Shown here piece by piece: positions 1 to 64,000 of a DNA stretch of 64,000 nt. Numbering within the stretch: position 1 is the first letter of the stretch; every line of letters begins with the position of its first letter. The DNA comes from Phycicoccus sp. CSK15P-2 (lineage in GTDB: Bacteria > Actinomycetota > Actinomycetes > Actinomycetales > Dermatophilaceae): assembly GCF_016888005.1 (NCBI RefSeq), contig NZ_JAFDVE010000012.1, positions 1 through 64,000 of the forward strand, in the 5' to 3' direction. A program made the position numbers and the translations under genes. Under the pieces are notes generated by a model. It saw only the letters and a program-made list of their open reading frames with translations, was not told the DNA's origin and did no database searches.

Positions 1-2
1 CC

Positions 3-164
3 ATCCGCCGCGGCACGTTCCGATCCGTGCGCGAGCTCAACGCCAAGATCCGCGTCTTCATCAACGGCTGGAACGACCGCTCCCACCCCTTCGTGTGGAC
101 CAAGACCGCCGACGACATCCTCAAGAAGGCCAACCGTCAGAAAACTTCAAACACGAACCACTAG
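3..164 (+). CDS. IS630-family transposase, C-terminal end (cut by window edge)
   Basis: This is an open frame entering from the left edge and ending at a TAG at 162-164, 53 visible residues. It reads IRRGTFRSVRELNAKIR, then FINGWNDRSHPFVWTKTADD and ILKKANRQKTSNTNH. The GWN-R-HPF-WTKTAD-I stretch is typical of the C-terminus of IS630/Tc1-mariner DDE transposases. The catalytic residues lie outside the window. Its stop codon overlaps the stop codon of the convergent Shedu-type gene, so the right end of the element must lie at or just inside that gene's 3' end. No terminal inverted repeat could be verified because the left end is not visible. Confidence 0.85.
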   Translation: MRRGTFRSVRELNAKIRVFINGWNDRSHPFVWTKTADDILKKANRQKTSNTNH

Positions 165-1343
165 GCGTCGCTTTCACCTGTCTCTAGTCCAGACTCCTCC
201 GCGAGATCCACAATCTTCTCGGCCCGAGCAAGAAGCTCGTCGAAGGTGACCACCTCTGGCTCCACCAGATTTCGACGGAACAATTCAAAAGATCGAATCT
301 TGTCGACGTGATCCTTTTCATCTCGCGAAAATTCGCTCAATTGCCCCAAAAATTAGGAAGCTTCGTGGACGCACGGCATAGGTGAAACCCCCAGTCTCCC
401 AGCCCTCGTCATCCAAAGAAGAGAACCTGGTCCGGATGCCATCGATAGCACGGTCGACGGTGCCTTGAATCTGTGCAACAGCTCCAACGACCTCCTTATC
501 GATGCGCCAGCACCCCGGCCGGTACTCCTCATCGAGCAGCAGCGTGTCATGACGTTTGATCTCGACGAAAACCAATGACCTCACGACGCCGGCGGTTTTG
601 AGGAGCGCATCAACCCGCTTCCCAGATTGAGCGATAGATGAGCCAGCCACGACCTGCTCGAGGCGTTTCTCGTCCCAGCCATCTAAATACTGCTGCGCCA
701 AGCCACCACCCAGCATCCAGGGATTTGCCTCGAACAACAATTGCCAGACGCGTTCTCCACCGCGCAGTCTCCTCGCCTCGCTTTCGAAGAAAGCCGAGTC
801 CCCCAAGAGACGACGGAATCTGTCAACCGCCTCTCGTCGACCTGCAATTGCAACAATGTCTTTCGCCGACACATCGGTGGCAATTAATTCTTCAAAGAGC
901 GACGAGTCCTCCATGTAAGCGGCCATTAGCGCCTCAGAGGACGGCAGGGTGACGAAACTCGAACTCTCCTCGTCGCCCAGACTTGTCAGCGTTTGGTTAC
1001 CCATAAGTGCGACGAATGACGCGGCAGCGTCGCCGCTCAAGTGTAGAACGGTTCTTTCGTACGTCCCTGACTCCACCTGCCAATGTGCCTGAATCCAGAT
1101 CTCACTGACTCGTCGACTCTCACGCGTGATGAGAACCTTAACAAGGAAATCGGCGTCAGCTGTCCCTGCCACTGTCCAAGCGGCAGCGACCGTGTCGTGT
1201 TCACCCGCCCCCGTGAGGCGAACAGCACCTCGCTGCTTGATCGGCAACCCCAGGATCGTGGCGCCTGCACCATGGCTAGTAGCGGCAGCATCGATATCTC
1301 CGCTGGTGGCAGAGACCTCAACCTCTTCGCCTTCCTCACACAC
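161..1343 (-). pseudogene. Shedu-type anti-phage nuclease (DUF4263), frameshifted near the C-terminus
   Basis: The GTG start at 1343 opens a 341-residue frame that ends at 318. The missing tail continues in another frame from 349 to 161. The C-terminal half carries the DUF4263 hallmarks: LFEANPWMLGG, then KRVDALLKT and LVFVEIKRHDTLLL, which gives the D-(V)EIK core of a PD-(D/E)XK nuclease. It is followed by a helix with AQIQGTVDRAIDGI and FLIFG. The other frame continues with GQLSEFSRDEKDH and KIRSFELFRRNL--VTFDELLARA, the conserved Shedu end. The join lies in a C4A5 run at 344-352 (T5G4 on the coding strand). Removing one base restores about 394 residues, close to the size of SduA proteins. 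It may be a true inactivation or a sequencing error. The last ten or so residues may derive from the end of the adjacent IS630 element. Confidence 0.82.
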
Positions 1344-1353
1344 TTAGCGTGCA

Positions 1354-1878
1354 CTATTCGTTCGGAGTGCAGGTGACGCACGCGCAACGGACCGTGATGC
1401 CAGAGTTGGCCTGAGCCACCCCAAGGATCGCCCCGGATTGGCGCCCGGTTCTAACATCATCGAGCACCACGTTCGCAGGCTGTTTGGTACCTACAAGCTC
1501 ATCGGAGGAGAGCCGGTGATTTTCGGAGTCACGGGCGCGATACACCAAAACAGTATTGTCCCCATGCTCAATCGCACGAACACACGCGGCACGAATGTGG
1601 TAGCGATTGAACTCTGAGATGGCGAATGTTTCGGCCGCTCGTGCCCGCGCGTCAGGCCGGATACGACCCTCCGATTCGAGTTCCGCAGTGAGCCACCCCT
1701 CGTCGTGCTTTTCTATCGCCTCTCGGAGCAGTGCTGGGTAGGCGCGTTTTCCTAATTCCGTGAGGTAGGTGCTCAGGTATACGTCTTTCCCATCCAACTC
1801 CACCTCTCTGAGCATGAGAGCCCGTATCGAATCGTCCAGCGAGTGAAACTTAAACTTCTGCGTAGAAACCTCAGGCAA
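1354..1878 (-). CDS. Hypothetical protein upstream of and co-oriented with the Shedu gene
   Basis: The protein is about 174 residues if it starts at the TTG at 1878; the frame stays open to another TTG at 1929. I prefer 1878 because TTGACA at 1924-1929 looks like a -35 box, which would leave the upstream TTG untranscribed, and because GCAGGTGA lies about 10 nt before 1878. It is soluble, with no signal or membrane segment. Recognisable blocks are KFKFHSLDDSIRALMLREVE, EFNRYHIRAACVRAI, VYRARDSENHRLSSDELVG and a C-terminal ANSGITVRCA. I have seen similar EFNR-Y-R--C-RAI proteins only as uncharacterised ones. Only 10 nt separate its stop from the nuclease start, so the two probably form one operon. 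It could be a regulator, an accessory factor or an unrelated passenger. Confidence 0.6.
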   Translation of the reverse strand: MPEVSTQKFKFHSLDDSIRALMLREVELDGKDVYLSTYLTELGKRAYPALLREAIEKHDEGWLTAELESEGRIRPDARARAAETFAISEFNRYHIRAACVRAIEHGDNTVLVYRARDSENHRLSSDELVGTKQPANVVLDDVRTGRQSGAILGVAQANSGITVRCACVTCTPNE

Positions 1879-1900
1879 TAGGCGATAGTCACCTGCCCAG

Positions 1901-1929
1901 AGGATGCTACATCGAATTGAGATTGTCAA
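1901..1929 (-). promoter_or_regulatory. Putative promoter of the hypothetical gene / Shedu operon
   Basis: On the minus strand TTGACA (1929-1924) is followed after 17 nt by CATCCT (1906-1901). The -35 is perfect and the -10 is weak. It would transcribe the 1354-1878 gene and the downstream nuclease. Confidence 0.4.
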
Positions 1930-2026
1930 TGGGCTTCGACAACAGCCGCGGTCGGGGAGATATGAGCAGCACCGACGGCGGACGCTTGTTCTGTGCTGGC
2001 CGCTCGCCTATCTACTCGTTGCCGAT

Positions 2027-2668
2027 TCAGACGGTCTGGTCGCGCGCAAGTGGCGGCAGTTGAGCTACGACGGCGCGACGGACGAGCGCAGCGACGACCG
2101 GCGCGTCGGCGGCGGCGAGGGGGTCGAGGCGCAGGATGCGACGGCCGAGGATGGTGCCGGCGACGGACGTCCCGATCATCGTCGCGCGCAGGGCCGCCTC
2201 GTCGGGGTCGGCACCGGGCGCCTCGGCGAGCCGGGCCGCGATCGGGTGCATGAGGTTCGCCTCGAGGAACCCGCGGATGCGCGCCGCGGCCTCCGGGTCG
2301 CTCGCCGCCGTCCGGATGAGCGCTTCCAGCCGTTGGACCGTGCGCTCGTCGCCGAGAACCCGCGCGAGGACTCCGGAGAGACGGTCGGGCAGCGACTCCA
2401 GGGGTCCCTCCAGCGCCTGACGCACCAAGGTCAGGGGAATCTCCGGAAGCTCGAGGACCTCGAGGAACAGCGCTCTCTTGGAGCCGAAGTGGTGGACGAT
2501 CAGCGCCGGGTCGACGTCGGCCTCGGTCGCGATGGCGCGCAGCGTCGTCGCGGCGAACCCCTTGTCGGCGAAGTGCCGGCGGGCGACGTCGGCGATGACC
2601 TCGCGCGTCCCGGACTCGCCGGGGCGCCGACCCGTCGGCCGCACCCGAGGTGCTGCGTCGTCCGTCAC
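2027..2668 (-). CDS. TetR/AcrR-family repressor, divergent from MFS exporter
   Basis: The protein has 213 residues from a GTG at 2668, preceded by GGAAGG at good spacing. In-frame ATG 2695 and TTG 2722 are possible, but they crowd the divergent promoter. The N-terminal TetR domain has the helix-turn-helix TTLRAIATEADVDPALIVHHF followed by GSKRALF. The C-terminal ligand domain contains a long run of small hydrophobic residues (MIGTSVAGTILGRRILRL), common in TetR repressors of efflux pumps. Divergent orientation to the MFS gene and a 14-bp direct repeat over the shared control region suggest that it represses that exporter and perhaps itself. The ligand cannot be predicted. Confidence 0.85.
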   Translation of the reverse strand: MTDDAAPRVRPTGRRPGESGTREVIADVARRHFADKGFAATTLRAIATEADVDPALIVHHFGSKRALFLEVLELPEIPLTLVRQALEGPLESLPDRLSGVLARVLGDERTVQRLEALIRTAASDPEAAARIRGFLEANLMHPIAARLAEAPGADPDEAALRATMIGTSVAGTILGRRILRLDPLAAADAPVVAALVRRAVVAQLPPLARDQTV

Positions 2669-2688
2669 CCGCTCACCCTTCCACGTGC

Positions 2689-2718
2689 TTGACATCTCCC
2701 TCCCCAGTCTGGCATAAC
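2689..2718 (+). promoter_or_regulatory. Promoter of MFS exporter (leaderless type)
   Basis: A perfect TTGACA -35 (2689-2694) is followed after 18 nt by CATAAC (2713-2718). The expected transcription start is 2725-2726, which is the A of the ATG of the MFS gene. No Shine-Dalgarno precedes that ATG. Confidence 0.65.
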
Positions 2719-2748
2719 TCAATGCATGTTGAATTCAATGCCTGTTGA
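2719..2748. promoter_or_regulatory. Direct-repeat operator candidate for the TetR/MFS pair
   Basis: TCAATGCATGTTGA (2719-2732) and TCAATGCCTGTTGA (2735-2748) are direct repeats with 13 of 14 identical bases, 16 bp apart. TTGAATTCAA (2730-2739) at their junction is a perfect palindrome. The repeats cover the predicted transcription start and first codons of the MFS gene, where a bound repressor would block initiation. Confidence 0.55.
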
Positions 2749-4276
2749 GCTACCGGACGACGTCATCGCCGACCCCCGCCGCCGCACCGCCGTGCTCGTC
2801 ACGGTCGGCCTCGCCCTCATGACGGTCGTCTCGGCCGTCAGCGGGCTCAACGTCGCGCTGCCCGACCTCGCGGTCGACACCGGCGCCACCCAGACCCAGC
2901 TCACCTGGATCGTCGACGCCTACACCGTCGTCTTCGCCGGCCTGCTGCTCCTCGCGGGCGCGGTGGGCGACCGCTACGGGCGCCGTGGGGTGCTCGTCGC
3001 CGGCCTCGTGGTCTTCGGTGCCGCCGCCGCGGTTGCGATGGTGACGACCGACCCGGGCACCCTCGTCGCCCTGCGGGCCGCGATGGGACTCGGCGCCGCC
3101 GGGATCATGCCGACGACGCTCTCGGTCATCACGACGTCCTTCCCCGAGGAGGACCGGCCCAAGGCCATCGGCGTCTGGGTCGGGATCGCCGGCGGCGGCG
3201 CCGTCCTCGGCCTCTTCGGCACCGGGATCCTCCTCGAGTTCTTCGCGTGGAGCTCGTTCTTCGGCCTCAACGTCGTCCTCGCGGTCCTCGCCCTCGTCGG
3301 CACGCTCGCCGTCGTCCCGGGCAGCCGGGACGACGGCGCCGGACGGCTCGACCTCGTCGGCGGCCTGCTGTCGCTCGTCGCCGTCGCGGGCGTCGTCTTC
3401 GGGATCATCGAGAGCGCCGAGAACGGCTGGGGCGACGCGGTGACGATCGGCGCCCTCACGACGGGGGTCGTCGGGCTGGCCGCGTTCGTCGCGTGGGAGC
3501 TACGGGTGTCCGACCCCCTGCTCGACCCGCGCCTCTTCGCCGCGCGCGGCCTGTCGGCCGGGAGCCTGACGATCACCGTGCAGTTCTTCGCGATGTTCGG
3601 GTTCTTCTTCGCCGTCCTCCAGTACCTCCAGTTCGTCGTCGGCTTCTCGCCGCTCGAGGCCGCCCTCCGACTGCTGCCCCTCCCCCTCGTCCTCATCCCG
3701 ACCGCCCGCCGGGCCCCGGTCATCGCGCAACGGCTGGGCTTCCGCCGGCTCGGGGCGGTCGGGCTGCTGCTGCTCGCCGCCGGCCTGTTCGTCATGACGA
3801 TGCTCGAGCGCGACCTCGGCTACGGCGTGCTCGTCGGCGGCCTCGTCCTCTTCGGGGCCGGCGCCGGGATGGCCGGCACCCCGGCGACGACGGCGATCAC
3901 CGAGGCGCTCCCGGCGTCGAAGCAGGGCGTCGCCTCGGCGGTCAACGACACCGCGCGCGAGCTCGGCTCGGCCATCGGCATCGCCGTCCTGGGCACGATC
4001 CTCGCGACGACGTACAGCGAGGGGGTCGCGAGCGCCGCGAGCCGCCTGCCCGCCGAGGCCGGGGACGCGCTCAGCGAGTCGATCGCCGTGACGCGCTCCC
4101 CGCAGCTGGCGGAAGCCGGACCGGCGGCCCAGCAGGTCGTCGCCGCCGCCCAACAGGCGTTCGTCGACGGCATCTCGCACGCGCTGACGGTGGCCGCCGT
4201 CATCGTCGCCGTGGCGGCCGTCGTCGTCCTCGTCCTCGCCCCACGGGATCGCGCCCCGGAGTCCGCACAGGACTGA
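2726..4276 (+). CDS. DHA2-type MFS drug efflux transporter (14 TM)
   Basis: The protein has 516 residues, the usual size for 14-helix DHA2 exporters of the QacA/EmrB/LfrA type that expel cationic or hydrophobic compounds using the proton gradient. Helix 1 holds SGLNVALPDLAV and is followed by WIVDAYTVVFAGLLLLAG. Motif A is GDRYGRRGVLVAG (about residues 81-93), and the antiporter motif C region is GIAGGGAVLGLFGTGIL (about 152-168). The start ATG coincides with the predicted transcript 5' end; ATG 2738 is an alternative. The divergent TetR gene and operator repeats suggest induction by substrate. The substrate itself is not known. Confidence 0.9.
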   Translation: MLNSMPVELPDDVIADPRRRTAVLVTVGLALMTVVSAVSGLNVALPDLAVDTGATQTQLTWIVDAYTVVFAGLLLLAGAVGDRYGRRGVLVAGLVVFGAAAAVAMVTTDPGTLVALRAAMGLGAAGIMPTTLSVITTSFPEEDRPKAIGVWVGIAGGGAVLGLFGTGILLEFFAWSSFFGLNVVLAVLALVGTLAVVPGSRDDGAGRLDLVGGLLSLVAVAGVVFGIIESAENGWGDAVTIGALTTGVVGLAAFVAWELRVSDPLLDPRLFAARGLSAGSLTITVQFFAMFGFFFAVLQYLQFVVGFSPLEAALRLLPLPLVLIPTARRAPVIAQRLGFRRLGAVGLLLLAAGLFVMTMLERDLGYGVLVGGLVLFGAGAGMAGTPATTAITEALPASKQGVASAVNDTARELGSAIGIAVLGTILATTYSEGVASAASRLPAEAGDALSESIAVTRSPQLAEAGPAAQQVVAAAQQAFVDGISHALTVAAVIVAVAAVVVLVLAPRDRAPESAQD

Positions 4277-4292
4277 GGGGCGGACGCTTCGG

Positions 4293-5060
4293 TCAGCGGG
4301 TGGCATCGGTGCGCAGCAGCCGGAGGCCACCCGCCGCCATCCCGCCGACGGCCCAGGCGAAGAGGGTCGACCGGGCGGAGGCGATCGTCATGTCCTCACC
4401 GATGCCCTCCCCGAACACGACGTAGATCGCGTTCGTACCGGGGAGGTACTCGGCGACGGTGCGCAGTGACTCGTACGGCAGGTTTCCCAGCACGAGAGGC
4501 AGCACGACGAGCAGCGCGATGGCCGAGACGAGTGAGCCGGCGGTGCTCCGGGTGAGGAACCCCAGCCCGATGCCGAGCAGCGAGCCGCAGCCGACGACGA
4601 GGGCGGCGTCGCCGAGGATCGAGGAGCCGGCGCACAGCGACATGCCCAGCCCCGTGGCCTGCACAGCGACGAGCGCCGCCGCCACCGTGAGGAGCAGCAC
4701 CGCCAGCAGCACTGACACGCCGGCCACGACGAGTGCCCGGCCGGCCAGCAGCACCCCACGTCGGGGAGTCCACTGCAGGGTCGGGACGATCCCGCCCGTC
4801 CCGTAGTCGGACGCAGCCGCGACGCACGACAGGGCGACGAGGCCGAAGAGCAGGAAGAGCATGACGAACCGGACGCCCTCCCAGGCCGACAACCCCCCGT
4901 AGCCGGCGTCCTCTCCGCCTGCGGCGTCGTAACCGGCGAGTGCACCGAGCCCGGCGACGAACAGGGTCAGCGCCACGACGAGCACCCACGTGGAGCGGAC
5001 GGTCCACAACCGCGCCCACTCCGCCCGGACCGTGCGCGCCAGCACTGTCACGGTCCTCAC
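4293..5060 (-). CDS. ABC-2-type transporter permease
   Basis: The protein has 255 residues with about six hydrophobic segments: the first near WVLVVALTLFVAGLGALAGY, others around FVMLFLLFGLVALSCVAAA, ALVVAGVSVLLAVLLLTVAA, VGCGSLLGIGLGFLTRS and SAIALLVVLPLVLG. This is the layout of ABC-2 exporter permeases (NatB/DrrB-like). Its start overlaps the end of the ATPase gene by 4 nt (ATGA), so the two are translationally coupled and form the membrane and motor parts of one exporter. The substrate is unknown. It is convergent with the MFS gene, with only 16 nt between the stops. Confidence 0.85.
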   Translation of the reverse strand: MRTVTVLARTVRAEWARLWTVRSTWVLVVALTLFVAGLGALAGYDAAGGEDAGYGGLSAWEGVRFVMLFLLFGLVALSCVAAASDYGTGGIVPTLQWTPRRGVLLAGRALVVAGVSVLLAVLLLTVAAALVAVQATGLGMSLCAGSSILGDAALVVGCGSLLGIGLGFLTRSTAGSLVSAIALLVVLPLVLGNLPYESLRTVAEYLPGTNAIYVVFGEGIGEDMTIASARSTLFAWAVGGMAAGGLRLLRTDATR

Positions 5061-5980
5061 GAGGCCTCCCCGGCCCGGTCGGACGCGCTCCCCCGGAACT
5101 CGACCTCGTCCTGGGTCAACGACCAGTAGGCGGCTTCGAGCGACTCCTCGACCGTCGCCAGGTGGTGGAGGGGGACCCCGGCCCGATGGGCGGTGTCCCC
5201 GACCTCGGCCTCGTTCAGACCGACGACCTCGAGCTCACCGACCCCGGACACGACGACGTCCGCCAGCCCTCCGATGACGGCCGCCAGCTCGTCGGCGCGC
5301 GGGCTACGGACCCGGACCCGGTGCCGACCTCGGGCGAGCACCTCGTCGACCCGGGCGTCGGCGACGAGCCGGCCACGACCGATGATGACCACCCGGTCGG
5401 CCACGAGCTGGACCTCGCTCATCAGGTGGCTGGAGACGAAGACGGTGCGCCCCTCGTCGGCGCAGTCCCGGAAGAGGGTGCGGATCCAGCGCACCCCTTC
5501 GAGGTCCAGCCCGTTGACCGGCTCGTCGAACACGAGGACGGGCGGGTCTCCGAGCAGGGCGGTGGCGATCCCGAGGCGCTGGCGCATCCCGAGCGAGTAC
5601 CCCTTGATCCGGCGCCGTGCGGCCGCGCCCAGGCCGACGCGCTCGACCACCTCGTCCACCCTCGTCATGGGGATGCCGTTGCTTCGGGCGGCGATACGTA
5701 GGTGGGTCCGCCCGGAGCGCCCCGGATGCATGGCCGCGGCGTCGAGCAGGGCGCCGACCTCGCGCATCGGCGCCGGGAGCTCGACGTAGCGCCGCCCGCC
5801 GACGGTCGCCGTCCCCGCCGTGGGACGGTCGAGGCCGAGCAGCATCCGCATCGTCGTCGACTTGCCGGCGCCGTTGGGCCCGAGGAACCCTGTCACCGTC
5901 CCGGGCTCGACGTCGAACGTCAGCCCGTCGACAGCACGCACCCGGCCGAAGTCCTTGGTCAGTCCCCGCACCTGGATCAT
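5057..5980 (-). CDS. ABC transporter ATP-binding protein
   Basis: The protein has 307 residues. Walker A is GPNGAGKST (34-42), the signature is YSLGMRQRLGIA (about 138-149), Walker B is VLVFDEPVNGLD (about 156-167), and the switch His lies in VFVSSHLMSEV. The C-terminal extension of roughly 90 residues is usual for CcmA/DrrA-type subunits that pair with ABC-2 permeases. The start ATG lies 6 nt after a TAGATT -10 box, indicating a leaderless transcript that also covers the permease. The products would form a homodimeric ATPase on the cytoplasmic face of the membrane. Export of a lipid, antibiotic or peptide is possible, but the sequence does not say which. Confidence 0.9.
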   Translation of the reverse strand: MIQVRGLTKDFGRVRAVDGLTFDVEPGTVTGFLGPNGAGKSTTMRMLLGLDRPTAGTATVGGRRYVELPAPMREVGALLDAAAMHPGRSGRTHLRIAARSNGIPMTRVDEVVERVGLGAAARRRIKGYSLGMRQRLGIATALLGDPPVLVFDEPVNGLDLEGVRWIRTLFRDCADEGRTVFVSSHLMSEVQLVADRVVIIGRGRLVADARVDEVLARGRHRVRVRSPRADELAAVIGGLADVVVSGVGELEVVGLNEAEVGDTAHRAGVPLHHLATVEESLEAAYWSLTQDEVEFRGSASDRAGEAS

Positions 5981-5986
5981 GTGTCG

Positions 5987-5992
5987 AATCTA
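5987..5992 (-). promoter_or_regulatory. -10 box, leaderless start of ABC ATPase
   Basis: TAGATT on the minus strand ends 6 nt before the ATG at 5980, so transcription should begin at or next to the start codon. Confidence 0.55.
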
Positions 5993-6092
5993 GGGGCGGT
6001 GGTCCGGGATCTCCGGGAGCACGGCGTGAAGATCTCGTGCAGATCTGCACGGCGGGCACGCCCGCAGCCCGCCGTCGGTGACCCGCGGCGTC

Positions 6093-6120
6093 GTACCGGG
6101 GTGGTCCGCTCCCGGTGTAC
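6093..6120. promoter_or_regulatory. Inverted repeat in front of helR
   Basis: GTACCGGG (6093-6100) and CCCGGTGTAC (6111-6120) form a dyad with a 2-nt bulge and a 10-nt spacer. It covers the possible GTG start at 6115, favouring the ATG at 6139 as the real start. It could be a regulator site or an RNA hairpin. Confidence 0.3.
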
Positions 6121-6138
6121 CATCATCGGTTCGCCGGT

Positions 6139-8240
6139 ATGAGCTCTCCCGAGAACACCGGCCCCCGACCCACCGCGACGACAGGAGGCGGTCCCGCCGT
6201 GCCCGCGTCGCCCGCCCCACCGCCCGCGGACCCCGTCCTCGCGGCCGAGCAGGCCCACCTGGACCGAGCCCGCGCCGAGCTCGCCCGGATGCGTGCGGCC
6301 GTCGACCGGCTCGACGCCCGCACCGCGAGCGACCCGCTCAACGCCGCGGTGCTCAGCCACGTCCTCGCCCGCCGGGTCGCCTCCCTCCAGGACGACCCGC
6401 GCACCACGCTCTTCTTCGGTCGCATCGACTGCCGCACCGAGCACGGCGAGGAGACCTTCCACGTCGGCCGCCGGCACGTCAGCGACGACCACGGCGACCC
6501 GGTCGTCGTCGACTGGCGCGCCCCGGTCTCGACCGCCTTCTACCGGGCCTCCGCCACCGAGCCGATGGGCGTCGGCCTCCGCCGCCGCTTCGGGGTCGAC
6601 CGCGGCCGTCTCACGGCCTACGAGGACGAGCACCTCACCCATGGCAGGGGCTCCGACCACAGCGCCATCCTCGCCGCGGAGATCGAGCGCCCCCGCTCCG
6701 GGCCGATGCGCGACATCGTGTCGACCATCCAGCCGGAGCAGGACGAGATCGTCCGCTCCGACATCTCGGCGAGTATCTGCGTCCAGGGCGCACCCGGCAC
6801 GGGGAAGACCGCCGTCGGGCTGCACCGCGCGGCCTGGCTGCTCTACTCGTTCCGCTCCCGGCTGGAGCGCTCCGGTGTGCTCGTCGTCGGACCCAACCGG
6901 GCCTTTCTCGACCACATCGGCGCCGTCCTGCCCTCGCTCGGCGAGATCAGGGTGCAGCACGCGACGATCGACACGCTGCTCGACCACGGCCGGGTCCGCG
7001 GGCAGGACCCCACCGACGTCGCCGTGCTCAAGGGCGACGCCCGGATGTCCGAGGTCCTGAGGGCGGCGGTGTGGCGCAGCGTCGGGCGCGCCACCGAGGC
7101 GCTCGTCGTGCCCCGCGGTTCCCGCAAGTGGCGGGTCCCGGCCTACGAGGTGCAGGACGAGGTCGACGCCCTCGCGCGCCGCGGGGTGCGCTACTCTGCG
7201 GCTCGCGACCTCCTCCCCCAGCGGCTCGCCACCTTGTCATGCGGCAGATCGAGCGGTCCGGCGACTTCCCCGGTGAGCGCGTCCAGAACTCCATCGCGAA
7301 GTCCGCGCCGGTCAAGGCCTACACCAAGGACCTCTGGCCCGCCCTCGACCCGGCCGCCGTGCTGTTCCACCTGTTCACGGACGAGCACGCCCTGGCCGAC
7401 GTGGCCGACGGCGTGCTCACCGAGACCGAGCAGCGGATGCTGCTCTGGGAGAAGCCACCCCGCACCAAGGGCGCGGCTCGGTGGACCCGTGCCGACCAAG
7501 CGCTCCTCGACGAGCTCGCCGACCTCCTCGACCGCACGCCGAGCCTCGGCCACGTCGTCCTCGACGAGGCGCAGGACCTCTCCCCGATGCAGCTGCGCGC
7601 CGTGGGGCGCCGCGCGTCCACCGGCAGCCTCACCGTCCTCGGCGACATCGCGCAGGGCACCACCCCGTGGGCGACGCCGTCGTGGGACACCGCGATGGCC
7701 CACCTCGGCCGCCCCGAGCACGAGCTCGTCACCCTCGACCGCGGCTTCCGCGTCCCCGGCCTCGTCATCGACTTCGCCGCCCGCCTGCTGCCGTCGATGG
7801 CCCCGGGTCTCGGCGCGCCCGTCTCCGTCCGCGAGAACCCCGGACGGCTGGACGTCGTCGCGGCCGACGGATCCCGCCGCTCGGCCGCCGTCGTCGACGC
7901 CGTGCGCGCGGCCGTGCAGGAACCCGGGTCGGTCGGCGTCATCGCGCCCGACGCGTTCCTCGACGCGCTGGATGCGGCCCTCGCCCGCGCGGAGATCCGC
8001 CACGGGCGGCTCGACGCCGAGCACGGCGACGACGAGGACCGGCAGGTCGAGCTCGTCCCGGCGAGCATCGCCAAGGGTTTGGAGTTCGACCGCGTCGTCG
8101 TCGTGGAGCCGGCGGCCATCGCCGCTGCGGAGCCGGACGAACGCACCGGGCTCCGGCGGCTCTACGTCGTTCTCACCCGGGCCGTGTCCGCCCTGACCGT
8201 GGTGCACAGCGACCCGCTCCCGGACGCGTTGGCCCGGTGA
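6139..8240 (+). pseudogene. helR: HelR-like RNA polymerase recycling ATPase, frameshifted
   Basis: This is a superfamily I (UvrD/HelD-like) motor protein. In actinomycetes HelR removes stalled RNA polymerase and contributes to rifamycin tolerance. The first frame runs to about 7230 and has an N-terminal helical region, VDWRAPVSTAFYRASA, and Walker A GAPGTGKTAVGLHRAAWLLY (about residues 218-237). Homology then jumps to another frame at RDLLPQRLA / HLVMRQIERSGD. The second frame carries VVLDEAQDLSPMQLRAVGRR, DIAQGTTPWATPSWD, LDRGFRVPG, ASIAKGLEFDRVVVVEP and LYVVLTRAV. Adding one C near 7229-7231 (GCC to GCCC) joins both halves into about 700 residues, a normal HelR length. It is either a disrupted gene or a sequence error. 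GTG 6115 is an alternative start. Confidence 0.85.
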
Positions 8241-8247
8241 CGCCGGC

Positions 8248-9420
8248 TCAGCGCACGTGCTCGCGCAGCCACTGGTCGGTGACCCGGCGGTAGAGCGCGT
8301 CGGGCAGCGCGTCGCGGTCGAAGGCGTGGTCGAGGTACGGGAACCGGGCCTCGGTGACGTCGACCCCGGCCTGCCGCGCGCGATCGGCGAAGGCCTCCGC
8401 GTCCGACGCCGGGACGAGACGGTCGCTCCCGGGCACGAGGAGCAGCGTCGGCGGGGCCTCGGCCGAGACGTAGGTCGTCGAGTCCACGTCGCGGTAACGC
8501 TCGGGCACCTCCTCCGGGGTTCCCCCGAGGTACGCGGAGGCCATCCGCCGGGCGCTCGGACCGAGTGGCCCACCGACGTCGTGGAAACCCACCGGGTCCA
8601 GCACCGGGTAGAGGCCCGCGACCGCCACGACCCGCGGCACGCGGCCCGGACAGGCGGACGGCGCGTCACCACGGGCCGACCGGTAGGCCAGGTTCACGGC
8701 GAGGTTGCCACCGGCGGAGTCCCCCACGACGACGATGCGCGACGGGTCGCCGCCGTGGTCGACGGCGTGCTCGGCCGCCCAGACCAGAGCGCAGCCCACC
8801 TGGGCCGGGACGACGTCCCACAGGTGGCGTCGCGCGTCGGAGTGCGAGTACTGGACGCCCACGACGAGCCACCCCTGCTCGGCGAACCACCGCAGCTGTA
8901 CGGCACGGTGCTCGGGGTCACCTCCGACCCAGCCTCCGCCGTGGACGTAGAACAGCACCGGTGCGCCGGGCCCGGCCGGCTCCCAGACGGCGACCGACAG
9001 GTCCTCACCGGCGTCGGTGAGGTAGCGCACCCGGGCGTCCGGGGCGTCGCTCGGAGCACCGCGTTGCGCGACCGACCACGGGTTGACGACGACGCCGACG
9101 CGCCAGCCCACGGCGAGCAGCTGGGTGGTCACCACGCCGTGGGCGAGCACCGCTCCGGACGCGAGGACCGCGAGGGTGAGCCGGACGGCACTGCGGCGCG
9201 CCCGCACGAGCAGCCAGGCCACCGCTGCCGTAGCCGCGGCCAGCGCGAGGAGCCACGGGGACATCCCGGCCAGCCGGCTACCGGTCAGCCCCAGCGCGCT
9301 CTGCCCACCCGTCGACACCGCCACCGCAGCCAGCCCCAGCGCGATCGTCACGACCATGACGACCACCGTCGCCGGCCCGTGGACCGGCTCCGGACGCCCG
9401 GGGCGTGCGCCGGTGCTCAT
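8248..9420 (-). CDS. Membrane-anchored alpha/beta hydrolase (HSL-type esterase)
   Basis: The protein has 390 residues. Three or so hydrophobic helices fill residues 17-105. A cytoplasmic or extracytoplasmic esterase domain follows, with the oxyanion-hole motif HGGGW (160-164), the nucleophile motif GDSAGG (Ser235), an acid in PGSDRLVPA and the catalytic His in LDHAFD. These are marks of the hormone-sensitive-lipase / carboxylesterase family, which acts on acyl esters. The membrane domain plus hydrolase arrangement recalls actinobacterial lipases acting on envelope lipids. It is convergent with helR and lies downstream of a TetR gene on the same strand, 51 nt apart. The substrate is unknown. 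Confidence 0.85.
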   Translation of the reverse strand: MSTGARPGRPEPVHGPATVVVMVVTIALGLAAVAVSTGGQSALGLTGSRLAGMSPWLLALAAATAAVAWLLVRARRSAVRLTLAVLASGAVLAHGVVTTQLLAVGWRVGVVVNPWSVAQRGAPSDAPDARVRYLTDAGEDLSVAVWEPAGPGAPVLFYVHGGGWVGGDPEHRAVQLRWFAEQGWLVVGVQYSHSDARRHLWDVVPAQVGCALVWAAEHAVDHGGDPSRIVVVGDSAGGNLAVNLAYRSARGDAPSACPGRVPRVVAVAGLYPVLDPVGFHDVGGPLGPSARRMASAYLGGTPEEVPERYRDVDSTTYVSAEAPPTLLLVPGSDRLVPASDAEAFADRARQAGVDVTEARFPYLDHAFDRDALPDALYRRVTDQWLREHVR

Positions 9421-9471
9421 GTCACCATCGTCGGTCGACGCGCTCGACCACGCCTCCCCGGGCAGGAGACG

Positions 9472-10200
9472 TCATCCCTTCTCGGAAGCAGGCGACGCCA
9501 GCAGACCGCGCAGGGTGGCGGCGAGGAGCTCCTCCACCTGACCGAAGGGGTCGCCGGCGAACACCTCGAGATCGGGCCTGTGCGCGTACACCTGCCGGAC
9601 CACGGGCGCGGGCCGCCGGCCCGTGGCCACCGCCGACACCATCGAGACCACCGCCAGGACGAACAGCGTGGCGCCGTCCGCCGTGAGTGGGGGGCAGGCC
9701 CGTCGCACCGCGTCGCCGAGGTCGGTGACCAGGGTGGCCGTGGCCTCCTTGAGCCGAGTCGCGGTCTCGAGCGAGACGTTGTGCTCGAGATGCGTGGGGA
9801 GATGGCCGAGCAGCTCACAGAACACGGTCCGCGCGAGCACCGTGTCCATCACGACCCGGGCGACGTCCTGCGGGGTGGCCGAGCCACCGGGACGAGGCAC
9901 GCCGTCGAGAGCCGCCACGACCTCGCGGGTGACCTCGATGCCGTCTTGGGCGACCAGCGCCACGAAGATCTCCTCGCGGGTCCCGAAGTGACGCACCACG
10001 TTCGAGGTCGCGAGCCCGACCTCGTCGGCCAGGTCCGCGAGCGTGAGGCCCAGGATCCCGCGCTCCTCCACCAGCCCCCGCGCCACCCCGAGGATCGCTG
10101 CGCGACGCTGCTCCTTCTGTTCCGGGGTCCTCGCCCGCACGAAGGTCGGGGGCGCGGGAACACCCGCGCCCTCCGGGGACGATGCTGCCGAGTCGGCCAC
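9472..10200 (-). CDS. TetR-family repressor of the adjacent molybdenum hydroxylase operon
   Basis: The protein has 242 residues from the GTG at 10200, which follows AGGAGG by 3 nt. Upstream in-frame starts would run through the operator. The HTH lies in LTLADLADEVGLATSNVVRHF, followed by GTREEIFVALVA. The C-terminal domain resembles TetR_C regulators with a long helix around TLFVLAVVSMVSAVATGRR. The gene is divergent from the three-gene oxidoreductase operon. Two strongly related palindromic sites lie in the 85 bp between the two starts, so autorepression and control of the operon are likely. The inducer is possibly an aldehyde or N-heterocycle that the enzyme oxidises. Confidence 0.85.
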   Translation of the reverse strand: MADSAASSPEGAGVPAPPTFVRARTPEQKEQRRAAILGVARGLVEERGILGLTLADLADEVGLATSNVVRHFGTREEIFVALVAQDGIEVTREVVAALDGVPRPGGSATPQDVARVVMDTVLARTVFCELLGHLPTHLEHNVSLETATRLKEATATLVTDLGDAVRRACPPLTADGATLFVLAVVSMVSAVATGRRPAPVVRQVYAHRPDLEVFAGDPFGQVEELLAATLRGLLASPASEKG

Positions 10201-10218
10201 GATCCTCCTCTTGCCAGT

Positions 10219-10266
10219 GCAATGACGTTGCATTACCTTAGCGGTGTAGTAACGCAACGCCATTGC
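10219..10266. promoter_or_regulatory. Paired operator between TetR gene and molybdenum hydroxylase operon
   Basis: Two 18-bp arms, 10219-10236 and 10249-10266, are inverted copies with 16 of 18 bases matching (GCAATGRCGTTGCRTTAC). Each arm contains GCAA-N5-TTGC, a palindrome of its own. Arm centres are 30 bp apart, about three helical turns, so two repressor dimers could bind on one face of the DNA. Confidence 0.75.
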
Positions 10267-10285
10267 GCAACGACGAGGAGTTCCC

Positions 10286-10813
10286 ATGCCTGCTCCACCC
10301 CCCGCCCGTCCCGTCACCCTCACCGTCAACGGCCGCCGGACCACGGCGTCGCTCGAACCGCGCACCTCGCTCCTGGACGCACTGCGCGAGCAGGCCGGTC
10401 TGACCGGCACGAAGAAGGGCTGCGACCAGGGCGCGTGCGGGGCCTGCACCGTGCTCGTCGACGGACGCCGGGTCCTCGGCTGCCTCACCCTCGCGATGCA
10501 GGCCGAGGGCTGCCACGTGGTGACGATCGAGGGCGTCGGCCCCCATCACCCGCTGCAGGACGCGGTCGTCCACCACGACGGGCTCCAGTGCGGGTTCTGC
10601 ACCCCGGGACAGGTGTGCTCGGCGCTCGGGATGCTCGCCGAGCACCGCGCCGGTGCGCCAAGCCTGGTGACGGAGGACCTGGCTGCGGACGCCGTCCCGC
10701 TGACCTCAGCCGAGATCCGCGAGCGGATGAGTGGCAACCTCTGCCGGTGCGGCGCCCACAACGGTCTCGTCGCGGCCGTCCGCGAGGTCGCCGAGAGCGG
10801 GTCGGCCCGGTGA
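10286..10813 (+). CDS. Molybdenum hydroxylase, [2Fe-2S] subunit (PaoA-like)
   Basis: The protein has 175 residues. The plant-type [2Fe-2S] cluster is bound by Cys46, 51, 54 and 66 (KGCDQGACGACT), and the second cluster by Cys102, 105, 153 and 155 (QCGFCTPGQ, NLCRCGAHNG). This is the electron-transfer subunit of xanthine dehydrogenase-family enzymes. GAGGAG lies 5 nt before the ATG. No twin-arginine signal is present, unlike periplasmic E. coli PaoA, so the enzyme is probably cytoplasmic. It is the first gene of a three-gene operon, with GTGA overlap to the next. Confidence 0.92.
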   Translation: MPAPPPARPVTLTVNGRRTTASLEPRTSLLDALREQAGLTGTKKGCDQGACGACTVLVDGRRVLGCLTLAMQAEGCHVVTIEGVGPHHPLQDAVVHHDGLQCGFCTPGQVCSALGMLAEHRAGAPSLVTEDLAADAVPLTSAEIRERMSGNLCRCGAHNGLVAAVREVAESGSAR

Positions 10814-11817
10814 GGCCTTTCGACTACGCACGCCCGGCAGACGTCGACGAGGCACTGTCGCTCGTCGGCGACACCCCCGGTGCACGGTTCCTCGGCGGTG
10901 GGACGAATCTCGTCGACCTCCTCCGCCGGGGCGTCGAGACCGCCGACCTCCTCGTCGACGTCTCCCGGCTCCCCCTCGACGAGATCGAGGAAGCCGCGGA
11001 CGGTGGCCTCCGCGTGGGTGCCGGCGTGCGCAACTCGGACCTGGCCCACCACCCGCTCGTGCGGCGCCGGTACCCCGTGCTCTCCCGAGCGCTGCTCTCC
11101 GGGGCCTCCGGACAGCTGCGCGCGATGGCCACCGTCGGAGGCAACCTGCACCAGCGCACACGATGCCCCTACTTCACCGACCTCGATGCGCCGTGCAACA
11201 AGCGTGACCGTGGCGCGGGGTGTGCCGCTCGCCACGGGGCGAGCCGTGGCCTGGCCGTCCTCGGGACGAGCGAGCGGTGCGCGGCGACCCATCCCTCCGA
11301 CCTCGCCGTCGCACTCGTCGCGCTCGACGCACGGATCGAGCTCGCCTCCCGGGACGGGGTCAGGGAGGTCTCCGCCGACGGCTTCCACGTCCTGCCGGGA
11401 GAGACCCCGGACATCGAGACGGTCGCCCGCCGCGACGAGCTCGTCACGGCCGTGGTCCTCCCCTCACCTCCCCCGGGCCGGGGTGACTACCGGAAGGTGC
11501 GGGACCGCGCGTCGTACGCCTTCGCGCTCGTCTCGGTGGCCGCCGTCCTCGACGTCGTGGACGGCGACGTCGCCTCCGTCCGCCTCGGGCTCGGTGGGGT
11601 GGGCACGGTTCCGTGGCGGGCCCACCGGGCCGAGGCCCACCTCACCGGGTCGCCGCTGAGCGACGAGCGGGTCGCGGAGGCCGTGGCCCTCGAGCTCGCC
11701 GACGCACGCACCACGCCGGACAACGCCTTCAAGGTCGAGCTCGCCCGGCGAACCGCCGTCGCGACGCTGCGCCGCCTGGCCACCCCCTCCGACTCCACGG
11801 CAGGAGCCATCGCATGA
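10810..11817 (+). CDS. Molybdenum hydroxylase, FAD and [4Fe-4S] subunit (PaoB-like)
   Basis: The protein has 335 residues from a GTG that overlaps the previous stop by 4 nt. The FAD-binding signature FLGGGTNLVDLL is near residues 27-38 and ATVGGNLHQRTRC at 107-119. Cys119, 129, 138 and 157 lie in an insertion (RCPYFTDLDAPCNKRDRGAGC, then SERC). They match the four cysteines that hold an extra [4Fe-4S] cluster in E. coli PaoB and are absent from ordinary xanthine dehydrogenase FAD subunits. The subunit passes electrons from the iron-sulfur chain to FAD and on to oxygen or another acceptor. Confidence 0.9.
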   Translation: MRPFDYARPADVDEALSLVGDTPGARFLGGGTNLVDLLRRGVETADLLVDVSRLPLDEIEEAADGGLRVGAGVRNSDLAHHPLVRRRYPVLSRALLSGASGQLRAMATVGGNLHQRTRCPYFTDLDAPCNKRDRGAGCAARHGASRGLAVLGTSERCAATHPSDLAVALVALDARIELASRDGVREVSADGFHVLPGETPDIETVARRDELVTAVVLPSPPPGRGDYRKVRDRASYAFALVSVAAVLDVVDGDVASVRLGLGGVGTVPWRAHRAEAHLTGSPLSDERVAEAVALELADARTTPDNAFKVELARRTAVATLRRLATPSDSTAGAIA

Positions 11818-14072
11818 CGACGACCCCGACCCGGCCCCGTGCCACACCCTCGACGCCGCCGACGGCGGGAAGAACGGACGAGCGCCAGTGGGTCGGGCGC
11901 GGCGTCGACCGCCGTGACGGCCCGGCCAAGGTGCACGGTGACGCCCTCTACACCGCCGACCGTCCGTTCCCCGGCCTGACGCACGGCTGGATGGTGCACG
12001 CGCCGCACGCCCGAGCACGCATCGTCGCGATCGACACCGCCGCCGCCCGTGCCCATCCCGGGGTGGTCGACGTCGTGACCCATGACAACGCACCCCGTAT
12101 GGCACCGCCGCCCTCGGCCAGCCTCCTCGACCTCAGCTCGTTGGCGAGCCGTAGCCGTGTCGAGTACCTCAACACCGACCAGGTGCACTACGACGGCCAG
12201 CCCGTTGCGGTCGTCGTCGCCGAGAGCCTCGAGACGGCGCGGTACGCCGCGTCCCTGGTCCGCGTGGACTACGAGGTCCTCCCCGCGACGACGGACTTCC
12301 GGGCCGCCCGCGACACGGCGACGCGGGCGAAGCAGACCCCCGCGGCCCCGACGGTCAGCGGGACGAAGGGGGACGCGGTCGCCTCGCTCGACGCCTCTCC
12401 GGTGGTCGTCGAGCTCGGGCTCACCACACCGGCGCACCACCACAGCGCCATGGAACCGCACGTCACGACTGCGCACTGGGACGGGGACCGGCTCACCGTG
12501 TGGGACCCGACGCAGGGCATCGACTGGTGCCGCAAGCACCTCGCCCGACGGTTCGGCGTCGACGTCCGCCAGGTGCGCGTCCTCGCTCCCGTCATCGGTG
12601 GCGGGTTCGGCGGGAAGGGCAGCGTGTGGGCGGGCACCCTGCTCACTGTGCTCGCGGCGCGGCACGTGGAGCGACCGGTCCGGATGGCCCTGAGCCGCGA
12701 GGCAGTGACCCGCACGGTCGGCGCCCGCACCCCGACGATGCAGCGCGTCGCACTCGGTGCGGACCGGGACGGGCGGCTGCGGTCCGTCGTCCACGAGGCC
12801 GTCGTGCGCTCCTCCACGGTCGGGGGCGGCAGCGAGCAGGTCGTCGCCGTGAGTACCGCGCTCTACGCCACCCCGGCCCTCCGGGTCGGGACCGAGGTCG
12901 TCGAGCTCGACATGCTGCCGAACACCTTCATGCGCGCCCCGGGCGACGCGACGGGCAGCTTCGGGCTCGAGTCCGCGATGGACCAGCTCGCTCACGACGT
13001 GAGCCTGGACCCGGTCGAGCTGCGGCTGCGCAACGATACCGACCGCACCCCGCTGCACGGCCGGCGCTTCTCCCACCGGCGCGTCCCCGACCTCATGGAG
13101 CTCGGATCCCGGGAGTTCGGCTGGGCCGAGCGCGGTCCGGGAGGTCGGCGCGACGGCGACCGTCTCGTCGGTCACGGGATGGCGCTGGCCTACCATCCGG
13201 CGCTGACCTTCGAGGCCCACGTCGTGCTGCGCGCCACCGCCGCCGGGCGGGTCGTCCTGCGGACCAGCGCCCAGGACATGGGCATGGGCATCGCGACGGT
13301 CCTCGCGCAGGTCGTGGCCGACGAGCTCGCCGTGCCCCTCGACCGCGTCGGCGTCGAGTACGGGGACTCCGACCAGCCGATCGCCCCTCCTGCCGGCGGG
13401 TCCACCCAGACGGCCAGCCTCACGGCTGCCACGGTACGGGCCGCCGAGCGGCTCAGGTCACGGGTGCAGCGGCTCGGCCCCTCCGCCGCGGGGTCGGTCC
13501 TCGACGCCGTGCGAGCGCACGGCCAGGACGTCGAGGTCGTCGTCGGGCACGACGAGGGGCTCCGCGCCCGGGCCGGGACGCTGCGGTGGATCGCCGAGAC
13601 ACTGTGGGGACAGCGCCGCTGGCAGCGTGCAGCCTGGGGCGCCCACTTCTGCGAGGTGGCGGTCGACGCCGACACCGGCGAGGTGCGGGTGACGCGATGG
13701 GTCGGCGCGTTCGACATCGGCGCGGTCCTCAACGCCAAGACGGCGGCCAGCCAGCTGCGCGGCGGCATCGTCATGGGCCTGGGTCTCGCCCTCACCGAGG
13801 AGTCCGTGACCGACGCCCGGACCGGCCGGCTCGTCGGCCCGGACCTCACGCACTACCACGTGCCGTCGCACGCCGACGTGCCGGAGATCGGGATCCACCT
13901 CCTCGGCGACCCCGACCCGACCGCGCCCCGCGGCGTCGTCGGCGCCGGCGAGGTCGGCATCACCGGGGTCGGGGCGGCCGTCGCCAATGCGGTGTTCGAC
14001 GCGACCGGGCGGCGGCTCACCCACCTGCCGCTCACGCCGGACCGTGTCCTCGGGCTCGCTCCCGAGGCGTGA
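11814..14072 (+). CDS. Molybdenum hydroxylase, molybdopterin-binding subunit (PaoC-like)
   Basis: The protein has 752 residues and its start overlaps the FAD-subunit stop by 4 nt. Family landmarks are GRGVDRRDGPAKVHGDALY at the N-terminus, PVIGGGFGGKGSVWAG (Moco contact), FMRAPGDATGSFGLESAMDQ, LRTSAQDMGMGIATVL, PPAGGSTQTASLTAA and the catalytic Glu in GAGEVGITGVGAAVANAVFDATG. The length and the PaoB-type partner indicate a PaoABC-class aldehyde oxidoreductase that converts aromatic or other aldehydes to acids. No XdhC- or PaoD-type Moco insertase is visible next to it. Confidence 0.9.
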   Translation: MTTTPTRPRATPSTPPTAGRTDERQWVGRGVDRRDGPAKVHGDALYTADRPFPGLTHGWMVHAPHARARIVAIDTAAARAHPGVVDVVTHDNAPRMAPPPSASLLDLSSLASRSRVEYLNTDQVHYDGQPVAVVVAESLETARYAASLVRVDYEVLPATTDFRAARDTATRAKQTPAAPTVSGTKGDAVASLDASPVVVELGLTTPAHHHSAMEPHVTTAHWDGDRLTVWDPTQGIDWCRKHLARRFGVDVRQVRVLAPVIGGGFGGKGSVWAGTLLTVLAARHVERPVRMALSREAVTRTVGARTPTMQRVALGADRDGRLRSVVHEAVVRSSTVGGGSEQVVAVSTALYATPALRVGTEVVELDMLPNTFMRAPGDATGSFGLESAMDQLAHDVSLDPVELRLRNDTDRTPLHGRRFSHRRVPDLMELGSREFGWAERGPGGRRDGDRLVGHGMALAYHPALTFEAHVVLRATAAGRVVLRTSAQDMGMGIATVLAQVVADELAVPLDRVGVEYGDSDQPIAPPAGGSTQTASLTAATVRAAERLRSRVQRLGPSAAGSVLDAVRAHGQDVEVVVGHDEGLRARAGTLRWIAETLWGQRRWQRAAWGAHFCEVAVDADTGEVRVTRWVGAFDIGAVLNAKTAASQLRGGIVMGLGLALTEESVTDARTGRLVGPDLTHYHVPSHADVPEIGIHLLGDPDPTAPRGVVGAGEVGITGVGAAVANAVFDATGRRLTHLPLTPDRVLGLAPEA

Positions 14073-14086
14073 CCCGGCCCGGTCAC
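14069..14086. terminator. Small hairpin between convergent genes
   Basis: GTGACC (14069-14074) and GGTCAC (14081-14086) pair around a 6-nt loop, overlapping the stop of the PaoC-like gene and the end of the convergent DUF1330 gene. There is no T-run, so it is a weak candidate. Confidence 0.3.
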
Positions 14087-14487
14087 CCGGCGCGTGTCGC
14101 CACGAGCCGGGAGTCCGCGAGCGCGGCCGTGCGGTGCACGGTCGTCGCGAGGTAGTCCGGGTCGCTGACCATGGCGAGGAACGCCGCACGCGAGGGGTAG
14201 CGCACGAGCAGCACCTCGTCCCACTCCCCCTCGGGCCCGATGACCGCGAGCTCCGAAGCCCCCTGGAAGACCGGCTCACCGCCGACGGCTCGGACGAAGC
14301 GGACGGCCTCACAGCTGTAGCGCTCGTACGCCTCACGGCCGGAGCACGGCTCCGCGTCCACGCCCGCGGGGTACTCGGCGGAGTCCCGGAAGCGCAGCAG
14401 GTTGAGCATGACCACCGGTTCGTCGTCGGGCAGCCCGGCGAGTGCGGAGAGAGCGTCCGGGGCGGGCTCCAGGTACGTGTCGGCCAT
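14083..14487 (-). CDS. DUF1330-like protein
   Basis: The protein has 134 residues with VVMLNLLRFRD near the start, EAYERYSCEAVRFVRAVGGEPVFQG in the middle and LLVRYPSRAAFLAMVSDPDY near the end. These are the marks of the DUF1330 / dimeric alpha-beta barrel family, whose biochemical role is unsettled. It is soluble, with no signal. It is convergent with the molybdenum hydroxylase operon and has no clear link to it. Confidence 0.8.
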   Translation of the reverse strand: MADTYLEPAPDALSALAGLPDDEPVVMLNLLRFRDSAEYPAGVDAEPCSGREAYERYSCEAVRFVRAVGGEPVFQGASELAVIGPEGEWDEVLLVRYPSRAAFLAMVSDPDYLATTVHRTAALADSRLVATRAG

Positions 14488-14520
14488 CCCCCGAGCATGC
14501 CACCGGGGATGGGTCGCCGG

Positions 14521-14901
14521 TCAGTCGTGGGCGACGAGGAAGACGTGCTCGCTCGGGCAGCCGCGCGGGAGGTCGACGACCGCGCGGTCGTCGGTCTCGC
14601 CACCGCCGAGCTCGATGCGGGCGCCGTCGGCGAACTCGGCTCCGCGGTAGCGCAGCACGCCGTCGCTCAGCGACGCACCGACGAAGGCGGGGGTCGTCAC
14701 CGCGGACCCGTCGTCGACCGTCACGCACTCGTCCGTGATCGAGAGGGTGCCGGTGAGCATCGCGTCGTCGTTCGACGCTCCGGCGTCGTAGGTCGCGAGA
14801 GCGCCGGACGCGCCCGTGCCGGAGCAGCCACCGAGGAGCAGGGCCGTCGCCGCGAGCGCCGGCGCCACCCGGCGGGTCCTCCACTCTGAGTCGATGCGCA
14901 T
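14521..14901 (-). CDS. Predicted small lipoprotein
   Basis: The protein has 126 residues. A positively charged start (MRIDSEWRTRR) precedes the hydrophobic VAPALAATALLLGGC, whose LLGGC is a lipobox with the lipidated Cys at about 26. The mature part is acidic and likely beta-rich, with two further Cys (DECVTV and RGCPSE) that could form a disulfide. No family is recognised. The ATG lies 6 nt after TACGGT, suggesting a leaderless transcript. Confidence 0.7.
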   Translation of the reverse strand: MRIDSEWRTRRVAPALAATALLLGGCSGTGASGALATYDAGASNDDAMLTGTLSITDECVTVDDGSAVTTPAFVGASLSDGVLRYRGAEFADGARIELGGGETDDRAVVDLPRGCPSEHVFLVAHD

Positions 14902-14907
14902 GCCGGG

Positions 14908-14913
14908 ACCGTA
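14908..14913 (-). promoter_or_regulatory. -10 box, leaderless start of lipoprotein
   Basis: TACGGT on the minus strand ends 6 nt before the ATG at 14901. Confidence 0.5.
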
Positions 14914-14972
14914 GACCTCACCCGTGACCCGCTCCTAGAGGGCGGCCCCCGGAACGGTCCGAACGGCCGATC

Positions 14973-16385
14973 TCAGACCACGGTGTCCCGCAGGAGATCC
15001 CACAGCGCCTCGACGTCGGCCCGCTCGGTCGGCTCGGCACCGATCGAGACCCGCACCATCCACCGTCCGTCGAGCTGGCTCGCCCCGAGGAAGGCGCGCC
15101 CCGTGGCGTTGACGGCGTCCACCCAGGCGAGGGTGTGCGCGTCGAGCGCGTCGCCCTCCAGCCCCGCGGGCTCGTGGCGTAGGCAGACGGTCTGCAGCGA
15201 GACGGGGGCGAGGACCCGCCATCCCGGCTCGGCCTCGACCTGCTCGGCGAGCCACTGCGCGTTCGCGAGGTCGCGGCGCAGACGCTCACGGATGGCCTCG
15301 ACTCCGTCGAGCCGCAGGTGGAACCACAGCTTGAGCGCCCGGAAGCGGCGCCCGAGGGGGATCCCCCAGTCCTTGTACTGGACGACCTCGTCGTCGGTGC
15401 TCGCCCGCAGGTAGCTCGGCGTGGTCGACATCACCGAGACGAGGTGGTCGACGTCCCGGACGTAGAGCAGCGAGGTGTCGAGGATCGTGCCCATCCACTT
15501 GTGCGGGTTCCATGCGAGGGAGTCGGCGTCGTCGACGCCCTCGAAGAGGTGGCGCATCTCGGGCAGGAGCATCGCCGAGCCGGCCATCGCTGCGTCGACG
15601 TGCACCCAGGCGCCGTGCTCGCGGGCGACCTCGACGACGTCCCGGACGGGGTCCATCGCGGTGGTCCCCGTGGTGCCGACGGCCGCGACCACGGCGGCCG
15701 GGACGCGCCCGGCGGCGGCGTCCGCGGCCATGGCCGAGCGCAGGGCGTCCGGGTCCATCGCGTAGGTGACGGGGTCGACGGCGACGTAGCGGAGGTTGTC
15801 GGCGCCGTACCCGGCGAGCAGTGCCCCCTTCGCCACCGACGAGTGCGCGTGCGGCGAGGTGTACACGACGAGGGGAGCGTCGAACCCTTGGAGCCCGCCG
15901 CGGTGCTCGGAGCCGTCGCTGGCCCGCTCCCGCGCGGCGAGCAGGGCGACCAGGCACGCCGTGGACGCGGTGTCCTGGATGGCGCCGCGCCACTGCGGCG
16001 CCATCCCGCAGAGATCGCGCAGCCAGTCGGTGACGACCTGCTCGACCTCGGTGAGCGCCGGCGCGGACTGCCACGTGATGCCGAGCGCGCCGACGCCGCC
16101 GGCCGCGATGTCACCGAGTACGGACGCGAGCGAGGCGTTGCTCGGGAACCAGCCGTAGAAGCCCGGGTGCTGGGTCTGGGTGATGCCCGGGACGACGACG
16201 CGGTCGAGGTCGGCGAGGAGCGACTCGAAGGGTTCGGCCGTGGTGGGCGGGTGCTCCGGCAGCGCTGCACGCACCTCGCCCGGCCCGACCTGTGCGGCGA
16301 CCGGCAGGGAGGGGACGCGTTCGCGGTGGTCGGCGATCCAGTCGACGAGGGCGTGACCGGCGGCGCGGAACTCTTCGGGCGTCAT
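14973..16385 (-). CDS. PLP-dependent aromatic-L-amino-acid-type decarboxylase
   Basis: The protein has 470 residues, full length for group II decarboxylases (AADC/tyrosine/tryptophan decarboxylase). GITQTQHPGFYGWFPSNAS near the N-terminus binds the substrate side, AWVHVDAAMAGSA carries the PLP-contacting Asp, and SLAWNPHKWMG supplies the lysine that forms the Schiff base with PLP. The product would be an arylalkylamine plus CO2. AAGGG precedes the ATG at moderate spacing. It stands alone 19 nt upstream of lpdA's end on the same strand. The exact substrate cannot be told from the sequence. Confidence 0.88.
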   Translation of the reverse strand: MTPEEFRAAGHALVDWIADHRERVPSLPVAAQVGPGEVRAALPEHPPTTAEPFESLLADLDRVVVPGITQTQHPGFYGWFPSNASLASVLGDIAAGGVGALGITWQSAPALTEVEQVVTDWLRDLCGMAPQWRGAIQDTASTACLVALLAARERASDGSEHRGGLQGFDAPLVVYTSPHAHSSVAKGALLAGYGADNLRYVAVDPVTYAMDPDALRSAMAADAAAGRVPAAVVAAVGTTGTTAMDPVRDVVEVAREHGAWVHVDAAMAGSAMLLPEMRHLFEGVDDADSLAWNPHKWMGTILDTSLLYVRDVDHLVSVMSTTPSYLRASTDDEVVQYKDWGIPLGRRFRALKLWFHLRLDGVEAIRERLRRDLANAQWLAEQVEAEPGWRVLAPVSLQTVCLRHEPAGLEGDALDAHTLAWVDAVNATGRAFLGASQLDGRWMVRVSIGAEPTERADVEALWDLLRDTVV

Positions 16386-16404
16386 GGGCGACGGGCCCTT
16401 CTGC

Positions 16405-17796
16405 TCAGAGGTTGATCATGTGGCCGGCGATGCCCTCGACGGCCTCCTTGACGGCCTCGGAGAGCGTCGGGTGCGCGAAGACGTTGCGCGCGACCTCGTC
16501 CGCGGTGAGGTCCCACTTCTGCGCGAGGGTGAGGACCGGCAGGAGCTCGGTGACGTCCGGGCCGATCATGTGAGCGCCGAGGATCTCGTGGTGCTCCGCG
16601 TCCGCGACGACCTTGACGAAGCCGACGCCGTCGCCGAGCCCCATCGCCTTGCCGTTGGCGCTGAACGGGAACTTGGCGGTCCTGACCTCGTAGCCCTTCT
16701 CCTTGGCCTGGGCCTCGGAGTAGCCGAAGGAGCCGATCTGCGGGTGGCAGTAGGTGGCCCGCGGGACGAAGTCGTACTCGACGGGCATCGTCTCGGCGCC
16801 GGAGAGGTGCTCGGCGGCGACGACACCCTGGGCCTCGGCCACGTGGGCGAGCATGAGCTTGGCCGTGCAGTCGCCGATGGCGTAGACGTTGTCGACGTTG
16901 GTCTTGCAGTACTCGTCGATCGCGATGGCGCCCCGCTCGGTGAGCTCGACCCCGGCGGCCTCGAGGCCGAAGCCCTCGGTCCGCGGGGCGAAGCCGATGG
17001 CCGAGAGCAGCTTGTCGGCCTCGAGGACCTCCTCGCTGCCGTCCTTGGACACGGTGACCTTCACGCCGGACCCGGTGTCCTCGACGGACTCGACCTTGGT
17101 GCCGAGCAGGACCTTCACGCCGAGCTTCTTGTAGTGCTTGAGAAGCTCCTTGGAGATCTCCTCGTCCTCGGTGGGGACCATCCGGTCGAGGAACTCGACG
17201 ATGGTGACGTCGACGCCGAAGTTCTTCATGACGTAGGCGAACTCGACGCCGATGGCGCCGGACCCGGCGATGACGATGGAGCCCGGGAGGTTCTCGTCGA
17301 GGATCTGCTCCTCGTAGGTGACGACGTTCTCCGACACCTCCACACCGGGGAGCATCCGGGTGACCGCGCCGGTGGCGAGGATGAGGTGGTCGAAGGTGAT
17401 GCTGCGCTTCTCGCCCTCGTTCAGCTCGACGTCCATCGAGGTGGCGGACGTGAGAGTGCCCCAGCCGTCGATCTCCTCGATCGTGTTCTTCTTCATGAGG
17501 AAGTGGACGCCCTTGACGATGCCGGCCGACACCTTGCGGGAGCGGGCGTGCGTGGCGCCGTACTTCATCGACACCTCGCCCTCGATGCCGAAGAGCTCCT
17601 TGTCGTGCTCGAGCGTGTGGGCGAGCTCGGCGTTCTTGATCAGCGCCTTGGAGGGGATGCAGCCGACGTTGAGACACACCCCGCCCCAGTACTTCTTCTC
17701 GACGACGGCGACCTTCTTGCCGAGCTGCGCGGCGCGGATCGCCGCGACGTACCCACCAGGACCAGCACCGAGCACCACGACGTCGAAGTCAGCCAT
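16405..17796 (-). CDS. lpdA: Dihydrolipoyl dehydrogenase (E3)
   Basis: The protein has 463 residues. The N-terminal FAD motif [21 protein letters not shown] is followed by the redox disulfide [15 protein letters not shown]. The NAD site is [19 protein letters not shown], the second FAD contact YAIGDCT, and the C-terminal catalytic His-Glu pair [15 protein letters not shown]. It reoxidises lipoyl groups of pyruvate and 2-oxoglutarate dehydrogenase complexes and the glycine cleavage system. The ATG is 6 nt after TAGGCT, so it probably has its own leaderless transcript. Confidence 0.96.
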
Positions 17797-17802
17797 GTCG
17801 TC

Positions 17803-17808
17803 AGCCTA
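17803..17808 (-). promoter_or_regulatory. -10 box, leaderless start of lpdA
   Basis: TAGGCT on the minus strand ends 6 nt before the lpdA ATG at 17796. Confidence 0.55.
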
Positions 17809-17833
17809 TCGGGGGCTGCGGGGGCCTCCCGAT
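17808..17833 (-). terminator. Hairpin after ndk
   Basis: ATCGGG (17808-17813) pairs with CCCGAT (17828-17833), and inner GGC and GCC extend the stem after one mismatch. It lies between the ndk stop and the lpdA -10 box. There is no T-run. Confidence 0.4.
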
Positions 17834-17850
17834 CGGGGCGTGGCTCCGAC

Positions 17851-18273
17851 TCAGAGCTCGGGGAACCAGATGCCGATCTCGCGCTCGGCGGACTCCGGGG
17901 AGTCCGAGCCGTGGACGATGTTCTTCTGCACCTTCTCGCCCCAGTCGCGGCCGAGGTCGCCCCGGATGGAGCCCGGGGCCGCGGCCGTGGGGTCAGTGGC
18001 GCCGGCGAGGGCGCGGAAACCCTCGATGCAGCGGTCACCCTCGATGACGGCCGCGCACACCGGGCCGGAGGACATGAACTCGACGAGCGGCTCGAAGAAC
18101 GGCTTGCCCTCGTGCTCGGCGTAGTGCCGGTGCAGCATGTCGGTGTCGGCGGAGACGACCTCGAGGGCGGCGAGCCGGTAGCCCTTGGCCTCGATCCGGC
18201 GGAGCACCTCACCGGTGAGGCCGCGGGCGTAGCCGTCGGGCTTGACGAGGACGAGGGAGCGTTCGATGGTCAC
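17851..18273 (-). CDS. ndk: Nucleoside diphosphate kinase
   Basis: The protein has 140 residues, normal length. The start is MTIERSLVLVKPDGYARGLTG and the active-site His lies in KNIVHGSDSPESAEREIG. It transfers the terminal phosphate between nucleoside tri- and diphosphates through a phosphohistidine. The GTG start is 6 nt after TAGGCT, which supports this start and a leaderless message. It follows the DUF4233 gene by only 9 nt, a common actinobacterial order, yet it has its own promoter. Confidence 0.97.
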   Translation of the reverse strand: MTIERSLVLVKPDGYARGLTGEVLRRIEAKGYRLAALEVVSADTDMLHRHYAEHEGKPFFEPLVEFMSSGPVCAAVIEGDRCIEGFRALAGATDPTAAAPGSIRGDLGRDWGEKVQKNIVHGSDSPESAEREIGIWFPEL

Positions 18274-18279
18274 GCAGCC

Positions 18280-18285
18280 AGCCTA
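18280..18285 (-). promoter_or_regulatory. -10 box, leaderless start of ndk
   Basis: TAGGCT on the minus strand ends 6 nt before the ndk GTG at 18273. It overlaps the last codons of the DUF4233 gene. Confidence 0.5.
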
Positions 18286-18699
18286 GTCGGCCCCCGCCGA
18301 ACCCCCGGCAGCGGCGGCCTCGGCCTCCCGGCGGGCCAGCGTGGCGTCCGCCTTCCGCCCTTGGACGATGAGCAGCACCCACAGCGCGGTGAAGACGACG
18401 CCGACCCCGACCATCGCCGGCACGAGCCAGGCGCTCACCCAGGTGAGCACCTGGACGAGCCACCCCAGGGTGATGCCGACGGGCGAGCGCATCAGCCCAC
18501 CGGCCACGAGCGAGAACGCCGCCAGACCCATCCCGACCCAGAACAGCCGCGAGCCGTCGCCCGACCGGTCGTCGGCGATGGCCAGCCCCCGCGCGACGAG
18601 GGCGAAGAACGACAGCAGGACGGCCTGGCCGACGAGCGCGACCGCGAGCAGCCGGAAGGTGAGCTTCCCCTGGCGCCCGTAGAGGGGCAGACCCCTCAC
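18283..18699 (-). CDS. DUF4233-type membrane protein
   Basis: The protein has 138 residues with four hydrophobic segments: FRLLAVALVGQAVLLSFFALVARG, RLFWVGMGLAAFSLVAGGL, SPVGITLGWLVQVLTWVSA and WLVPAMVGVGVVFTALWVLLIVQG. An Ala/Arg-rich cytoplasmic tail follows. Actinobacteria usually carry this family between folC and ndk. Here two extra genes separate it from folC. Its start overlaps the preceding gene by 4 nt. Function unknown. Confidence 0.85.
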   Translation of the reverse strand: MRGLPLYGRQGKLTFRLLAVALVGQAVLLSFFALVARGLAIADDRSGDGSRLFWVGMGLAAFSLVAGGLMRSPVGITLGWLVQVLTWVSAWLVPAMVGVGVVFTALWVLLIVQGRKADATLARREAEAAAAGGSAGAD

Positions 18700-18983
18700 G
18701 CGGTGGTCCCGCCGTGCTTCCAGCGGTAGGTCTCGACGGCCGTCTTGGACTCCTTGAGGCCGGCACCGGTGGCCTCGCGGTAGAGCTTGATCGCCGGGAT
18801 GAGACGGTCCTGTGCGAGCTCGACGTCGATGGCCTGCCGCGCGTGCTCGGGCAGCTCGTCGACGGGCATGAACGTGACGTGCGAGGACAGGCCGGGCATC
18901 CCGTTCGCCCGGACGGCACGGACGACGTACCAGACGGCCACGACCACGGCGATGATGAGGACGAGCTTCACGAGCGGGCTCAT
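18696..18983 (-). CDS. Small membrane-anchored protein with L7/L12-C-terminal-like domain
   Basis: The protein has 95 residues from the ATG at 18983, which sits 7 nt after TAGGCT; an upstream in-frame start would ignore that promoter. MSPLVKLVLIIAVVVAVWYVVRAV is a single membrane helix. The soluble part, QAIDVELAQDRLIPAIKLYR followed by EATGAGLKESKTAVE, resembles the ribosomal L7/L12 C-terminal fold (helix, then G-GL-ESK--VE). In L7/L12 this face binds translation factors; here a role in protein contacts is only a guess. It is coupled to the DUF4233 gene by ATGA overlap. Confidence 0.75.
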   Translation of the reverse strand: MSPLVKLVLIIAVVVAVWYVVRAVRANGMPGLSSHVTFMPVDELPEHARQAIDVELAQDRLIPAIKLYREATGAGLKESKTAVETYRWKHGGTTA

Positions 18984-18990
18984 GCCGCCC

Positions 18991-18996
18991 AGCCTA
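18991..18996 (-). promoter_or_regulatory. -10 box, leaderless start of the L7/L12-like gene
   Basis: TAGGCT on the minus strand ends 7 nt before the ATG at 18983. Confidence 0.55.
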
Positions 18997-19184
18997 CGGG
19001 CGCCATCTGCGGTCACATCGACGCGGCCATCGGTACCGCTCCCGGCTGCAGTCCGTGGCACACATCCTCGGACGGGCCCATGACTCGCACTCGGCTGCGT
19101 GCACGACCTCGGGCTCCGCCGCTGCCGCTAGAGTCCGGCGGGGGGCCGCGACCACTGCGCTCCCGACCACCGAGGGAGGACACG

Positions 19185-19544
19185 ATGAGAACCAAGACAC
19201 GTACCGTGCTGGCGGCCGCTGGGGCCGTGGCGCTCCTGACCGTGCCGACACAGGCTCAGGCCGCCGACTACACCATGTGGTCGAAGAGCGGGAAGTCGTA
19301 CATCTGGCACGACGACAGTGCCAACGCCATCAAGGTGTGCGACCTGGCGACCGGCGACGGCATCGGAGCGCATGCCATCGTGATCGGCAACAAGCCACAG
19401 CGCGAGCGCATCGTCTACAACGGGTGCGAGACCATCGGCAACATCGCGGACGGCTGGTGGCAGGACGTCACGATCTGCGACTGGGTGCACGAGTACGGCC
19501 AACGGGTCAACAAGAACTGCCAGCACACCCAGTTCAGGGCCTGA
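19185..19544 (+). CDS. Small secreted four-cysteine protein
   Basis: The protein has 119 residues. GGGAGGA precedes the ATG. The Sec signal MRTKTRTVLAAAGAVALLTV ends with PTQAQA, cleavage expected before ADYTMW. The mature domain of about 90 residues has four Cys (KVCDLATG, NGCETIG, TICDWV, KNCQHT), which could make two disulfides, and is rich in Trp and Asp. No family is recognised. It lies on the plus strand between the folC and DUF4233 genes, interrupting a block that is usually continuous. An extracellular inhibitor, toxin or binding protein are all possible. Confidence 0.75.
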   Translation: MRTKTRTVLAAAGAVALLTVPTQAQAADYTMWSKSGKSYIWHDDSANAIKVCDLATGDGIGAHAIVIGNKPQRERIVYNGCETIGNIADGWWQDVTICDWVHEYGQRVNKNCQHTQFRA

Positions 19545-19554
19545 CCGATGCTCC

Positions 19555-19591
19555 GGTGTCCGCCCAGGGGCGGGTCTCCTGGGCGGACACC
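19555..19591. terminator. Bidirectional terminator-like hairpin between the secreted protein gene and folC
   Basis: GGTGTCCGCCCAGG (19555-19568) and CCTGGGCGGACACC (19578-19591) form a perfect 14-bp stem with a 9-nt loop. It lies between converging stop codons. There is no T-run on either side, as is common in actinomycetes. Confidence 0.75.
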
Positions 19592-19610
19592 GCGGCCAAG
19601 GCCATGGAGG

Positions 19611-21059
19611 TCAGACGGTGGTCTCGCCGAGGAGCATCCGGACGTCGGCGGCGGTGACCACCGAGCCGGTGGCCAGCACTCCCCCCGCGACGCCGCCCTC
19701 GTCCGCGAGCCCGGCGGCGCGGTCGAGGGCGTCCGGCAGGTCATCGACGACCGTGACCCGGTGCTCGCCGAAGATGTCCCCGGCGATCTCGCCGAGCTCC
19801 GCAGGCCGCATCGAGCGCGGTGAGCTGTTGCGGGTGACGACGACCTCGTCGAGCGCCGGCTCGAGCGCCTCGAGCATCTCGGTGACGTCCTTGTCGCGCA
19901 TCGCCGCGACGACGCCGACGAGCTTGACGAAGGTGAACGAGTCGGTGAGCGCCTCGCGCAGCGCCCGGATGCCCGCGGGGTTGTGCGCGGCGTCGACGAG
20001 CACGGTGGGGCTGCGGCGGACGATCTCGAGCCGCCCCGGGGACGTGACGGCGGCCAGGCCCGCCTTGAGGACGTCGAGGTCGAGGGGCTGCTCGGCCCCA
20101 CCGACGAACGCCTCGACGGCGGCGACCGCCATCGCCGCGTTCTGCGCCTGGTGCGCGCCGTGGAGCGGCAGGTAGAGGTCCGGGTAGTCGGCGGCCAGGC
20201 CCCTGAGGGACAGCTGCTGCCCTCCGACGGCGACATCCCGCGCGGTGACGCCGAAGTCGGCGCTCTCGAACACGATCCGAGCGCCGACCTCGGTGGCGCG
20301 GTCGAGGAGCACCTCGGCGGCGTCGCGGTCGGGCTGCACGCCGGAGACCGCGATGGCGTCCGGCTTGATGATCCCCGCCTTCTCCTCGGCGATCTCGACG
20401 GGAGTGTCCCCGAGGAAGTGCCGGTGGTCGACGTCGATCGGGGTGACCACCGAGACCGGGGCGTCGACGACGTTCGTGGCGTCCCACGACCCACCCATCC
20501 CGACCTCGACGACCGCGACGTCCACCGGCAGGTCGGCGAACGCGGCGTACGCGACCGCGACGAGCACCTCGAAGTACGTCATCAGTGGGCCGCCCTCGGC
20601 GACCGAGCGGGCGTCGACGATCTCGACGAACGGGATGACGTCGTCGTACGCGGCGAGGAAGCGTTCGGGCTCGACGGGCCGGCCACCGACGGCGATGCGC
20701 TCGAGCATCGAGTGCAGGTGCGGGCTGGTGAACCGGCCGACCTTGAGGCCCATCTCACCGAGGACGGACTCGATGATCCGGGCCGTGCTCGTCTTGCCGT
20801 TGGTCCCGGTGACATGGATGACGGGGAAGGTGCGCTGCGGGTCACCGAGCAGCTCCATGACCGCCGCGATGCGGTCGATGGACGGCTGCAGGTCGTGCTC
20901 GGGCGCGCGGGAGAGGATCGACTCCTCGACCTCTCGCAGCCGCTTGCGGACCTCGAGGGCCTGCGCGGCCTCGCGCTGGGCGGCGTCGGGTGCAGGGCTC
21001 ACCCACTCATCCTCCCGCACCCCGGCCGCGGGTGCGGAACCGGTCGACCCGGCGACCAT
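19611..21059 (-). CDS. folC: Folylpolyglutamate synthase / dihydrofolate synthase
   Basis: The protein has 482 residues. The P-loop is VTGTNGKTSTARIIESVL, the omega-loop region RFTSPHLHSMLERI, the ATP/Mg site VEVGMGGSWDATNV and VVTPIDVDHRHFLGDT, and the C-domain VDAAHNPAGIRAL. It adds glutamate to dihydropteroate and to reduced folates. The first 30 residues are poorly conserved and the true start may be the internal GTG that begins VSPAPDAAQ. It ends next to the 14-bp hairpin and is convergent with the secreted-protein gene. Confidence 0.94.
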   Translation of the reverse strand: MVAGSTGSAPAAGVREDEWVSPAPDAAQREAAQALEVRKRLREVEESILSRAPEHDLQPSIDRIAAVMELLGDPQRTFPVIHVTGTNGKTSTARIIESVLGEMGLKVGRFTSPHLHSMLERIAVGGRPVEPERFLAAYDDVIPFVEIVDARSVAEGGPLMTYFEVLVAVAYAAFADLPVDVAVVEVGMGGSWDATNVVDAPVSVVTPIDVDHRHFLGDTPVEIAEEKAGIIKPDAIAVSGVQPDRDAAEVLLDRATEVGARIVFESADFGVTARDVAVGGQQLSLRGLAADYPDLYLPLHGAHQAQNAAMAVAAVEAFVGGAEQPLDLDVLKAGLAAVTSPGRLEIVRRSPTVLVDAAHNPAGIRALREALTDSFTFVKLVGVVAAMRDKDVTEMLEALEPALDEVVVTRNSSPRSMRPAELGEIAGDIFGEHRVTVVDDLPDALDRAAGLADEGGVAGGVLATGSVVTAADVRMLLGETTV

Positions 21060-21133
21060 CTCCGCACTCGACGGAGTCGGCCGCGCCTCGACGAGCGTCG
21101 TGGCTAGTCTCGTGCCCGACGGAGGGAGGCCGT

Positions 21134-21391
21134 ATGACCGTCTACCTGGCCTGGACCGGGGCGCCGCTGCCCGGGCACCTGCCCGGCCCGTGGGAGGAGG
21201 TCCGTGTCCTCACCGACGATCTGGCCCTCGTGGCCAGCGAGGACACCCTCTCGCGCGTCTACCACGAGCTGAAGTGGTCGCTGCCCGACGGCACGGCGCT
21301 GCTCGTCAGCCCGGTCGACCGGCTGCCGAAGCTCAAGGGCATGCCCGCGGGCACGCAGTCCTGGCTGCACGCTCGCGTCCCACCACGGTGA
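21134..21391 (+). CDS. Hypothetical protein, 85 residues
   Basis: The ATG at 21134 has GGAGGGAGG directly upstream, and a TAGTCT -10 box lies about 30 nt before it. The protein is soluble: MTVYLAWTGAPLPGHLPGPW, then EEVRVLTDDLALVASEDTLS and RVYHELKWSLPDGTALLVSP. The codon-position pattern and ribosome site support a real gene. I do not recognise a family. It is divergent from folC and convergent with the carboxypeptidase gene. Confidence 0.65.
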   Translation: MTVYLAWTGAPLPGHLPGPWEEVRVLTDDLALVASEDTLSRVYHELKWSLPDGTALLVSPVDRLPKLKGMPAGTQSWLHARVPPR

Positions 21392-21529
21392 GGACGTCGC
21401 TCATCGTCAGACCCGCACCACCGCTCGTCGAAGAAGTGACACCCGCCGGTTCCTCACCCGACGAGGGGACGCGATCAGGACCAGCGCGTTCATCCTCCGG
21501 CAGCCTGACGGTCGTTGACCGAGCGGGCG

Positions 21530-23605
21530 TCAGTCCTTGGGCTTGCGGCACACGGTGCCGACCCAGACCTGCTGGCCGCGGTCGACGACGACCTGCCGCT
21601 CGGCCAGCACCTTGCCGCTGCGGTTCGTGCAGGTGAGTGTCCAGGCCTCCTTGACGCCGGTGTACGCGGCCGGCGTCGGCGAGAGGAACTCGACCTCGCC
21701 CGTCCAGTCGCTGCTCGCCCCGCCCGCGTAGTTCTCGACGCGCACGGTGTACCTGCCGGGCACGGGGTCGACGAGCAGCGCGACCTCGGGGTCGTCCAGG
21801 CTGGCCGCGGACGCGACCTGCCGGCCGTCCTCGTCGTAGACGTAGACGTCCCAGTCGACGTCGGCGTCCGGCCAGGACACCCGCACCTCGGCCGTCGCGT
21901 TGTCGTACCGCGGCAACCCCTCGACGGTGAAGGTGCTCTCCTCGGCCTCGCCCTCCTCCGGGATGCCGGCGGGGTTGGCCAGCTCCGCGCTGGGCTGCGG
22001 CGGGGCGAGCGGGTCACGGCCGTAGCGGCCGGCCACCTCGGGGCGGGTGGACGGGTTGACGTCCCACGTGAAGCGACCGTCCGGACGCAGCGTGCTGCTG
22101 AGGTCGTTCTGGTAGGCGACGGGGTCCCCCTCCGTGCCGTCCGAGGCGATCACCGGCGAGGTGAACGCCTGGAAGGTCTTGCTCACCGTGAGAACCGTGC
22201 CCTTGGGCGCGGTGCCGACCAGCGTCGAGTGCAGCGAGCGGTCCCGGGTCGCCTGGGCCATCCGGTAGAAGGACTCCCGGTTCCCGCCCTTGCCGGCTCC
22301 GGCCGCGGGCTGCAGGCCGAGGTACTCGGCGACGACGCCGGTCTCGTACGGCGGGTGGAACTCGTCCGGGCCGATCTCGAAGGTGAAGCCGAGCCCGCCG
22401 GTCTGCCAGTAGCTCCAGTCCTCGACCGAGCCGGAGGTGTCGTACAGCTGGAACGCAGCCTGGTTCGTGTAGCCGTTCGGCTCGGCGAGGTCGGCACCGA
22501 GCGCCCTGTACACCGGCTCGTCGGGGGCCCACCCGGTCGAGGCGATCGACGGCGGCCGCAGGACGAGGTTGCTGTAGGTGTGGTTGGTCACGAGGTTCGT
22601 CACCTGGCGCGACGAGATGAGCCGCTTGATGTTGCCGACCTCGGGGGTGTCCCCGGGGCCGTCACCGCGGAAGGTGTCGCTGCTCCAGTTCGTGCTCGCG
22701 CCGGGGCCACCCCAGAAGCCCGGGTAGTTGCGGTTGAGGTCGGTACCCCGCAGCCGCCCGGCCGGGTTGTCCTCACACGTGCCGGTCAGGTACGCCGCCG
22801 GGGTCGACCCGGAGACCGAGCAGTTCTTCCGCTTCATCTCGTAGTCGAACAGCGAGAAGTCGCCGAGCGGCGCCGCCGACCGGCTGATGTCGAAGCCGTC
22901 CGGGTTCACCACGGGCACGATGATCGTCCGCACGTCCCGCAGGATCTCCCGGGCGCGGCCGTCCCTGCGCCGGTTCTCCAGCAGGTCGTACGCGAACTCC
23001 ATGCTGTGCTCCACCGACGGCCACTCGCGCGCGTGGTGCGCCCCCATGAGGAGGAAGGCCGGCTTGCCGTCGTCGACGGACCGGGCGCCCCGGGTGATCT
23101 CGATGCCGCGCACCGGCCGCCCTTCGACCGTGCGGTTGGGCAGCGTGAAGAGGCGCACGAGCGAGGGGTACCTACGGGCGAGGGCGGCGAGCTCGTCGTT
23201 CACCTCGTCGAGCGTCCGGTAGGACGTCCGGCCGCTCGGGAGCCCGGACTTCTTCGTCGCCGCGGCGTAGCGGCGGTCGGCGGCGGCGTTCTCGCGCGCG
23301 GTCTTCGCGAGGTCGGCGTCGACGACACGCCACCGGTAGCCGGCCTCCCGCAACCGGCGGGCGTCGGCCTCGCCGTGCAGGATGACGTCGATGCCGGTCG
23401 CGTCGGCGTGCTCGGTGGTGTCGAGCCCGAGTTCGCTGACGTCGGTACGCTCGGCCGCGGTCGGCGCCAGGACGTGGACGAGCCGCGGCGTGTCGTCCGG
23501 CGGGCTGGGCGCCGCGAGGGAGACCCCCGAGACACCCACGGCGAGAACGGCGGCCGTGGCCAGCGCCATCGAGAACCTGCGGACCTTGACGGGACGTGAC
23601 GGCAT
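21530..23605 (-). CDS. Secreted M14-family zinc carboxypeptidase
   Basis: The protein has 691 residues from the ATG at 23605, which has AGGAG 7 nt upstream. The Sec signal KVRRFSMALATAAVLAVGVSG runs to SLAAP. A propeptide-like region precedes the peptidase domain starting near SYRTLDEVNDELAALARRYP. Zinc ligands are in MGAHHAREWPSVE (H and E) and NHTYSNLVLRP (third His), and the catalytic Glu is in FTFEIGPDEFHPP. The C-terminal 250 residues form beta-rich domains (AEVRVSWPDADVDWDVYVYD, PVPGRYTVRVENYAGG), like pre-peptidase C-terminal domains of secreted proteases. It is an extracellular digestive enzyme that trims C-terminal residues. Confidence 0.9.
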   Translation of the reverse strand: MPSRPVKVRRFSMALATAAVLAVGVSGVSLAAPSPPDDTPRLVHVLAPTAAERTDVSELGLDTTEHADATGIDVILHGEADARRLREAGYRWRVVDADLAKTARENAAADRRYAAATKKSGLPSGRTSYRTLDEVNDELAALARRYPSLVRLFTLPNRTVEGRPVRGIEITRGARSVDDGKPAFLLMGAHHAREWPSVEHSMEFAYDLLENRRRDGRAREILRDVRTIIVPVVNPDGFDISRSAAPLGDFSLFDYEMKRKNCSVSGSTPAAYLTGTCEDNPAGRLRGTDLNRNYPGFWGGPGASTNWSSDTFRGDGPGDTPEVGNIKRLISSRQVTNLVTNHTYSNLVLRPPSIASTGWAPDEPVYRALGADLAEPNGYTNQAAFQLYDTSGSVEDWSYWQTGGLGFTFEIGPDEFHPPYETGVVAEYLGLQPAAGAGKGGNRESFYRMAQATRDRSLHSTLVGTAPKGTVLTVSKTFQAFTSPVIASDGTEGDPVAYQNDLSSTLRPDGRFTWDVNPSTRPEVAGRYGRDPLAPPQPSAELANPAGIPEEGEAEESTFTVEGLPRYDNATAEVRVSWPDADVDWDVYVYDEDGRQVASAASLDDPEVALLVDPVPGRYTVRVENYAGGASSDWTGEVEFLSPTPAAYTGVKEAWTLTCTNRSGKVLAERQVVVDRGQQVWVGTVCRKPKD

Positions 23606-23767
23606 GGGCTGCTCCTGTCGGCCTGGACCCCTGCACCGGGCCGGATGCGGCGGCCCAGGAGGACCGTAGACCCGCCGTGCGTCGCCCGCATCCCGAGAGC
23701 GCCGTGCTCCCCCGGGCCGAGGCCCGGACGGCACTCTCGTGCGCCTCCGGGCACCCGGCCCTCGGGG

Positions 23768-26700
23768 TCAGGGGCGCTTGGTCACCCGGACGGACGCCTT
23801 TCGCCCGTCGCCGACCGTGACGACCGCGACCTGCTCGCCGTCCGGGGCGTCGAGCACCGTGACCTCGGTCGCGAGCGTCTCCCCCGCGACCAGCGTGGCG
23901 TGCTCCTCGACGGCCGCGGCGACCTCGTCGTCGCCGGTGACCTCGAGGAGGATGCGGTCGGAGACGTCGAGCCCGGCGTCCTTGCGGGCCTGCTGCACGG
24001 CGCGGACGAGGTCGCGCGCCAGGCCCTCGCGCTCCAGGTCCGGTGTGACCTCGGTGTCGAGGACGACGAACCCGCCGCCGGGCAGCATCGCCGTCGCCCG
24101 CGAGCCGGCCGCTCCGCCCTCGACGACCGTCTCGAGGGTGTACTCGCCCTCGACGAGCGCGAGCCCGCCGGAGGTGACCGTGCCGTCGTCGGACACCGAC
24201 CAGTCGCCGGACTTCGAGCCCTTGATCGCCGTCTGCACGTCGCGGCCGAGCCGCGGCCCGGCGACCCGCGCGTTGACCGTGAGCCGCTGGCTGATGCCGA
24301 AGTCGGACTCGTGCGCCACGGCGACGTCGAGCACGGTCACATCCTTGACGTTGAGCTCGTCGCGGACGATCCCGGCGAACGGCTCGAGCCCCGCGGGGTC
24401 GGCCGTGACGACGGTGAGACCGGTCAGCGGCAGCCGAACCCGCAGGCCCTCGGCCTTGCGCAGCGCGGAGCCCGTGGAGCACACGGCCCGCACCTGGTCC
24501 ATCGCGGCGACGAGCGCGTCGTCGGCGGGCAGGTCGTCGGCCGACGGCCAGTCGGCGAGGTGCACCGAGCGCCCGCCGGTGAGCCCGCGCCAGACCTCCT
24601 CGGTGACGAGCGGCAGCAGCGGCGCCGCGACCCGGGTGAGCACCTCGAGCACCGTGTAGAGGGTGTCGAAGGCCGCTTCGGCGCGCGCCGAGTCACCCGC
24701 GCCGGTGTCCCAGAACCGCTCGCGGGAGCGCCGGATGTACCAGTTCGTCAGGACGTCGACGAACCCGCGCACCGACTCGCACGCCCCGGCGACGTCGTAG
24801 ACGTCCATCTGCGCGGTGACGTTCTCGACGAGCCCGCGCGTCTTGGCCAGCAGGTAGCGGTCGAGCGGGTCGGTGGACGCCGTCGACCACCGCGCCTCGT
24901 ACCCGGCGCTGTCGTTCGCGGCGTTGGCGTAGAGGCTGAAGAAGTACCAGGACGACCACAGCGGCAGCAGCACCTGGCGGACCCCCTCGCGGATGCCCTC
25001 CTCGGTGACGACGAGGTTGCCGCCGCGCAGGATGGGGCTGGCCATGAGGAACCAGCGCATCGCGTCGGCGCCGTCGCGGTCGAAGACCTCGCGGACGTCG
25101 GGGTAGTTGCGCAGCGACTTGCTCATCTTCTGGCCGTCGTTGCCGAGGACGATGCCGTGGCTGATGCACGCCTCGAACGCCGGCCGGTCGAACAGCGCGG
25201 TCGCGAGGATGTGCAGCGTGTAGAACCAGCCGCGGGTCTGGCCGATGTACTCGACGATGAAGTCGGCCGGGAAGTGCGCGTCCTGGGTGTCGGTGCCGGC
25301 GAACCATCCCTCGTTCTCGAACGGGTAGTGCACCTGGGCGTAGGACATCGAGCCGGAGTCGAACCAGACGTCGAGGACGTCGGTGACCCGCCGCATCGTG
25401 CTCTTCCCCGTGGGGTCGTCGGGGTTGGGGCGCGTCAGCTCGTCGACGAACGGGCGGTGCAGGTCGGGGGTGCCGTCCCGGTCGCGGGGGATGTCGCCGA
25501 AGTCGCGCTCGAGCTCGGCGAACGAGCCGTACACGTCGATGCGCGGGTACGCGGGGTCGTCCGACTTCCACACCGGCACCGGGCTGCCCCAGAACCGGTT
25601 GCGGGTGATCGACCAGTCACGGGCGTTCTCGAGCCACCTGCCGAACTGCCCGTCCTTGACGTGCTCGGGCACCCAGGTGATCTCCTGGTTGAGCTCGGCC
25701 ATCCGCTCCTTGAAGGCGGTGACCTCGACGAACCACGACTCGACGCCCTTGTAGATGAGGGGCTCGCGGCAGCGCCAGCAGTGCGGGTAGCTGTGGTCGT
25801 AGGTCTCGCGGCGCAGCAGGACGGTGCCGGGGGTGACCGAGCCGGCGGGGCCATCGCCCCGGGTCGCGGCCTTGAGGTGGTCGATGACGAACGCGTTGGC
25901 GTCGAAGACCTGCATCCCCTCGTAGTCGGTGACCGGCGCGGTGAACCTGCCGTCCTTGCCGACGGGCATGACGGCGACGATGCCTTCGCGGTCGGTGACC
26001 TGCTTGTCGACCTCGCCGAAGGCGCCGGCGGTGTGGACGACGCCCGTACCGTCGGTGGTCGTCACGGCGTCGTCGGCGGCGACGATGCGGAACGCGTTCT
26101 CGTGGCCGGAGTAGTACGAGAACGGCGGGGTGTACGAGCGGCCCACGAGGTCGGCGCCGCGGTAGCGCCCGAGCACGGTGAACTCGCCCTCGGCGTCGGC
26201 CAGCTCGCGGGCGTGCGCGGCGAGGCGGGCCTCGGCGAGGACGTAGCGGGCGGTGTGTTCCGTGCCGGGCACCGGCGCCTGCACGACGACGTACTCGATG
26301 TCCGAGCCGACCATCGCCGCGAGGTTGCTCGGCAGCGTCCACGGCGTCGTCGTCCAGACGAGCAGGTGCGCGCCGTCGAGCACCGGGTCGGTGCCGGTGT
26401 CGTCGAGCAGGTAGCCGACCGTGACGGAGGGGTCCTGCCGCATCCGGTAGGTCTCCTCGTCCATCCGCAGCTCGTGGTTGGACAGCGGGGTCTCGTCGTT
26501 CCAGCAGTAGGGCAGGACGCGGAAGTCCTCGTAGACCCATCCCTTGTCGTGGAGGGACTTGAACGCCCAGATGACCGACTCCATGTAGTCGGGGTTCATC
26601 GTGCGGTAGTCGTGGTCGAAATCGACCCAGCGGGCCTGGCGGGTGACGTAGTCGCGCCACTCCCCCGTGTACTTCATGACCGACTCGCGGCAGGCGGCGT

Positions 26701-27103
26701 TGAACCTCTCGATGCCGAGCTCGAGGATCTCGTCGGTCGTCTTGATGCCGTTCAGGCGCATCGCCTCGAGCTCGGCGGGCAGACCGTGGGTGTCCCAGCC
26801 GAAGCGCCGCTCGACGCGCTTGCCGCGCATCGTCTCGTAGCGCGGCACGACGTCCTTGACGTAGCCGGTGAGCAGGTGGCCGTAGTGCGGCAGGCCGTTG
26901 GCGAAGGGCGGGCCGTCGTAGAAGACGAACTCGTTCTCGCCGCGCTCGCCGGGGTCGCGCTGGTCGATCGACGCCTGGAACGTGCCGTCGGCCTCCCAGT
27001 GCGCGAGGACGGCCTCCTCCACCTGCGGGAAGCGCGGGCTCGCGGGCACACCGAAGGCGGCGCCGGTGTGCTCGCCGGTCGTGGAGACCTTGGGGTACGT
27101 CAT
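23768..27103 (-). CDS. ileS: Isoleucyl-tRNA synthetase
   Basis: The protein has 1111 residues, typical for class I IleRS of the long eukaryotic-like type found in many actinobacteria. The HIGH-like motif is [13 protein letters not shown] and the KMSKS motif is [14 protein letters not shown]. The CP1 editing domain contains [16 protein letters not shown]. The C-terminal region [11 protein letters not shown]-type strands and anticodon domain follow [12 protein letters not shown] and the [15 protein letters not shown] block. The start ATG at 27103 has AGGAG about 8 nt upstream, inside the T-box leader. Expression is expected to rise when uncharged tRNA-Ile accumulates. Confidence 0.96.
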
Positions 27104-27104
27104 C

Positions 27105-27342
27105 GCGGGGGTTCTCCTGCGGGTCGTCGACTCGTCGTTGCCGAGGACGACGGCTCCGGCTCGCGCCGGGCACCACCGCGGTACCACCTCGCTTGCCGCC
27201 CTGTGGGCGACCGCTCTTGCACCAGGTCGTGACGTGACCCCGACGTCCGGGTCTAGTGGGGCCGTGTCCCGCGGTGGGATCCCGGGCCCGTTCTTCCGGA
27301 GGCTCGCCGCTGATGACGGCTCGAGCGCCTGTGCCGACGAGT
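27105..27342 (-). promoter_or_regulatory. T-box leader of ileS (translational type)
   Basis: The minus strand carries the T-box motif AGGTGGTACCGCG at 27189-27177. Its TGGT bulge can pair with the ACCA end of uncharged tRNA-Ile. Upstream, a short hairpin (AGGCGCTCGAGCCG ... CGGCGAGCCT) places an ATC isoleucine codon in its loop (GAT on the plus strand at 27312-27314), a candidate specifier. The leader is only about 240 nt and lacks a T-run terminator. The short stem I and an AGGAG just before ileS fit the actinobacterial type that works by freeing the ribosome site. Confidence 0.85.
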
Positions 27343-27930
27343 CTAGCCGTCGCGGCCGGATGCTCCGAACGCGTTCCCGAGCGCACGGGTGACGACCTCA
27401 CCGTTGTCGACGACCGACCAGTCGACGTCGCGGTGGCCGCGTCCGTCGAGCACGGCGAGCGCGACCCGGAGGGTGTCTCCGTGGGTGACGAGGACGACGT
27501 CCGGGGCGTCCCATCCGGCCACCTCGGCGAGCAGGGCGGTCGTCCGGACGTGGACGTCGGCGATGCTCTCGCCGCCGCCCCAACGTATCTCGGTGACGTC
27601 GACGCCGTCCCGCACCGGCTCCTCGCGCAGCTCGCTCGTCAGCCGTCCCTCGAGGGTGCCGAGCGCCTGCTCGCGCAGTCCCGGATGTTCCTCGACCGGC
27701 ACGCCGAGGGCGGCGGCGACGGCATCCGCCGTCTGCCGGGCGCGCACGAGGTCGCTGGAGAGCAGCCGCACCGGGCCGGTGACGAGGCCGGCGACGGTGC
27801 GTGCGGCGTCCTCGGCCTGGGCCCGCCCGCGCTCGGTGAGCGGCGGATGCGCCGTGGCGCCCTGGAGGCGACGCTCGACGTTCCACGTCGACTCCCCGTG
27901 GCGGACGAGGTGGATGCGGGCGGGCGGCAC
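27343..27930 (-). CDS. Histidine phosphatase (phosphoglycerate mutase-like), candidate CobC-type alpha-ribazole phosphatase
   Basis: The protein has 195 residues. The phosphohistidine motif is [19 protein letters not shown], the Glu proton donor region is [17 protein letters not shown], and the second His is in [13 protein letters not shown]. The GTG at 27930 is 7 nt after TACGGT on the minus strand, supporting this start. The family has many substrates. The divergent neighbour is cobQ, and the two -10 boxes are only 10 bp apart, so alpha-ribazole-5'-phosphate (the CobC reaction in cobalamin tail assembly) is a reasonable guess, not a demonstrated role. Confidence 0.8.
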
Positions 27931-27937
27931 GCGGGAC

Positions 27938-27943
27938 ACCGTA
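27938..27943 (-). promoter_or_regulatory. -10 box of the histidine phosphatase gene
   Basis: TACGGT on the minus strand ends 7 nt before the GTG at 27930. Confidence 0.5.
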
Positions 27944-27953
27944 GCGGGGTGCC

Positions 27954-27959
27954 TAGACT
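27954..27959 (+). promoter_or_regulatory. -10 box of cobQ
   Basis: TAGACT ends 7 nt before the cobQ GTG at 27967. It is divergent from and only 10 bp away from the -10 box of the phosphatase. Confidence 0.5.
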
Positions 27960-27966
27960 CTCCCGC

Positions 27967-29427
27967 GTGGCTGGACTGCTGGTGGCGGGGACGAGCTCGG
28001 ACGCCGGCAAGTCTCTCGTCGTCACCGGGCTGGCCCGGGCGTGGCGCCGCCTCGGGGTGAAGGTGGCGCCGTTCAAGGCGCAGAACATGTCGAACCACTC
28101 GATGGTCTGCCAGGACGGCTCCGAGATCGGTCGGGCGCAGTACCTGCAGTGCCAGGCGGCGGGGGTCGAGGCGTCGTCGGTGCACAACCCCGTCCTTCTC
28201 AAGCCGGGCAGCGACCGCGAGGCGTTCGTCGTGCTGCGCGGCGAACCGGCCGGGCGGCTGCGCGCGGGCGAGTACGCCACGGGCCGCCGCCATCTCGCCG
28301 AGGCCGCGTTCGCCGCCTACGAGGAGCTCGCGGCGTCCGTCGACCTGGTCGTCGTCGAGGGCGCCGGGTCCCCCGCCGAGGTCAACCTGCGCGAGGGCGA
28401 CTACGTCAACCTCGGGCTGGCGCGGCGGTTCGGGCTGCCGGTGCTGCTCGTCGGCGACATCGACCGTGGTGGCGTGCTGGCGTCGCTGTTCGGCACGTGG
28501 GCGCTCGTCGACGACGCCGACCGCGCGCACCTGCGGGCGTACGCGGTCAACAAGTTCCGCGGCGACCCGTCGGTGCTCGCGCCGGGGCTCGTGACCGTCA
28601 CCGAGCGCACCGGCATGCCGTGCGTCGGGGTGCTGCCGTGGCTCGAGGACGTGTGGATCGACAGCGAGGACGCGCTCTCGGTCGGGCGCTGGCGATCGGG
28701 GACGGACCTGTCCCGGGAGCGGCTGACGGTGGCCGTCGTCCGGCTGCCGCGCACCTCGAACGCCACCGACGTCGACGCCCTTGCCTGTGAGCCCGGGGTG
28801 GACGTGCGTGTCACGACAGACCCCGAGCGCTGCCGCGAGGCCGACCTGCTCGTGCTGCCCGGCAGCCGAGCCACGGTCTCGGACCTGGCCTGGCTGCGGC
28901 GTACCGGCATCGCCGACGTCGTGCGCCAGCGTGCGGCCGCCGGGCGTCCGGTCCTCGGGGTGTGCGGGGGGTACCAGATGCTGTGCCGCACGATCGACGA
29001 CCCGGTCGAGAGCCGGGACGGGCGGGTCGACGGGCTCGGGCTGCTGGGCGCCGACGTCACGTTCTCGGCCGAGAAGGTGCTGGCCCGGCCGTCGGCGACG
29101 TGGGGCGGGGTGCCGGTCGAGGGCTACGAGATCCACCACGGCGTCGTCGGCGACGACGGGTCGTTCCCGGGCGGTATGCGGGCCGGTGCCGTGTGGGGCA
29201 CGATCTGGCACGGCACGCTGGAGGGCGACGCGTTCCGGCGGGCGTGGCTGGCCGAGGTCGCGGCGGCGAGCGGGTCGCGGTGGGTGGCGGACGCGTCGGC
29301 GCCGGGGTTCGGGGCGCGGCGCGAGGCGATGGTCGACGCGCTGGCCGACGCGGTCGAGGAGCATCTCGACCTCGACGCGATCACCTCGCTGGCGTCCGAG
29401 CGGGTAGCCCCGGTGGTGTCCGGATGA
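27967..29427 (+). CDS. cobQ: Cobyric acid synthase
   Basis: The protein has 486 residues. The N-terminal amidoligase domain has GTSSDAGKSLVVTGLAR and FKAQNMSNHSMV, and further VVVEGAGSPAEVNL and VGDIDRGGVLASLFGT. The glutaminase domain has the nucleophile Cys in GVCGGYQML (near residue 336) and the His of GYEIHHG (near 386). It amidates side chains b, d, e and g of adenosylcobyrinic acid a,c-diamide. It starts a leaderless two-gene operon with cobF (4-nt overlap), separate from the main cobalamin cluster 13 kb away. Confidence 0.95.
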   Translation: MAGLLVAGTSSDAGKSLVVTGLARAWRRLGVKVAPFKAQNMSNHSMVCQDGSEIGRAQYLQCQAAGVEASSVHNPVLLKPGSDREAFVVLRGEPAGRLRAGEYATGRRHLAEAAFAAYEELAASVDLVVVEGAGSPAEVNLREGDYVNLGLARRFGLPVLLVGDIDRGGVLASLFGTWALVDDADRAHLRAYAVNKFRGDPSVLAPGLVTVTERTGMPCVGVLPWLEDVWIDSEDALSVGRWRSGTDLSRERLTVAVVRLPRTSNATDVDALACEPGVDVRVTTDPERCREADLLVLPGSRATVSDLAWLRRTGIADVVRQRAAAGRPVLGVCGGYQMLCRTIDDPVESRDGRVDGLGLLGADVTFSAEKVLARPSATWGGVPVEGYEIHHGVVGDDGSFPGGMRAGAVWGTIWHGTLEGDAFRRAWLAEVAAASGSRWVADASAPGFGARREAMVDALADAVEEHLDLDAITSLASERVAPVVSG

Positions 29428-30242
29428 GCCGCGCGGTGCACGTCATCGGGATCGGCACGGGCAGCCCGGCGCACGTCACGGGGCAGGCGGTCTCGGCGAT
29501 GCGGGCGTGCGACGTCTTCCTCGTGGCCGACAAGGGCGAGGCCAAGGACGAGCTCGTGGCCGTGCGGCGGGGGCTCTGCGAAGAGCTGCTGGAGGCGGGC
29601 TCGTACCGGTTCGTCACCGTGCCCGACCCTGAGCGCGGCCCGGACGCCTCGCGTGACGCCGCGCAGTACCAGGCGGGGGTCGACGCCTGGCACGCCGCGC
29701 GGGCCCGCCGCTACGCCGAGGTGCTGGACGCGCTGCCCGTGGACGCGGTCGTCGGGTTCCTCGTCTGGGGCGACCCGGCGTTCTACGACAGCACGGTCCG
29801 GATCGTCGAGGCCGTCGGCCGGCTGACGCCCGTGGTGATGAGCGTCGTCCCCGGCATCTCGGCACTGCAGGTGCTGGCGGCCGAGCACGGCATCGTCCTC
29901 AACGGCATCGGCGGGCCGGTGCACGTGACGACCGGGCGGCGGCTGGCATCCGAGTGGCGGCCGGAGCTCGGCACCGTCGTCGTCATGCTCGACGCCCGGC
30001 TCCAGTGCGTGCAGCTGCTCAAGCGCGCCCCGGACCTGTACGTCCACTGGGGGGCCTACCTCGGGCTGCCGCAGCAGGAGCTGCGCGCCGGACGCCTGGC
30101 AGACCTCGCCGACGAGCTCGTCACCCTGCGCGCGCAGCTGCGGGAGCGGCACGGCTGGGTCATGGACACCTACGCGCTCACGCTCCCGACCGGCACCGCC
30201 GGAGGGGAAGGCACCGAGGACACTGCCCGAGCCATAGGCTGA
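29424..30242 (+). CDS. cobF: Precorrin-6A synthase (deacetylating)
   Basis: The protein has 272 residues. The tetrapyrrole methylase N-terminal motif is VIGIGTGSPAHVTGQAV, followed by VFLVADKGEAKDELV, VGFLVWGDPAFYDST and VVPGISALQVLAAEHGI. DKGEAKDEL with WGDPAFYDST is typical of CobF, which methylates C1 and releases the extruded two-carbon unit as acetate in the aerobic pathway. The ATG overlaps the cobQ stop by 4 nt. Confidence 0.93.
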   Translation: MSRAVHVIGIGTGSPAHVTGQAVSAMRACDVFLVADKGEAKDELVAVRRGLCEELLEAGSYRFVTVPDPERGPDASRDAAQYQAGVDAWHAARARRYAEVLDALPVDAVVGFLVWGDPAFYDSTVRIVEAVGRLTPVVMSVVPGISALQVLAAEHGIVLNGIGGPVHVTTGRRLASEWRPELGTVVVMLDARLQCVQLLKRAPDLYVHWGAYLGLPQQELRAGRLADLADELVTLRAQLRERHGWVMDTYALTLPTGTAGGEGTEDTARAIG

Positions 30243-30284
30243 CGACGCTCACGACCGAGCGCCCCCCGTCGACGAAGGAACCGC

Positions 30285-31235
30285 ATGTGCCGAGTGCTCG
30301 CGTTCATCGGGCCGGAGACCCCGCTGGAGAAGCTGCTCCTCACACCCAGTAACAGCCTGGTCAACCAGGCCCTCGACCCCGAGCGGCACCCGGAGCTCCA
30401 GCTGGCCGGGTGGGGGTTCGGCGCGTGGAGCGAGCACCTCCTGAAGCCGGAGGAGCCGTTTCTCTACCGCCGGCCGATGGCCGCCTTCTACGACGACAAC
30501 CTCGAGCGCATCGTCCCGAGCCTGCGCGCCCACACGATGCTCGCCCACGTCCGAGCGGCCGCCTACGACGCGAAGGTCGTCCTGGCGGACGAGAACTGCC
30601 ATCCGTTCTCGTTCGAGGGAACCCCCTGGATCGTCGCGCAGAACGGCTACCTGCCGAGCTGGCAGCTGCTGCAGCGGGAGCTGCTGCAGCACTGCGAGGA
30701 CTCCTACCTGGAGCAGATGAAGGGCTCGACGGACACCGAGTTCCTCTACGTGCTCCTGCTCTCGCTCATGAAGGGGGACGGCGACGAGGACGTGCAGCGC
30801 GCGGTCGAGGAGATGACCCGGCTCATCGCGGGCGCCATGGCCGACCTCGACCTCCCGGGCCTGACGAAGCTGAAGATGGCGCTGGTGGCGCCGAACCGCA
30901 TAATCGGGGTGAACACCGGTCTCGGGCTCCGGGGCGAGACGGACCCGGACGGCGACTGGCGGGAGCTGCGCGAGGCCGAGCCGGGCTCGGACGAGTTCTC
31001 GCTCTCGATGCTGCTGGAGCCGATGCACCTCCTCATGGGCCGCGACTTCGAGAAGGACGAGACGACCTACGACTTCGACACGTGCGACGAGGAGGACGCG
31101 ACCGGCGCGATCTTCGCCTCCGAGGCCCTGACCGACGACTCCGACGGATGGTCGTCCCTGGAGTTCGGCGAGATCGTCTTCCTCGAGAACGACGGCGAAC
31201 GGGTGACCAAGACCGTCCGCACCCTGTCGGTGTAG
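30285..31235 (+). CDS. Class II glutamine amidotransferase-like protein
   Basis: The protein has 316 residues. After removal of Met1 the sequence begins with Cys (MCRVLAFIG), the N-terminal nucleophile of class II (Ntn) glutaminases. Supporting blocks are LAGWGFGAWSEHL, LRAHTMLAHVRAA and NCHPFSFEGTPWIVAQNGYL. There is no fused synthase domain, as in the YafJ/GATase_4 group, so the ammonia acceptor is unknown. GAAGGA precedes the ATG, and a TAGGCT -10 box lies about 45 nt upstream at the end of cobF. The C-terminus is acidic, with phospholipase-like features absent. Confidence 0.85.
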   Translation: MCRVLAFIGPETPLEKLLLTPSNSLVNQALDPERHPELQLAGWGFGAWSEHLLKPEEPFLYRRPMAAFYDDNLERIVPSLRAHTMLAHVRAAAYDAKVVLADENCHPFSFEGTPWIVAQNGYLPSWQLLQRELLQHCEDSYLEQMKGSTDTEFLYVLLLSLMKGDGDEDVQRAVEEMTRLIAGAMADLDLPGLTKLKMALVAPNRIIGVNTGLGLRGETDPDGDWRELREAEPGSDEFSLSMLLEPMHLLMGRDFEKDETTYDFDTCDEEDATGAIFASEALTDDSDGWSSLEFGEIVFLENDGERVTKTVRTLSV

Positions 31236-31290
31236 CCGGGAACTCCCCCGAGCAGCACCACGGGCCATCCGACGAGCGGGCTGGGCCGGG

Positions 31291-31905
31291 TCATCCTGGC
31301 CGGATGTCCCTCCAGTCGGTGGTCTCGCACTGGTGGTGGGTGTTGTCACCGGTGCCGAGCACCGTGCCGTCGCCGCACATGCCCAGGGTGTGGGTGGCGC
31401 CGGCCGCGACGGCGACCACGCCTCGCCACCCGTCGACGTCACATTGACCCCAGCTGTTGTCGCCGCTCGCCAGCACACGCCCGCCCTCGGTGACGCCGAC
31501 GGTGTGCCGGCTGCCCGCCGCCACGTCGACCAGGTCGCGCCACTCCTCCACCGCGCAGGCCCCGGTCCTGGCCTCTCCGGAGGCGACGGCCCGGCCGTCC
31601 CGACGCCGCCCGACGGTGTGCAGGTAGCCCGCCGCGATGCCGGCCAGAGCGGACCATCCTTCGACATCACACTGCCCGCGGCCGTTGACCCCGGTGGCCA
31701 CGACGGTGCCGTCGGCACGGAGTCCGACCGTGTGCGAGCGGCCGGTGTTGCCCGCAGCGTGGACGTTCCCGGCAGCCACCGCCACGACGTCCGTCCACCC
31801 GGCCACAGCGAGCTCGCCGGCGCCCCCGTGCCCGGCTCCGACGACCGTCCCGTCGGCGCGGCGACCGACGGAATGGCGCCGCCCCGCCGCCACAGCACTG
31901 CGCAT
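31291..31905 (-). CDS. RCC1-repeat protein
   Basis: The protein has 204 residues made almost entirely of about five 37-40-residue repeats, each with H-V(G)-R-DG-V-A-G------C-V--W--(V)VAVAAG. Clear examples are SHTVGLRADGTVVATGVNGR and THTLGMCGDGTVLGTGDNTH. These form blades of an RCC1-like beta-propeller; a full propeller has seven, so this one is short or must dimerise. No signal peptide or extra domain is present. GAGGTGA precedes the ATG. Function unknown; such proteins usually bind other proteins. Confidence 0.75.
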   Translation of the reverse strand: MRSAVAAGRRHSVGRRADGTVVGAGHGGAGELAVAGWTDVVAVAAGNVHAAGNTGRSHTVGLRADGTVVATGVNGRGQCDVEGWSALAGIAAGYLHTVGRRRDGRAVASGEARTGACAVEEWRDLVDVAAGSRHTVGVTEGGRVLASGDNSWGQCDVDGWRGVVAVAAGATHTLGMCGDGTVLGTGDNTHHQCETTDWRDIRPG

Positions 31906-32194
31906 ACGTCACCTCGTCTGCCCGCATCGACTCTCGGGCATTCAACACGACGGCCGGGCGCGACCCACCGGTGTCAGCCCAGCGTGAGCCGCTGTTCGTG
32001 GAGCTGCCCGACGTGCCGACGCGGTCCTTCAGACCGACCGTGTCGCCCATGACGCCCGGGGCGGTTGCACTTGTTCGACCGATCGCATGACTCGAGCACG
32101 CTCGGCGCAGACATCATCGGCGCCTTCGTCGGCGGACGTGGGCGAGCACGACCCGGTACATGGCGGCCGAGGCGGACTTCCTGGCTCAGGATTT
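31906..32194. other. Intergenic stretch without a supported gene
   Basis: This lies between the start of the RCC1 gene and the toxin-antitoxin promoter. Short open frames exist on both strands but lack ribosome sites and family features. Confidence 0.4.
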
Positions 32195-32212
32195 TCGTTA
32201 TACGATTTTCTC
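32195..32212 (+). promoter_or_regulatory. Promoter/operator of the 32.2-kb toxin-antitoxin pair
   Basis: TCGTTATACGA (32195-32205) has TCGT/ACGA arms around TAT. It contains the -10 box TATACG (32199-32204), 8 nt before the GTG at 32213. The AT-rich patch stands out in a GC-rich area. A ribbon-helix-helix dimer could bind here and repress. Confidence 0.5.
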
Positions 32213-32446
32213 GTGGTGAGCGACGAGCAGATCCAGGAGTGGGCCGACGAGGCCGAAGCCGGCTACGACGTCGATGCCCTCAAGGTGCGTGGTCGCGGAC
32301 GACCGGGTCGAGGCGCGGAATCGATGCAGGTAGTCGCCGTCCGGCTGACCGCGGAAGAGCTCGAGGCCCTCGATGCCGCCGCCGACAAGGGCAACATGAG
32401 CCGATCCGAGGCGATCCGAGCGGCGCTGGCGCACTTCGCCGCGTGA
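32213..32446 (+). CDS. Ribbon-helix-helix antitoxin
   Basis: The protein has 77 residues from the GTG at 32213 (a second GTG follows directly). The N-terminal part VSDEQIQEWADEAEAGYDVD followed by ALKVRGRGRPGRG probably contacts the toxin. The C-terminal MQVVAVRLTAEELEALDAAADKGNMSRSEAIRAALAHF is a ribbon-helix-helix DNA-binding unit. Its stop overlaps the next gene by 4 nt. It would neutralise that toxin and repress the operon. Confidence 0.8.
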   Translation: MVSDEQIQEWADEAEAGYDVDALKVRGRGRPGRGAESMQVVAVRLTAEELEALDAAADKGNMSRSEAIRAALAHFAA

Positions 32447-32685
32447 AGATCCACCCCAGCGCACTCAAGCACGGCATCGACCCCGAGGACATTCGCCAGG
32501 CGGCCGAATGGGCATCGTGGATCGAGCCTCTGAGCGAGGACGAGTCGCCTGAGCGAGAGCTTCGTCTCGGGTTCGACACTCAAGCCCGGCTCCTCGAGAC
32601 TGTGGTGCTCGTGTTCGCCAGTGGCGACGAGATGGTCATCCACGCGATGCCGGCGCGCAAGAAGTACCTGGGCCTGCTGCCCTGA
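32443..32685 (+). CDS. Small toxin (RelE/BrnT-like size) of the 32.2-kb pair
   Basis: The protein has 80 residues from a GTG overlapping the antitoxin stop (GTGA). It reads KIHPSALKHGIDPEDIRQA, then ELRLGFDTQARLLETVVLVF and MVIHAMPARKKYLGLLP. The KHG-----I--A start and VIHAMP-R-KY end match a toxin group regularly found after GRGRPG-type ribbon-helix-helix antitoxins. A RelE/BrnT-like RNase fold is likely from size and the basic C-terminus, but no catalytic residue is proven. Confidence 0.75.
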   Translation: MKIHPSALKHGIDPEDIRQAAEWASWIEPLSEDESPERELRLGFDTQARLLETVVLVFASGDEMVIHAMPARKKYLGLLP

Positions 32686-32801
32686 CGGACCCAGCGACGG
32701 CGGGCCGGAGATGGAGGATGTCAGCCGCCGGCGCCGAGGATCGTCGACGTCACGGCCTCCGCTCGTGAGGACGAATGCTGACGGTTGTCGGGTACTTCCC
32801 G

Positions 32802-33224
32802 CTACGGGCGAACCGGGGTGTCGCCGGCCAAGACGGTCTCGACGAGATCCTCGGGAAACAGCGCGCGTATGTCCCGCGCGTAGTCAGGTCCGTCACCGGG
32901 AACCTGTACCTGCGATCCCACGACACGCATGGGCACGCTGATCCCGGTGTCGGCGTGCACGATGCCGTTGCACTCCGCCCACACGAACGCAGTCTCGCTG
33001 GTTCGTCTGAGCAGTCGGACAGCGCACGTACCTTCCTCCCCCAGGATGCTGGGGTCGGACCCGGCAGACCCGATGAGCGCGGCGAGTCGTGCCTCGTCAG
33101 CCTGAACCGCAGGGTCAGAACGGTCCGGCAACTCCGGTCCGGACGCAGTACAAGCGCTGAACAGCAGGGCGCACGCCAGCGCCACAGCGCCGTGCCTCGC
33201 TGGACGTCCCCTGATTGCCGCCAC
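32802..33224 (-). CDS. Predicted lipoprotein
   Basis: The protein has 140 residues from the GTG at 33224, with GGAAGG 8 nt upstream. The signal GAVALACALLFSAC ends in a FSAC lipobox (Cys near residue 24). The mature part is acidic with three Cys-containing strands (EGTCAVRLL, AECNGIVH) and ends at FPEDLVETVLAGDTPVRP. No family is recognised. It is probably anchored to the outer face of the membrane. It is convergent with the toxin gene. Confidence 0.65.
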   Translation of the reverse strand: MAAIRGRPARHGAVALACALLFSACTASGPELPDRSDPAVQADEARLAALIGSAGSDPSILGEEGTCAVRLLRRTSETAFVWAECNGIVHADTGISVPMRVVGSQVQVPGDGPDYARDIRALFPEDLVETVLAGDTPVRP

Positions 33225-33415
33225 ACATGAAGCCTTCCAGAGCTTCGCGTAACCCGCTGGGCCTTCTCCAGCCACTGCGCCGGTAGCCGACGCAATCCTC
33301 GCCCGTCACCCTCCGTCCGTGGCCGGGCACAACCGAGCGAGCAGGCGCACCTCCTTGTCCACGCGATGCATCCCCGAGAGGAGCTCCTGAGGTCGAGGAC
33401 GGCGCCGCTGCTGGG

Positions 33416-34075
33416 TCAGTCGTCGGCGTCCGGGCCGGGACGACGGAGAGTGTCGGGTTCGAACCCGTGGCGGACGCCCCACAGGACGGCCTGGGGCCGC
33501 CGCGTGACGCCGATCTTCCGGTAGGCGCTGCGGATGTACGACTTCACCGAGTTGATCGACAGATACGTGCGTTTCGTGATGTCGTCGTTCGTCAGGCCTT
33601 GGGTGATGAGAGCGACGATCTCGGCTTCACGAGCGGACAACCCCTCGCTGCGACCTGGCCAGTCACCACCGTCGTCCTCGCGGTAGGCGGTTCGGTCGGT
33701 GACCCGCTCGCCGGCTGCCACCTTCTCCAGGGCCAGGACGAGCTCGTCGGCGGACATTCCTTTCGACAGGTAGCCAGAAGCTCCTCGCCGCAGTGCCGCC
33801 TCGACGAGCGCCTCGTGCGTGTTCCAGCTGTACAGGACGACCTTGTCGGCAGCGCCGCGCTCCAGCAGGTCCTGCAGACCGGCCCGGTCCGCCTGGTCCT
33901 GCGCGAAGGTGTCGTAGAGGGCGACGTCGACGGGCCGCACCACCGGCAGTCGCGAGTCGAACTCCACGAGGTGGACCCGGCCGCGGTACGGCTCCAGCAT
34001 CCGAGCCAGGCCCTGGATGACGATGTCGTAGTCGTTGAGTAACGCGACACGAACGGGCTGGGGGTCCTCGGCCAT
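33416..34075 (-). CDS. NarL/LuxR-type response regulator (orphan)
   Basis: The protein has 219 residues. The receiver domain starts VRVALLNDYDIVIQGLARML, with the acidic pair ND-D, the phospho-acceptor Asp in VDVALYDTFAQD, Ser/Thr in VVLYSWNTHEAL and Lys in YLSKGMSADEL. The HTH is LSAREAEIVALITQGLTNDD followed by ITKRTYLSINSVKSYIRSAYRKIG. ATG 34075 lies 6 nt after TACGTT, a leaderless start, which rules against the ATG at 34093. No histidine kinase is adjacent. Its divergent position suggests that it could control the 34.5-kb operon, but 459 bp separate them. Confidence 0.88.
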   Translation of the reverse strand: MAEDPQPVRVALLNDYDIVIQGLARMLEPYRGRVHLVEFDSRLPVVRPVDVALYDTFAQDQADRAGLQDLLERGAADKVVLYSWNTHEALVEAALRRGASGYLSKGMSADELVLALEKVAAGERVTDRTAYREDDGGDWPGRSEGLSAREAEIVALITQGLTNDDITKRTYLSINSVKSYIRSAYRKIGVTRRPQAVLWGVRHGFEPDTLRRPGPDADD

Positions 34076-34081
34076 GTCAGC

Positions 34082-34087
34082 AACGTA
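34082..34087 (-). promoter_or_regulatory. -10 box, leaderless start of response regulator
   Basis: TACGTT on the minus strand ends 6 nt before the ATG at 34075. Confidence 0.5.
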
Positions 34088-34318
34088 GAGCACCTGACGA
34101 CCGGGGGCGGACGTCGTCCCACGTCCACGGCCATCTCACCCCCAGGGGTGGTGTGGGAAGCCACCGGTGACACGAGAGTGACCTCATGACGAATCTTCGA
34201 CCCGGGACGTGAGCGTTCGGGTTGCCTCCGACCCGACGGACCACGTCCGCGACCTCGGGCGCCCCGTGCGCCGACGCACGAGCGGCACGATCCGGTCCCA
34301 CGACGATGCCAGCCCGGT
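34088..34318. other. Long divergent control region, left part
   Basis: This is part of a 446-bp gap between the response regulator and the SbnA-like gene. No gene is supported. GCCACCGGTG (34160-34169) recurs in the palindrome at 34372-34385, a possible binding-site pair. No AT-rich iron-box sequence was seen. Confidence 0.35.
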
Positions 34319-34343
34319 GCCGGCCCCGGCTGCCGGGGCCGGC
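34319..34343. repeat. Perfect 11-bp inverted repeat (hairpin)
   Basis: GCCGGCCCCGG and CCGGGGCCGGC are separated by CTG. It lies about 190 nt before the SbnA-like gene. It could be an attenuator-like hairpin in a long leader or the terminator of an unseen transcript. No T-run follows. Confidence 0.6.
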
Positions 34344-34371
34344 GTGAGACGCATTCCGGCTGCCGGGGACG

Positions 34372-34385
34372 AGCCACCGGTGGCT
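34372..34385. promoter_or_regulatory. 14-bp perfect palindrome
   Basis: AGCCACCGGTGGCT is self-complementary and shares GCCACCGGTG with 34160-34169. It is a candidate operator for the operon that starts at 34534. Confidence 0.4.
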
Positions 34386-34533
34386 GCGTGATCCCCACCC
34401 TCGTCACGGGGGCATGGTCACCGTCGACACGGCGATGGGGCGCGGCGCACGCACCCGCTGTCGGCCCCCCACCCCCAGCGCGGTGACAGCGGCATGTCGC
34501 CCCCGCCCGACCGAGCCAACACCGGAGGTCTCG

Positions 34534-35577
34534 ATGGAGACGTCACCCGCGCGACTCGTGGTCGCGCCCCCTGTCGATCCTGACGAGCTCGTCGGGCACA
34601 CCCCGCTGGTGCACCTGCGCCGGCTCGCAGCCGACCGGCCGGGTTCGCCGCGGCTGTTCCTGAAGATGGAGGCCGCCAACCCTGGAGGGAGCGCCAAGGA
34701 CCGCCCCGCCGCCCACATGGTGCGCGAAGCCTGGACGGAGGGACTGATCGGACCCGGGAGCACCATCATCGAGTCGAGCTCGGGCAACCTCGGGGTGGCG
34801 CTCGCCCAACAGGCCCGCGCCTACGGTGTCCAATTCATCTGCGTCATCGACCCACGGACCCCCCTCACGACTCGCCGACTGATCGAGGCCTTCGGCGGCG
34901 AGCTGCACGTGGTGTCCGAGCCCGACCCGGCCACGGGAGACTGGCTGGTGGCGCGTATCGAAGCGGTGACGTCGATGATGTCCGCCGTTCCCGGCGCGTG
35001 GTGGCCCAACCAGTACGGGTCCTCGGCCAACGCGACGGCCCACGCCGACGGCACCATGCGCGAGATCCTCGAGACGCTCGACGGGGACCTCGCGGCGCTC
35101 TTCACCGCCACGAGCAGCACCGGCACGCTCGTCGGATGTGGCGACCGGCTGGCGCAGGAGGGCGTCGACGCCGCCCTGTACGCGGTCGATGCCGTCGGCA
35201 GCGTCCTCTTCGACGGCCTGCGTGGAGCGCGCGAGCTTCCCGGTCTGGGCGCCGGGCTCGTGCCGCCACTCGCCGCCCGGGCCGCCCCGCACGACGTCCT
35301 CCGTGTCACCGACCTCGACTGTGTCGTCGGCTGCCGGCGGCTGGTCGAGCGCGAGGCACTCCTGGTGGGCGCCTCGGCGGGCGGCGTCGTCACCGCGGCG
35401 GAGCGGGTCCTGGAGCGGTTCACCCCCGATGACAACGTCGTCCTCATCGCCCACGACGGGGGCGCGCGGTATCTCGACACCGTCTACGACGACACGTGGG
35501 TGCAGGAGCGGCTCGGCTGTGCTCCCCCGCTGCTGGCACAGCTCGTCGCCGACCCGTCGAGTGGCTCGCGTCCATGA
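34534..35577 (+). CDS. SbnA-like PLP-dependent synthase (cysteine synthase fold)
   Basis: The protein has 347 residues from the ATG at 34534 (GGAGG upstream). It is a fold type II PLP enzyme. VGHTPLVHLRRLA opens the domain, the PLP lysine is in NPGGSAKDRPAAH (near 53), the substrate loop is ESSSGNLGVALAQQA and the phosphate loop is SSTGTLVGC. SSSGNLG rather than the TSGNTG of O-acetylserine sulfhydrylase is a mark of SbnA/Y4xP-type enzymes. SbnA joins O-phosphoserine and glutamate to N-(2-amino-2-carboxyethyl)glutamate, the precursor of 2,3-diaminopropionate. No SbnB homologue is near; the next gene, overlapping by 4 nt, may supply the oxidative step. Confidence 0.8.
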   Translation: METSPARLVVAPPVDPDELVGHTPLVHLRRLAADRPGSPRLFLKMEAANPGGSAKDRPAAHMVREAWTEGLIGPGSTIIESSSGNLGVALAQQARAYGVQFICVIDPRTPLTTRRLIEAFGGELHVVSEPDPATGDWLVARIEAVTSMMSAVPGAWWPNQYGSSANATAHADGTMREILETLDGDLAALFTATSSTGTLVGCGDRLAQEGVDAALYAVDAVGSVLFDGLRGARELPGLGAGLVPPLAARAAPHDVLRVTDLDCVVGCRRLVEREALLVGASAGGVVTAAERVLERFTPDDNVVLIAHDGGARYLDTVYDDTWVQERLGCAPPLLAQLVADPSSGSRP

Positions 35578-38564
35578 CCGGGCTCGCGGTGGTGGGGGGA
35601 GGACCGAGAGCACTGTGGGCGCTGGAGCGTCTGGCGTGGTGGGCCCGGCAGTCGGGTGCGCCCCTACCGGACATCGTGGTCTTCACCACGGCCCGACGGT
35701 TGGGAGCGAGTGAGCACTACGACCTCGACCTGCCCTCGTTTCTTCGTCTCAACGTGGCCTCCCGTGCGGTCGACGCGTGGTCCGTGCCTGGCCGTGAGGG
35801 GCGGGGCCCTTCCTTCGACCACTGGCGCGAGGCGCGATGGCCGGGGTCCGGTGACGACCTCTATCCGCCTCGTGCACTGGCTGGCCGCTACCTGGCGGAG
35901 GTCGGGGAGACCGTCCTGGCCGAGCTCGGCGACGCGGTGACCGTTCGCACCGACCCCGTCCGACGGGTCACGGCAGGTGACAGGTGGACGGTCACGGCCG
36001 GGGGTGGGGCGCAGGACTTCGACGACGTGCTGCTGACGACGGGGCACACCGGTGGTTGGACGGGGGCGCTGGAGTCAGGGGTACCGGCGTTCCCACCGGA
36101 ACGGCTGTTGTCGGCGGCCGCGGCGGCGCGCAGGGTGGTGGTCAGGGGCGCCGCGCTCACCGGCATCGACGCCGTCCTGACCCTCACCGAAGGGCAGGGC
36201 GGCCGGTTCGAGGCCGATGGAACGAGCCTGCGCTACGTGCCGTCCGGCCGCGAGCCCCGCATCACCGTGGTCGGTCGCAGCGGGCTGTTGATGGTCCCGA
36301 AGACCGACCCGGCCGTCGTCACCGCCCTCGGCGTGGGAGCCGACGAGATCGACGAGCTCTGCTCGGACGCCGTGGCTCGTGGTGACTGGCCGGCCGCGCT
36401 CACCACGCTTGCTGGGCTGGTGCTGCACCGCTCCCACGCACGGTTCGGATGCGCCGAGCTGCCGCCCGCCCAGCGGGAGCTGCTCGAGCACGCCCGCACG
36501 ATGGGGCCGGCCGCCTGGGAGTGCCCTCCTCCCCCACCTGCCCTGCAGCTGCGTCACGACCTGGAGGTGGCCGCCGGCAGAGCGCCCGGCGACGTGCGCT
36601 GGGCGCTCGGCCACGCCTGGCGCCTGCTCCACCCCCGGCTGGTCGCTCATCAGGCCGACCTCCTGGCCGTCGACCCCTGCTCGACCGGCCCGGTGCTGGG
36701 CTGGCCGGGCTTCCGCGCCTGGTCGCGCTCCGTGGAGCGCTTGGCGTTCGGACCTCCGCCCGTCAACGGCCACAAGCTGCTCGCGCTGCTCGAGGCGGGA
36801 GTGGTCGATGTGGTCGCGGGCGACGCGGCCGCGGTGGCAGAGCAGGTCGCGGCCGACGCCGTGGTCGATGCCGTCCTTGCGCCTCCTGGCCTGGTCGACA
36901 TCGTCGACGGCCTCTGGCGGGAGCTCCTCGCCGATGGCCATGTCAGCACGGCCGAGAGCCGGCGTGGGCTGCGCGTGACACCGGCCGGAGCCTGTCTGGC
37001 CGGGTCGGGCGCGCCCACCCCCGGGCTGTGGGCGTTGGGGCGGGTCGCCGAGGACGTCGTCATCGGCCACGACACCCTGGTGCGGACTCTTCACGACTCG
37101 CCGGACGCGTTCGCGCGCGGCCTGCTCGGGTTGTCGGCGACCGACCTCGGGGACGTGCGGGCGTCGATGGTCGGCGTCACGCCGCTGCCCGCGCGGCTGC
37201 TGCCGTGGCAGCGTGAGACCTTGCGGTCGGCGGACCGACTCTCGCGCCTGCTCGACGAGTACGGGTCTCCGGTCAACCTGCTCGACGCGGCACCCTTGGC
37301 AGGTCACGCCGCTGAGCTCGTGAGTGCCGGGGAAGGGCTCGGGGTCGATGTCCGCGTCTTCTTCGCCCGCAAGGCAAACAAGGCGATCAGCCTGGCCGAG
37401 GCGGCCTTCGCGGCCGGCCACGGCGTGGACGTGTCGAGCGAACGTGAGCTGACACAGCTGCTCGACCGCGGGGCCGACCCGTCCCGGGTCATCCTGACCG
37501 CGGCGGTCAAGCCCCTGTCCCTGTTGCGCGTCGCCGTCGACAACCGGGTGTGCACGTCCCTGGACAACCACGACGAGCTCGTGGCCCTGGGCGCGGCAGG
37601 GGCGGATGGAGAGACCCCGGTCGCCGTCCGGCTCGCTGCGCCCGAACCGTTGCTGCAGTCACGGTTCGGCTTCACCGCTCAGGAGGCCGAGGAGCTCCTT
37701 GCCTCAGGTTTCCGCCATCGCCTCGAAGGCGTCCACTTCCATCTGCACGGCTACGCGGCCTCCGACAGGGCCCTCGCGCTCGACGCCGCGCTCGACGTGG
37801 TGGAGACGGCCCGGCGCGTGGGTCACCGGCCGTCGTTCATCGACATCGGCGGAGGGGTCCCGATGCGCTATCTCGACAGCGCGGAGCCCTGGACGACGTT
37901 CTGGGATGCCCACACGTCGGCGCTGCTGGGTCGAGGGCCCGAGGTCACGTGGCGAAACGACCCTCTGGGACGGCAGGTCGTCGGTGACCAGGTCCACGGC
38001 ACCCCGCCGGTCTACCCGATGTGGCAGGAGCCGGTGCGCGGTGCGTGGCTCGCCCGAGTGCTGACCTCGGCGAGCAGGAAGGGCGGGACCATCGCGTCGA
38101 GGCTCCGCGCCTCGGGCGTTCGACTGCATGTCGAACCCGGCCGTGCCCTGCTCGACGGCTGCGGACTCACGGTGGCCCGCGTCGCCTTCCGCAAGCGCGG
38201 CCGCGACGGTGAATGGCTGATCGGACTCGAGATGAACCGCACGCAGTGTCGCTCTGCTGCGGCCGACTTCCTCCTCGACCCCGTCCTGGTTCCCGTCGGT
38301 GAGGACCGCAGCGAACCAGGGACGGGCTACCTCGTGGGCGCCTACTGCATCGAGGCCGAGCTGCTGACGCTGCGGCGGATGAGCTTCCCGCGCGGAGTGG
38401 CGACCGGCGATCTCGTCGCCTTCGTCAACACCGCCGGCTACCAGATGCACATCCTCGAGAGTGCCTCCCACCAGATCCCGCTGGCCCGCAACCTCGTCCG
38501 ACGGAAGGCCGGCTGGGAGCTGGACCCCATCGACGCGCCGACCCGCCCCTCGACATACCCCTAA
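35574..38564 (+). CDS. Fusion: FAD/NAD(P)-binding oxidoreductase domain + Y4yA/SbnH-type PLP decarboxylase
   Basis: The protein has 996 residues; its start overlaps the SbnA-like stop by 4 nt. Residues 1-500 or so begin LAVVGGGPRALWALERLAWW, a dinucleotide-binding motif of the FAD-NAD(P)-binding (PF13454-like) group, with VLLTTGHTGGW and a second Rossmann-like RVVVRGAALTGIDAVL. Residues about 540-996 are a fold III PLP enzyme related to ornithine/diaminopimelate decarboxylases: YGSPVNLLDAAPL, the PLP lysine in VFFARKANKA (about 598), FHLHGY (about 722), FIDIGGGVPMRY, HVEPGRALLDGCG and the Cys of GAYCIEAELL. It resembles SbnH and rhizobial Y4yA. The joined enzyme might cleave the SbnA product oxidatively and then decarboxylate it. 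No siderophore synthetase is near, so the end product is unknown. Confidence 0.78.
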   Translation: MTGLAVVGGGPRALWALERLAWWARQSGAPLPDIVVFTTARRLGASEHYDLDLPSFLRLNVASRAVDAWSVPGREGRGPSFDHWREARWPGSGDDLYPPRALAGRYLAEVGETVLAELGDAVTVRTDPVRRVTAGDRWTVTAGGGAQDFDDVLLTTGHTGGWTGALESGVPAFPPERLLSAAAAARRVVVRGAALTGIDAVLTLTEGQGGRFEADGTSLRYVPSGREPRITVVGRSGLLMVPKTDPAVVTALGVGADEIDELCSDAVARGDWPAALTTLAGLVLHRSHARFGCAELPPAQRELLEHARTMGPAAWECPPPPPALQLRHDLEVAAGRAPGDVRWALGHAWRLLHPRLVAHQADLLAVDPCSTGPVLGWPGFRAWSRSVERLAFGPPPVNGHKLLALLEAGVVDVVAGDAAAVAEQVAADAVVDAVLAPPGLVDIVDGLWRELLADGHVSTAESRRGLRVTPAGACLAGSGAPTPGLWALGRVAEDVVIGHDTLVRTLHDSPDAFARGLLGLSATDLGDVRASMVGVTPLPARLLPWQRETLRSADRLSRLLDEYGSPVNLLDAAPLAGHAAELVSAGEGLGVDVRVFFARKANKAISLAEAAFAAGHGVDVSSERELTQLLDRGADPSRVILTAAVKPLSLLRVAVDNRVCTSLDNHDELVALGAAGADGETPVAVRLAAPEPLLQSRFGFTAQEAEELLASGFRHRLEGVHFHLHGYAASDRALALDAALDVVETARRVGHRPSFIDIGGGVPMRYLDSAEPWTTFWDAHTSALLGRGPEVTWRNDPLGRQVVGDQVHGTPPVYPMWQEPVRGAWLARVLTSASRKGGTIASRLRASGVRLHVEPGRALLDGCGLTVARVAFRKRGRDGEWLIGLEMNRTQCRSAAADFLLDPVLVPVGEDRSEPGTGYLVGAYCIEAELLTLRRMSFPRGVATGDLVAFVNTAGYQMHILESASHQIPLARNLVRRKAGWELDPIDAPTRPSTYP

Positions 38565-38755
38565 CCGCGCGCCTGCCGCAGCCAAGCACGCCGTGGCGGG
38601 CTCGACCCACGCTGGCGCAAAGCATCCTGTTCCGCACCGACAACGACGGAGTCCACCTGAACTGACCCGCACCGATCGACCTCCTAGCACCCGCGACGAC
38701 CAGGACAAATGGCTCGGCTCGGGACGTTGCGAGGCCCACAAGATGTGCGGCCATC

Positions 38756-38761
38756 TAGTCT
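38756..38761 (+). promoter_or_regulatory. -10 box, leaderless start of small membrane protein
   Basis: TAGTCT ends 6 nt before the ATG at 38768. Confidence 0.45.
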
Positions 38762-38767
38762 CCCGCC

Positions 38768-39064
38768 ATGGAGGATGTCGGGGTCAGGTTCTACGTCAAC
38801 TGGCTCGCTGTGCCGTTCTTCTTCGTCCCGGCGTTGGCCATCGCGCTCTACGCCGCGCATGCCTCCGGCGGATGGAAGCGGCCCTGGATCGGCGTGCGGC
38901 CCGTGCGGTGGTTCCTCCTGCTGTTCCTCCTGCCTCCGCTCGGCTATCTCCTCCTCGCCACAAACCTCGTCGTCCATCGCCGCACACCCGGCGCGATCAC
39001 CGGCAGGAAAGGCGCGTCGTCGGTGCATCCCGCTGCCAGCCGAGCTCCACGACCCAACCGTTGA
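38768..39064 (+). CDS. Small membrane protein, two TM helices
   Basis: The protein has 98 residues. Helices are NWLAVPFFFVPALAIALYAA (about 11-30) and FLLLFLLPPLGYLLLATNLV (about 48-67), joined by a basic loop with WKRPW. The C-terminal 30 residues are polar and basic. No ribosome site is seen, but a TAGTCT box is at leaderless spacing. The hydrophobic pattern is too regular for a chance frame in GC-rich DNA. No family or function is recognised. Confidence 0.6.
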   Translation: MEDVGVRFYVNWLAVPFFFVPALAIALYAAHASGGWKRPWIGVRPVRWFLLLFLLPPLGYLLLATNLVVHRRTPGAITGRKGASSVHPAASRAPRPNR

Positions 39065-39236
39065 CTGCAGGTGTCGCGAGGTTTCCTCGTCGGAGCGGTG
39101 TTCCTCGGAGTGAGTGATCGAAGCGCCCACGTCAGGCCCGAGCCGCCGAGAACCATTCGTCATCGACGTCCGGGGCGGCCGTCCACGCAACCTACTCCCC
39201 CACCGCGCCGCTAGGACCGGCCCTCAGGCGCCCGGC

Positions 39237-39259
39237 TCGCGGCGAAGAGGGGCAGGTGC
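39237..39259 (+). repeat. 23-bp direct repeat, left copy (flanks vapBC)
   Basis: Bases 39237-39259 match 40173-40195 at 21 of 23 positions (core GCGGCGAAGAGGGGCA). The two copies lie 936 bp apart on either side of the VapBC-type pair. Confidence 0.6.
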
Positions 39260-39263
39260 CCCT
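39248..39263 (-). terminator. Hairpin after vapC
   Basis: AGGGGCA and TGCCCCT form a perfect 7-bp stem around GG, 7 nt after the toxin stop codon. There is no T-run. Confidence 0.45.
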
Positions 39264-39270
39264 GCCGCGC

Positions 39271-39675
39271 TCAGAGCGTGAGTCGTTCGACGGGTTGGCC
39301 GGTGATGCCGGCGATGAGGTCGAAGTCCTTGTCGAGGTGGAGCACGGTGAGCCCGGCCAGCTCCGCGACGGCGGCGATGACGAGGTCCGGGATCGACGGC
39401 GCGCGGTGCTGCCCCTGCGCCGCCAGCAGTAGCTGTACTTCGAGCGCGCGGTCCTCGGTCGCCGGGGTCAGGTACTCCACGGGCATCGCCGACAACGGGG
39501 ACCGGGCGAACAGGGCGCGGGCATCCTGACCGCTGCGGGCGGAGTAGCCGACCTCCAAACGGGTCACGGTCGCGATACGCACCAGACCCCGCCCGATCCG
39601 CCCAGCCCAGTCTTCCGCGTCCGGGCTGTCACCCAGCCGGACCAAGGCTGACTTGTCGACCAGCCACTCGGTCAC
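39271..39675 (-). CDS. vapC: PIN-domain toxin, VapC-like
   Basis: The protein has 134 residues from the GTG at 39675 that overlaps the antitoxin stop (GTGA); GTG 39681 is an alternative. PIN acidic residues are visible: Asp in [11 protein letters not shown], Glu in [10 protein letters not shown], Asp in [12 protein letters not shown] and Asp in [12 protein letters not shown]. They would bind Mg2+ and cut RNA. It is coupled to the VapB-like gene and is inhibited by it. Confidence 0.9.
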
Positions 39676-39893
39676 TGCCACGCAGCGCCCATCACCTGAG
39701 GATCATCGAGGTCGCCAGCGAGGTCGGCGAAGGCGCGTAGGTCGGACCCGCAGACCGTGCCATCCGAGGTCGCCGCATCGGCGGCCAGGCGTCGGCGGAT
39801 GTACTCCACCCGCGACAGGCCCAACCGCGCGGCGTGGGCGTCGACTCCGGCCAGCACTGCTTCGGGGACGTCACGGATCAGGACGTCAGCCAT
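39672..39893 (-). CDS. vapB: VapB-like antitoxin
   Basis: The protein has 73 residues from the ATG at 39893 with GGAGGTGG upstream. [20 protein letters not shown] followed by [20 protein letters not shown] is a ribbon-helix-helix unit. The C-terminal part, [22 protein letters not shown], is acidic with a terminal Trp, as in antitoxins that plug the VapC active site. A GATATC-N4-GATATC site lies just upstream, consistent with autoregulation. Confidence 0.85.
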
Positions 39894-39906
39894 GCGAACC
39901 ACCTCC

Positions 39907-39922
39907 GATATCTCATGATATC
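39907..39922. promoter_or_regulatory. vapBC operator
   Basis: GATATC-TCAT-GATATC: two 6-bp palindromes form a larger inverted repeat, 14 nt before the antitoxin ATG. The minus strand reads TATCAT here, a likely -10 box. Confidence 0.6.
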
Positions 39923-40223
39923 AGCGGTAGAGGCCCCCTCCGAGTCCAGGCCTTCGACCAGGCATTGCGTGGCCGCGTCAATCAGTTGCTTCGGGCCGCT
40001 CCGATCGGGCCCGGTGTGCCAGCGCGAGGCCGCGTCATACAGGCGATGTTCTGGGAGGCGTAGTCGAACTGCACGCCAGAATCATCTACGACAACCGGCT
40101 CACACTCGACAGACCTGACGTCTCGACGCTCGATCCCGAGGCGCCCACGCATGACGGACGCATCCGAGCGTCTTGCGGCGAAGAGGGGCACGTGCTTGGC
40201 GCCACGACCAAAGGTCGGCAAGG
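39923..40223. other. Intergenic stretch between two toxin-antitoxin pairs
   Basis: It contains the second 23-bp direct repeat (40173-40195) and no supported gene. A plus-strand frame ending RVIQAMFWEA at about 40063 has no start signal or family match. Confidence 0.4.
40173..40195 (+). repeat. 23-bp direct repeat, right copy (flanks vapBC)
   Basis: This copy matches 39237-39259 with 2 differences, in the same orientation. Confidence 0.6.
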
Positions 40224-40232
40224 TGCTAGCAT
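40224..40232 (+). promoter_or_regulatory. Promoter/operator of the FitAB-like pair
   Basis: TGCTAGCA (40224-40231) is a perfect palindrome and overlaps a -10 box TAGCAT (40227-40232), 25 nt before the antitoxin ATG. Confidence 0.5.
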
Positions 40233-40257
40233 TGCTGTCAGTGGAAGGAGGTCGGCG

Positions 40258-40488
40258 ATGAGCACCTTGACGATCCGGCAGCTCGACGAGCGCACTCACG
40301 CCCGGCTCCGAGGACGCGCAGCAGAGCACGGTCGCTCGGTCGAGGCGGAGGTCCGGTCGATCCTCGACGCGGCGGTCAACGTCCCGGATCGCAACTTCCT
40401 GCTGTCCCTGCACACAGTGATGGCGGAGGCCGGTGGCCTCGAGGTCCCGCCCCGGACAGACCAGCCCCGGCCGGTGGACCTTTCGTGA
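40258..40488 (+). CDS. FitA-like ribbon-helix-helix antitoxin
   Basis: The protein has 76 residues from the ATG at 40258 with AAGGAGG 8 nt upstream. MSTLTIRQLDERTHARLRGR and AAEHGRSVEAEVRSILDAAV are typical of FitA/VapB antitoxins of the Arc fold, and VPPRTDQPRPVDLS is a toxin-binding tail. The stop overlaps the toxin start (GTGA). It controls its own operon, most likely at the TGCTAGCA site. Confidence 0.88.
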   Translation: MSTLTIRQLDERTHARLRGRAAEHGRSVEAEVRSILDAAVNVPDRNFLLSLHTVMAEAGGLEVPPRTDQPRPVDLS

Positions 40489-40904
40489 TCATCGCTGACA
40501 CCAACGTGGTGTCGGAGTTCATGAGAGATGCCCCGGACCCGGGCGTCTTGGTCTGGGCAGGCTCCATCGCACCTGCCGATCTGTCGATCTGCGTGGTCAC
40601 CGTTGAGGAGATCGAGCGCGGCCTCGGGCGCTTGCCCGTGGGCCGCAGACGTCGGGACCTCGAGAATCGCTGGACCACGCTGGTGGAGGCCTTCGCAGAC
40701 GCCGTGGTGATCTACGACCTGCCAGCAGCCCGACAGACCGCCTCGATCCTGGTAGCCGCCCAAGCGGCGGGCCGACGCATGTCCCTAGCCGACGCTCAGA
40801 TCGCCGGTATCTGCATCGCCGGCGGCCACGAACTGGCCACCCGCAACACCGACGACTTCTCCACCACCGCCGGGTTGTCCCTCATCAACCCCTTCGAGCA
40901 TTAA
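40485..40904 (+). CDS. FitB-like PIN-domain toxin
   Basis: The protein has 139 residues. Acidic PIN residues are Asp5 in MIIADTNVVSEFMR, Glu in VTVEEIERGLGRL, Asp in SLADAQIAGICIA and Asp in ATRNTDDFSTTAGL. TNVVSE with ATRNTDDF--T-GL--INPF is the FitB signature. It is an Mg2+-dependent RNase held inactive by the preceding antitoxin. It is distinct from the VapC-like toxin 0.8 kb to the left. Confidence 0.9.
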   Translation: MIIADTNVVSEFMRDAPDPGVLVWAGSIAPADLSICVVTVEEIERGLGRLPVGRRRRDLENRWTTLVEAFADAVVIYDLPAARQTASILVAAQAAGRRMSLADAQIAGICIAGGHELATRNTDDFSTTAGLSLINPFEH

Positions 40905-40982
40905 CACCTCTGAGCGCGGTCGGCAGGCGGCGATGTGGGCTACCCGTCGAATCCGCCTGTTTCCGACTGGCAAACTCGGCCG

Positions 40983-41297
40983 ATGGAGTCGAGCGGCTGG
41001 GTGGCAGTTCGGTGTGTCTTTGAGTCCGAGGTTGACGGAACGCGGACCTTCGAAGAGCGTGTGACGATCTGGCGAGTGCCCGATGTCGCGGCTGGAATCC
41101 AGCTCGCTGAGAACGAAGCCTTGGAGTACGCGGAGATGGTCGACGCGAGCTACACCGGTCTCGCGCAGGGCTACGTGCTGGGCGACCCTATCGACCATGG
41201 TGCCGAGGTATTCAGTCTGATGCGAGATAGCGACCTTGCCACTGAGCAGTACCTCGACCGCTACTTCGACACGGGTGCAGAGCGCCAGAGCCGATGA
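40983..41297 (+). CDS. DUF4288-like protein
   Basis: The protein has 104 residues from the ATG at 40983. WVAVRCVFESEVDGTRTFEE, ERVTIWRVPDVAAGIQLAEN, and DLATEQYLDRYFDTGAERQ match the DUF4288 layout (W-A-R--FE, E-R---W-A---A---AE-EA, YLD-YF-TG-E). Soluble, role unknown. Similar proteins are often scattered as single genes in accessory DNA. Confidence 0.75.
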   Translation: MESSGWVAVRCVFESEVDGTRTFEERVTIWRVPDVAAGIQLAENEALEYAEMVDASYTGLAQGYVLGDPIDHGAEVFSLMRDSDLATEQYLDRYFDTGAERQSR

Positions 41298-41357
41298 CCG
41301 CGTGAACTCGCGGCGGTGTGACGCTGTTCGGCCTCCGGACGTTGCAGTCAGGCGCCT

Positions 41358-41594
41358 CTACTCGACCCGCGCCAGTCGGCTCCTCGCGCTGCGAACAAGG
41401 TCCACGTACCGAGGGTCGAACGGCTCACGCAGTTCGCGTTCCAAGAGCGCTGACAACGCCCACAGGGCAACCTGTTCCGACCGGTGCTCGGGCTCGGTGA
41501 CCCTGTTCGCGTCCTCCCAACGGTGGAGAAGAGCGAACAAGACCAACGCCTCGTCCGATGTCAGTGAGATCGTCACGCCGCCGGACTCCGCCAT
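41358..41594 (-). CDS. Hypothetical protein, 78 residues
   Basis: The ATG at 41594 is preceded by in-frame ATG 41603; GGCAGGATG lies upstream of both. MAESGGVTISLTSDEALVLF, ALLHRWEDANRVTEPEHRSE and QVALWALSALLERELREPFD form an amphipathic helical protein with several Trp. It resembles short uncharacterised actinobacterial proteins. No function assigned. Confidence 0.55.
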   Translation of the reverse strand: MAESGGVTISLTSDEALVLFALLHRWEDANRVTEPEHRSEQVALWALSALLERELREPFDPRYVDLVRSARSRLARVE

Positions 41595-41662
41595 GGCACG
41601 CATCCTGCCCGAGAGCGCTCGGTACTGCCGCGGCTCGGTAGGTCGACAGGCGGCGAAAGGGG

Positions 41663-42442
41663 CTAGTGTTCCGTCGCGCGCGAAGCCAACGCATCGATCC
41701 AGGTCGCAAGGTCGATGCAGGCCGCGGCGAGAACGTGGTCCCACGTGGGACTCGCGATGGCGAACTCCCAAGAGCGCGAGTTGTCCATTGCCTCCAGGTC
41801 GCCCACAGTGCAGTGGGTCGGCGTGAGGTGGTCTTCCTGGGGACGCCCGGTGTTGGACGCGGTCAAGCTGGCTCGCGGGCATTCCGCTGCGACGATGCTC
41901 ACGCGTGGTCCGAAAACCGAGACCACGACTTCCACGACCAGCAGTCTCGACTCATCGCCGTGGCGCCACTCGTGAGACAGGCCGTCATGGAGCTGACGTA
42001 GGGCCGGGGGGCCGAACACCGCGCTGGTGGCGGTCAATGTTGCTCCCAGTTGGGCGGACACAGCCTCGAACACTCTCTGCAATCGTTCGGCGAGGTCGGA
42101 ATCAAGTGGTGGTTCCTCGAAGGTCTCCTCGACGTCCGTCCACTGCGAGAGCACGGCGTACGACACGGGGTCGACCACTGTGCTGCCCTCAGGGCGATAG
42201 CTGACGCAGTACTCGGCGACGTGGCGGATGTGCTCAGGCGGCGCGGTAACCAGAACCGCCCGGCCCGCGATGACATCGACATCCGTGACATGGCGGACCT
42301 TCGAGACATCTGCCGCGAACTCTGCCATCTCGGCTCGGATGCTTTCAGAAGACGCCACATCATCCACGGTCGCGAGCGCAGTCGGCACCTCGCCTTCGCC
42401 GAGCACGCTGTCGAAGATGAGGACCTGCATCTCGTGCGACAC
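41663..42442 (-). CDS. Hypothetical protein, 259 residues
   Basis: The GTG start at 42442 has AAGGGGA 6 nt upstream. The protein is acidic and soluble. The first 100 residues (VLIFDSVLGEGEVPTALATV, RHVTDVDVIAGRAVLVTAPP) look like an alpha/beta domain. The C-terminal part has WRHGDESRLLVVEVVVSVFG and a Trp-rich end (DNSRSWEFAIASPTWDHVLA). No family is recognised. Codon-position GC bias supports coding on this strand. Confidence 0.55.
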   Translation of the reverse strand: MSHEMQVLIFDSVLGEGEVPTALATVDDVASSESIRAEMAEFAADVSKVRHVTDVDVIAGRAVLVTAPPEHIRHVAEYCVSYRPEGSTVVDPVSYAVLSQWTDVEETFEEPPLDSDLAERLQRVFEAVSAQLGATLTATSAVFGPPALRQLHDGLSHEWRHGDESRLLVVEVVVSVFGPRVSIVAAECPRASLTASNTGRPQEDHLTPTHCTVGDLEAMDNSRSWEFAIASPTWDHVLAAACIDLATWIDALASRATEH

Positions 42443-42713
42443 GGCACATCCCCTTTCGGTTCAAGACCACCATGATGACGGCCCACCCACCAACGCCCGT
42501 TCTCATCCGACGAAGTCCCACGGAATCGGAGCACGGCGCTTCGCGGCGGAGTGACGCATGTTGAAGCCGTGCGCTCACGACGACGCTCGAGAATGGTGTT
42601 GCCAGCACAGGGGATGTTGGGAAGGCTCGCGCGGTGAGAATCGTCCAACCCTCCCGCCGGCAGCTGAAGTCCGCGGCAGCCCTGCGCGGCCCGGGATCGA
42701 TGGGGGCGCCGCG
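42443..42713. other. Boundary between accessory DNA and the cobalamin locus
   Basis: This is a 271-bp stretch between a hypothetical gene start and the end of bluB-cobT. No gene, repeat or terminator is convincing here. Confidence 0.35.
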
Positions 42714-44477
42714 TCAGCGGGGGTCCTGGGTCACGGCGAGGGTGGTGCGGATGTGCAGCGACTGCAGGACGAGTGACGCGGCGAGGCATCCGCCGACGCC
42801 CTCCCCGGCCCGCAGGCGCAATGCCAGGACCGGCTCGAGCCCGAGCTCGCGCAGCACCGCGGCGTGCGCCTTCTCGCGGCTGCGCTGACCGGCGACGAGG
42901 TGCGCCTGGACGGCAGGCTCCTCCCGCACGGCGAGCAGCGCCGGCACCGACGCGGCGAGACCATCCAAGACAACGGCCGCACCGGCCCGGGCCGCACCGA
43001 GCACGACCCCGGTGAGCACGGCCACCTCTCCCCCGCCCAGCGCCGCCAGCAGAGCCCGGGCCGACAGCCCGGACGCATCCCCCACCCGCTCCAGCGCAGC
43101 AGCGACGACGGTCCGCTTGCGCTCCAGCGTCTCCGCATCCGCGCCGACGCCCAGCCCCACGACGTCCTCCGCCGGCAGCCCCACCAGGGCCGCCGCGAGC
43201 GCCGCCGCGACGGTCGTGTTGCCGATGCCGACCTCACCGAGCACGACGACCCCCGACGCCGCGGCATCCCGCCCGACCGCCACCCCAGCCGCAACCAGCC
43301 GGTCCACGTCCTCGCCAGCCAGCGCGTCGGCCGAGACCAGGTCACCCCGCCCGGACACCGGCCGCGCATCGAGCGCACCCGGCACGAGCCCACCCGACAC
43401 CCCCGCGTCCACGACGACCACGCCGAGCCCCGCGCCACGGGCCGCCAGCACACCGGCCGACTCCCCCGCCACCGCGGCGAGCGCCACGTCACGGGTCACC
43501 GACGACGGGAACGCACTGACCCCGAGGCCGGCCACCGGATGGTCCGCCGCCGCCAGCACGAGCGTCCCGCCCGTCACCGGCCCGGAACCCAGGGAACGCA
43601 CCCGGGCCACGACCCGGTCGAGCACCCCGAGCGCCTCCGGGGCGGCCAGCTGGGCATCCGCCGCATCCGTCGCCCCCACCAGCCGGGACGACGACGGCCC
43701 GCGCAGGTGCGACACCGGCGCCGCCGGCCCACCGTCCTCGTCCGGCCACCGCTCGTGGAGGACGACGTCGGCCAACGGCGCCCGCTTCGACCACGCCGCC
43801 CGCTGCAGCCCCGGCTCCGGCGGCCGCTCGTCCGGCCAGCCCAGACACAGCCAGCCCAGCGTCTCGACCCCGTCCGGCAGCCCGAGCAGCCCGGCGAGGT
43901 CGGCCGGCTCGAAGAGCGTCACCCACCCCATCCCGAGCCCGAGCGCCCGCGCCGTGAGCCACATGTTCTGCACGGCGGTGGCACACGACCACATGTCGGT
44001 GTCGGGGAAGGTCGCGCGGCCGAGCACCCCCGCCGCGGGCGTCCGCCGGTCGCACGCCACGACGACCCCCACCGGGGCCTCGCGCAGCCCTTCGAGCTTG
44101 AGGTCGAGCAGCCGCGCCGCGCGGTCCTCGGTGAGCACCTCGGCCTGGCGCAGCCGCGCCGCATCCGCCAGGGCCGCAGCCCGGTCCCGCGTCGACGCGT
44201 CCCGCACGACGACGAACCGCCACGGCTGGCTGTGCCCCACGCTCGGCGCGCGGTGCCCCGCCTCGAGCACGGCCGTCAGCAGCGTGTCAGGCACCGGGTC
44301 GGGGCGGAAGCGCCGGATGTCCCGCCGCCCGGCCACGACCTCGCCGAGCGCCGCCACGACGTCGGGGCCCATCGCCCAGCCGTCCGGGTCGGCCGCGCGG
44401 GCCGCCGCGCTCGTCGTGTCACCGACGAGCGGCACCGGGCGGGCGTACCCCCCGGCGGGCGGCGTGACCGGCTCCAT
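42714..44477 (-). CDS. BluB-CobT fusion: DMB synthase + nicotinate-nucleotide:DMB phosphoribosyltransferase
   Basis: The protein has 587 residues. The N-terminal domain (about 25-260) is BluB, which destroys FMNH2 with O2 to make 5,6-dimethylbenzimidazole: RRDIRRFRPDPVPDTLLTAV, GHRAPSVGHSQPWRFVVVRD, ALGLGMGWVTLFEPADL and LCLGWPDERPPEPG. The C-terminal domain (about 265-587) is CobT, which attaches DMB to ribose phosphate: AADHPVAGLGVSAFPSSVTR and the catalytic Glu in VLGEVGIGNTTVAAAL. The fusion would pass DMB from one site to the next. It starts 1 nt after the cobN stop, with GGAGG inside cobN, so it shares the cobN riboswitch. Confidence 0.92.
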   Translation of the reverse strand: MEPVTPPAGGYARPVPLVGDTTSAAARAADPDGWAMGPDVVAALGEVVAGRRDIRRFRPDPVPDTLLTAVLEAGHRAPSVGHSQPWRFVVVRDASTRDRAAALADAARLRQAEVLTEDRAARLLDLKLEGLREAPVGVVVACDRRTPAAGVLGRATFPDTDMWSCATAVQNMWLTARALGLGMGWVTLFEPADLAGLLGLPDGVETLGWLCLGWPDERPPEPGLQRAAWSKRAPLADVVLHERWPDEDGGPAAPVSHLRGPSSSRLVGATDAADAQLAAPEALGVLDRVVARVRSLGSGPVTGGTLVLAAADHPVAGLGVSAFPSSVTRDVALAAVAGESAGVLAARGAGLGVVVVDAGVSGGLVPGALDARPVSGRGDLVSADALAGEDVDRLVAAGVAVGRDAAASGVVVLGEVGIGNTTVAAALAAALVGLPAEDVVGLGVGADAETLERKRTVVAAALERVGDASGLSARALLAALGGGEVAVLTGVVLGAARAGAAVVLDGLAASVPALLAVREEPAVQAHLVAGQRSREKAHAAVLRELGLEPVLALRLRAGEGVGGCLAASLVLQSLHIRTTLAVTQDPR

Positions 44478-44478
44478 C

Positions 44479-47400
44479 TCAGACCTCCTGGCCGGCCTCG
44501 ATGTCGCCCTCGACCTCGAGGTAGACCCGCTGCATCTCGGCGACGAGCTCGGGGTCCGGCTCCTCCCACAGCCCGCGGTCGGCGGCCTCGGACAGCTTCT
44601 CGACGATGCCGCGCAGAGCCCACGGGTTGGCATGCCGCAGGAACGCCTGGGTCTCGTCGTCGAGCACGTACTCGCGCGCCACCTTGTCGTACATCCAGTC
44701 GTCGACGACCCCGGACGTGGCGTCGAAGCCGAACATGTAGTCGACCGTCGCCGCGAGCTCGAACGCGCCCTTGTAGCCGTGCCGACGCATCGCCGCGACC
44801 CAGCGCGGGTTGACCACCCGCGCCCGGAACACCCGCGAGGTCTCCTCGTGCAGCGAGCGGGTGCGCACGAGGTCGGGCGTCGTCGAGTCGCCGACGTACG
44901 CCTTCGGCGCCGCACCGGTGAGCGCGCGCACCGTCGCGACCATCCCGCCGTGGTACTGGAAGTAGTCGTCGGAGTCGAGGATGTCCGACTCGCGGTTGTC
45001 GACGTTCTTCGCCGCTACCTGGATGCGCCGGTAGCTGCGCTCCATGTCCTCGCGTGCGGGTGCGCCGTCGAGGTCGCGGCCGTAGGCGAACCCGCCCCAC
45101 GCGGTGTAGACCTCGGCGAGGTCGGCGTCGTCGCGCCACGAGCCGGACTCGACGACCTCGAGGATGCCGGCACCATAGGAGCCCGGCTTCGAGCCGAAGA
45201 TCCGGGTCCGGGCCCGGCGCTCGTCGCCGTGCTCGGCGAGGTCGGCCTGCGCGTGCGCCTTCGGGTAGTTCATGTCGAGCGGCTCGTCGAGCCCGACGAC
45301 GAGCGCCACGGCGTCGTCGAGCAGGTCGACGACGTGCGGGAACGCATCCCGGAAGAACCCGGAGATCCGCACCGTGACGTCGATCCGCGGCCGGCCGAGC
45401 TCGGCGAGCGGGATGACCTCGAGCCCGGTGACCCGCCGCGACTGCTCGTCCCAGACCGGGATCACACCGAGCAGCGCGAGCACCTCGCCGAGGTCGTCGC
45501 CGGAGGTGCGCATCGCCGAGGTCCCCCACGCCGACAGCCCGACCGACTGCGGCAGCTCGCCGCTGTCCTCGCGGTAGCGCTCGAGCAGCGACTCGGCCAT
45601 CGCCGAGCCCGTCTCGTACGCCAGCCGCGACGGAATGGCCTTGGGGTCGACGGAGTAGAAGTTCCGGCCGGTGGGCAGCACGTTGACCAACCCGCGCAGC
45701 GGCGAGCCGGACGGCCCGGCCGGGACGTAGCCGCCGTCGAGGGCGTGCAGCACCATCGCGAGCTCGTCGGTCGTGCCGCGCAGCCGGGGCACGACCTCGT
45801 CGCAGGCGAAGGTCAGCGACGCCTCGGCACCGGCGTTCGGCTCACCGAGCTCGGCGGCGACGACGCCGGGGACGGCCGCGGCGTCCCATCCGGCCTCCGC
45901 CACGGCCTCGACGAGCCGCCGGGCGCAGGCCTCGACCTCGTCGGTGCGGGCGGTGCTCGACTCGCCCTCGGCGAGCCCGAGGGCGCTGCGCAGCCCCGGC
46001 ACCGCCCCGCGCTGCCCGCCGAACACCTGGGCGGCGCGCAGGATCGCGAGGGTGAGGTCGACGAGCTGCGGGCCCTCCGGCGGCTGACCGAGGACGTGCA
46101 GGCCGTCGCGGATCTGGACGTCCTTGACCTCGCACAACCAGCCGTCGACGTGCATGACGAAGTCGTCGAACGTCTCGTCGTCCGGGCGCTCCTCGATGCC
46201 GAGGTCATGGTGCATCTGCGCGGCCTGGATGAGCGTCCAGATCTCGCCGCGCAGCGCCGGCGCCTTGGCCGGGTCCATGACCGAGACGTTGCCGTACTCG
46301 TCGAGCAGCTGCTCGAGCCGGGCGATGTCGCCGTACGACTCGGCGCGGGCCATCGGCGGCACGAGGTGGTCGACGACCGTCGCGTGCGCGCGGCGCTTGG
46401 CCTGGGTGCCCTCGCCCGGGTCGTTGACGAGGAACGGGTAGACCAGCGGGACGCTGCCGAGCGCGGCATCCGTGCCGCACGACGCGGACATCGCGAGGTT
46501 CTTGCCCGGCAGCCACTCGAGGTTGCCGTGCTTGCCCATGTGGACGACGGCGTGCGCCCCGAACTCCTCCTCGACCCACCGGTACGTGGCGAGGTAGTGG
46601 TGGCTCGGCGCGAGGTCGGGGTCGTGGTAGATCGCGATCGGGTTCTCCCCGAAGCCGCGCGGCGGCTGGACGAGGAGGACGACGTTGCCGGCCCGCAGCG
46701 CCGCCGTGACGATCTCGGGCTCCTCGCCCGAGTGGTCGACGAACACCTCGCCCGGCGCCTCGCCCCAGGCTTCGGTGACGCCGGCGCGCAGGTCGTCCGG
46801 GAAGCGCGCGAACCACTCACGGTAGCGGCTCGCCGGGATGCGGACGTGGTGCTCGGTCAGCTGGGTCTCGGAGAGCCACTCCGGGTCCTGTCCGCCGGCG
46901 GCGATGAGCGCGTGGACGAGCGCGTTGCCGGCGGTCGTGTCGGGTGCCTCGCCCTCGACCTCGGGCAGCGGGTCCAGCCCCGGGATGGCGCCCGGGCCGC
47001 CGAGGTCGTAGCCGGCCTCGCGCATCATCCGGAGCAGCCGGACGGTCGAGACCGGGGTGTCGAGCCCGACGGCGTTGCCGATCCGGGAGTGCTTCGTCGG
47101 GTACGCCGACAGGACGACGGCGACGCGGCGCTCGGCCGGCGGCACGTGCCGCAGCCGGGCGTGACCGAGGGCGATGCCCGCGACCCGGGCGCACCGCTCG
47201 GGGTCGGCGACGTAGCGGGCCAGCCCGTCGGCGTCGGTCTCCTTGAACGAGAACGGGACGGTGACGAGACGCCCGTCGAACTCCGGGATGGCGACCTGGG
47301 TGGCGACGTCGAGCGGGGACATGCCGTCGTCGGCGGCCTCCCACTCGGCGCGGCTCCACGTGAGGCACAGGCCCTGGAGGAGCGGGACGTCGAGGGCGGC

Positions 47401-48129
47401 CAGCTGGGCGACGTCCCACGACTCGTCGTCGCCACCGGCCGAGGCGTCCGCGGCCCTGGTGCCCGCACCGCCGGCGGCGAGGACGGTCGTGACGATCGCG
47501 TCATAGGTGCCGAGCTGCTCGAGCAGTCCGGCCGGGGCGTCGCGCAGCGAGGCGGCGAAGACCGGCTCGCCGACGCCCCCGGCGGCGTCGACGGCGTCGG
47601 CGAGAGCGTGCGCGTAGGCGGTGTTCCCGGCGGCGTACTGCGCCCGGTAGAAGAGGATGCCGACCCGCGGCCGGGGGGAGTCCGTCGGCTCGGGCTCGGG
47701 GCGGTCCAGGACGCCCCAGGCGGGCAGCTCGGCCGGCGGCTCGAAGCCCTCGCCGGTGAGCAGCAGCGTGTCGGACAGGAACGCGTGCAGCTGGGCGAGG
47801 TTGTCGGCGCCACCGTGCCGCAGGTACTCGTGCGCCTCGCGGACGACGCCCTGCGGCGCCCTGGACTCGGCCATCAGCTGGGCGTTCGGGGCCTGCTCGC
47901 CACCGACGACGACCATCGGGACGCCGGTCTCGCGGATGCGGGCGAAGCCGGAGCACAGGTCGTCCGGAGTGCCGAGGATGCGGGCGACGACGACGTCGGC
48001 CTCCTCGAAGGCGGCGGCGAGGTCGGTGTGCCCGGGGCGGGCGGGGTTGGCGACGACGAAGTCGGCCCCGCTGGCGCGGGCGGACAGCAGGTCGGTGTCG
48101 GACGTCGAGAGCAACGCGATGCGCGGCAC
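44479..48129 (-). CDS. cobN: Cobaltochelatase large subunit CobN
   Basis: The protein has 1216 residues, full length. Landmarks are GVLFYRAQYAAGNTAYAHAL, AERRVAVVLSAYPTKHSRIG, VVHMGKHGNLEWLPGK (the H-GKHG motif of magnesium/cobalt chelatase H subunits), GNVSVMDPAKAPALRGEIWT and the C-terminal YMFGFDATSGVVDDWMYDKV. It inserts Co2+ into hydrogenobyrinic acid a,c-diamide. GGAGGAG precedes the GTG start at the end of a cobalamin riboswitch. CobS/CobT-type partners are replaced by the ChlI-ChlD-type protein at 58.6 kb. Confidence 0.95.
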   Translation of the reverse strand: MPRIALLSTSDTDLLSARASGADFVVANPARPGHTDLAAAFEEADVVVARILGTPDDLCSGFARIRETGVPMVVVGGEQAPNAQLMAESRAPQGVVREAHEYLRHGGADNLAQLHAFLSDTLLLTGEGFEPPAELPAWGVLDRPEPEPTDSPRPRVGILFYRAQYAAGNTAYAHALADAVDAAGGVGEPVFAASLRDAPAGLLEQLGTYDAIVTTVLAAGGAGTRAADASAGGDDESWDVAQLAALDVPLLQGLCLTWSRAEWEAADDGMSPLDVATQVAIPEFDGRLVTVPFSFKETDADGLARYVADPERCARVAGIALGHARLRHVPPAERRVAVVLSAYPTKHSRIGNAVGLDTPVSTVRLLRMMREAGYDLGGPGAIPGLDPLPEVEGEAPDTTAGNALVHALIAAGGQDPEWLSETQLTEHHVRIPASRYREWFARFPDDLRAGVTEAWGEAPGEVFVDHSGEEPEIVTAALRAGNVVLLVQPPRGFGENPIAIYHDPDLAPSHHYLATYRWVEEEFGAHAVVHMGKHGNLEWLPGKNLAMSASCGTDAALGSVPLVYPFLVNDPGEGTQAKRRAHATVVDHLVPPMARAESYGDIARLEQLLDEYGNVSVMDPAKAPALRGEIWTLIQAAQMHHDLGIEERPDDETFDDFVMHVDGWLCEVKDVQIRDGLHVLGQPPEGPQLVDLTLAILRAAQVFGGQRGAVPGLRSALGLAEGESSTARTDEVEACARRLVEAVAEAGWDAAAVPGVVAAELGEPNAGAEASLTFACDEVVPRLRGTTDELAMVLHALDGGYVPAGPSGSPLRGLVNVLPTGRNFYSVDPKAIPSRLAYETGSAMAESLLERYREDSGELPQSVGLSAWGTSAMRTSGDDLGEVLALLGVIPVWDEQSRRVTGLEVIPLAELGRPRIDVTVRISGFFRDAFPHVVDLLDDAVALVVGLDEPLDMNYPKAHAQADLAEHGDERRARTRIFGSKPGSYGAGILEVVESGSWRDDADLAEVYTAWGGFAYGRDLDGAPAREDMERSYRRIQVAAKNVDNRESDILDSDDYFQYHGGMVATVRALTGAAPKAYVGDSTTPDLVRTRSLHEETSRVFRARVVNPRWVAAMRRHGYKGAFELAATVDYMFGFDATSGVVDDWMYDKVAREYVLDDETQAFLRHANPWALRGIVEKLSEAADRGLWEEPDPELVAEMQRVYLEVEGDIEAGQEV

Positions 48130-48137
48130 GGGCGGAC

Positions 48138-48287
48138 TCCTCCGGGGGTTTCCTCGCCCCCATGTCGGGTGTGGGGCCCGGCGCGGCCGGGCATCCGCGG
48201 CGGCGTTCCTGACTCGCCCCGGAGGGGCTCACAGTGGCGGGACCGTCCCGGACTCGCACCGGGTTCCGTCGACGTCGGACGTAGCGG
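48138..48287 (-). promoter_or_regulatory. Cobalamin riboswitch of cobN-bluB/cobT
   Basis: The minus strand shows GGTGCGAGTCCGGG, the GCCACTGT core (ACAGTGGC at 48231-48238) and the B12-box AGTCAGGAACGCC (48214-48202). TAGGCT (48293-48288) is the likely -10. A G-rich / C-rich hairpin (GGGGGCGAGGAAACCCCC) precedes the ribosome site GGAGGAG, so the switch probably acts on translation. Confidence 0.93.
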
Positions 48288-48308
48288 AGCCTACCCGGGC
48301 GTGCCGCG

Positions 48309-48314
48309 TACGCT
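48309..48314 (+). promoter_or_regulatory. -10 box, leaderless start of cobG
   Basis: TACGCT ends 7 nt before the cobG ATG at 48322. It is divergent from the cobN riboswitch promoter. Confidence 0.5.
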
Positions 48315-48321
48315 GGCGGCG

Positions 48322-49419
48322 ATGTCCACCTCCCCCGCCCGGCCCACGGCGGACCGCTGCCCGGGCCTGCTCCGCCCGCATGTCGCCGAGGACGGCGCGC
48401 TCGTCCGGCTGCGCGTGCCCGGCGGGGTCGTGCGCACCGACGTCCTCACCCGGCTGGCCGACCTCGCGGGCCGGTTCGGGGCCCCCGTGCTCCAGCTGAC
48501 GAGCCGCGGGAACCTCCAGCTGCGGGGCCTGCCCGACCCGCTCCCGGAGGCGTTCGTCGCGGCGGTCGAGGCCACCGGGCTGCTGCCGTCGGCCAGCCAC
48601 GAGCGGGTGCGCAACATCCTCGCCTCCCCCATGGCACCGGGGCTGCAGCCGCTCGTGCGCGCCCTCGACCGCGCCCTGTGCGCCGACCCGGCGCTGGCCG
48701 CCCTGCCGGGCCGCTTCCTGTTCGCCGTGGCCGACGCCGCGGGCTCGCCGCTCTCCGAGCCGTACGACGTCGCCTACCAGCAGCTCTCGCCCCGCGGCGG
48801 GCTGCTGCTGGCCGGCGGCCGGGGCCGCCCGGTCGCGCCGGAGGACGCCGTCGACGCGGTGCTCGAGGTGGCGCAGGCGTTCCTCGCGCACGCCCCCGAG
48901 GGGGTGTGGAACGTCCGCGACCTCCCGGACGGCTCCCCCGTGCTCGACGGGCTGTTCGCCTGCTCGCCGTCGGTCGCCCCGCCGGTGCGCCCCGGGCCCG
49001 CCGGCGCCGACCTCGTCGCCGGCGTCCCGCTGGGGATGCTGACGCCCGGGCACGTCGCGGCGCTGGCGGCGGAGGCACGCTTCGTCGTCGTCACGCCGTG
49101 GCGGTCGGTCGTCGTCCCGGACGGGCCGGCCGCGGCCGGGCGCCTGGCCGCCGCCGGGCTCGTCGTCTCGCCGGAGTCGGCCGCGGCCCGGGTCAGCGCC
49201 TGCGTCGGGGCGCCGCACTGCGCCAAGGGCCGCTCCGGGACGCTGGCCGTGGCCACCGAGACGGTCCGCCGCGCCGACGCCGCCGGACGCACCCTCCCGG
49301 CTCCCGTCCACGTCGTCGGCTGCGAGCGGCGCTGCGGCGCCCGGGAGGGCGACGTCGTCGCGCTGGCCCCGGCCGACGCCGACGCCGTCCTGTCCCTGCT
49401 CCCCGGAGACCCCGCATGA
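48322..49419 (+). CDS. cobG: Precorrin-3B synthase
   Basis: The protein has 365 residues, shorter than the 450-460 of Pseudomonas CobG. It belongs to the nitrite/sulfite reductase family: the ferredoxin-like half domain has LQLTSRGNLQLRGLPD. The [4Fe-4S]/siroheme-type Cys set is SACVGAPHCAKG and VVGCERRCGARE (C-x5-C and C-x3-C). It uses O2 to hydroxylate precorrin-3A at C20, the step that defines the aerobic pathway. It starts a leaderless plus-strand operon cobG-cobH-cobIJ with 4-nt overlaps. No cobalamin riboswitch precedes this operon. Confidence 0.88.
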   Translation: MSTSPARPTADRCPGLLRPHVAEDGALVRLRVPGGVVRTDVLTRLADLAGRFGAPVLQLTSRGNLQLRGLPDPLPEAFVAAVEATGLLPSASHERVRNILASPMAPGLQPLVRALDRALCADPALAALPGRFLFAVADAAGSPLSEPYDVAYQQLSPRGGLLLAGGRGRPVAPEDAVDAVLEVAQAFLAHAPEGVWNVRDLPDGSPVLDGLFACSPSVAPPVRPGPAGADLVAGVPLGMLTPGHVAALAAEARFVVVTPWRSVVVPDGPAAAGRLAAAGLVVSPESAAARVSACVGAPHCAKGRSGTLAVATETVRRADAAGRTLPAPVHVVGCERRCGAREGDVVALAPADADAVLSLLPGDPA

Positions 49420-50084
49420 CCCTGCTCCCCCCGACCCGCCGGTACGACTACGTCACCGACGGGCTGGAGATCTACCGGCGCTCCTTCGCGACGATCCGCG
49501 ACGAGAGCGACCTCTCGGCGCTGCCCGAGGACCTGCACGGCGTCGCCACCCGGGTCGTGCACGCGGCCGGGGACGTCGGCGTCGTCCACGACCTCGCGGC
49601 CCACCCCGACGTCGTGCGGGACGCCCGGGCGGCGCTGCTCGCCGGCGCGCCGGTCCTCACCGACTCGCAGATGCTCGCCTCCGGCGTCACCCGGCGCCGC
49701 CTGCCGGCGGACAACGAGGTGCTGTGCACGCTGCGGGAGCCGGAGGTGCCGGGGCTGGCTCTCGCCTGGGGGACGACCCGGGCCGCCGCGGCGGTGTCGC
49801 TGTGGGCCGAGCGGCTCGACGGCGCCGTCGTCGCCGTCGGCAACGCCCCGACCGCGCTGTTCCACCTGCTCGAGATGCTGCTGGACGGCGGGCCGCGCCC
49901 GGCCGCGGTCGTCGGGATGCCCGTCGGCTTCATCGGCTCCGCCGAGTCCAAGGTCGCCCTGGCCGAGCACGCGCTGCCCGGCGGCGGCCAGGTGCCGTGG
50001 GTCGTCGTGCACGGCCGGCGCGGCGGCTCGGCGATGGCCGCGGCCGCGCTCAACGCCATCGCCGACCCGGACGAGCTGGCATGA
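49416..50084 (+). CDS. cobH: Precorrin-8X methylmutase
   Basis: The protein has 222 residues. The catalytic His is in ATRVVHAAGDVGV, with VLTDSQMLASGVTRRRL, AVGNAPTALFHLLEML and AVVGMPVGFIGSAESK. It moves a methyl group from C11 to C12 to give hydrogenobyrinic acid. The ATG overlaps the cobG stop by 4 nt. Confidence 0.95.
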   Translation: MTLLPPTRRYDYVTDGLEIYRRSFATIRDESDLSALPEDLHGVATRVVHAAGDVGVVHDLAAHPDVVRDARAALLAGAPVLTDSQMLASGVTRRRLPADNEVLCTLREPEVPGLALAWGTTRAAAAVSLWAERLDGAVVAVGNAPTALFHLLEMLLDGGPRPAAVVGMPVGFIGSAESKVALAEHALPGGGQVPWVVVHGRRGGSAMAAAALNAIADPDELA

Positions 50085-52087
50085 CCCGCGGCGCGGAGCC
50101 CGGCCACCTCTACGGCGTCGGGGTGGGCCCCGGCGACCCCGACCTCATGACGCTGCGGGCCGCCGCGCTCGTGGCGTCCGCCGACGTCGTGGCCTATCAC
50201 CGGGCCGCGCACCGGGAGTCGACCGCACGGGGCATCGCGGCGGCACACCTGGGGCCGGGAGCCGTCGAGGAGCCGCTGGTCTACCCGGTGACGACCGGAA
50301 GCACCGACCATCCCGGTGGCTACTACGGGGCGTTGGCCGACTTCTACCTCGAGTGCACCGAGCGGCTGCGGGCCCACCTCGCGGCCGGACGGTCGGTGGT
50401 CGTGCTCGCCGAGGGTGACCCGCTCTTCTACGGCTCGTTCATGTACGTCCACGACGTGCTGCGCGAGGAGTTCCCCACCGAGGTCGTCCCCGGGGTGACG
50501 TCGGTGTCCGCGGCGAGCGCGGCGGTCGGCACCGGGCTCAGCCGGCACGAGGACACCCTCACCGTGCTGCCCGGGACGCTGCCGGTACCCGAGCTCGCGC
50601 GGCGGCTCGCCGACACCGACGCCGCGGTCGTCATGAAGCTCGGGCGGACCTTCGCAAACGTCCGTGAGGCGCTGCGCCAGGCCGGGCGGCTGGACGACGC
50701 GCTCTACGTCGAGCGGGCGAGCAGCCGCGAGCAGCGGGTGCTGCCGGTGGCCGATGTGGCGGCCGAGGCCGTGCCGTACATGTCGGTCGTCGTCGTGCCG
50801 GGTGCCGACCTGCGCGCGGATGCCGCCGGGCGCGCTCCGGGGCGAACATTCGGAGCGAGGGCAGTCGGGGCCGAGGTCACGAGTGCGGCCGGACTCGAGG
50901 CCGCGGGCGCGGCGGGACCCGACCGGGAAGCCGGTGGTCAGGGGTCGGTCACGGGACGTCCAGATGCTCCGACATCCGGGCCAGCCCCACACACCTCGGG
51001 GCACCCCGGTCTTCCGGACGAAAACCGGCCCACCTCCCGGAGCACACGTACATCCGCTCCAGGATCGGAGCCGCGAGCCCACCTCGCGGAGCACACGCGC
51101 ACTCCGGAACAGACGCCCCCTCCGGACGAACGCCGGCCCACCACTGGGAGCACAGGTACATGTGCGCCAGGATCGGGGACGGGGGTGGTGGCCCAGGATC
51201 CGGAGCACATGGACGTCCCGGGCGCGGGTGCTGTGCTGCACCGGGTCGGCACCGCCGCAGGGTCCGACGCGCTCACCACGCACCAGAGCGACACCACACC
51301 AAAGTCCGACACACACGCCGCGCACCGGGCCGGCCTCGCACCCGGCGCCGGCGACGGGCCGGTCGTCCACGTGGTCGGCCTCGGCCCGGGACCCGACGCG
51401 TGGCTCACCCCGGAGGCGGCCGAGGTGCTCGCCGGCGTGCAGCACGTCGTCGGGTACGCACCGTACGTCCAGCGAGTCACCCAGCGCGAGGGGCTGCAGC
51501 GCCACCCCAGCGGCAACACCGTCGAGGTCGACCGCGCCCGGCACGCCCTCGAGCTCGCCCTCGGCGGCGAGTCGGTCGCCGTGGTCTCCGGAGGGGACGC
51601 CGGGGTCTTCGGGATGGCCGCCGCGGTGTTCGAGGCCGCCGAGGACCCACGCTACGTCGACGTCCCCGTGCACGTCGTGCCGGGCGTGACGGCAGCACAC
51701 GCCGCGTCCGCGCTCGCCGGCGCCCTGCTCGGCGGCGACCACGCGCTCATCTCCCTCTCGGACCGGCTCAAGCCGTGGGACGTCCTGCTCGACCGCCTCG
51801 TCTCCGCCGTCCGCGCCGACCTCGCCGTCGCGCTCTACAACCCGCGCTCACGCAGCCGCCCCGACCAGCTCGGACAGGCCCTCGACGCCGTCCGCGAGGT
51901 CGCCACCCCCGACCGCGTCGTCGTCGTCGCCAAGGACGTCGGCCGAAACGGCGAGGAGCTGCGGGTCACGACCCTCGGCGACCTGGACCCCGAGACCGTC
52001 GACATGCGCTGCCTGGTCATCATCGGCTCCTCCCGCACCCGGGTCACCCCGACCGGCCGGGTCTGGACCCCGCGCTTCGTCGACTGA
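50081..52087 (+). CDS. CobI-CobJ fusion: precorrin-2 C20- and precorrin-3B C17-methyltransferase
   Basis: The protein has 668 residues. Residues 1-250 are CobI: GHLYGVGVGPGDPDLMTLRA, VVLAEGDPLFYGSFMYVH, VVPGVTSVSAASAAVGTGLS and VVMKLGRTFANVREAL. Residues 425-668 are CobJ: VHVVGLGPGPDAWLTPEAAE, VGYAPYVQRV, VVSGGDAGVFGMAAAV, VPGVTAAHAASALAGALLGG and VALYNPRSRSRPDQL. Between them is an unusual linker of about 170 residues rich in Pro, Thr, Ser and Gly, which includes a 108-bp imperfect tandem repeat at the DNA level. The linker has no recognisable domain. Both reactions use SAM. Confidence 0.93.
   Translation: MTRGAEPGHLYGVGVGPGDPDLMTLRAAALVASADVVAYHRAAHRESTARGIAAAHLGPGAVEEPLVYPVTTGSTDHPGGYYGALADFYLECTERLRAHLAAGRSVVVLAEGDPLFYGSFMYVHDVLREEFPTEVVPGVTSVSAASAAVGTGLSRHEDTLTVLPGTLPVPELARRLADTDAAVVMKLGRTFANVREALRQAGRLDDALYVERASSREQRVLPVADVAAEAVPYMSVVVVPGADLRADAAGRAPGRTFGARAVGAEVTSAAGLEAAGAAGPDREAGGQGSVTGRPDAPTSGPAPHTSGHPGLPDENRPTSRSTRTSAPGSEPRAHLAEHTRTPEQTPPPDERRPTTGSTGTCAPGSGTGVVAQDPEHMDVPGAGAVLHRVGTAAGSDALTTHQSDTTPKSDTHAAHRAGLAPGAGDGPVVHVVGLGPGPDAWLTPEAAEVLAGVQHVVGYAPYVQRVTQREGLQRHPSGNTVEVDRARHALELALGGESVAVVSGGDAGVFGMAAAVFEAAEDPRYVDVPVHVVPGVTAAHAASALAGALLGGDHALISLSDRLKPWDVLLDRLVSAVRADLAVALYNPRSRSRPDQLGQALDAVREVATPDRVVVVAKDVGRNGEELRVTTLGDLDPETVDMRCLVIIGSSRTRVTPTGRVWTPRFVD
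51013..51178 (+). repeat. Imperfect 108-bp tandem repeat in the CobI-CobJ linker
   Basis: TCCGGACGAA (51013) recurs at 51121, and about 58 bp after each start match closely (GCCGGCCCACC..., GGAGCACA-GTACAT, CCAGGATCGG). The period of 108 bp keeps the frame, so the protein repeats as PDENRPTSRSTRTSAPGS / PDERRPTTGSTGTCAPGS. GGAGCACA occurs four times (51039, 51088, 51147, 51202). Confidence 0.7.
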
Positions 52088-52153
52088 CCCGCTCCGGGTG
52101 CCCTCGTCCCTCGACCGCATCCGGAGCACCCGAGGCCCATCCCGCCGGAGTGC

Positions 52154-52183
52154 TTGACACCCATAGACTAATAGCCATAGCTT
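52154..52183 (+). promoter_or_regulatory. Promoter of the hydrolase-TetR operon
   Basis: A perfect TTGACA (52154-52159) is followed after 18 nt by TAGCTT (52178-52183). The predicted start is about 52190, where an in-frame ATG also lies. Confidence 0.55.
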
Positions 52184-52200
52184 TTAGCTATGATAATTAG
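52168..52200. promoter_or_regulatory. Palindromic operator of the hydrolase-TetR operon
   Basis: Arms 52168-52182 and 52186-52200 are inverted copies with 12 of 15 bases matching around TTT; the central CATAGCT-TTT-AGCTATG is perfect. It overlaps the -10 box and the expected transcription start. The AT-rich patch is striking in this GC-rich locus. Confidence 0.7.
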
Positions 52201-52216
52201 CCAGAAGGACCCCAGC

Positions 52217-53047
52217 ATGTCCGACACGCTTCAGCTCGACGGCGGAACGATCGCCTACGAGGTCACCGGTACCGGCCCCACCGTCGTGCTGGCCCACGGC
52301 ATGGGCGACAGCCGCGCCGCCTACCGCCACCTGAGCCCGCTCCTCGTCGACGCCGGGTACCGCGTCGTGGCCGTCGACCTGCGCGGCTGCGGCGCATCCA
52401 GCGTCGGCTGGCCGTCCTACAGCCGCGCCGACATCGCCGGGGACCTCGTCGCCCTGCTCCGCCACCTCGGCGCACCCGCGGTCCTCGTCGGGCACTCCAT
52501 CTCCGGTGGGTCAGTCACCATCGCAGCGGCGGAGGCCCCCGAGCTGGTCACCGCCCTCGTCGAGCTCGCGCCGTTCACCCGCGCCCAGTCCGTGCGGCTC
52601 TCCGACCTGCGCGTCGGACGGTACCGCCGCGGGATGACCGCCCTGCTGCGCACCGCGCTGTTCGGCAGCGTCACGGCCTGGCAGCGCTACCTCGCCCTCG
52701 CCGTCCCGGGACGGCGGCCTGCCGACTGGGACGCCCAGCTGGAGCGGATGGCGCGCGAGCTGCGGGAGCCGGGCCGGATGGACGCCCTGCGCGCCATGGG
52801 ACGGACCTCGCCGGCCGACGCCGGGGAGCGCCTGGCGGACGTGCGCTGCCCCGTCCTCGTCGTGGCGGGCTCGCAGGACCCGGACTGGGCCGACCCGGTC
52901 GCCGAGGGCGAGGCCGTCGTCGCCGGGCTCCCGGCCGGGCTGGGCCGGCTCGAGGTCGTCGAGGGCGCGGGGCACTACCCGCACACCCAGTACCCGGAGG
53001 AGACCGCCGCCCTCGTCCTGTCCTTCCTCCAGGAGAACGCCCGCTGA
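52217..53047 (+). CDS. Alpha/beta hydrolase
   Basis: The protein has 276 residues from ATG 52217 with AGAAGG upstream. In-frame ATG 52190 would be used if the transcript is leaderless. The oxyanion region is VVLAHGMGDSRAAYRHL, the nucleophile elbow GHSISGGS (Ser after GH), the acid GSQDPDWADP and the His GAGHYPHTQYPEE. This is the classic esterase/peroxidase-like fold. The TetR gene starts on the last base of its stop, so the pair form an autoregulated operon. It lies within the cobalamin locus but has no evident link to corrinoids. Confidence 0.88.
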   Translation: MSDTLQLDGGTIAYEVTGTGPTVVLAHGMGDSRAAYRHLSPLLVDAGYRVVAVDLRGCGASSVGWPSYSRADIAGDLVALLRHLGAPAVLVGHSISGGSVTIAAAEAPELVTALVELAPFTRAQSVRLSDLRVGRYRRGMTALLRTALFGSVTAWQRYLALAVPGRRPADWDAQLERMARELREPGRMDALRAMGRTSPADAGERLADVRCPVLVVAGSQDPDWADPVAEGEAVVAGLPAGLGRLEVVEGAGHYPHTQYPEETAALVLSFLQENAR

Positions 53048-53607
53048 TGCCCCGAGCCGGCCTGACGCCCACGACCGTCGCCCGGACCGCGCGGCGGCTC
53101 GTCGACGAGCGCGGCGTTCCCGCGCTGACGATGTCCGCCGTGGCGGCCGAGCTCGGCGTGGCGCCGCCGAGCCTCTACAAGCACGTCGACGGTCTCGAGG
53201 ACCTCCTCGGGCTCGTCGCGGTCGACGCCGCCGACCAGCTGGCCCGCGACCTCGGAGACGCCGTCCGCGGGCTGGCGGGCCGCGACGCCCTGGCGGCCCT
53301 GGCCCACGCCTACCGCGCCTTCGCCCGGTCCCACCCCGGCAGCTACCCGCTGACCCAGCACCGGGTGGCCGGCGAGGAGTTCGCCACCGCGGCCGCCCGG
53401 GTGCTCGACTGCATCACCGCCGCTCTCGCCGGCTACGGCGCGGCGGCCGTCGACGAGCACCACGTTCGGGTGCTGCGCTCCTCGCTGCACGGCTTCGTCG
53501 ACATCGAGGCCGGCGGCGGGTTCGCCCTTCCCGTGGACATCGACGACAGCTTCGCGGTCCTCGTCGACTCCCTCGACGCCCTGCTGCGCGCCGCAGCCTC
53601 ACGCTGA
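53047..53607 (+). CDS. TetR-family regulator with WHG-type C-terminal domain
   Basis: The protein has 186 residues. HTH: LTMSAVAAELGVAPPSLYKHV followed by DGLEDLLGLVAVDAADQLAR. The C-terminal part, YRAFARSHPGSYPLTQHRVA and LRSSLHGFVDIEAGGGFALP, matches the TetR subgroup with the WHG domain (R-S--HGF--LE--G-F). It is the second gene of the operon and very likely binds the 33-bp palindrome upstream. Confidence 0.88.
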   Translation: MPRAGLTPTTVARTARRLVDERGVPALTMSAVAAELGVAPPSLYKHVDGLEDLLGLVAVDAADQLARDLGDAVRGLAGRDALAALAHAYRAFARSHPGSYPLTQHRVAGEEFATAAARVLDCITAALAGYGAAAVDEHHVRVLRSSLHGFVDIEAGGGFALPVDIDDSFAVLVDSLDALLRAAASR

Positions 53608-53635
53608 GCCCCGTGCCGGTCCCGGCGGGTCAGCG
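53602..53635. terminator. Bidirectional terminator spanning two convergent stop codons
   Basis: CGCTGA (53602-53607) pairs with TCAGCG (53630-53635), with an inner CCCG/CGGG extension. Both stop codons lie within the stem. There is no T-run. Confidence 0.55.
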
Positions 53636-54481
53636 CAGGAGGGCCGCGACGTCGGCGGAGGTCCGCGGTGGCGCCACGACGTCGATCTCGCGGCCCAGAT
53701 CGCGCAGCAGCCGTACCGGCCACGGCACGGCGAGTCCAGCGCGGATCATGAGGTCGGTGTCGGTCATCACCTTGACGAGGACGTCCTGGTGGACCACGCG
53801 GTCGACGACGACGGCGACCTCGTCGGCCCAGGCCCACGCGAGGTCGACGTCGTGGGTGGCCATGACGACGGTCGTCCCACCTCGCTCGAGCCGCCCCAGC
53901 GCGGCGAACATCGCCGTCACCCCGTGCGGGTCGAGCCCGGCGGTCGGCTCGTCGAGGAGCAGGACGTCCGGACGCATCGCGACGGCTCCGGCCACCGCGA
54001 CCCGCTTGCGCTGACCGTAGCTCAGCTGGTGCACGGCCCGGTCCGCGACGTGTGCGACCCCGAGCGCCTCCAGCGACTCGCCGACCCGTCGGCGCACCTC
54101 CGCGTCCGGCAGCCCGAGGTTGACCGGCCCGAACGAGACGTCCCGCCGGACGTCGGCGGAGAAGAGCTGGTCGTCGGGGTCCTGGAGGACGAGCTGGACG
54201 CGCTGCCGATGCGCGCGCAATGCCGCCGCCCGGTACCGCAGCGGCTCGCCGTGGACGAGGACGTCACCCGTGCTCGGGCGGTGCGCACCCGACAGGCACC
54301 GCAGCAGCGTCGTCTTCCCGGACCCGTTCGCCCCGAGGACGGCCAGCCGCCGCCCGCGGGCGACCTCGACCGACACGCAGTCGAGGACGTCGTCGTGGCC
54401 CGGGTAGCCGGCGTGCACCCCCGCGGCGGAGAGCAGGACCGGGACGGCCGAGGGCTCGTGCTGGGCGAGGCGGTGCGTCAT
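53630..54481 (-). CDS. cbiO: Cobalt ECF transporter ATPase
   Basis: The protein has 283 residues. Walker A is LGANGSGKTTLLRCLSGA, the Q-loop LVLQDPDDQLFSADVRRDVS, the signature LSYGQRKRVAVAGAVA and Walker B VLLLDEPTAGLDPHGV. FSADVRRDVSFGPVNLGL is typical of ECF-type ATPases. It drives Co2+ uptake with CbiMNQ. The start overlaps the cbiQ stop by 4 nt. Confidence 0.94.
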   Translation of the reverse strand: MTHRLAQHEPSAVPVLLSAAGVHAGYPGHDDVLDCVSVEVARGRRLAVLGANGSGKTTLLRCLSGAHRPSTGDVLVHGEPLRYRAAALRAHRQRVQLVLQDPDDQLFSADVRRDVSFGPVNLGLPDAEVRRRVGESLEALGVAHVADRAVHQLSYGQRKRVAVAGAVAMRPDVLLLDEPTAGLDPHGVTAMFAALGRLERGGTTVVMATHDVDLAWAWADEVAVVVDRVVHQDVLVKVMTDTDLMIRAGLAVPWPVRLLRDLGREIDVVAPPRTSADVAALLR

Positions 54482-55239
54482 CCCACCACCGACCACGTCG
54501 ACAGGACGGCGAGCACAGCGCCCGAGACGAGCACGAACGGCACCGACACCGGGCGGTCGGCGGCCAGAGTCCGCAGCGACCCCGTCCCACCCCGGCCGGC
54601 CAGGCCGTCCTCCAGCCGCTGGGCCCGGGTCCACGCCCGGACGAACACGGTCGACGCGAGCATCCCGAGCGACCGGCGGGCCGCCCGGCCACCGCCGTAC
54701 CCGAGCCGGGACGCCTGGGCCTCGCGGACCGTCGCGAGGGTGTCGAGCAGCAGGAAGACGAAGCGGTACATGACCTCGGCGACGTCGACGACCGCCTCGG
54801 GCACCCGAAGCCGGCGCATCCCGGCGACGAGGTCGACGAGCGGGGTCGTCGTGGCGAGCAGGGCCATCGCGGAGGTGGCGGCCAGCGAACGACCGAGCAC
54901 CTCGGCCGCCCGGGCCAGCGTGGCCTCGGTGACGGCCACCGGCCCGGCCGACCACACGGCGTCTCCCGTCCCGCTGCCGACGGTCACGGCGATGCTCGCC
55001 GCCCCGAGGACGACGAAGGTCGCCGGTGCGAGGACGACCCGCAGGTAGGTGCGCCACGGCACCCGCGCCTGCGCGAGCGCGCACGTGACGGCGACGACGA
55101 GCACTGCGGCGCTCACCCCGGGCTCCCGGGTCGTCACGGCGACGAGCAGCAGCCCGAGCGCGAGCAGCGCCTTCTCCCCCGTGCTGCGGGTGCGCCAGCG
55201 GTTGCCCCACGCCGCGTCGTCGATGGCGAGGCGGGCCAT
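54478..55239 (-). CDS. cbiQ: Cobalt ECF transporter T component
   Basis: The protein has 253 residues with about five helices, including GEKALLALGLLLVAVTTREP and FVLVSGAVLAVLSTWSVVG. The coupling helices carry ARG-like motifs: QASRLGYGGGRAARR and QRLEDGLAGRG. It links the ATPase to CbiM/CbiN. The start is 1 nt after the cbiN stop. Confidence 0.92.
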   Translation of the reverse strand: MARLAIDDAAWGNRWRTRSTGEKALLALGLLLVAVTTREPGVSAAVLVVAVTCALAQARVPWRTYLRVVLAPATFVVLGAASIAVTVGSGTGDAVWSAGPVAVTEATLARAAEVLGRSLAATSAMALLATTTPLVDLVAGMRRLRVPEAVVDVAEVMYRFVFLLLDTLATVREAQASRLGYGGGRAARRSLGMLASTVFVRAWTRAQRLEDGLAGRGGTGSLRTLAADRPVSVPFVLVSGAVLAVLSTWSVVG

Positions 55240-55240
55240 C

Positions 55241-55567
55241 TCAGCCGTGCACCTCCTCGTGGCCCCGGTCGCCGCCGGTCCGCGGGGCACGCCGGCGCCG
55301 ACGCTCGCGCAGCGTCCCGAACACGAAGCCGATGACCGCTCCCCCGAGGGCCGCCTGGAGGGCGAAGAGCGCGGACTCGATCTCCTTGCTCTCGGGGGCC
55401 CATAGGTGCTCGAACCACGGCTGGTAGCCGGGGTCGGTGGCGGTGATGGCGTCGGTGGCGGCGCCGTCGGTGCCGCCGTACCCGACGTTGCCGGCGACGA
55501 GGAAGCAGCCGAGGACGACGGCCACCGCGAGGACGACGAGGACCAGGGTGGTGCGGTGCTCACGCAT
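55241..55567 (-). CDS. cbiN: Cobalt transport protein CbiN
   Basis: The protein has 108 residues. The first helix [20 protein letters not shown] is followed by the periplasmic [26 protein letters not shown] and [20 protein letters not shown], the second helix of CbiN. It is needed for CbiM to release Co2+. Its ATG overlaps the cbiM stop by 8 nt. The basic tail [11 protein letters not shown] is longer than usual. Confidence 0.92.
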
Positions 55568-56246
55568 CGACGGTCTCCTCCCGGACGTCGGGCTCGCCCA
55601 CCCGGCCGAGGCCGGCGAGCTCGGGTCCGGCCCACGAGCGCAGCGCCCGGACGAGCAGGACACCGAGGATGCCCTCGACGACGGCGAGCGGGACCTGGGT
55701 GACGGCGAAGATGCCGAGGAAGCGGGCGAGCGAGCCGACGAGACCGCTCGTGGGGTCGGGGAACGCCAGGGCGAGCTGGAACGCCGTCGTCACGTACGTC
55801 GCGAGGTCGGCGACCGCCACCCCGACGAACACGGCGACGGCGAGCGGTGCGCGGCGCAGCAGCCGGTAGCAGCCGTACCCGGCCCACGGCCCGAGGACGG
55901 CCATCGAGAACACGTTGGCCCCGAGGGTCGTCAGCCCGCCGTGCGCGAGCAGCAGCGCCTGGAAGAGCAGGACGACCGTGCCGAGCAGCGCCATGACGGG
56001 CGGCCGGAAGACGATGGCCCCCACACCCGTGCCGGTGGGGTGCGAGGAGGACCCGGTGACCGAGGGCAGCTTGAGGGCGGAGAGGACGAACGTGAACGCC
56101 CCCGCTGCCCCGAGGAGCAGGCGGGCGTCCGGCCGTTCACGGACCAGGCGGCGTACCTCCCGCGCCCCGTGGACGACGAACGGGGCCGCGACGACCGTCC
56201 ATCCGGCGGCATGGAGTGGTGGGAGGAACCCTTCGGCGATGTGCAT
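55560..56246 (-). CDS. cbiM: Cobalt ECF transporter S component
   Basis: The protein has 228 residues from ATG 56246, giving [16 protein letters not shown]. The N-terminal Met-His is the start of the Co2+ site (MHI--GFL), which supports this codon over the GTG at 56255. [20 protein letters not shown] holds further metal ligands, with about six helices. It binds Co2+ and forms the permease of CbiMNQO. It follows a cobalamin riboswitch. Confidence 0.95.
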
Positions 56247-56261
56247 GCGCTGCACCCTTCC

Positions 56262-56387
56262 CCGGGATGACGCGTCCCGGATGACGTCCCGGCGCCCCGA
56301 GTTCCTGGCTCGCGGAAGACCCGCTCACAGTGGCGCGACCGCCCCGGACTCCCACCGGGTTCCTCGACGCAGGCGCTGGTGGGGGCG
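56262..56387 (-). promoter_or_regulatory. Cobalamin riboswitch of cbiMNQO
   Basis: The minus strand has GGTGGGAGTCCGGGG, GCCACTGT (ACAGTGGC at 56327-56334) and the B12-box GAGCCAGGAAC (56311-56301). TAGCCT (56393-56388) is a likely -10 and overlaps the cobM stop codon. The ribosome site GGGAAGG follows the aptamer. Confidence 0.93.
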
Positions 56388-56390
56388 AGG

Positions 56391-57173
56391 CTACCCGATA
56401 CCGGTGGGGTCGGCGCCGGGTCCGCGCTCGCGGGTCGGCCGCTCCCGGGAGCCGTAGAGATGGCTCTCGACGAACCCCTCCGCGGCGAGCGCCGGCCCGA
56501 CGAGGATGACCGACGCCTGGCGCAGCCCGGCCTCCTCGACGCGGTCCGCGACGTCGGCGAGCGTCGTCCGGATGACGAGCTCACGCGGCGTGCTCACGGC
56601 GGCCCCGACGACGACCGGGCAGTCCCCCCCGTAGTGCTCGGTCAGCGTCTCGGCGAGCCGCCGGGTGTGCCGGATCGCGAGGTGCAGGACGAGCGTGGCC
56701 CCGGTGGCGGCGTAGGTCGCGAGGTCCTCGCCCGGCGGCATGGCGGTGGAGTCGCGCTGGGCGCGGGTGAGGACGACGGTCTGGGCGACCTCGGGGACGG
56801 TGAGCTCGCGGCCGACGAGCGCGGCGGTGGCGGCGTAGGCGGGCACACCCGGTGTGACGTCCCAGGGGACCCCGGCGGCGTCGAGGCGACGGGCCTGCTC
56901 GGCCACGGCGGAGTACACCGACGGGTCGCCCGAGCACAGCCGCGCGACGTCGAGGCCGCGGGCGTGCGCCCCGACGAGGTGCCGGGTGATGGTGTCGAGG
57001 TCGAGGTGCTGGGTGTCGACCAGCTCGGCCCCCTCGGGGCAGTGCTCGAGCACGGCGGCGTCGAGGTAGGTCCCGGCGTAGAGGCACACCGGGCTCTCCC
57101 GCAGGATGCGCACGGCCCGCAGCGTGAGGAGGTCGGCGGCGCCGGGGCCCGCACCGACGAAGTGGACGGTCAC
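56391..57173 (-). CDS. cobM: Precorrin-4 C11-methyltransferase
   Basis: The protein has 260 residues from the GTG at 57173 (GTGA overlap with cobL). VHFVGAGPGAADLLTLRAVR, CLYAGTYLDAAVLEHCPEGA, ARLCSGDPSVYSAVAEQ, VTPGVPAYAATAALVGREL and QTVVLTRAQRDSTAMPPGED are CobM/CbiF landmarks. It methylates C11 with SAM. The stop overlaps the -10 box of the cbiM riboswitch promoter. Confidence 0.95.
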   Translation of the reverse strand: MTVHFVGAGPGAADLLTLRAVRILRESPVCLYAGTYLDAAVLEHCPEGAELVDTQHLDLDTITRHLVGAHARGLDVARLCSGDPSVYSAVAEQARRLDAAGVPWDVTPGVPAYAATAALVGRELTVPEVAQTVVLTRAQRDSTAMPPGEDLATYAATGATLVLHLAIRHTRRLAETLTEHYGGDCPVVVGAAVSTPRELVIRTTLADVADRVEEAGLRQASVILVGPALAAEGFVESHLYGSRERPTRERGPGADPTGIG

Positions 57174-58372
57174 GACGCCTTCTTCGTCACGGACCACTGG
57201 ACGACCGGGCGGGCCGGGGTCCAGGACAGGTGCCGGCCGAGGGGCTCGGCCCGCTCGACCGTGAAGCGGCGCAGCGACCCACCGTGCCGGGCCTGCGCGG
57301 CGACGACGACGGCCTCGGTGCCGAGGGTCACGGCGTGCACGACGAGCCGCCCGCCGGGGCGCAGCGCCGACAGCGCGGCGTCGAGGGTCTGTTCGTCGGC
57401 TCCACCGCCGACGAACACGGCGTCCGGGGCGGGGAGGTCGGCCATGTGGTCGGCGGAGTAGCCCTCGACGACCTCCATGGCGACGCCGTGGGCCGCCGCG
57501 TTGTGGCGGATGCGCGCGGCGCGCTCCGGCTGGCGCTCGACCGCCACGGCCCGGGCCCGGGCGGCTGCACGGCACCACTCGACCGACACCGACCCGGCGC
57601 CGGCCCCGAGGTCCCACAGCAGCTGGCCGGGCAGCGGACGCAGCGCGCAGACCGCGAGCGCCCGGAGCTCGGCCTTCGTCAGCTGGCCGTCGGAGTCGAA
57701 GGCGTCGTCCGGGAGTCCCGGGGCGGTGCCCGGCAGGACGGCCGAGCGCGGCACCTCGACCGCCACGACATTGAGCCGCGGCAGCCCGGGTGAACCGCCC
57801 GCGAGCGCCTCGGCCGTCGTGTCGTGGCGGCTCTCGGAGCCGGCGCCGAGGTCGCCCAGCACCGTCATCCGGGCCTGACCGCAGCCGTGCTCGACGAGCA
57901 CGCGGGCGACCGCGGTAGGTGTCTCCTCGGTGGCCGAGAGGACGACGAGCCGCGCACCCGGCGCGAGATGCGGGACGAGCGCGGCGGGCCGAGCCGAGAC
58001 GAGCCCCACGACGACGCTCTCCTCCGCCGACCACCGCATCCGGGCCTGCGCGAGGGCCACCGACGACACCGCGGGATGCACGCGCACGGCGTCCGCGCCG
58101 AGCAGACGCACGAGGGTCGTCCCGATCCCGGAGACGAGCGGGTCGCCGCTGGCCAGCGCGACGACGCCGTCCTCCCCGAGGTCGGCGAGCAGCTCGGGCA
58201 GCCCGGCGGAGAGGGGTGAGGGCCACGGACGGCGGTCGGCGGCGTCCTGCGGCCCGAGGAGCCCGAGGAGCCGGGGCGAGCCGAGCACGACACGGGCGTC
58301 CCGCAGCAGCGCCCGAGCGGCGGGGGCCAGGGCGTCCGGCCCCTCGGCGGGGACGCCGACGACGTCGATCAC
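57170..58372 (-). CDS. cobL: Precorrin-6Y C5,15-methyltransferase (decarboxylating), CbiE-CbiT type
   Basis: The protein has 400 residues. Residues 1-195 are the CbiE-like methylase (IDVVGVPAEGPDALAPAAR, VVALASGDPLVSGIGTTLV, VHPAVSSVALAQARMRW). Residues about 205-400 are the CbiT-like domain (LTKAELRALAVCALRPLPGQ, LLWDLGAGAGSVSVEWCRA, FVGGGADEQTLDAALSALRPGG). It methylates C5 and C15 and decarboxylates the acetate side chain. The GTG start is 7 nt after TACGCT, so cobL-cobM have a leaderless promoter independent of B12. Confidence 0.95.
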   Translation of the reverse strand: MIDVVGVPAEGPDALAPAARALLRDARVVLGSPRLLGLLGPQDAADRRPWPSPLSAGLPELLADLGEDGVVALASGDPLVSGIGTTLVRLLGADAVRVHPAVSSVALAQARMRWSAEESVVVGLVSARPAALVPHLAPGARLVVLSATEETPTAVARVLVEHGCGQARMTVLGDLGAGSESRHDTTAEALAGGSPGLPRLNVVAVEVPRSAVLPGTAPGLPDDAFDSDGQLTKAELRALAVCALRPLPGQLLWDLGAGAGSVSVEWCRAAARARAVAVERQPERAARIRHNAAAHGVAMEVVEGYSADHMADLPAPDAVFVGGGADEQTLDAALSALRPGGRLVVHAVTLGTEAVVVAAQARHGGSLRRFTVERAEPLGRHLSWTPARPVVQWSVTKKAS

Positions 58373-58379
58373 GGCGCTC

Positions 58380-58385
58380 AGCGTA
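58380..58385 (-). promoter_or_regulatory. -10 box, leaderless start of cobL
   Basis: TACGCT on the minus strand ends 7 nt before the cobL GTG at 58372. Confidence 0.5.
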
Positions 58386-58433
58386 GGCGGGTCCGGACGG
58401 CGCGGGGCGGCCGGGCGGCGCGCGTGCCATGAT

Positions 58434-58590
58434 GGCCCCGGCCTCGGCGAGGAATCCGGTGAGAGTCCGGAGCGGTCCCGCCACTGTCATCCCGCGAGGG
58501 AGAGCCAGGACGTCGCAGGGGCCCGCCGCCGCGCGACACCGGCGGCGTCCGTCACTCGGGCGAGCGTGGTCACTCGCCGCAGGAGGAGTC
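58434..58590 (+). promoter_or_regulatory. Cobalamin riboswitch of chlID-cobO-cobBC
   Basis: GGTGAGAGTCCGGAGCGG is followed by GCCACTGT (58480-58487) and the B12-box AGCCAGGACGTC (58503-58514). CATGAT (58428-58433) is a possible -10. AGGAGGAGTCCGC after the aptamer resembles the GGAGGAGTCCGCC after the cobN switch, suggesting the same translational control. Confidence 0.92.
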
Positions 58591-58599
58591 CGCAACCTC

Positions 58600-60669
58600 G
58601 TGGTCCACTACCCGTTCTCGGCCGTCGTGGGGTCCGACGACCTCGCCCTCGCCCTCGTCCTCACGACCGTCTCGCCGTCCGTCGGCGGGGTCCTCGTCCG
58701 CGGCGAGAAGGGCACGGCGAAGTCGACGATCGTCCGGGCGCTCGTCGACCTCCTCCCCGCCCAGCAGGTCGTCTCCGGATGCCGCTTCTCGTGCGACCCG
58801 GACGCCCCCGACCCGCGCTGCCCGGACGGCCCGCACCCCGCGGACGCCCCCTCCGAGCGCCGCCCGGCGCGGCTCGTCGAGCTACCGGTCGGCGCCACCG
58901 AGGACCGCGTCATCGGCTCGCTCGACCTCGGCCGCGCGCTCGGCGAGGGCCACGCGACGTTCCAGCCCGGCCTGCTCGCCGCCGCCCACCGCGGACTGCT
59001 CTACGTCGACGAGGTCAACCTCCTCCACGACCACCTCGTCGACCTCCTCCTCGACGCCGCGGCGATGGGCCGCACGAGCGTCGAGCGGGACGGGGTCTCG
59101 GTGAGCCACGCCGCCGAGCTCGTGCTCGTCGGCACGATGAACCCCGAGGAGGGCGAGCTCCGCCCGCAGCTGCTCGACCGGTTCGGCCTCACCGTCGAGG
59201 TGGCCGCCTCCCGCGAGCCGGACGAGCGCGCCGAGGTCGTTCGGCGCCGGCTCGCCTTCGACGCCGATCCCGGGGCCTTCGCGGCCCGCTACTCCGAGGC
59301 CCAGGCCGACCTCGTCCAGCGGATCGCCGCCGCCCGGGACGGCGTCGACGACGTCGAGCTCACCGACGCCGCGCTCGGGGCGATCGCCCGGGTGTGCGCG
59401 GGCTTCGACGTCGACGGCATGCGGGCAGACATCGTCACCGCCCGCGCCGCGAAGGCGCACGCCGCGTGGCACGGCCGCACCAGGGTCACCCGCGCGGACG
59501 TCCGGGCCGCGGCCCGGCTCTCGCTCCCCCACCGGCGCCGCCGCAACCCGTTCGACGCCCCGGGACTGGACGAGGACCTCCTCGACCAGCTGCTCGACGG
59601 CCTCGAGGACGACCCGGAGCCCGAGCCGCCCGGTCCCGGCGACGACAGCCCGGAGGGTGGCGCCTCTCCCGAGGACCGCGACCCGTCCCCCGACGCGGTC
59701 GACACCCCCTCGGACGCCGCGGACCCCGGCCCGTCCGAGCCCGCGGAGCCGGCCGAGCCGGAGCCCGCCGACGCCCGGGGCGAGGCGCCGCAGGAGGGGC
59801 CGGAGGGCCACGGCGCCGCACCGACCGGTCTGGCGCGGTCGGGGCAGGCGTTCCGCCCGAAGGTCCTCCGGCTCACCGGTGTCGGCCTCGGCGACCCCGG
59901 CAAGCGCAGCCGCGCGCTGACGACCTCCGGACGCACCGTCGGCTGGCGCACCGGGTCCACCGGGCGCCTGCACCTCCCGGCCACCGTCACGGCGGCGGCG
60001 CGCGCCCGGGCCGCCGGTGAGCAGGGGCGGCTGCGGGTCGCCCCCGACCACCTGCGCACGGCCGTGCTCCAGGGACGCGAGTCCAACCTCGTCCTCCTCG
60101 CCGTCGACGCGTCCGGATCGATGGGCGCACGCCGGCGCATGGAGGAGGTCAAGACCGCGGTCCTCTCACTCCTTCTCGACGCCTACCAGCGCCGCGACCG
60201 GGTCGGTCTGGTCAGCTTCCGCGGCACGTCGGCGAGCCTCGACCTCTCGCCCACCTCGTCGGTCGAGGCCGCGGCGCGCTGCCTCGAGACCGTGCCGCAC
60301 GGCGGCCGCACCCCGCTCGCCGAAGGGATGGCCCTCGCGGCCCGCACCCTCGAGGTCGAGCGCATCCGCGACCCGCGCCGCCGTCCGCTCCTCGTCCTCG
60401 TCACCGACGGGCGGGCCACGTCCGGCCCGGACGCGCTCGACCGCGCGCGCCGGGTCGCCGACGCCTGGCCGGCCACCGGCGTCCAGAGCGTCGTCGTCGA
60501 CTGCGAGACGGGCCGCTTCCGGCTCGGCCTGGCCGCCGACCTCGCCGCCCGGATGGGCGCCACCCACGTCCCCCTCGGCGAGGTCGCCGCCGACGCGCTC
60601 GTCGCCACCGTCGCGTCCGCGCAGGCCGCGGCCGACCCCCGGACGCCGTCACGAGGGAGGGTCGCCTGA
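58600..60669 (+). CDS. ChlI-ChlD-type (AAA + VWA) chelatase subunit, partner of CobN
   Basis: The protein has 689 residues from the GTG at 58600. The AAA part has Walker A VRGEKGTAKSTIVRALVDLL (about 32-51), GCRFSCDPDAPDPRCPDG, Walker B LLYVDEVNLLHDHLVDLLLD (about 132) and TMNPEEGELRPQLLDRFGL. An acidic, proline-rich linker of about 100 residues follows. The VWA part has the MIDAS motif LLAVDASGSMGARRRMEEVK (about 500) and LVLVTDGRATSG. In actinobacteria such proteins sit before cobO and are thought to replace CobS-CobT as ATP-driven partner of CobN. Confidence 0.9.
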   Translation: MVHYPFSAVVGSDDLALALVLTTVSPSVGGVLVRGEKGTAKSTIVRALVDLLPAQQVVSGCRFSCDPDAPDPRCPDGPHPADAPSERRPARLVELPVGATEDRVIGSLDLGRALGEGHATFQPGLLAAAHRGLLYVDEVNLLHDHLVDLLLDAAAMGRTSVERDGVSVSHAAELVLVGTMNPEEGELRPQLLDRFGLTVEVAASREPDERAEVVRRRLAFDADPGAFAARYSEAQADLVQRIAAARDGVDDVELTDAALGAIARVCAGFDVDGMRADIVTARAAKAHAAWHGRTRVTRADVRAAARLSLPHRRRRNPFDAPGLDEDLLDQLLDGLEDDPEPEPPGPGDDSPEGGASPEDRDPSPDAVDTPSDAADPGPSEPAEPAEPEPADARGEAPQEGPEGHGAAPTGLARSGQAFRPKVLRLTGVGLGDPGKRSRALTTSGRTVGWRTGSTGRLHLPATVTAAARARAAGEQGRLRVAPDHLRTAVLQGRESNLVLLAVDASGSMGARRRMEEVKTAVLSLLLDAYQRRDRVGLVSFRGTSASLDLSPTSSVEAAARCLETVPHGGRTPLAEGMALAARTLEVERIRDPRRRPLLVLVTDGRATSGPDALDRARRVADAWPATGVQSVVVDCETGRFRLGLAADLAARMGATHVPLGEVAADALVATVASAQAAADPRTPSRGRVA

Positions 60670-61283
60670 TGCCGAAGGGACAGGTGCCGGTCACCGCCGA
60701 CGACGGCCTGACGACGCGCCAGCGCCGCAACCGGCCACTCGTCGTCGTCCACGGCGGTCCGGGGAAGGGCAAGTCGACCGCCGCGTTCGGGCTCGCGCTG
60801 CGCGGCTGGAACCAGGGCTGGTCGATCGGGGTGTTCCAGTTCGTCAAGAGCGCCAAGTGGCGGATCGGCGAGCAGGCCGCGCTGGAGGCCCTCGGCCGCC
60901 TCCACGAGCAGACCGGCGAGGGTGGGCCGGTCGAGTGGCACAAGATGGGCTCGGGCTGGTCGTGGTCGCGCAAGGAGGGCACCGAGGAGGACCACGCCGC
61001 CGCCGCTCGCGAGGGCTGGGCCGAGATCGCCCGCCGGCTCGCCGAGGAGACCCACACGCTCTACGTGCTCGACGAGTTCACCTACGTCCTCAAGTGGGGC
61101 TGGGTCGACGTCGACGAGGTCGTCCGGGTGCTGCGTGAGCGGCCCGGCTACCAGCACGTCGTCATCACCGGGCGCGACCCCGACCCCCGGCTCCTCGAGG
61201 TCGCCGACGTGTTCACCGAGATGACGAAGGTCAAGCACCCCTTCGACCAGGGGCAGAAGGGCCAGAGGGGCATCGAGTGGTGA
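60669..61283 (+). CDS. cobO: Cob(I)yrinic acid a,c-diamide adenosyltransferase
   Basis: The protein has 204 residues. The P-loop is VVHGGPGKGKSTAAFGLALR, followed by VFQFVKSAKWRIGEQAAL, YVLDEFTYVLKWGWVDVDEV, VVITGRDPDPRLLEVADVFT and EMTKVKHPFDQGQKGQRGIE. This is the CobA/CobO family that attaches the 5'-deoxyadenosyl group to cobalt. The ATG shares one base with the previous stop (TGATG). Confidence 0.96.
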   Translation: MPKGQVPVTADDGLTTRQRRNRPLVVVHGGPGKGKSTAAFGLALRGWNQGWSIGVFQFVKSAKWRIGEQAALEALGRLHEQTGEGGPVEWHKMGSGWSWSRKEGTEEDHAAAAREGWAEIARRLAEETHTLYVLDEFTYVLKWGWVDVDEVVRVLRERPGYQHVVITGRDPDPRLLEVADVFTEMTKVKHPFDQGQKGQRGIEW

Positions 61284-63739
61284 GCGTCCCGCGGGTCGTC
61301 GTCGCGGCGGCCGCCTCCGGCCAGGGCAAGACGACGGTCGCCGTCGGGCTCATGGCCGCGCTCAGCCGTGCCGGGCACGTCGTCGCGGGCGCCAAGGTCG
61401 GGCCCGACTACATCGACCCCGGCTACCACGCCCTCGCCACCGGACGGCCCGGCCGCAACCTCGACCCCTGGCTGCAGGGCGAGGAGCGCGTCCTGCCCCT
61501 CCTGCTGCACGCTGCAGCGACCCCCGAGCCGGCGGATGTCACGGTCGTCGAGGGCGTCATGGGGCTCTTCGACGGCCGGCTCGGCACCGACGGCTGGGCC
61601 TCCACCGGCCACGTCGCCGCACTCACCCGCTCCCCCGTCCTCCTCGTCCTCGACATCTCGTCGGCGGCCCGGACGGTCGCCGCCACGGTGCACGGCCTGC
61701 GCACCTTCGACCCGAGCGTGCAGGTGGGCGGGGTCGTCCTCAACAAGGCCGGGTCCGAGCGGCACGCCACCGAGGTCCGCCGCGCGGTCGAGGCCCTCGG
61801 CGTCCCCGTTCTCGGTGTGCTCCCTCGCGACGCCGGGGTCTCCGCACCCTCCCGCCACCTCGGGCTCGTCCCCGTGGCCGAGCGCGACGACGCCGTCGCC
61901 GCGCTGGACCGCCTCGCCGAGCAGACCGCACGGCTCGTCGACCTCGACGCCGTCGTCGCGCTCGCCCGCACCGCACCGGACCTCGATGCCGCCTCGTGGA
62001 CGCCCCCGGTCGGGCGGCAGCGCCCGGCACGCCGGGTCGCGGTGGCGGGTGGGCGGGCCTTCACCTTCCGCTATGCCGAGGTCGACGAGCTGCTCCGCGC
62101 CCAGGGGTGCGAGCCGGTCGTCTTCGACCCCGCGCTCGACCCCGTCCTGCCCGCCGGCACGAGCGGCATCTACCTCGGCGGCGGCTTCCCCGAGATGCAT
62201 GCCGCGACCCTCGCCGGCAACACCTCGCTGCTCGCCGACGTCGCCGACGCCGTGCGCTCCGGCATCCCGACGGTCGCCGAGTGCGCCGGGCTGCTCTACC
62301 TCGCCCGGGCGGTCGACGGCCACCGCATGGTCGGGGCGGTGCCCACCGACGCCGCGATGCATCCCCGGCTCACCCTGCGCTACCGGACGGCCACCACGGC
62401 GCACGAGACGCTGCTCGGCCCCGCTGGCACGACGGTGCGCGGCCACGAGTTCCACCGCACCCGCACGGCACCGGGCCACGGAGAGCAGCCGGGCTGGCTC
62501 CTCGACGGCGACGCCGAAGGATGGTCCCTCGACCCCGCCGGCACCGGCTCCCCGACGCTGCACGCGTCCTACCTCCACGTCCACTGGGCGGGCCACCCCG
62601 AGGTCGCGGCCCGCTTCGCCGACGCCGTGCACGCCGCACCGACCCGGGTCGCCCTGCCGGTGCCCGAGCCCGCTGTGCCGATCGGGTCCGGCGCGCCGGG
62701 TGACGCCCCGGCCGACCCGCTCCGCCACCACGGCGACGCCGAGGCGACACCCGGGCTCATCGACCTCGCGGTCAACGTCCGCGGGAGCGCGCCACCCCCG
62801 TGGCTGGCCGAGCACCTGCGCCGGGCCGTCGACGACCTCGCGGCCTACCCCAGCGCGGACACCGCCCGCTCCGCCCTGGCCCGCCGGCACGGCGTCTCAG
62901 AGGCCGCCGTCCTCCCCACCGCCGGCGCCGCCGAGGCGTTCACCCTCCTCGCCCGCGCCCTCCCGGCCCGGCGCGCGGTCGTCGTCCATCCGCAGTTCAC
63001 CGAGCCCGAGGCGGCCCTGCGCCTCGCGGGCACCGTGCCCGAGCACGTCGTCCTCTCGGCGCACGACGGCTTCGCCCTGCACCCGGAGGCCGTCCCGCGC
63101 GACACCGACCTCGTCGTCGTCGGCAACCCCACCAACCCCACGGGGGTGGTGCACCCACGCGCAGCCCTCGAGGCACTCCGCGCCCCCGGCCGGGTGCTCG
63201 TCGTCGACGAGGCGTTCATCGACACCGACCCGCACGAGGACGCCTCGCTCGTCGGCGCCGACCTCACCGGCGTGCTCGTCGTCCGGTCGCTCACGAAGAC
63301 CTGGGCGCTGGCGGGGCTGCGCGCCGGGTACGTCGTCGGCGACCCCGCGCTCGTCGCCCGGCTCGCCCGGCACCAGCCGCCGTGGTCGGTCGGCACCCTC
63401 GCCGCGCGGGTCATGGTCGAGACCGCGAGCCCGCTGGCCCGCGCGGAGGCCGCCCGGGCGGCCGAGGAGACCGCCGGGTGGCGCCGCCACCTGCTGCGCG
63501 GGCTCACCGACCTCGGGCTGCGCCCCGTCCCGTCCGCGACGAGCTTCGTCCTCGTCGAGGTCGGCGGCGGTGTGCGCGAGGCGCTGCGCGACCGCGGGTA
63601 CGCCGTACGGCGCGGCGACACCTTCCCCGGCCTCGGGCCGCAGTGGGTGCGCATCGCCGTGCGCGACCCGCTGACCAGCGACGGCCTGCTGCGCGAGCTC
63701 GGCCGGGCGCTCGCCTCGCGGTCGGAGCGGTCCGCGTGA
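61280..63739 (+). CDS. CobB-CobC fusion: cobyrinic acid a,c-diamide synthase + threonine-phosphate decarboxylase-like domain
   Basis: The protein has 819 residues from the GTG at 61280 (GTGA overlap; GTG 61277 also possible). Residues 1-450 are CobB: VVVAAAASGQGKTTVAVGLM, KVGPDYIDPGYHALATGRPG, VVEGVMGLFDGR, a glutaminase half with YLGGGFPEMHA, Cys in PTVAECAGLLYLAR and His near SYLHVHW. Residues about 490-819 are a class I/II aminotransferase fold of the CobC/CobD type: DLAVNVRGSAPPPWLAEHL, VVGNPTNPTGVVHPRAAL, the PLP lysine in VVRSLTKTWALAGLRAGY. That part would make the aminopropanol phosphate arm. The fusion joins two steps far apart in the pathway. Confidence 0.93.
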   Translation: MSVPRVVVAAAASGQGKTTVAVGLMAALSRAGHVVAGAKVGPDYIDPGYHALATGRPGRNLDPWLQGEERVLPLLLHAAATPEPADVTVVEGVMGLFDGRLGTDGWASTGHVAALTRSPVLLVLDISSAARTVAATVHGLRTFDPSVQVGGVVLNKAGSERHATEVRRAVEALGVPVLGVLPRDAGVSAPSRHLGLVPVAERDDAVAALDRLAEQTARLVDLDAVVALARTAPDLDAASWTPPVGRQRPARRVAVAGGRAFTFRYAEVDELLRAQGCEPVVFDPALDPVLPAGTSGIYLGGGFPEMHAATLAGNTSLLADVADAVRSGIPTVAECAGLLYLARAVDGHRMVGAVPTDAAMHPRLTLRYRTATTAHETLLGPAGTTVRGHEFHRTRTAPGHGEQPGWLLDGDAEGWSLDPAGTGSPTLHASYLHVHWAGHPEVAARFADAVHAAPTRVALPVPEPAVPIGSGAPGDAPADPLRHHGDAEATPGLIDLAVNVRGSAPPPWLAEHLRRAVDDLAAYPSADTARSALARRHGVSEAAVLPTAGAAEAFTLLARALPARRAVVVHPQFTEPEAALRLAGTVPEHVVLSAHDGFALHPEAVPRDTDLVVVGNPTNPTGVVHPRAALEALRAPGRVLVVDEAFIDTDPHEDASLVGADLTGVLVVRSLTKTWALAGLRAGYVVGDPALVARLARHQPPWSVGTLAARVMVETASPLARAEAARAAEETAGWRRHLLRGLTDLGLRPVPSATSFVLVEVGGGVREALRDRGYAVRRGDTFPGLGPQWVRIAVRDPLTSDGLLRELGRALASRSERSA

Positions 63740-64000
63740 GCCTCGCCCTGCCCGTCGCCGCCGGCTCGAGCGTGCTCGTGACCCGCCCCGGCGCCCGCGT
63801 GGCCGAGACGGTGCACGCCCTCGCAGCCCAGGGCGTGCACCCCGTGGTCCGGCCCGACGCGACGACCCCGGACGACGTCCTGGCCCAGCTGCACGACCTC
63901 GCCGGGCGCGGGCTGCTGCGCGTCGACCCGGAGGCAGAGGCCGACGGTGCGGACGTCGTGCTCCGCGACCCGCACACACCGGCCCCGGAGGCAGACCGAC
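63736..64000 (+). CDS. Unidentified Rossmann-like protein at the end of the cob operon (incomplete)
   Basis: The GTG at 63736 overlaps the cobBC stop by 4 nt, and 88 residues are visible before the window ends. LALPVAAGSSVLVTRPGARV, AETVHALAAQGVHPVVRPDA and TTPDDVLAQLHDLAGRGLLR look like a Rossmann beta-alpha-beta start. The position suggests a cobalamin or siroheme step, for example the N-terminal precorrin-2 dehydrogenase part of a CysG-type protein, but the GGG motif expected there reads TRPGAR. I cannot name it. Confidence 0.6.
   Translation, partial: MSLALPVAAGSSVLVTRPGARVAETVHALAAQGVHPVVRPDATTPDDVLAQLHDLAGRGLLRVDPEAEADGADVVLRDPHTPAPEADR

Follow-up and report, generated by a model that had tools for sequence, protein, structure and literature searches.

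What does a bacterium make with an SbnA-like synthase whose gene runs directly into that of a flavoprotein fused to a decarboxylase? The question is raised by a two-gene locus of Phycicoccus sp. CSK15P-2, located within the 64,000-nucleotide stretch of contig NZ_JAFDVE010000012.1 that was analyzed (the window). We know of no product, substrate, or activity for any member of this cassette. The reading we prefer, with a probability of roughly 0.5, is that the encoded enzymes would carry out the coupling, decarboxylation, and N-oxygenation of an aminocarboxyethyl amino acid.

Gene structure, synthase, and decarboxylase

The first-pass annotation of this locus described an SbnA-like synthase and, overlapping it by 4 nt, a 996-residue fusion. 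Direct reading agrees: the TGA of the synthase shares an ATGA with the fusion start, and the fusion ORF contains no internal stops (Table 1). All of the motifs quoted in that annotation are present, with ESSSGN (residue 80) in the synthase and GGGPRALWALERL, VFFARKANKA, HVEPGRALLDGCG, and GAYCIEAELL in the fusion, to which Pfam assigns PF13454 (residues 5–158) and PF02784 (590–773). Scans for promoters and terminators found nothing, and there was no match in the phage collection or in PHROGs. The annotation had also remarked that no IucA/IucC-type synthetase, NRPS, or siderophore exporter lies nearby, and none of the seven neighbors with a Pfam family among 10 window ORFs scanned (the other three have no family) is an IucA/IucC synthetase, an NRPS, or any exporter. 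None of the 10 is a MATE exporter, and none of the seven is an FzmL/CreD-type lyase.

Table 1. Positions, in the window, of the two genes, their parts, and predicted functional residues
Feature	Position	Strand	Basis
SbnA-like PLP synthase, predicted O-phosphoserine-dependent	34534..35577	+	347 aa; TIGR03945, PDB 5d84, conserved Arg/Tyr/Ser
Lys55, predicted PLP lysine of synthase	34696..34698	+	Invariant, 79/79 scored
ATGA (4 nt), stop/start codon overlap	35574..35577	+	Direct reading
996-aa fusion: flavin monooxygenase-like half and fold III PLP decarboxylase half	35574..38564	+	ORF, Pfam
Flavin half, homologous to FzmM over nearly full length	35574..37181	+	Profile, AlphaFold2 model
Tyr49, counterpart of flavin-stacking Trp51 of 8cp2	35718..35720	+	Alignment; Tyr 44/46, Phe 2/46
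Asn60, counterpart of catalytic Asn62 of 8cp2	35751..35753	+	Alignment; invariant 46/46
Fold III (ODC/DAPDC/Y4yA type) decarboxylase half	37185..38561	+	PF02784; alignment; profile match to SbnH 6knh
Lys600, predicted PLP Schiff-base lysine (FARKANK)	37371..37373	+	Invariant, 15 chosen members; role inferred from DAPDC/ODC family

SbnA of S. aureus couples phosphoserine to glutamate, and assignment of the synthase to this type is borne out by its best matches (SbnA as family, and 5d84, E = 1.7e-65, in the PDB) and by its phosphoserine-selecting residues. Arg141, Tyr161, and Ser194 of the window synthase correspond to SbnA Arg132, Tyr152, and Ser185, whose roles in phosphoserine selection are described in PMC12414870. 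All 79 cassette synthases that were scored, the window copy among them, retain this Arg/Tyr/Ser set, and at least one of the three residues is missing in two CysK paralogues of the same genome and in 19 synthases from the OCD-type loci introduced below. It counts against the proposed scheme that the SbnA model TIGR03945 is barely passed, by 0.3 bits (350.2, cut-off 349.95), and that five of nine other cassette synthases scored under that cut-off. We consider it highly improbable that the synthase is an ordinary cysteine synthase beside an unrelated degradation enzyme. CysK models are matched too (TIGR01136, 203.8 bits), but under the cut-off of 344.15 and with SbnA far ahead as family and PDB match; the two CysK-like paralogues lie elsewhere in the genome, the three-gene order is conserved, and in Gracilimonas the first two parts (SbnA and flavin) are joined in one protein.

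The fold III decarboxylase claimed for the second half of the fusion also stands, and its catalytic residues are present; the PLP lysine, GGG, EPGR, and active-site Cys and Tyr are invariant in an alignment of 15 chosen members. The decarboxylase profile matches SbnH 6knh (E = 9.6e-23) and, better, several DAP decarboxylases (up to E = 3.8e-31). Cassette decarboxylases make up one side of a branch (71 rows, SH-aLRT 100).

Relationship of the flavin half to aspartate N-hydroxylases

A profile of 46 flavin-half relatives matches the aspartate N-hydroxylase 8cp2 with E = 6.8e-73, over positions 2–568 of 601, and the next matches are flavin monooxygenases, from E = 1.8e-5. The AlphaFold2 model of the flavin half (pLDDT 90.4) matches FzmM with Z = 29.0 over 492 residues (rmsd 3.3), the other entries shown reaching at most 21.2. 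Two points weigh against the proposed scheme here: Foldseek superposition of the model on 8cp2/8cp5 is loose (TM 0.61–0.71, rmsd 6.9–7.8), and bacillithiol disulfide reductases match as well, although the Z of 21 over 294 residues for these makes a reductase role less likely. By profile and model, the flavin half belongs with the class B flavin monooxygenases and lies nearest to aspartate N-hydroxylase.

According to PMC10404684, the aspartate entry chamber of FzmM/CreE is formed by Arg13, Arg276, Asn413, Arg416, and Arg577, with Arg412 in a sulfate site. The Arg13 counterpart is kept as Arg/Lys among the 46 relatives, and counterparts exist for FzmM Arg409 and for Arg266 (Lys/Arg). Arg276, Asn413, and Arg416 are without counterpart in the flavin half (Pro354 and Val357 in the window), as is the sulfate-site Arg412; Arg577 lies beyond the aligned part. 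By alignment, most of the FzmM aspartate site is lost, with the catalytic Asn kept. The window copy itself departs from its relatives at well-kept positions (Leu53, Gln in 42/46; Ser46, Gly in 42/46; Phe513, Trp in 45/46), a further point against the scheme.

The first-pass annotation had suggested that this half may stand in for SbnB. What survives of this is its place directly upstream of the decarboxylase, like the SbnB-fold (OCD-fold) gene in 17 of 19 related operons (the OCD-type loci). What finds no support is a simple NAD-dependent oxidation, given a profile and fold of class B flavin monooxygenase type, and we reject an SbnB-like dehydrogenase identity because profile and fold both indicate an aspartate N-hydroxylase. 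Substitution in outcome is a different matter: the flavoprotein would oxidize the SbnA product at its secondary amine (to a nitrone via N-hydroxylation, or by dehydrogenation), hydrolysis would release a 2-oxo acid together with 2,3-diaminopropionate or the N-hydroxy form of the latter, and the decarboxylase would then yield ethylenediamine or a hydroxy derivative. This seems fairly unlikely to us. The shared position argues for it, as does the fact that the OCD gene (whose best family match, TIGR03944 SbnB, is far below the cut-off) and the flavin gene were never found together, with OCD in 0 of 80 and 0 of 26 cassette loci and flavin in 0 of 19 OCD-type loci. However, the OCD operons have a decarboxylase too, and if they are EDDS/EDHA operons their OCD enzyme would build a second C–N bond with no release of diaminopropionate; moreover, the flavin half resembles N-hydroxylases rather than dehydrogenases. 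On balance, we lean toward N-oxygenation as the flavin step.

Spread and neighborhood of the cassette

Relatives of the fusion, whole or in part, are encoded at 119 places in the genome collection (80 were kept), so the fusion is neither a chance ORF nor unique to this genome. The three activities lie together in 101 loci. The order SbnA–flavin–decarboxylase is found at 78 of the 80 loci from the genome-wide search and at 23 of 26 further loci (L190, L201, and L204 are without the synthase-plus-flavin pair, and the G986 match, cut by a contig end, was left out), mostly as three separate genes. Fusions are known for both neighboring pairs (SbnA–flavin and flavin–decarboxylase), and that of flavin and decarboxylase apparently had more than one origin. 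Shared order and fusions together bear out the coupling of the parts, and it is very likely that these are the three enzyme types named, acting in one shared pathway. The phyla represented are Actinomycetota, Bacteroidota, Balneolota, Planctomycetota, Verrucomicrobiota, Acidobacteriota, and Pseudomonadota. Given a strong synthase match in only one of 12 genomes of the genus, and the full fusion in one of 186 genomes of the family (among at most four candidates scored per genome), the window genome probably acquired its cassette. In the stretches covered from three genomes of this bacterial family, a member of the flavoprotein family occurs with neither synthase nor decarboxylase, which counts against the scheme.

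Automatic neighbor lists are noisy in GC-rich loci because of spurious antisense ORFs. A link to stress genes was proposed after catalase, photolyase, Ku/LigD, and topoisomerase IB had been met beside the cassette. In the first sample (80 loci), the neighbors include catalase (11), photolyase (8), topoisomerase IB (5), YetF-like (5), Ku (4), and LigD (3). For catalase, by our own arithmetic, chance would give ∼0.14 versus the 11 seen (45 catalase matches in ∼225 Mb; 39 loci, all outside Actinomycetota, two Rhizobiaceae loci excluded). Seven of the eight photolyase loci are from Corynebacterium and are thus nearly one event. The 23 cassette loci of the second sample, which by lineage is not independent of the first, have topoisomerase IB twice, catalase, YetF-like, and photolyase (weak, 69–76 bits) once each, and Ku and LigD in none. 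The stress link, strong in the first sample, is much weaker in the second, and none of these six genes is among the 10 scanned window ORFs.

Could the cassette instead make the core of an aminopolycarboxylate metallophore of the EDDS/EDHA kind, with the flavoprotein doing the reductive amination that falls elsewhere to an OCD-type enzyme or opine dehydrogenase, and the product exported for metal uptake? The decarboxylases are related and the redox gene has an equal partner role; an antiSMASH study reports an EDDS-like aminopolycarboxylate cluster in C. striatum (PMC10486106), and according to a survey, Corynebacterium is also among the genera with the EDHA family of clusters (PMC11888242). The C. 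striatum genome has a single SbnA-like match above 300 bits (339.6, below the family cut-off), and it is the cassette synthase. Zur-like boxes (three mismatches) upstream of the cassette are somewhat above chance, at 4/79 and 5/79 for two consensus forms versus 5/237 and 3/237 in shuffles, but they are scattered over genera, with none in the window; the four Zur-like matches in OCD operons all come from close relatives. A Fur-like box was found in 0 of 79 cassette upstream regions, and an IdeR-like box in 0 of 79 and also in 0 of 19 OCD operons, so that the IdeR scan is no test (the consensus forms used fit Actinomycetota best). Against a metallophore, searches that used single sequences as queries, and so may overlook remote transporters, found no MATE, MFS, IucA/IucC, TonB receptor, OCD, or opine dehydrogenase relative in the 80 first-sample and 26 second-sample loci, and the OCD-locus and cassette synthases differ at the phosphoserine residues. 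A siderophore or zincophore is not favored by the cassette neighbors, the box scan is weak, and we regard a metallophore core as unlikely.

Proposed pathway and comparison with known systems

Beyond the observed gene structure, families, catalytic residues, N-hydroxylase similarity, and conserved association, we infer substrates, step order, and product as follows. The SbnA-like enzyme would join O-phospho-L-serine to the amino group of glutamate or aspartate, giving an N-(2-amino-2-carboxyethyl) amino acid. The fold III decarboxylase would remove the serine-derived carboxylate to leave an N-(2-aminoethyl) amino acid, and the FzmM-like flavoprotein, with NADPH and O2, would oxygenate an amine (N-hydroxylation, possibly in several rounds). 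The last two steps share one polypeptide here and may occur in either sequence. The cassette probably makes a small nitrogen-rich molecule. More doubtfully, the cassette could make a new class of N-oxygenated aminoethyl amino acids, or else a dialkylhydroxylamine or chelate related to them, which would stay inside the cell and protect against stress, e.g., as a radical scavenger or a manganese or iron ligand; if so, a widespread small-molecule stress system would be masked by the annotation “2,3-diaminopropionate biosynthesis protein SbnA.” In the titles and abstracts of the matches listed by our literature search, SbnA, flavin monooxygenase, and decarboxylase do not occur together, and this conserved three-activity cassette has no product assigned there.

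The cassette ties phosphoserine coupling to an N-hydroxylase-type protein; since FzmM-type relatives make nitrosuccinate, it may yield N–O or N–N chemistry not yet seen. The flavin half shares with FzmM/CreE (8cp2, 8cp5) whole-chain homology, FAD and NADPH domains, the catalytic Asn, and the flavin-adjacent aromatic, and differs in its partners, SbnA and a decarboxylase. Like staphyloferrin B biosynthesis (SbnA/SbnB/SbnH, S. aureus), the cassette has a synthase of the SbnA family that retains the residues for phosphoserine selection, and a fold III decarboxylase from the wider DAPDC/ODC/SbnH group; unlike it, there is an FzmM-like flavoprotein instead of an SbnB-fold gene, no NIS synthetase alongside, and a decarboxylase profile that several diaminopimelate decarboxylases match better than SbnH does. 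The aes operons for the aminopolycarboxylates [S,S]-EDDS and EDHA, reportedly described by Spohn in 2016 and 2018, likewise combine a cysteine-synthase-like enzyme, a Y4yA-type decarboxylase, and a redox enzyme, and the OCD-type loci (MATE gene in 18 of 19) are presumably such metallophore operons; theirs, however, is an OCD-type enzyme, in whose place the cassette has the flavoprotein, with no MATE in 80 loci. In rhizobial Y4yA operons (e.g., S. meliloti AK83 pSINME01), the Y4yA decarboxylase also adjoins a cysteine-synthase-like enzyme, but together with an octopine/nopaline dehydrogenase-type enzyme, IucA/IucC, MFS, and a TonB receptor. The flavin half thus appears to occupy the redox-partner role held by the OCD-type enzyme in the operons equated with EDDS/EDHA and by opine dehydrogenase in rhizobia, giving one synthase–decarboxylase core with three unrelated redox partners.

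A conserved cassette of three enzyme activities

The cassette, which comprises an SbnA-like synthase, an FzmM-like flavin protein, and a fold III (Y4yA-type) decarboxylase, is real and conserved. It is not unique to this genome, in which the last two parts are fused (P0002). Searched with the fusion, the genome collection yielded 119 places coding for a relative of the whole or of a part of it; 80 of these were kept as a first sample. Of these 80 loci, 78 contain an SbnA-like, a flavin, and a decarboxylase gene, in that order and on a single strand (in L034, with 1.65 kb between the synthase and flavin genes). The exceptions are L041, in which the synthase is missing at a contig end, and L088, with a decarboxylase alone. 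A second draw covered Bacteroidota, one Bacteroidota order, and Planctomycetota, and decarboxylase matches (E up to 1e-60) were found in 10 of 395, 18 of 390, and 7 of 392 genomes, respectively. The second sample consists of the 26 fetched matches absent from the first (one match truncated at a contig end was set aside); 23 carry the three genes in this order, and the decarboxylases of this sample are at most 77% identical to those of the first. Overall, the first sample and plasmid hits span Actinomycetota, Bacteroidota, Balneolota, Planctomycetota, Verrucomicrobiota, Acidobacteriota, and Pseudomonadota. Within the window's family, 1 of 186 genomes gave the full fusion (with at most four candidates scored in each), and a strong synthase match occurs in 1 of 12 genomes of its genus. 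Three loci of genus g42 in the same family (L182, L183, L184) encode a flavoprotein 43%–44% identical to the window's flavin half, with no synthase or decarboxylase gene nearby in the fetched stretches.

Features of the window, with the cassette genes and their surroundings
Feature	Position	Strand	Basis
Region of GC 0.57 (~0.73 immediately after)	1-2000		
LuxR-type regulator gene, divergent from cassette	33416-34093	-	
SbnA-like synthase gene, 347 residues	34534-35577	+	ORF reading
Fusion gene, 996 residues; start shares ATGA with synthase stop	35574-38564	+	ORF reading
PIN-domain gene	39271-39681	-	
PIN-domain gene	40485-40904	+	
Cobalamin region (CobT-like fusion and three riboswitches)	next four rows		
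Nitroreductase-family and CobT-like phosphoribosyltransferase fusion	42714-44306	-	
Cobalamin riboswitch	48205-48267	-	
Cobalamin riboswitch	56299-56365	-	
Cobalamin riboswitch	58451-58511	+	

The fusion carries PF13454 at residues 5–158 and PF02784 at 590–773 (Pfam). The two PIN-domain genes, 3' of the cassette in a lower-GC stretch, are perhaps VapC-like toxins, and the nitroreductase-family part of the CobT-like fusion is perhaps BluB-like. No tRNA was found in the 64,000-nt window. A PAS-HTH regulator adjoins the Sulfitobacter plasmid copy of the cassette (L108).

Flavin and decarboxylase parts share one ORF in 18 of the 80 first-sample loci by one criterion and 16 by a stricter one, all of them in Actinomycetota. 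Of 121 rows, 107 went into the decarboxylase tree; 14 were removed by hand (mostly near-duplicates, but L088 among them). Omitted earlier were L041, L047, L053, L057, L116, and L118, the short loci L112–L141, and matches that were weak or short. The window's fusion clusters with separate-gene loci from a Tsukamurella plasmid and an actinomycete MAG (SH-aLRT 99), apart from the Corynebacterium–Rothia–Propioniciclava fusions. In the MAG, where the flavin and decarboxylase ORFs overlap out of frame, there may be a sequencing error. The fusion label needs four changes on the tree, two of which are forced by well-supported branches and represent either two fusions or one fusion and a later split. 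In Gracilimonas mengyeensis (L075:6981-9839), it is the SbnA-like and flavin parts that form a single ORF, of 952 residues. Thus, each neighboring pair is fused somewhere, which supports the assignment of all three activities to one pathway.

The three enzymes

The first-pass annotation was right about two enzymes, the SbnA-type synthase and the decarboxylase, and about the place of the flavin gene; the SbnB-like chemistry it proposed for the flavin half is probably wrong. The window's synthase exceeds the TIGR03945 cut-off by 0.3 bits, and five of nine other cassette synthases scored fall under it. Its closest solved structure is Staphylococcus aureus SbnA (E 1.7e-65), and two CysK-like genes in the same genome score lower. 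SbnA selects phosphoserine through Arg132, Tyr152, and Ser185 (PMC12414870). When these numbers are transferred by alignment with S. aureus SbnA, all 79 cassette synthases scored, the window's among them, have Arg, Tyr, and Ser (L041, L088, truncated L047, and fused L075 fell outside the scoring). In contrast, the 19 OCD-locus synthases (from loci with an ornithine-cyclodeaminase-type enzyme) have Arg at the first position (19/19), His, Tyr, or Asp at the second (15, 3, and 1), and Gly at the third (19/19). The Arg and Ser are absent from both of the genome's own CysK paralogs. In their substrate residues, the cassette synthases therefore resemble SbnA, and they do so more closely than the OCD-locus synthases.

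A profile built from 46 relatives of the flavin half matched the aspartate N-hydroxylase FzmM/CreE (8cp2) at E 6.8e-73 over residues 2–568 of 601; the next matches were flavin-containing monooxygenases, from 1.8e-5. The AlphaFold2 model (pLDDT 90.4, pTM 0.92) placed 8cp2 and 8cp5, both structures of this enzyme, at the top of the Foldseek ranking (E 4.6e-28 to 5.1e-27; TM 0.61–0.71, rmsd 6.9–7.8). VIA-align superposed the model on them over 492 residues (Z 29, rmsd 3.3), followed by bacillithiol disulfide reductase (Z 21, 294 residues); ornithine N-hydroxylases gave Z ~19 over 355–364 residues.

As described in PMC10404684, Asn62 of 8cp2 sits above the flavin, with a residue type critical in related monooxygenases, and Trp51 stacks against the flavin; Arg13, Arg276, Arg416, Arg577, and Asn413 contact aspartate; Arg266, Arg409, Arg412, Asn413, and Arg416 contact sulfate; and the N413E variant loses hydroxylation. 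Asn62 corresponds to Asn60 of the fusion (46/46 relatives), Trp51 to Tyr49 (Tyr in 44, Phe in 2), Arg13 to Arg12 (Arg in 29, Lys in 17), Arg266 to Lys243 (Lys in 37, Arg in 9), and Arg409 to Arg350 (44/46). Arg276, Arg412, Asn413, and Arg416 have no counterpart in the profile alignment of these 46 relatives, which ends before Arg577. Given that catalytic residues are retained and most aspartate-site residues are gone, the flavin half would be of the same catalytic type as aspartate N-hydroxylase with a different substrate, perhaps still an acidic one.

In the decarboxylase half, all 15 hand-picked aligned members share the PLP lysine, GGG, EPGR, Cys, and Tyr that make up the fold III active site; the roles of these residues are presumably those familiar from DAPDC and ODC. 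The profile ranks DAP decarboxylases first, and SbnH (6knh) matches at E 9.6e-23.

Gene neighborhoods and the metallophore question

The cassette is probably not a metallophore operon. Queries for OCD, opine dehydrogenase, IucA/C, MATE, MFS, and TonB receptor drew no match scoring more than 35 bits among the 80 first-sample loci, and no score exceeded 60 bits for the second sample, although these were single sequences that distant transporters can escape. Among 40 neighbors of cassette loci, Pfam named two transport proteins: a glycine-transporter family protein immediately 3' of the cassette (L028) and, at a distance of 3.3 kb, an ABC ATPase (L091). TRAP and BCCT transporter genes lie at least 3 kb downstream of the Sulfitobacter copy. 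No IdeR- or Fur-like box was found in 79 cassette upstream regions, including the window's (the IdeR consensus missed the OCD loci too). Two consensus forms place Zur-like boxes (three mismatches) in 4 and 5 of the 79 regions, versus 5 and 3 of 237 shuffles, a frequency somewhat above chance; by the same criteria, the window's upstream region has none.

Genes for HPII-type catalase, photolyase, Ku/LigD, and topoisomerase IB are commoner near first-sample cassettes than genome density predicts; little of this was seen in the second sample. The catalase gene lies directly upstream of SbnA in several Bacteroidota families (L081, L085, L091, L104; Pfam) and directly downstream of the decarboxylase in L210, from the Planctomycetota sample (single-sequence search). 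DNA photolyase genes lie ~30 bp (L060:5495-6928) and ~10 bp (L051:5665-6987) 5' of the SbnA gene, and these two probably share an operon with the cassette. In the window's genome, photolyase matches sit on contigs other than that of the cassette. We retain a stress link only under a reading in which the product is kept in the cell and protects against stress.

Related operons and a proposed route

P0002 has matches, mostly weak, in 139 of 397 Mycobacteriales genomes. The fetched loci show three layouts: the cassette, OCD-type loci, and a decarboxylase with a divergent synthase and neither redox enzyme. On the tree, 71 cassette rows, 19 OCD rows, and 16 "neither" rows each form one side of a branch. 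The 19 OCD-type loci mostly read OCD–decarboxylase–synthase–MATE (some synthase–OCD–decarboxylase–MATE), with OCD immediately 5' of the decarboxylase in 17 and a MATE gene in 18. A Zur-like box (up to three mismatches) occurs in 4 of the 19, all close relatives, versus 0 of 57 shuffles. An OCD–Y4yA–MATE operon with cysteine-synthase-like genes is plasmid-borne (Mycobacterium avium pMAH135, L109), near copper-handling genes. In the third layout (L142–L153, L165, L168–L171), the Y4yA-type decarboxylase adjoins a divergent CysM-like synthase, whose C-terminal part is rhodanese-like in L142. A rhizobial operon reads decarboxylase–synthase–opine dehydrogenase–IucA/C–MFS.

The EDHA operon is described as having four genes, AesA–D (PMC10702961), an aminopolycarboxylate cluster in Nocardia includes a MATE gene together with a predicted site for an iron regulator (PMC10920908), and Amycolatopsis EDDS synthesis is under Zur control with aspartate as one precursor (PMC9252823). 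The OCD loci are, by our inference, operons of the EDDS/EDHA (aes) kind. An "EDDS-like" antiSMASH hit is mentioned for C. striatum (PMC10486106); because the single SbnA-like match above 300 bits in the C. striatum genome examined lies in its cassette, the hit may be this cassette.

The substrate, step order, and product of the cassette are put forward here as we infer them. The SbnA-like enzyme would join phosphoserine and an amino acid into an N-(2-amino-2-carboxyethyl) amino acid, from which the decarboxylase would remove the carboxylate that comes from serine; its relative in EDDS synthesis should do the same. Oxygenation of an amine would fall to the flavoprotein, at the point where the redox enzymes of the sister operons would form a second C–N bond. 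It is here that the systems differ: the presumed EDDS/EDHA-type and the rhizobial operons have an OCD or opine enzyme, whereas the cassette has a flavoprotein.
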